Source of the DNA: Candidatus Omnitrophota bacterium
GTDB lineage: Bacteria > Omnitrophota > Omnitrophia > Omnitrophales > JACROU01
Length of the DNA: 6,961 nt
Assembly: GCA_029261035.1 (NCBI GenBank)
Contig: JAJDCD010000019.1
Span: forward strand, 1 to 6,961
Reading direction: 5' to 3'
Part shown: piece by piece, positions 1-6,961 of the stretch
Numbering within the stretch: position 1 is the first letter of the stretch
Layout: the number at the start of each line of letters is the position of its first letter
The notes under the pieces: model-generated
Database searches by the model: none
Told to the model about the DNA's origin: nothing
Seen by the model: only the letters and a program-made list of their open reading frames with translations
Translations under genes and position numbers: made by a program

Positions 1-1
1 A

Positions 2-154
2 GAGTTAGAGATCAGAAGAATAAGAGAGGCGGAATGGGAGCTCATCTTTAGGTATCGCCAAGAAGGAGGAGTGAAAGGAACAGGAAGGCTTTATTGGAAT
101 GGGAAAGAGTATGAAGGAGAAAAGGAGAGGGCGAAGAGAAATATAGAATTAGCC
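2..154 (+). repeat. Repeat unit A, type I, C-terminal half only (cut by window edge)
   Basis: These 51 residues match the second half of unit C codon for codon at an offset of exactly 717 bases, with scattered substitutions. The segment carries the type I hallmarks: a tryptophan-containing strand (EWELIF), the YRQEGG motif, the LYWNGKEYEGEK motif and a charged helix (ERAKRNIELAFKELE) that leads into the next unit. The first half lies before the window. The alternation of predicted strands with one terminal helix suggests a small beta-rich domain repeated along the chain. No known named repeat family is recognised. Confidence 0.93.
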
Positions 155-3100
155 TTTAAAGAATTAGAAGTTGGAAAGAGTCGAAGAATAGGAAATGTGA
201 ATAGTCTTATTAGGTTGTCTAATGGACAAATTTATAAAAAAAGCCTCCCTCAACCGGATGGCGGAGAAAATCCGAAGCTTATGACTTTTGGAGCTGGCAA
301 GAACTTAGAAAACGTAAACTTAACGATTCATAACGAATCCGGAAAATGGGTCTTAGAATTTAGATACCAAAAACAAGGAGAAGAAGATTTTCGTCCTGAG
401 CCTGCTCGCCTGCAATGGAATCCGGAACGCGGAGAATACGAACCATATGTGAAAGATACCCAACAAGCAGTATATGAATTTGATCCGGAAGCAGAAGGTT
501 TTAGTTTGGGAAAGCAAATAAATAAACAAACTCAAATGATGAAAATCGAAAAAGCCTTTAAAGAGTTAGAAGTTGGAGAGAGTCGAAGAATAGGCAATGT
601 GAATAGTCTCATTCATTTGTCTCAAGGCCAAATTAATAAAAAAAGTCTCCCTCAACCGGATGGGGGAGAAAACCCGAAGCGGAAGAGTTTTGGAGCTGGA
701 ACGAACTTAGAAGAGGTGGAGTTAGAGATCAGAAGAAAAAGTGAAACGGAATGGGAGCTCAACTTTAGTTATCGCCAAGAAGGAGGAATGGAAGGAGTTG
801 GAAGACTGTATTGGAATGGGAAAGAGTATGAAGGGGAAAAGGAGAGAGTGAAGAGGGAGATAGAATCAGCCTTTAAAGAGTTAGAAGAGGGAGAGAGTCG
901 AAGAGTAGGAAATGTGAATAGTCTTATTCATTTGTCTCAAGGCCAAATTCATAAGAAAAGCCTTCCTCAACCGGACGGGGGAGAAAACCCGAAGCGGAAG
1001 AGTTTTGGAGCTGGAACGAACTTAGAAAACGTAAACTTAACGATTCATAACGAAAACGGAAAATGGGTCTTAGAGTTTAGATACCAAAAGCAAGGAGAAG
1101 AAGCTTTTCGTCCTGAGCCTGCTCGCCTGCAATGGAATCCGGAACGCGGAGAATACGAACCCTATACAAAAGATACTCAACAGGAAGTGTATGAATTTGA
1201 TCCTCTTGAAGATGTTGAAGGCTTTTCATTAGGACAAAAAGAAGATGATGATGCGGAGAATGACAAAAAGATTGGAACGTTCAGAACGAGTGAGATTACG
1301 CATGAATTTGTGATGGAGCGAGGAGGGAGTATTCGGGTTGATAATCAGCCGACGGATCAGCATGGAGGGCTCTCTATTGCGGGTTTTCAAATATTTAAAA
1401 GCTCTCCTTATGAAAATCAGGATAATTTGTCGGTAGCCTTTTATGGTGGAAAGCCCTATAAGGTTTGGGTTGTTCATCCTCCAGACCTTGAAAAAGGTTT
1501 AAAGGAAAGAAGGGAGCAGATATGGGAGTCGACCGTTGCTGTTGAAAATCAAAATAAGAGAATTTTGAATAAGCTGAGAGAAGCCCCTGCTTTCGGTTTG
1601 ATGCAATTAGCTCACGGTCGTTATAACGAATTGTTAGACTTAATTTTAAATTCTCTTAAAGATTCCAATTTAACTTTATCTGAAGCGCAATTATATGCCT
1701 TCATTAAGTACTTCCAATCTTTGAATCTAGGTGAAGTTTATCAATCAACAGAAGGTGGAGGTGGTGGACGGCCCAGTTATTTGGATGTTTTGTCTGGTTT
1801 GCTTGAAAAGGCCGCTTTTTTTAGCAAGATGGATGAAAAGATGCAAGATTCTTATATCGATATCTATTTAAAACTTGTTTATAAGCAAATTATTACAGAC
1901 CCTGAATCTGCCCTTGAATTAATAGACACTCAAATAAAGTTTGTAAAAGAGCAGAAAGATGAAAGTGGAATATTGTTTTTAGAGCGCATTAGAAAAAGAA
2001 TTAAAGAAGATTATATTGATGCTCTAAAGGTGGAAGCAGTGCACATGAAGACAACCCCTTACCCTCATCAGAAAATTGGGAGCCATTTTCTTAAGACTCG
2101 AGAGCGAGCCTTTTTAGGAGATTTTACAGGGGCTGGTAAAACACTTGAGTTTTTAAATGCGTTGGACTCCCAGTGGAAAACGTTTGTGACAGTGCCTGCC
2201 AGTTTGATTGATAATATGTTGGAAGAAATTGATAATCATGTAAAACCCGGCACTTTTGAAGAAATTATCGTGCTCAGAGGGCCTCCATCGAAGAGAAAGA
2301 AATTGTTAGAAAGAGTTAGAGATAAGAAAAACATCATTATTATTTCTAGTATAGAAACACTCAGAAATTTTAAAAAACAAGACTTCGATGACATTAATCA
2401 CAATCTGGATTTATTTGTTTTAGATGAAAGCCAGTATGCTGCTAACTTTTCGGGTGAAGGTGCAAAATTAAATTCTCAGCAAGCGGAAGCAGTTCAAAAA
2501 GTTCGGCCAAAACGATCCTGGTGGATGTCCGCAACCCCATATTCCTCCAATCCTCAACAACTATTTGCCCTTTTAAAAGCAATGGGTGTTGAAAAACGGT
2601 CCTTTTCTGCCTTTAAACAAACTTATTCTAACTATTCCTTGGAAGATTTGCAGATGTTACGAGAGAAAATGAGAAGTATTGCATTGATTAGAGAACAAGA
2701 AGAGGTGTATGACTATTTTGACCCTGAACTGCCTTTACAAGAACAGCATGACCGAATCCCAAGAATGGTTTCTATACCTCCAGAAGAAGAAGGTTTCTAT
2801 TATTTATCGGAACAGCAAACGATTTATTATTTAGAGATGGTTAAAGATTTTAGGAAATTTGTGATCGAACGATATAACCCTTCTGTGCCTGAAGAACAAA
2901 AATTAGAAGAAAAATCCATTAACCCGATGACGAAGTTGCAATTCTTGTTTTATTTAATGGTAGATCCACGACGTGTTGGCTTGGATGAGGATTCTCCATT
3001 GATGAGAGAAGCAGAAAAAATAATAAAGAAAAGAAGAGATGAAGGGAAGAAAGGAATGTTGGTGACGAGCAACATTTTTATGATGGAAGCCTTGAAAGAT

Positions 3101-6100
3101 GTTTATGGAGAACAAATGGCGCGTATTGATGGGAGTGTTACGGGCTATGCAGTGGATTCGAAGGGGCACCCAATTAAAGTTAAGAGAGAAGATAGGGATT
3201 ATGTTATTGATGAAGAAAAGGGGAAGAAGGTAACAAATAAAACATGGCAAAAACATTTATTTCAGACAGATCCAGAGGTAACACTTGTTGGCGTTAATGA
3301 CCGGAGTGGAAGTGTTGGTTTGTCCATCACAGCTGCTGAGTTCTTGATGTATATGCAGTTACCACAAACCTATCCCAGAAAGCTGCAAACACGTGGGCGT
3401 CCCATACGACCTGATGATAAGAGAAAACGATATTTTGTAGATGAAGTTCATATGATTGCTCGTTTTGATCCGAAATTAATACAACGTTATGAAGGCACGG
3501 ATGACTTTAAGTATTTTGAGAAAGGAACACCTTCTGAACTTCAGATGAATCGACTTCAAGCAGGAGAAGAAAGATTTAAAATTTTAATGAGAGAAGGACG
3601 TTTGCAATCGGATGTGGATGAGGAGCTTTTAGAATCAGAAGGATTGATGAGTCAGATCCCAGGGTTTATGGATGATCCGCTAACAAAACAAGGAAAGTTG
3701 GTTCAGGATTATAGGGATGAGTTGAAAGATGTAGCTCGTGCTTTTCTGCCGCTTTATGAACAGGCAGAAAGTTTTGATCAAAAACAAGCAGTGCTGCAGA
3801 TGGCCTATTTGTATGCACGCAGTGGAAGTCAGCTCGATTTAAAAGAGATGGTTCAAAGTTTTAAAGAAATGAATTTTTTGCAATTTGACTTAGTTTCTAA
3901 GATAGCGGAGTTCCCCAATAAATACATACGACAAGAATGGATGGACCGTATACATCAAGTAGTGACACAGGTCTTCCCTACACAAGAAATCGATTTTGAA
4001 GACGTTAGAAATCAATTGGGGTGGCTTGAAGATTTAGCTCCTTGGTTAATTCTACCTATATACATGAGTGTTGAGGGCTGGGAAGAAGGAGGTGCTTTGT
4101 ATCATCTGAGCCAATTTATTAAAGAAGAGGTTGATCAAAGAAAAACCAAAGCTGAGAAAATAGCTTATTTGCAAAGCATCTTGTTGAGATTAAGTTCGAT
4201 TAGAAAAGGAGATTGGAGCTCTTTTAAAGAATTCATGGAATCAGTAGGAGATATTGAATCTGGAGAGCTGCATGATAAGGCGATCGATTTAAAAGAAAGA
4301 GCCCAATTGTTTAGTAAAGCAGTTCAAATTATTGGAGATACAGAAGCAAGGAAAATCTTACTCGATGTCTCTTCTGGTTTGTCATACTCAGCAAGAGTAG
4401 ATAAAGCTTACATGAACCTTTTAATGTCTACTTTTGATATCGAAGAACATGAAGCGGAAGAACTGAAATCATTTAATGCTTTGCGTATTGCCGTAGAAGT
4501 GATGAGGCGTCTTCATGAGGGAGGAGAAGAGTATTCTCAAGAACGAGCGGCATTCAAAGAAATTATGCTGCAGGTTGCTTATGAAACATTTTCGGATTGG
4601 CGCAATAAGCAAAACGATGTTCGTGATGAAGGAAAAGAAATAGATTATTTAAAGGACGAAAAATTCTTTTGGGAAGCATTTACACGCGGTGAGAAAGTTA
4701 AATTGGAAATGGGAGAAGTGGATTTTGAAGAAATAAAACAGTTACAGCTTTTAAAGGAGTTAGATGAGCTTCACAATGCTCTTTTGGAAGAAGATGCCAT
4801 TATTGTTGACCGAATCAGCGGGCCTTGGGTTCGAGAACAATGGAATAATTTAATTACAGGAAAGAGAGTGACTTTGTATAAAGAAGGACCTTTAAAGAAA
4901 TTAGCAAATAAAGTAATAAGAGCATATGAGAGACATAAAACATCTAAATCTGGATTAATTACATTTACAGAAGCAGATTTAAAGCTTTTAGAAGAGCATG
5001 GAATAACCTTGCCTTCGCAAGAACAAATAATGTTTGAAACTAAAAAATTTGATTTTGCCAGAGCCCCTCCTGATGAGGCCGAAATGTTTACCCAAGTGTT
5101 AAATTTGAGGTTAGACGAAATAAACACATTAAATAATTTAATCCGTTTAGAGAATACTTATCTGAGTATTATGAAAAGAGGCTTTACACCTAAGAATGCC
5201 AGTGAATTAAAAAAACTGTTCACAAAACTGAATTTTAACAGTGAAGCTAAAGACAAGTTAGACTTTATAGATGACCAAATACGGCTTATAGATAAACAGC
5301 TTTCTATACTAAGCCGAACACGCAAATTTAAAGAAGTGGAAATAGAATTCACGACAGACCCCGCCAAGTTGTTGATGAGAGGAATGATGGTTCCTCAACT
5401 CACAAACTGTTTTAACTGTTTCGCCGGAGCAAATACAGTTAGGGCCTTGGTAGATGATTTAGGTTCTAGAAATAAACTCTTGGCGATCGTTCGAGTAGGT
5501 GGAAAACCGCGTTCTATTGCTATTGTCAAAGTGCTTAAAGATGCAAATGGTCAACCTGTGATTTTTTTGGAAAAACCTTTGTATTTGGGAGGGTACCCCT
5601 TTCAAGATGAAATTCTAAAAGCTCTTTCTAATCTAAAAATGAGGACCTTATCTCGTTTTGGCGCTCACTTAGCAATTGAAGCGGCGGGGAAGGCGGGAAG
5701 AACTCGTCTTTATGGAACAGGCAGTTACTCTAATAGAGAATATTTTGAACCTTTATTTGGTTCTCGCAGCTACGATTATGCCGTTTATCATGGCGGTAAG
5801 ATTATTCACCCAGAAATTTTAGATCCCTCTAGTCAATCAAAAGAACCTTATAAACCTATGTTTACTATAGGATATCAAGGGCTGAATGTAGATCAGTTTA
5901 TTCAAAAATTAAGAGACAATGGAGTGCAGGTCTTAGTTGATGCTCGTTTTAGCCCATTCAGTCAATATAAGACAGATTTCAATAGAGAGAATAGCAAATT
6001 AAGGGAAGAGCTAAAAGAAATTGATTACGTTCACGAGAAAGATTTGGGAGCACCCAAATCAATTCGGCAGATAGAAGAAAAAGAAGGTTTGGCTGCTTTT

Positions 6101-6961
6101 CATGTTGCCTATCAAAAACATCTAGAACAGCAAACGGAAGCTAAAGAACGTCTGCTCGAACTCGCCAAGACGAAGCGAATAGCGCTTATGTGTTTAGAAA
6201 AGAGCGTCCACGAATGTCACCGTCAAGATATAGCCCAATGGTTCATGACCCAACAACCCACCCCCATCGGCTTCGAAGAAATCCGCCAACAAAACTCTGT
6301 CTCTGCTAGCAGTTTGGGCGTACAGATGAGTAAAGAGATTCAAATGATGAAAATATCAAAAGCGTTTAAGGAGTTAGAAGAAGGAGAGGTGGAAAGACTA
6401 GGGAAAGTGAATGAGCTTATTTTATTGTCTCAAGGACAAATAAAGGAAAAAACACTTCCGCAACCGGATGGAGGAATTCGTGAGAAGCCAATGAGTTTTG
6501 GAGCAGTAAATAATTTAGAGTGGGTGGAATTAGAGATGGAAAGATTAGAAGGTGGAGAATGGGAGTTGAGATTTAAGTATCAGGGAAAAAGCGGAAAGAG
6601 TGGAGAGAGCACGCTTTATTGGAATGGGAAGGAATATGAAAGAGAGAAGGAGAGAGTGGAGAGAAAGATAAGAGAAGTGTTTAAGGAGTTAGAAGAAGGA
6701 GAGGTGAGAAGAATAGGGAAAGTGAATGAGCTTATTATATTGTCTGGTGGACAAATAAAGAAAAAAACACTTCCGCAACCTAATGGAGGAATTCGTCAGA
6801 AGTTAATGAGTTTTGGAGCGGTAAATAATTTAGAGTGGGTGGAATTAGAGGTAGAAAGAATAGAAGGAGGAGAATGGGAGTTGAGATTTAAGTATCAGGG
6901 AGAAAGCGGAAAGATTGGAGATGGCACGCTTTATTGGAATGGGAAGGAATATGAAAGAGAG
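2..6961 (+). CDS. Giant repeat protein with SNF2-like helicase and DUF488 domains (internal fragment, open at both ends)
   Basis: One frame runs through the whole window without a stop: 2320 codons, with neither start nor stop codon inside. Residue numbers in this annotation count from position 2. Order of parts: repeats (1-411), acidic linker (412-423), beta module (424-494), helical part (495-680), SNF2-like helicase (681-1200), long helical part (1201-1777), cysteine-bearing alpha/beta domain (1778-1941), DUF488 (1953-2097), linker, repeats (2122-2320). In-frame repeats on both sides and intact motifs throughout show that it is one real gene and not a chain of decayed ones. No transmembrane segment is visible, and the only four cysteines lie in the two C-terminal domains, which fits a cytoplasmic protein, although a signal peptide could lie upstream. 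The likely role is ATP-dependent work on nucleic acid; partner and pathway are unknown. Alternatives are a phage or conjugative-element polyvalent protein, or a giant gene of an uncultured lineage such as Omnitrophota. Confidence 0.97.
155..556 (+). repeat. Repeat unit B, type II (134 residues including exit linker)
   Basis: The unit opens with the shared signature FKELE...SRRIGNVNSLI, then NGQIYKKSLPQPDGGENP and a FGAGKNLE strand. The second half differs from type I: NVNLTIHNESGKWVLEFRYQ, then the FRPEPARLQWNPERGEYEPY motif in place of LYWNGKEYE, and a closing segment VYEFDPEAEGFSLG. The last 18 residues (from 503) are the linker SLGKQINKQTQMMKIEKA that joins it to unit C. The second half is nearly identical at DNA level to that of unit D (about 13 differences over 180 bases, 304-483 against 1021-1200, counted by eye). 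Confidence 0.95.
503..559 (+). other. Inter-repeat linker, SLG...QMMKI...KAF type (left copy)
   Basis: Nineteen codons from SLGKQINK to the KAF that starts the next unit. The same linker, of the same length and with the same landmarks (SLG, Q at position 5, K at 8, QMMKI, KAF), recurs at 6311-6367 after the DUF488 domain. It is the expected joint after a type II unit and marks a natural module boundary in the protein. Confidence 0.85.
557..871 (+). repeat. Repeat unit C, complete type I (105 residues)
   Basis: This is the only complete type I copy on the left side. Its first half has FKELEVGESRRIGNVNSLI, SQGQINKKSLPQPDGGENP and SFGAGTNLE; its second half has EVELEIRRKSETEWELNF, YRQEGG, LYWNGKEYEGEK and the helix ERVKREIESA. 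Bases 662-712 are identical to 977-1027 in unit D (51 bases), so the first halves of type I and type II units share a very recent common source. The 105-residue length equals that of unit E on the far side of the enzymatic block. Confidence 0.95.
872..1234 (+). repeat. Repeat unit D, type II, last repeat before the enzymatic block
   Basis: The first half reads FKELEEGESRRVGNVNSLI, SQGQIHKKSLPQPDGGENP, SFGAGTNLE and is closest to unit C. The second half reads NVNLTIHNENGKWVLEFRYQ, RPEPARLQWNPERGEYEPY and closes with VYEFDPLEDVEGFSLG, closest to unit B. It therefore looks like a mosaic of its neighbours. Unlike unit B, it is not followed by the QMMKI linker: after SLG the chain enters an acidic spacer (QKEDDDAENDKK) and then non-repeat sequence. 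Confidence 0.94.
1271..1483 (+). other. Small beta-rich module, possible diverged repeat unit
   Basis: About 71 residues (424-494) lie between the acidic linker and the helical part. Visible strands include THEFVMERGGSIRV, GLSIAGFQIF, NLSVAFYGGKPYKVWVV. The order resembles the repeat units: KIGT in place of RVGN, GGSIRVDNQPTDQHGG in place of GQIHKKSLPQPDGG, and FYGGKPYKV in place of YWNGKEYEG. This suggests a degenerate repeat capping the array or forming the front of the enzymatic block. No named domain is recognised. The module boundaries are clear; the homology is an inference from motif order and not a computed alignment. Confidence 0.45.
1484..2041 (+). other. Alpha-helical segment with five-glycine spacer, upstream of helicase
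   Basis: Residues 495-680 are rich in Leu, Lys and Glu with heptad-like stretches (KERREQIWESTVAVENQNKR, NELLDLILNSLKDSNL, LERIRKRIKEDYIDALKVEA). A glycine run (GGGGG at 1754-1768) breaks the segment into two helical bundles and probably acts as a flexible hinge. No catalytic motif is seen. The position directly before the helicase suggests an accessory domain that couples the repeat scaffold to the motor. No family is recognised. Confidence 0.6.
2042..3601 (+). other. SNF2-like superfamily 2 helicase/ATPase core
   Basis: About 520 residues (681-1200) hold all the expected SF2 motifs in order. PYPHQKIGSHFL stands in the place of the SNF2 entry motif; Walker A is GDFTGAGKT (2117-2143); motif Ia is VPASLIDNM; then IIIISSIETLRNF; Walker B is LDESQ (DESQ at 2423-2434); motif III is MSATPYSSNPQQLFALLKAM (SATP at 2528-2539). 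The second lobe has KGMLVTSNIFMMEAL, IDGS (3125-3136), motif V SGSVGLSITAAE (3305-3340) and motif VI QTRGRPIRP (3386-3412). SNF2 proteins couple ATP hydrolysis to translocation on duplex DNA, usually remodelling protein-DNA complexes and seldom unwinding strands. All catalytic residues appear present, so the motor should be active. Walker A (TGAGKT, not MGLGKT) and Walker B (DESQ, not DEGH or DEAH) are atypical, so assignment to a subfamily is uncertain. Confidence 0.9.
3602..5332 (+). other. Long alpha-helical region without a recognised domain
   Basis: About 577 residues (1201-1777) are almost wholly helix-forming, with short loops and conspicuous aromatics (EDLAPWLILPIYMSVEGW near 4028-4081, REQWNNLITGKRV near 4832-4870). 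No repeat period is obvious by eye. The last part, about 5066-5320, has a coiled-coil look (VLNLRLDEINTLNNLIRLEN and DFIDDQIRLIDKQLSILS). It contains no cysteine and no catalytic motif that I can name. It lies between motor and C-terminal domains and may be a large helical scaffold, a regulatory arm, or several diverged domains. The function is unknown. Confidence 0.6.
5333..5824 (+). other. Cysteine-bearing alpha/beta domain, possibly GNAT-like
   Basis: Residues 1778-1941 start with EVEIEFTTDPAKLLMRG, followed by TNCFNCFAGANTVRAL with two cysteines spaced CxxC (codons at 5408 and 5417). Three strands follow (NKLLAIVRVGG, PRSIAIVKVL, PVIFLEKPLYLGG), then a helix (LSRFGAHLAIEAAGKAG), a strand with a GTG turn (TRLYGTGSYSNREYFEPLF) and a final strand (YDYAVYHGG). 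The strand-strand-strand-helix-strand-helix-strand order resembles GNAT acetyltransferases, but the usual acetyl-CoA loop (R/Q-x-x-G-x-G/A) is not clear. An opening of the form TDP..LLxxG followed by a cysteine cluster and NK also recalls an uncharacterised domain seen in other large bacterial proteins; that is a recollection, not a search result. Confidence 0.5.
5858..6292 (+). other. DUF488 domain
   Basis: About 145 residues (1953-2097) match the DUF488 family closely: opening MFTIGYQGLNVDQFIQKL, the acidic-Arg motif LVDARFSP (usual form VDVRxxP, 5939-5956), YVHEKDLGAP (usual Y-x-H-x-x-x-LGG), then LLELAKTKRIALMCLEKSVHECHRQDIA, whose MCLEK and CHR elements are the family signature (cysteines at 6191 and 6215), and a closing PIGFEEIR. 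The length is close to a usual stand-alone DUF488 protein, and all the conserved residues look intact. The biochemical function of DUF488 is not established; conserved Asp-Arg and Cys-His-Arg suggest an enzyme. Fusion behind an SNF2-like motor suggests action on nucleic acid or on a motor-bound substrate. The methionine at 5858 lacks an upstream Shine-Dalgarno, so this is a domain and not a separate gene. Confidence 0.92.
6311..6364 (+). other. Inter-repeat linker, SLG...QMMKI...KA type (right copy)
   Basis: After DUF488 and a short QQNSVSAS stretch the chain reads SLGVQMSKEIQMMKISKA and then enters a repeat unit. Through KAF it has the same 19-codon length as the left linker at 503-559 and the same fixed points. 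The repeat array therefore resumes at precisely the kind of joint that normally follows a type II unit. Confidence 0.85.
6365..6679 (+). repeat. Repeat unit E, type I (105 residues)
   Basis: This complete type I unit after the enzymatic block has the same 105-residue length as unit C. Landmarks are FKELEEGEVERLGKVNELI, SQGQIKEKTLPQPDGG, SFGAVNNLEWVELE, EWELRFKYQGKSG, LYWNGKEYEREK and the helix ERVERKIREV. It belongs to a distinct subgroup from A and C (GKVNEL in place of GNVNSL, IREKPMSFGAVNN in place of ENPKRKSFGAGTN), so left and right arrays have diverged separately. Confidence 0.95.
6680..6961 (+). repeat. Repeat unit F, type I (94 residues, cut by window edge)
   Basis: This is a direct tandem copy of unit E at a 315-base period. 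By hand count there are about 22 base differences over the 282 bases that overlap, affecting 17 codons, of which about 14 change the amino acid. Landmarks are FKELEEGEVRRIGKVNELI, GGQIKKKTLPQPNGG, SFGAVNNLEWVELE and LYWNGKEYERE. Here type I follows type I directly, without an intervening type II unit, unlike on the left. The array clearly continues beyond the window. Confidence 0.95.

What the first reader, a model, noticed from the sequence alone, without database searches (positions are those of the whole stretch)
1..6961. Internal slice of a giant gene: 2320 codons with no start or stop
The entire window is one open frame with repeats running off both edges, so the full protein must be clearly longer than 2320 residues. 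Proteins of this size that carry a helicase core are rare in bacteria. The architecture (repeats, SNF2-like motor, unassigned helical arm, cysteine domain, DUF488, repeats) is not one I recognise as described.
Basis: partly seen in the sequence, partly recalled or inferred. Interest (0 to 1): 0.7.

Follow-up and report, generated by a model that had tools for sequence, protein, structure and literature searches.

The report
Fragment of giant modular Omnitrophota protein
This piece of DNA is the middle of a very long gene from an uncultured bacterium (phylum Omnitrophota), encoding a DNA-motor-like enzyme set between repeat blocks whose units differ mainly at the same few positions, as if each unit recognised something different, with short marker peptides between the modules.

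Summary
Confirmed: the window is one open frame (codons 2-6961, 2,320 codons, no stop). It is a whole 6,961-bp contig of a 26-contig Omnitrophota MAG, and both ends break inside ~105-aa repeats. Probable 5' and 3' continuations sit on contigs C26 and C15, in the same order as in a contiguous relative. The full gene is probably at least 5.5k codons, with one caveat: two in-frame stops near the C15 edge. Giant ORFs are common in Omnitrophota, so size alone is ordinary.

Not ordinary:
(1) The repeat units vary mainly at about five positions, the same in three separate arrays (0/100,000 permutations). pN/pS there is 1.1-2.1, against 0.3-0.4 elsewhere. This resembles a modular recognition array.
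(2) Modules are separated by a short peptide: SLG in this family, R[SA]ExR in sister families. Its codons vary, it is concentrated in giant ORFs, and 0 of 40 copies fall inside domains.
(3) The likely N-terminus is an export-signal-plus-leader domain found in 45 ORFs, ~15% of this genome.

Best reading: an internal slice of an exported giant mosaic protein carrying an intact SNF2-type motor, helical arm, orphan cysteine domain and DUF488 between repeat arrays. Target, delivery and processing are inferred, not shown.

The parts
2..6961 (+). single open reading frame, open at both ends (2,320 codons)
2..463 (+). repeat array 1: cut unit (aa 1-47) and cap-type unit (aa 48-154)
   Evidence: HMM of unit
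503..511 (+). separator peptide SLG (aa 168-170, ...DPEAEGFSLG)
545..1180 (+). repeat array 2: one full unit (aa 182-286) and one cap-type unit (aa 287-393)
1226..1234 (+). separator peptide SLG (aa 409-411)
1235..2041 (+). beta-rich then helical pre-motor region (aa 412-680), unassigned
   Evidence: no Pfam hit; secondary structure judged from sequence only
2066..3511 (+). SNF2-type ATPase motor, two lobes (aa 689-1170): GAGKT 710-714, DESQ 808-811, SAT 843-845, QTRGRPIR 1129-1136
3512..3589 (+). post-motor element YFEKGTPSELQMNRLQAGEERFKILM (aa 1171-1196), conserved in relatives, resembling the SNF2 brace
   Evidence: brace identity from general knowledge
3599..5341 (+). helical arm (aa 1200-1780), no relative found in own genome
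5354..5866 (+). orphan cysteine-containing domain (aa 1785-1955); no significant relative in 47 genomes of the order or in PDB sequences; low-confidence model with GNAT-like order of elements
5888..6241 (+). DUF488 domain (aa 1963-2080) with C...ECHR motif (aa 2064-2074)
6311..6319 (+). separator peptide SLG (aa 2104-2106, SASSLGVQM)
6353..6961 (+). repeat array 3: full unit (aa 2118-2222) and cut unit (aa 2223-2320); array continues with ~90% identical units on contig C15

Best explanation
The window is an internal slice of one member of a large Omnitrophota family of exported giant mosaic proteins. Shown: the open frame, an intact SNF2-type motor with the key motifs, DUF488, arrays of ~105-aa units, separator peptides, and a contiguous relative in which a leader domain, the repeats and SNF2 follow each other in one ORF. 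Strongly suggested: units in an array are near-identical except at about five positions that appear to be under diversifying selection, so each unit probably contacts a different feature of a modular target and the array gives specificity. Inferred: the SNF2 motor uses ATP to translocate on or remodel double-stranded DNA, DUF488 supplies a second activity, and the arrays on either side dock this ~1,700-aa module on its target. The chain is probably exported by its N-terminal signal, so the motor would act in a partner, host or prey cell that supplies ATP. The separator peptides mark module joints and may be cut to release modules.
For: Motor: SNF2-rel E 2.6e-14; profile matches ISWI/Rad54/INO80 chains at E down to 3e-25, in two stretches for many of them; motifs I, II, III and VI present. 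Order leader-repeats-SNF2 contiguous in G015 (RA.bin19, 3,487-aa ORF), and repeat-SNF2 in G042 (RIFOXYB12_FULL_50_7). Hypervariable positions; pN/pS 2.13/1.14/1.94 at those sites against 0.40/0.31/0.33 for the rest in three arrays, overlap permutation 0/100,000; columns 18, 21, 25, 39 and 46 also rank high when arrays of another genus are included. Leader with signal-like segment. Separators: enriched in giant ORFs, varied codons, 0 of 40 inside domains against 10.2 expected.
Against: The C26-C11-C15 join is inferred from repeats and from a relative's order, not read through; C15 carries two in-frame stops near its edge. Hypervariable codons were chosen on the same data in array A (B and C act as tests, but their units are few, and array B gives a ratio of only 1.14). 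Repeat fold: one decent model (pLDDT 86), but the other four models scored 67-50, and no fold match is significant (best Z 5.5), so a DNA-binding surface is not shown. An ATP-driven motor in an exported protein is odd unless it is delivered into a cell. No protease or cleavage evidence.
Confidence: 0.5

Rival explanations
1. The arrays are surface adhesin or spacer repeats. Variation at a few exposed positions reflects antigenic escape or receptor diversification, not a recognition code, and the enzymes are passengers in a structural 'coat' protein.
For: Export-signal-like N-termini of leader ORFs; giant Omnitrophota ORFs proposed as adhesins or coat (PMC10066038); the same repeat family sits beside unrelated enzymes (methyltransferase, HD, GNAT) in other genomes; the repeat model is beta-rich, not a helix-turn-helix.
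Against: The same few positions vary in separate arrays with strong constraint elsewhere; the SNF2 motor motifs are intact, which a passive coat would not need.
Confidence: 0.25
2. A cytosolic DNA remodelling or defence protein: repeats recognise foreign DNA, SNF2 translocates, and DUF488 (seen in PADLOC candidate defence models) is the effector. A stand-alone repeat+SNF2 protein without leader or separators in a Micrarchaeota-labelled contig would be the free form.
For: PADLOC PDC-M19A/M45 models match the DUF488 part (E 7e-29); L041 encodes a 1,497-aa repeat+SNF2 protein with none of the leader or separator features.
Against: PDC models match only the DUF488 domain; no defence-gene context can be seen on this contig; the inferred N-terminus on C26 has a signal-like segment.
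Confidence: 0.2
3. Assembly artefact: C11 is a chimera of repeat-bearing fragments, or part of a decaying gene (two stops in C15).
For: Contig ends lie in repeats; C15 stops.
Against: Unbroken frame with coding periodicity over 2,320 codons; G+C 38.5% equals C15 38.3% and C26 37.9%; repeat-SNF2 order recurs in independent genomes; aa 394 to 2117 is non-repeat sequence in one frame.
Confidence: 0.05

Closest known systems
Giant ORFs of Omnitrophota (e.g. Velamenicoccus archaeovorus LiM, 39,678 aa; Seymour et al. 2023, PMC10066038)
   Same: Same phylum, giant open frames, export-type features, few annotated domains
   Different: The passages read there mention adhesin/coat-type domains, not a SNF2 motor with DUF488, hypervariable repeat arrays, the leader family or separator peptides
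SNF2/Swi2/Rad54 family ATPases (e.g. Sulfolobus Rad54-like 1z63, ISWI 5jxr)
   Same: Two-lobe motor, GxGKT, DExx, SAT and QxxGRxxR motifs
   Different: Embedded in a giant frame between repeat arrays; DESQ rather than the usual DEAH/DEGH box
TALE-type modular recognition repeats
   Same: Near-identical tandem units differing at a few fixed residues, with a distinct terminal (cap) unit
   Different: Units ~105 aa with a beta-rich model, no sequence relation known, target unknown
DUF488 proteins (PF04343; PADLOC PDC-M19A)
   Same: Full-length domain with C...CHR motif
   Different: Most Omnitrophota DUF488 hits lie in short ORFs (133-257 aa); here, in G001 and in G304 they lie in giant ORFs
Viral-type polyproteins with repeated cleavage motifs
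   Same: Several enzyme modules in one chain with a recurring short peptide at module joints
   Different: Bacterial; no cognate protease identified; cleavage untested

Membership tests
SNF2 family ATPase | Pfam SNF2-rel domain above cutoff | tested here: met
   53.5 bits vs 24.9
SNF2 family ATPase | Walker A, DExx, SAT and arginine-finger QxxGRxxR motifs | tested here: met
   aa 710-714, 808-811, 843-845, 1129-1136
SNF2 family ATPase | DNA-stimulated ATPase/translocase activity | not testable with these tools
   needs protein
DUF488 | full-length profile match above cutoff | tested here: met
   81.2 bits vs 22.2, profile 2-120 of 121
Omnitrophota giant ORF (>20 kb as used in PMC10066038) | single ORF over 20 kb | tested here: inconclusive
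   6.96 kb seen; joining C26+C11+C15 gives at least 16.7 kb plus unknown repeat gaps
Omnitrophota leader-domain giant family (defined here) | N-terminal leader domain with signal-like segment in the same ORF | tested here: inconclusive
   present on C26 upstream of matching repeats and contiguous in relative G015; join not read through
TALE-like modular repeats | fixed hypervariable positions in otherwise conserved units | tested here: met
TALE-like modular repeats | 33-35-aa helical units | tested here: not met
   105-aa units, beta-rich model; so at most 'works like', not a member
Polyprotein | cleavage at recurring motif by a protease | not testable with these tools
   only motif placement tested

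The most novel reading that the evidence does not exclude
Omnitrophota devote about 15% of the genome to exported giant polyproteins. Their modules (here SNF2 motor, DUF488 and repeat arrays with a residue-level recognition code) are joined by lineage-specific separator peptides (SLG or R[SA]ExR) that are cut, so one mRNA delivers many enzymes, including target-programmed ones, to a partner or prey cell.
Probability: 0.2. Interest if true: 0.92.

Novelty: new variant of a known kind. Interest (0 to 1): 0.66.

Why it matters
Giant ORFs are a hallmark of Omnitrophota, but whether they work as single chains, and what they do, is open: Seymour et al. [quoted passage not shown] A shared leader domain, lineage-specific separator peptides at module joints, and repeats with fixed hypervariable positions each make that question directly testable by N-terminomics and binding assays.

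Tried and rejected
Extending the contig: impossible, since C11 is 6,961 bp in full. NCBIfam: nothing above cutoff. PHROGs: weak unknown families. Cys domain: no relatives in viral contigs, PDB sequences or 47 order genomes; a single-sequence model failed (pLDDT 39), so its GNAT-like order of elements is only a hint. Repeat fold: Foldseek had no match at E<=0.001; VIA-align best Z 5.5 (HSP70 substrate-binding domain), with Whirly/PUR nucleic-acid binders at 4-5, all at a level that may mean only a common arrangement. My first guess that the leader is a Tiki/ChaN-like domain found no sequence support. Pfam hits DUF7407, BrxC_4th and DUF4845 to repeats cover 28-38 residues and were dismissed as compositional. 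No Rfam match, and no excess of promoter-like or terminator-like sites, in the window. The idea that separators are DNA recombination scars was rejected because their codons vary. No paper held mentions both SNF2 and Omnitrophota.

Full report
The observation. The window holds one open frame from base 2 to 6961, 2,320 codons, with no stop and no rival ORF above 118 aa. Codon-position composition is coding-like throughout, and a stop-free run of this length has a chance of about 1e-81. The window is a complete contig (C11) of a 2.7-Mb, 26-contig MAG. Same-order relatives are named Candidatus Omnitrophota RA.bin19 and Omnitrophica RIFOXYB12_FULL_50_7, which fixes the phylum.

Where the gene goes. 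Both edges cut through repeat units of about 105 aa. Only a few other places in the genome hold these repeats: the left ends of contigs C15 and C26, the right end of C26, and more diverged copies further into C15. On C26, read in reverse, an N-terminal open frame (signal-like segment, then a ~500-aa leader domain) ends in two units. On C15, units run on, followed by a cap, a second array of 14 diverged units, a C-terminal region and a stop. The contig ends match at 92-95% rather than exactly, so they are probably different units of the same arrays and the number of missing units is unknown. With minimal gaps the sum is about 5,590 codons. The main caveat is two in-frame stops within 12 bases, about 410 bp from the C15 edge. 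In the relative G015 the same order (leader, six repeats, SNF2) is uninterrupted in one 3,487-aa ORF, which supports the order C26-C11.

The modules. From N to C: end of array 1 with a cap; SLG; array 2 (one full unit and a cap); SLG at aa 409; a pre-motor region; a SNF2-type motor; a brace-like element; about 580 aa of helical arm; an orphan cysteine domain; DUF488; SLG at aa 2104; array 3. The motor has the key motifs, and its profile finds ISWI, Rad54-like and INO80 chains. DUF488 is full length with its C...ECHR motif. The arm and the cysteine domain found no relatives.

The repeats. Within three arrays (C11 3'/C15; C26/C11 5'; C26 right end) units are nearly invariant except at positions 24, 27, 31/32, 46 and 53. 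Codon analysis gives pN/pS 2.13, 1.14 and 1.94 at these positions against 0.40, 0.31 and 0.33 for the rest of the first 58 codons. Random re-pairing of positions among arrays reached the observed overlap in 0 of 100,000 trials. Two repeat arrays of another genus show high variability in matching columns. The caveats are small unit numbers and post-hoc choice in the first array. The repeat family was found in 12 of 384 Omnitrophota genomes, mostly within long frames. AlphaFold of two tandem units gives a helix plus a beta sheet (pLDDT 86, pTM 0.80, but the other four models are worse), with no significant fold match.

Separator peptides. In sister families a pentapeptide R[SA]ExR recurs in giant ORFs: 15 exact RSELR in the 14,273-aa ORF of G021, where about 0.04 are expected. 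Its codons vary, its flanks are hydrophilic, and it is at 24 per 17,230 aa in giant ORFs against 1 per 30,146 aa in normal ORFs of the same genome (Fisher p 5e-10). In the window's family the counterpart is SLG: 19 per 11,492 against 11 per 29,563 aa in G001 (p 6e-5), and 27 per 18,807 against 2 per 6,192 aa in G000 (p 0.03). The SLG motif is short, so single copies (3 in C11, 0.9 expected) prove little. Placement is the stronger evidence: of 40 separators in the mapped stretches none falls in a leader, repeat or Pfam domain (10.2 expected, 0 of 20,000), and DUF488 and TPR in G001 are bracketed by SLG.

The family. A profile of the leader domain finds 55 matches in the window's genome, in 45 distinct ORFs of 503 to 16,199 codons; added by hand these are about 140,000 codons, roughly 15% of the genome. 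A single-sequence search found the leader in 142 of 285 Omnitrophota genomes sampled. The leader ORFs examined begin with a hydrophobic signal-like segment (12 of 15 above the cut used). Giant ORFs carry ordinary cytosolic-type enzymes: methyltransferases, a histidine-kinase-type ATPase domain, an HD domain, acetyltransferases, a sigma-70 region 2, a glycosyltransferase.

Mechanism. Shown: motor motifs, array structure, separators and leader. Inferred: export, recognition by hypervariable residues, action on DNA inside another cell, and module release at separators. The weakest links are export of an ATP-driven motor and any actual cleavage.

Novelty. Giant ORFs in Omnitrophota are known (PMC10066038; PMC12057145). 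I found no description of this architecture, the diversifying repeats, the leader family or the separators in the held literature, but the West-Roberts et al. preprint on giant genes, known to me only by name, is not held, so this absence is weak.

Noticed in passing
L037-L038 (G021 C48 ORF, 14,273 aa), L035, L111, L105, L115: Lineage-specific separator peptides (R[SA]ExR in two families, SLG in the window's family) recur between modules of giant ORFs with varied codons; candidate polyprotein processing or joint motif.
   Followed up: partly
window genome contigs C3, C4, C15, C16, C18, C20, C21, C24, C26: A leader domain of ~450 aa with no Pfam or PDB match heads 45 ORFs of up to 16,199 codons, about 15% of the genome; it is also in half of sampled Omnitrophota.
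   Followed up: partly
L031 (C15) about 401-415: Two in-frame stops (TAA and TGA) within 12 bases inside a repeat unit near the contig edge; assembly error or real truncation.
   Followed up: no
L041 6857-11350: Stand-alone 1,497-aa protein with different ~80-aa N-terminal repeats and a related SNF2 motor on a contig labelled Micrarchaeota; no leader or separators; possible transfer between symbiotic lineages or mis-binning.
   Followed up: partly
L031 (C15) about aa 590-655 of the frame: Stretch 'NIVTPDLIDGSLPTGRQAESSDKQDSRFRGND', and a similar one after aa 2170, look like a dispersed repeat element inserted in frame at a module joint.
   Followed up: no
L109 9263-19999 (G065 C5): A giant ORF carries a sigma-70 region 2, a HATPase and a methyltransferase domain in one frame.
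   Followed up: no
L030 14051-19999 (C26 right end): Another giant frame with a paralogous repeat array, a membrane segment and helical modules ending in EWLDxxxAxSLG joints.
   Followed up: partly
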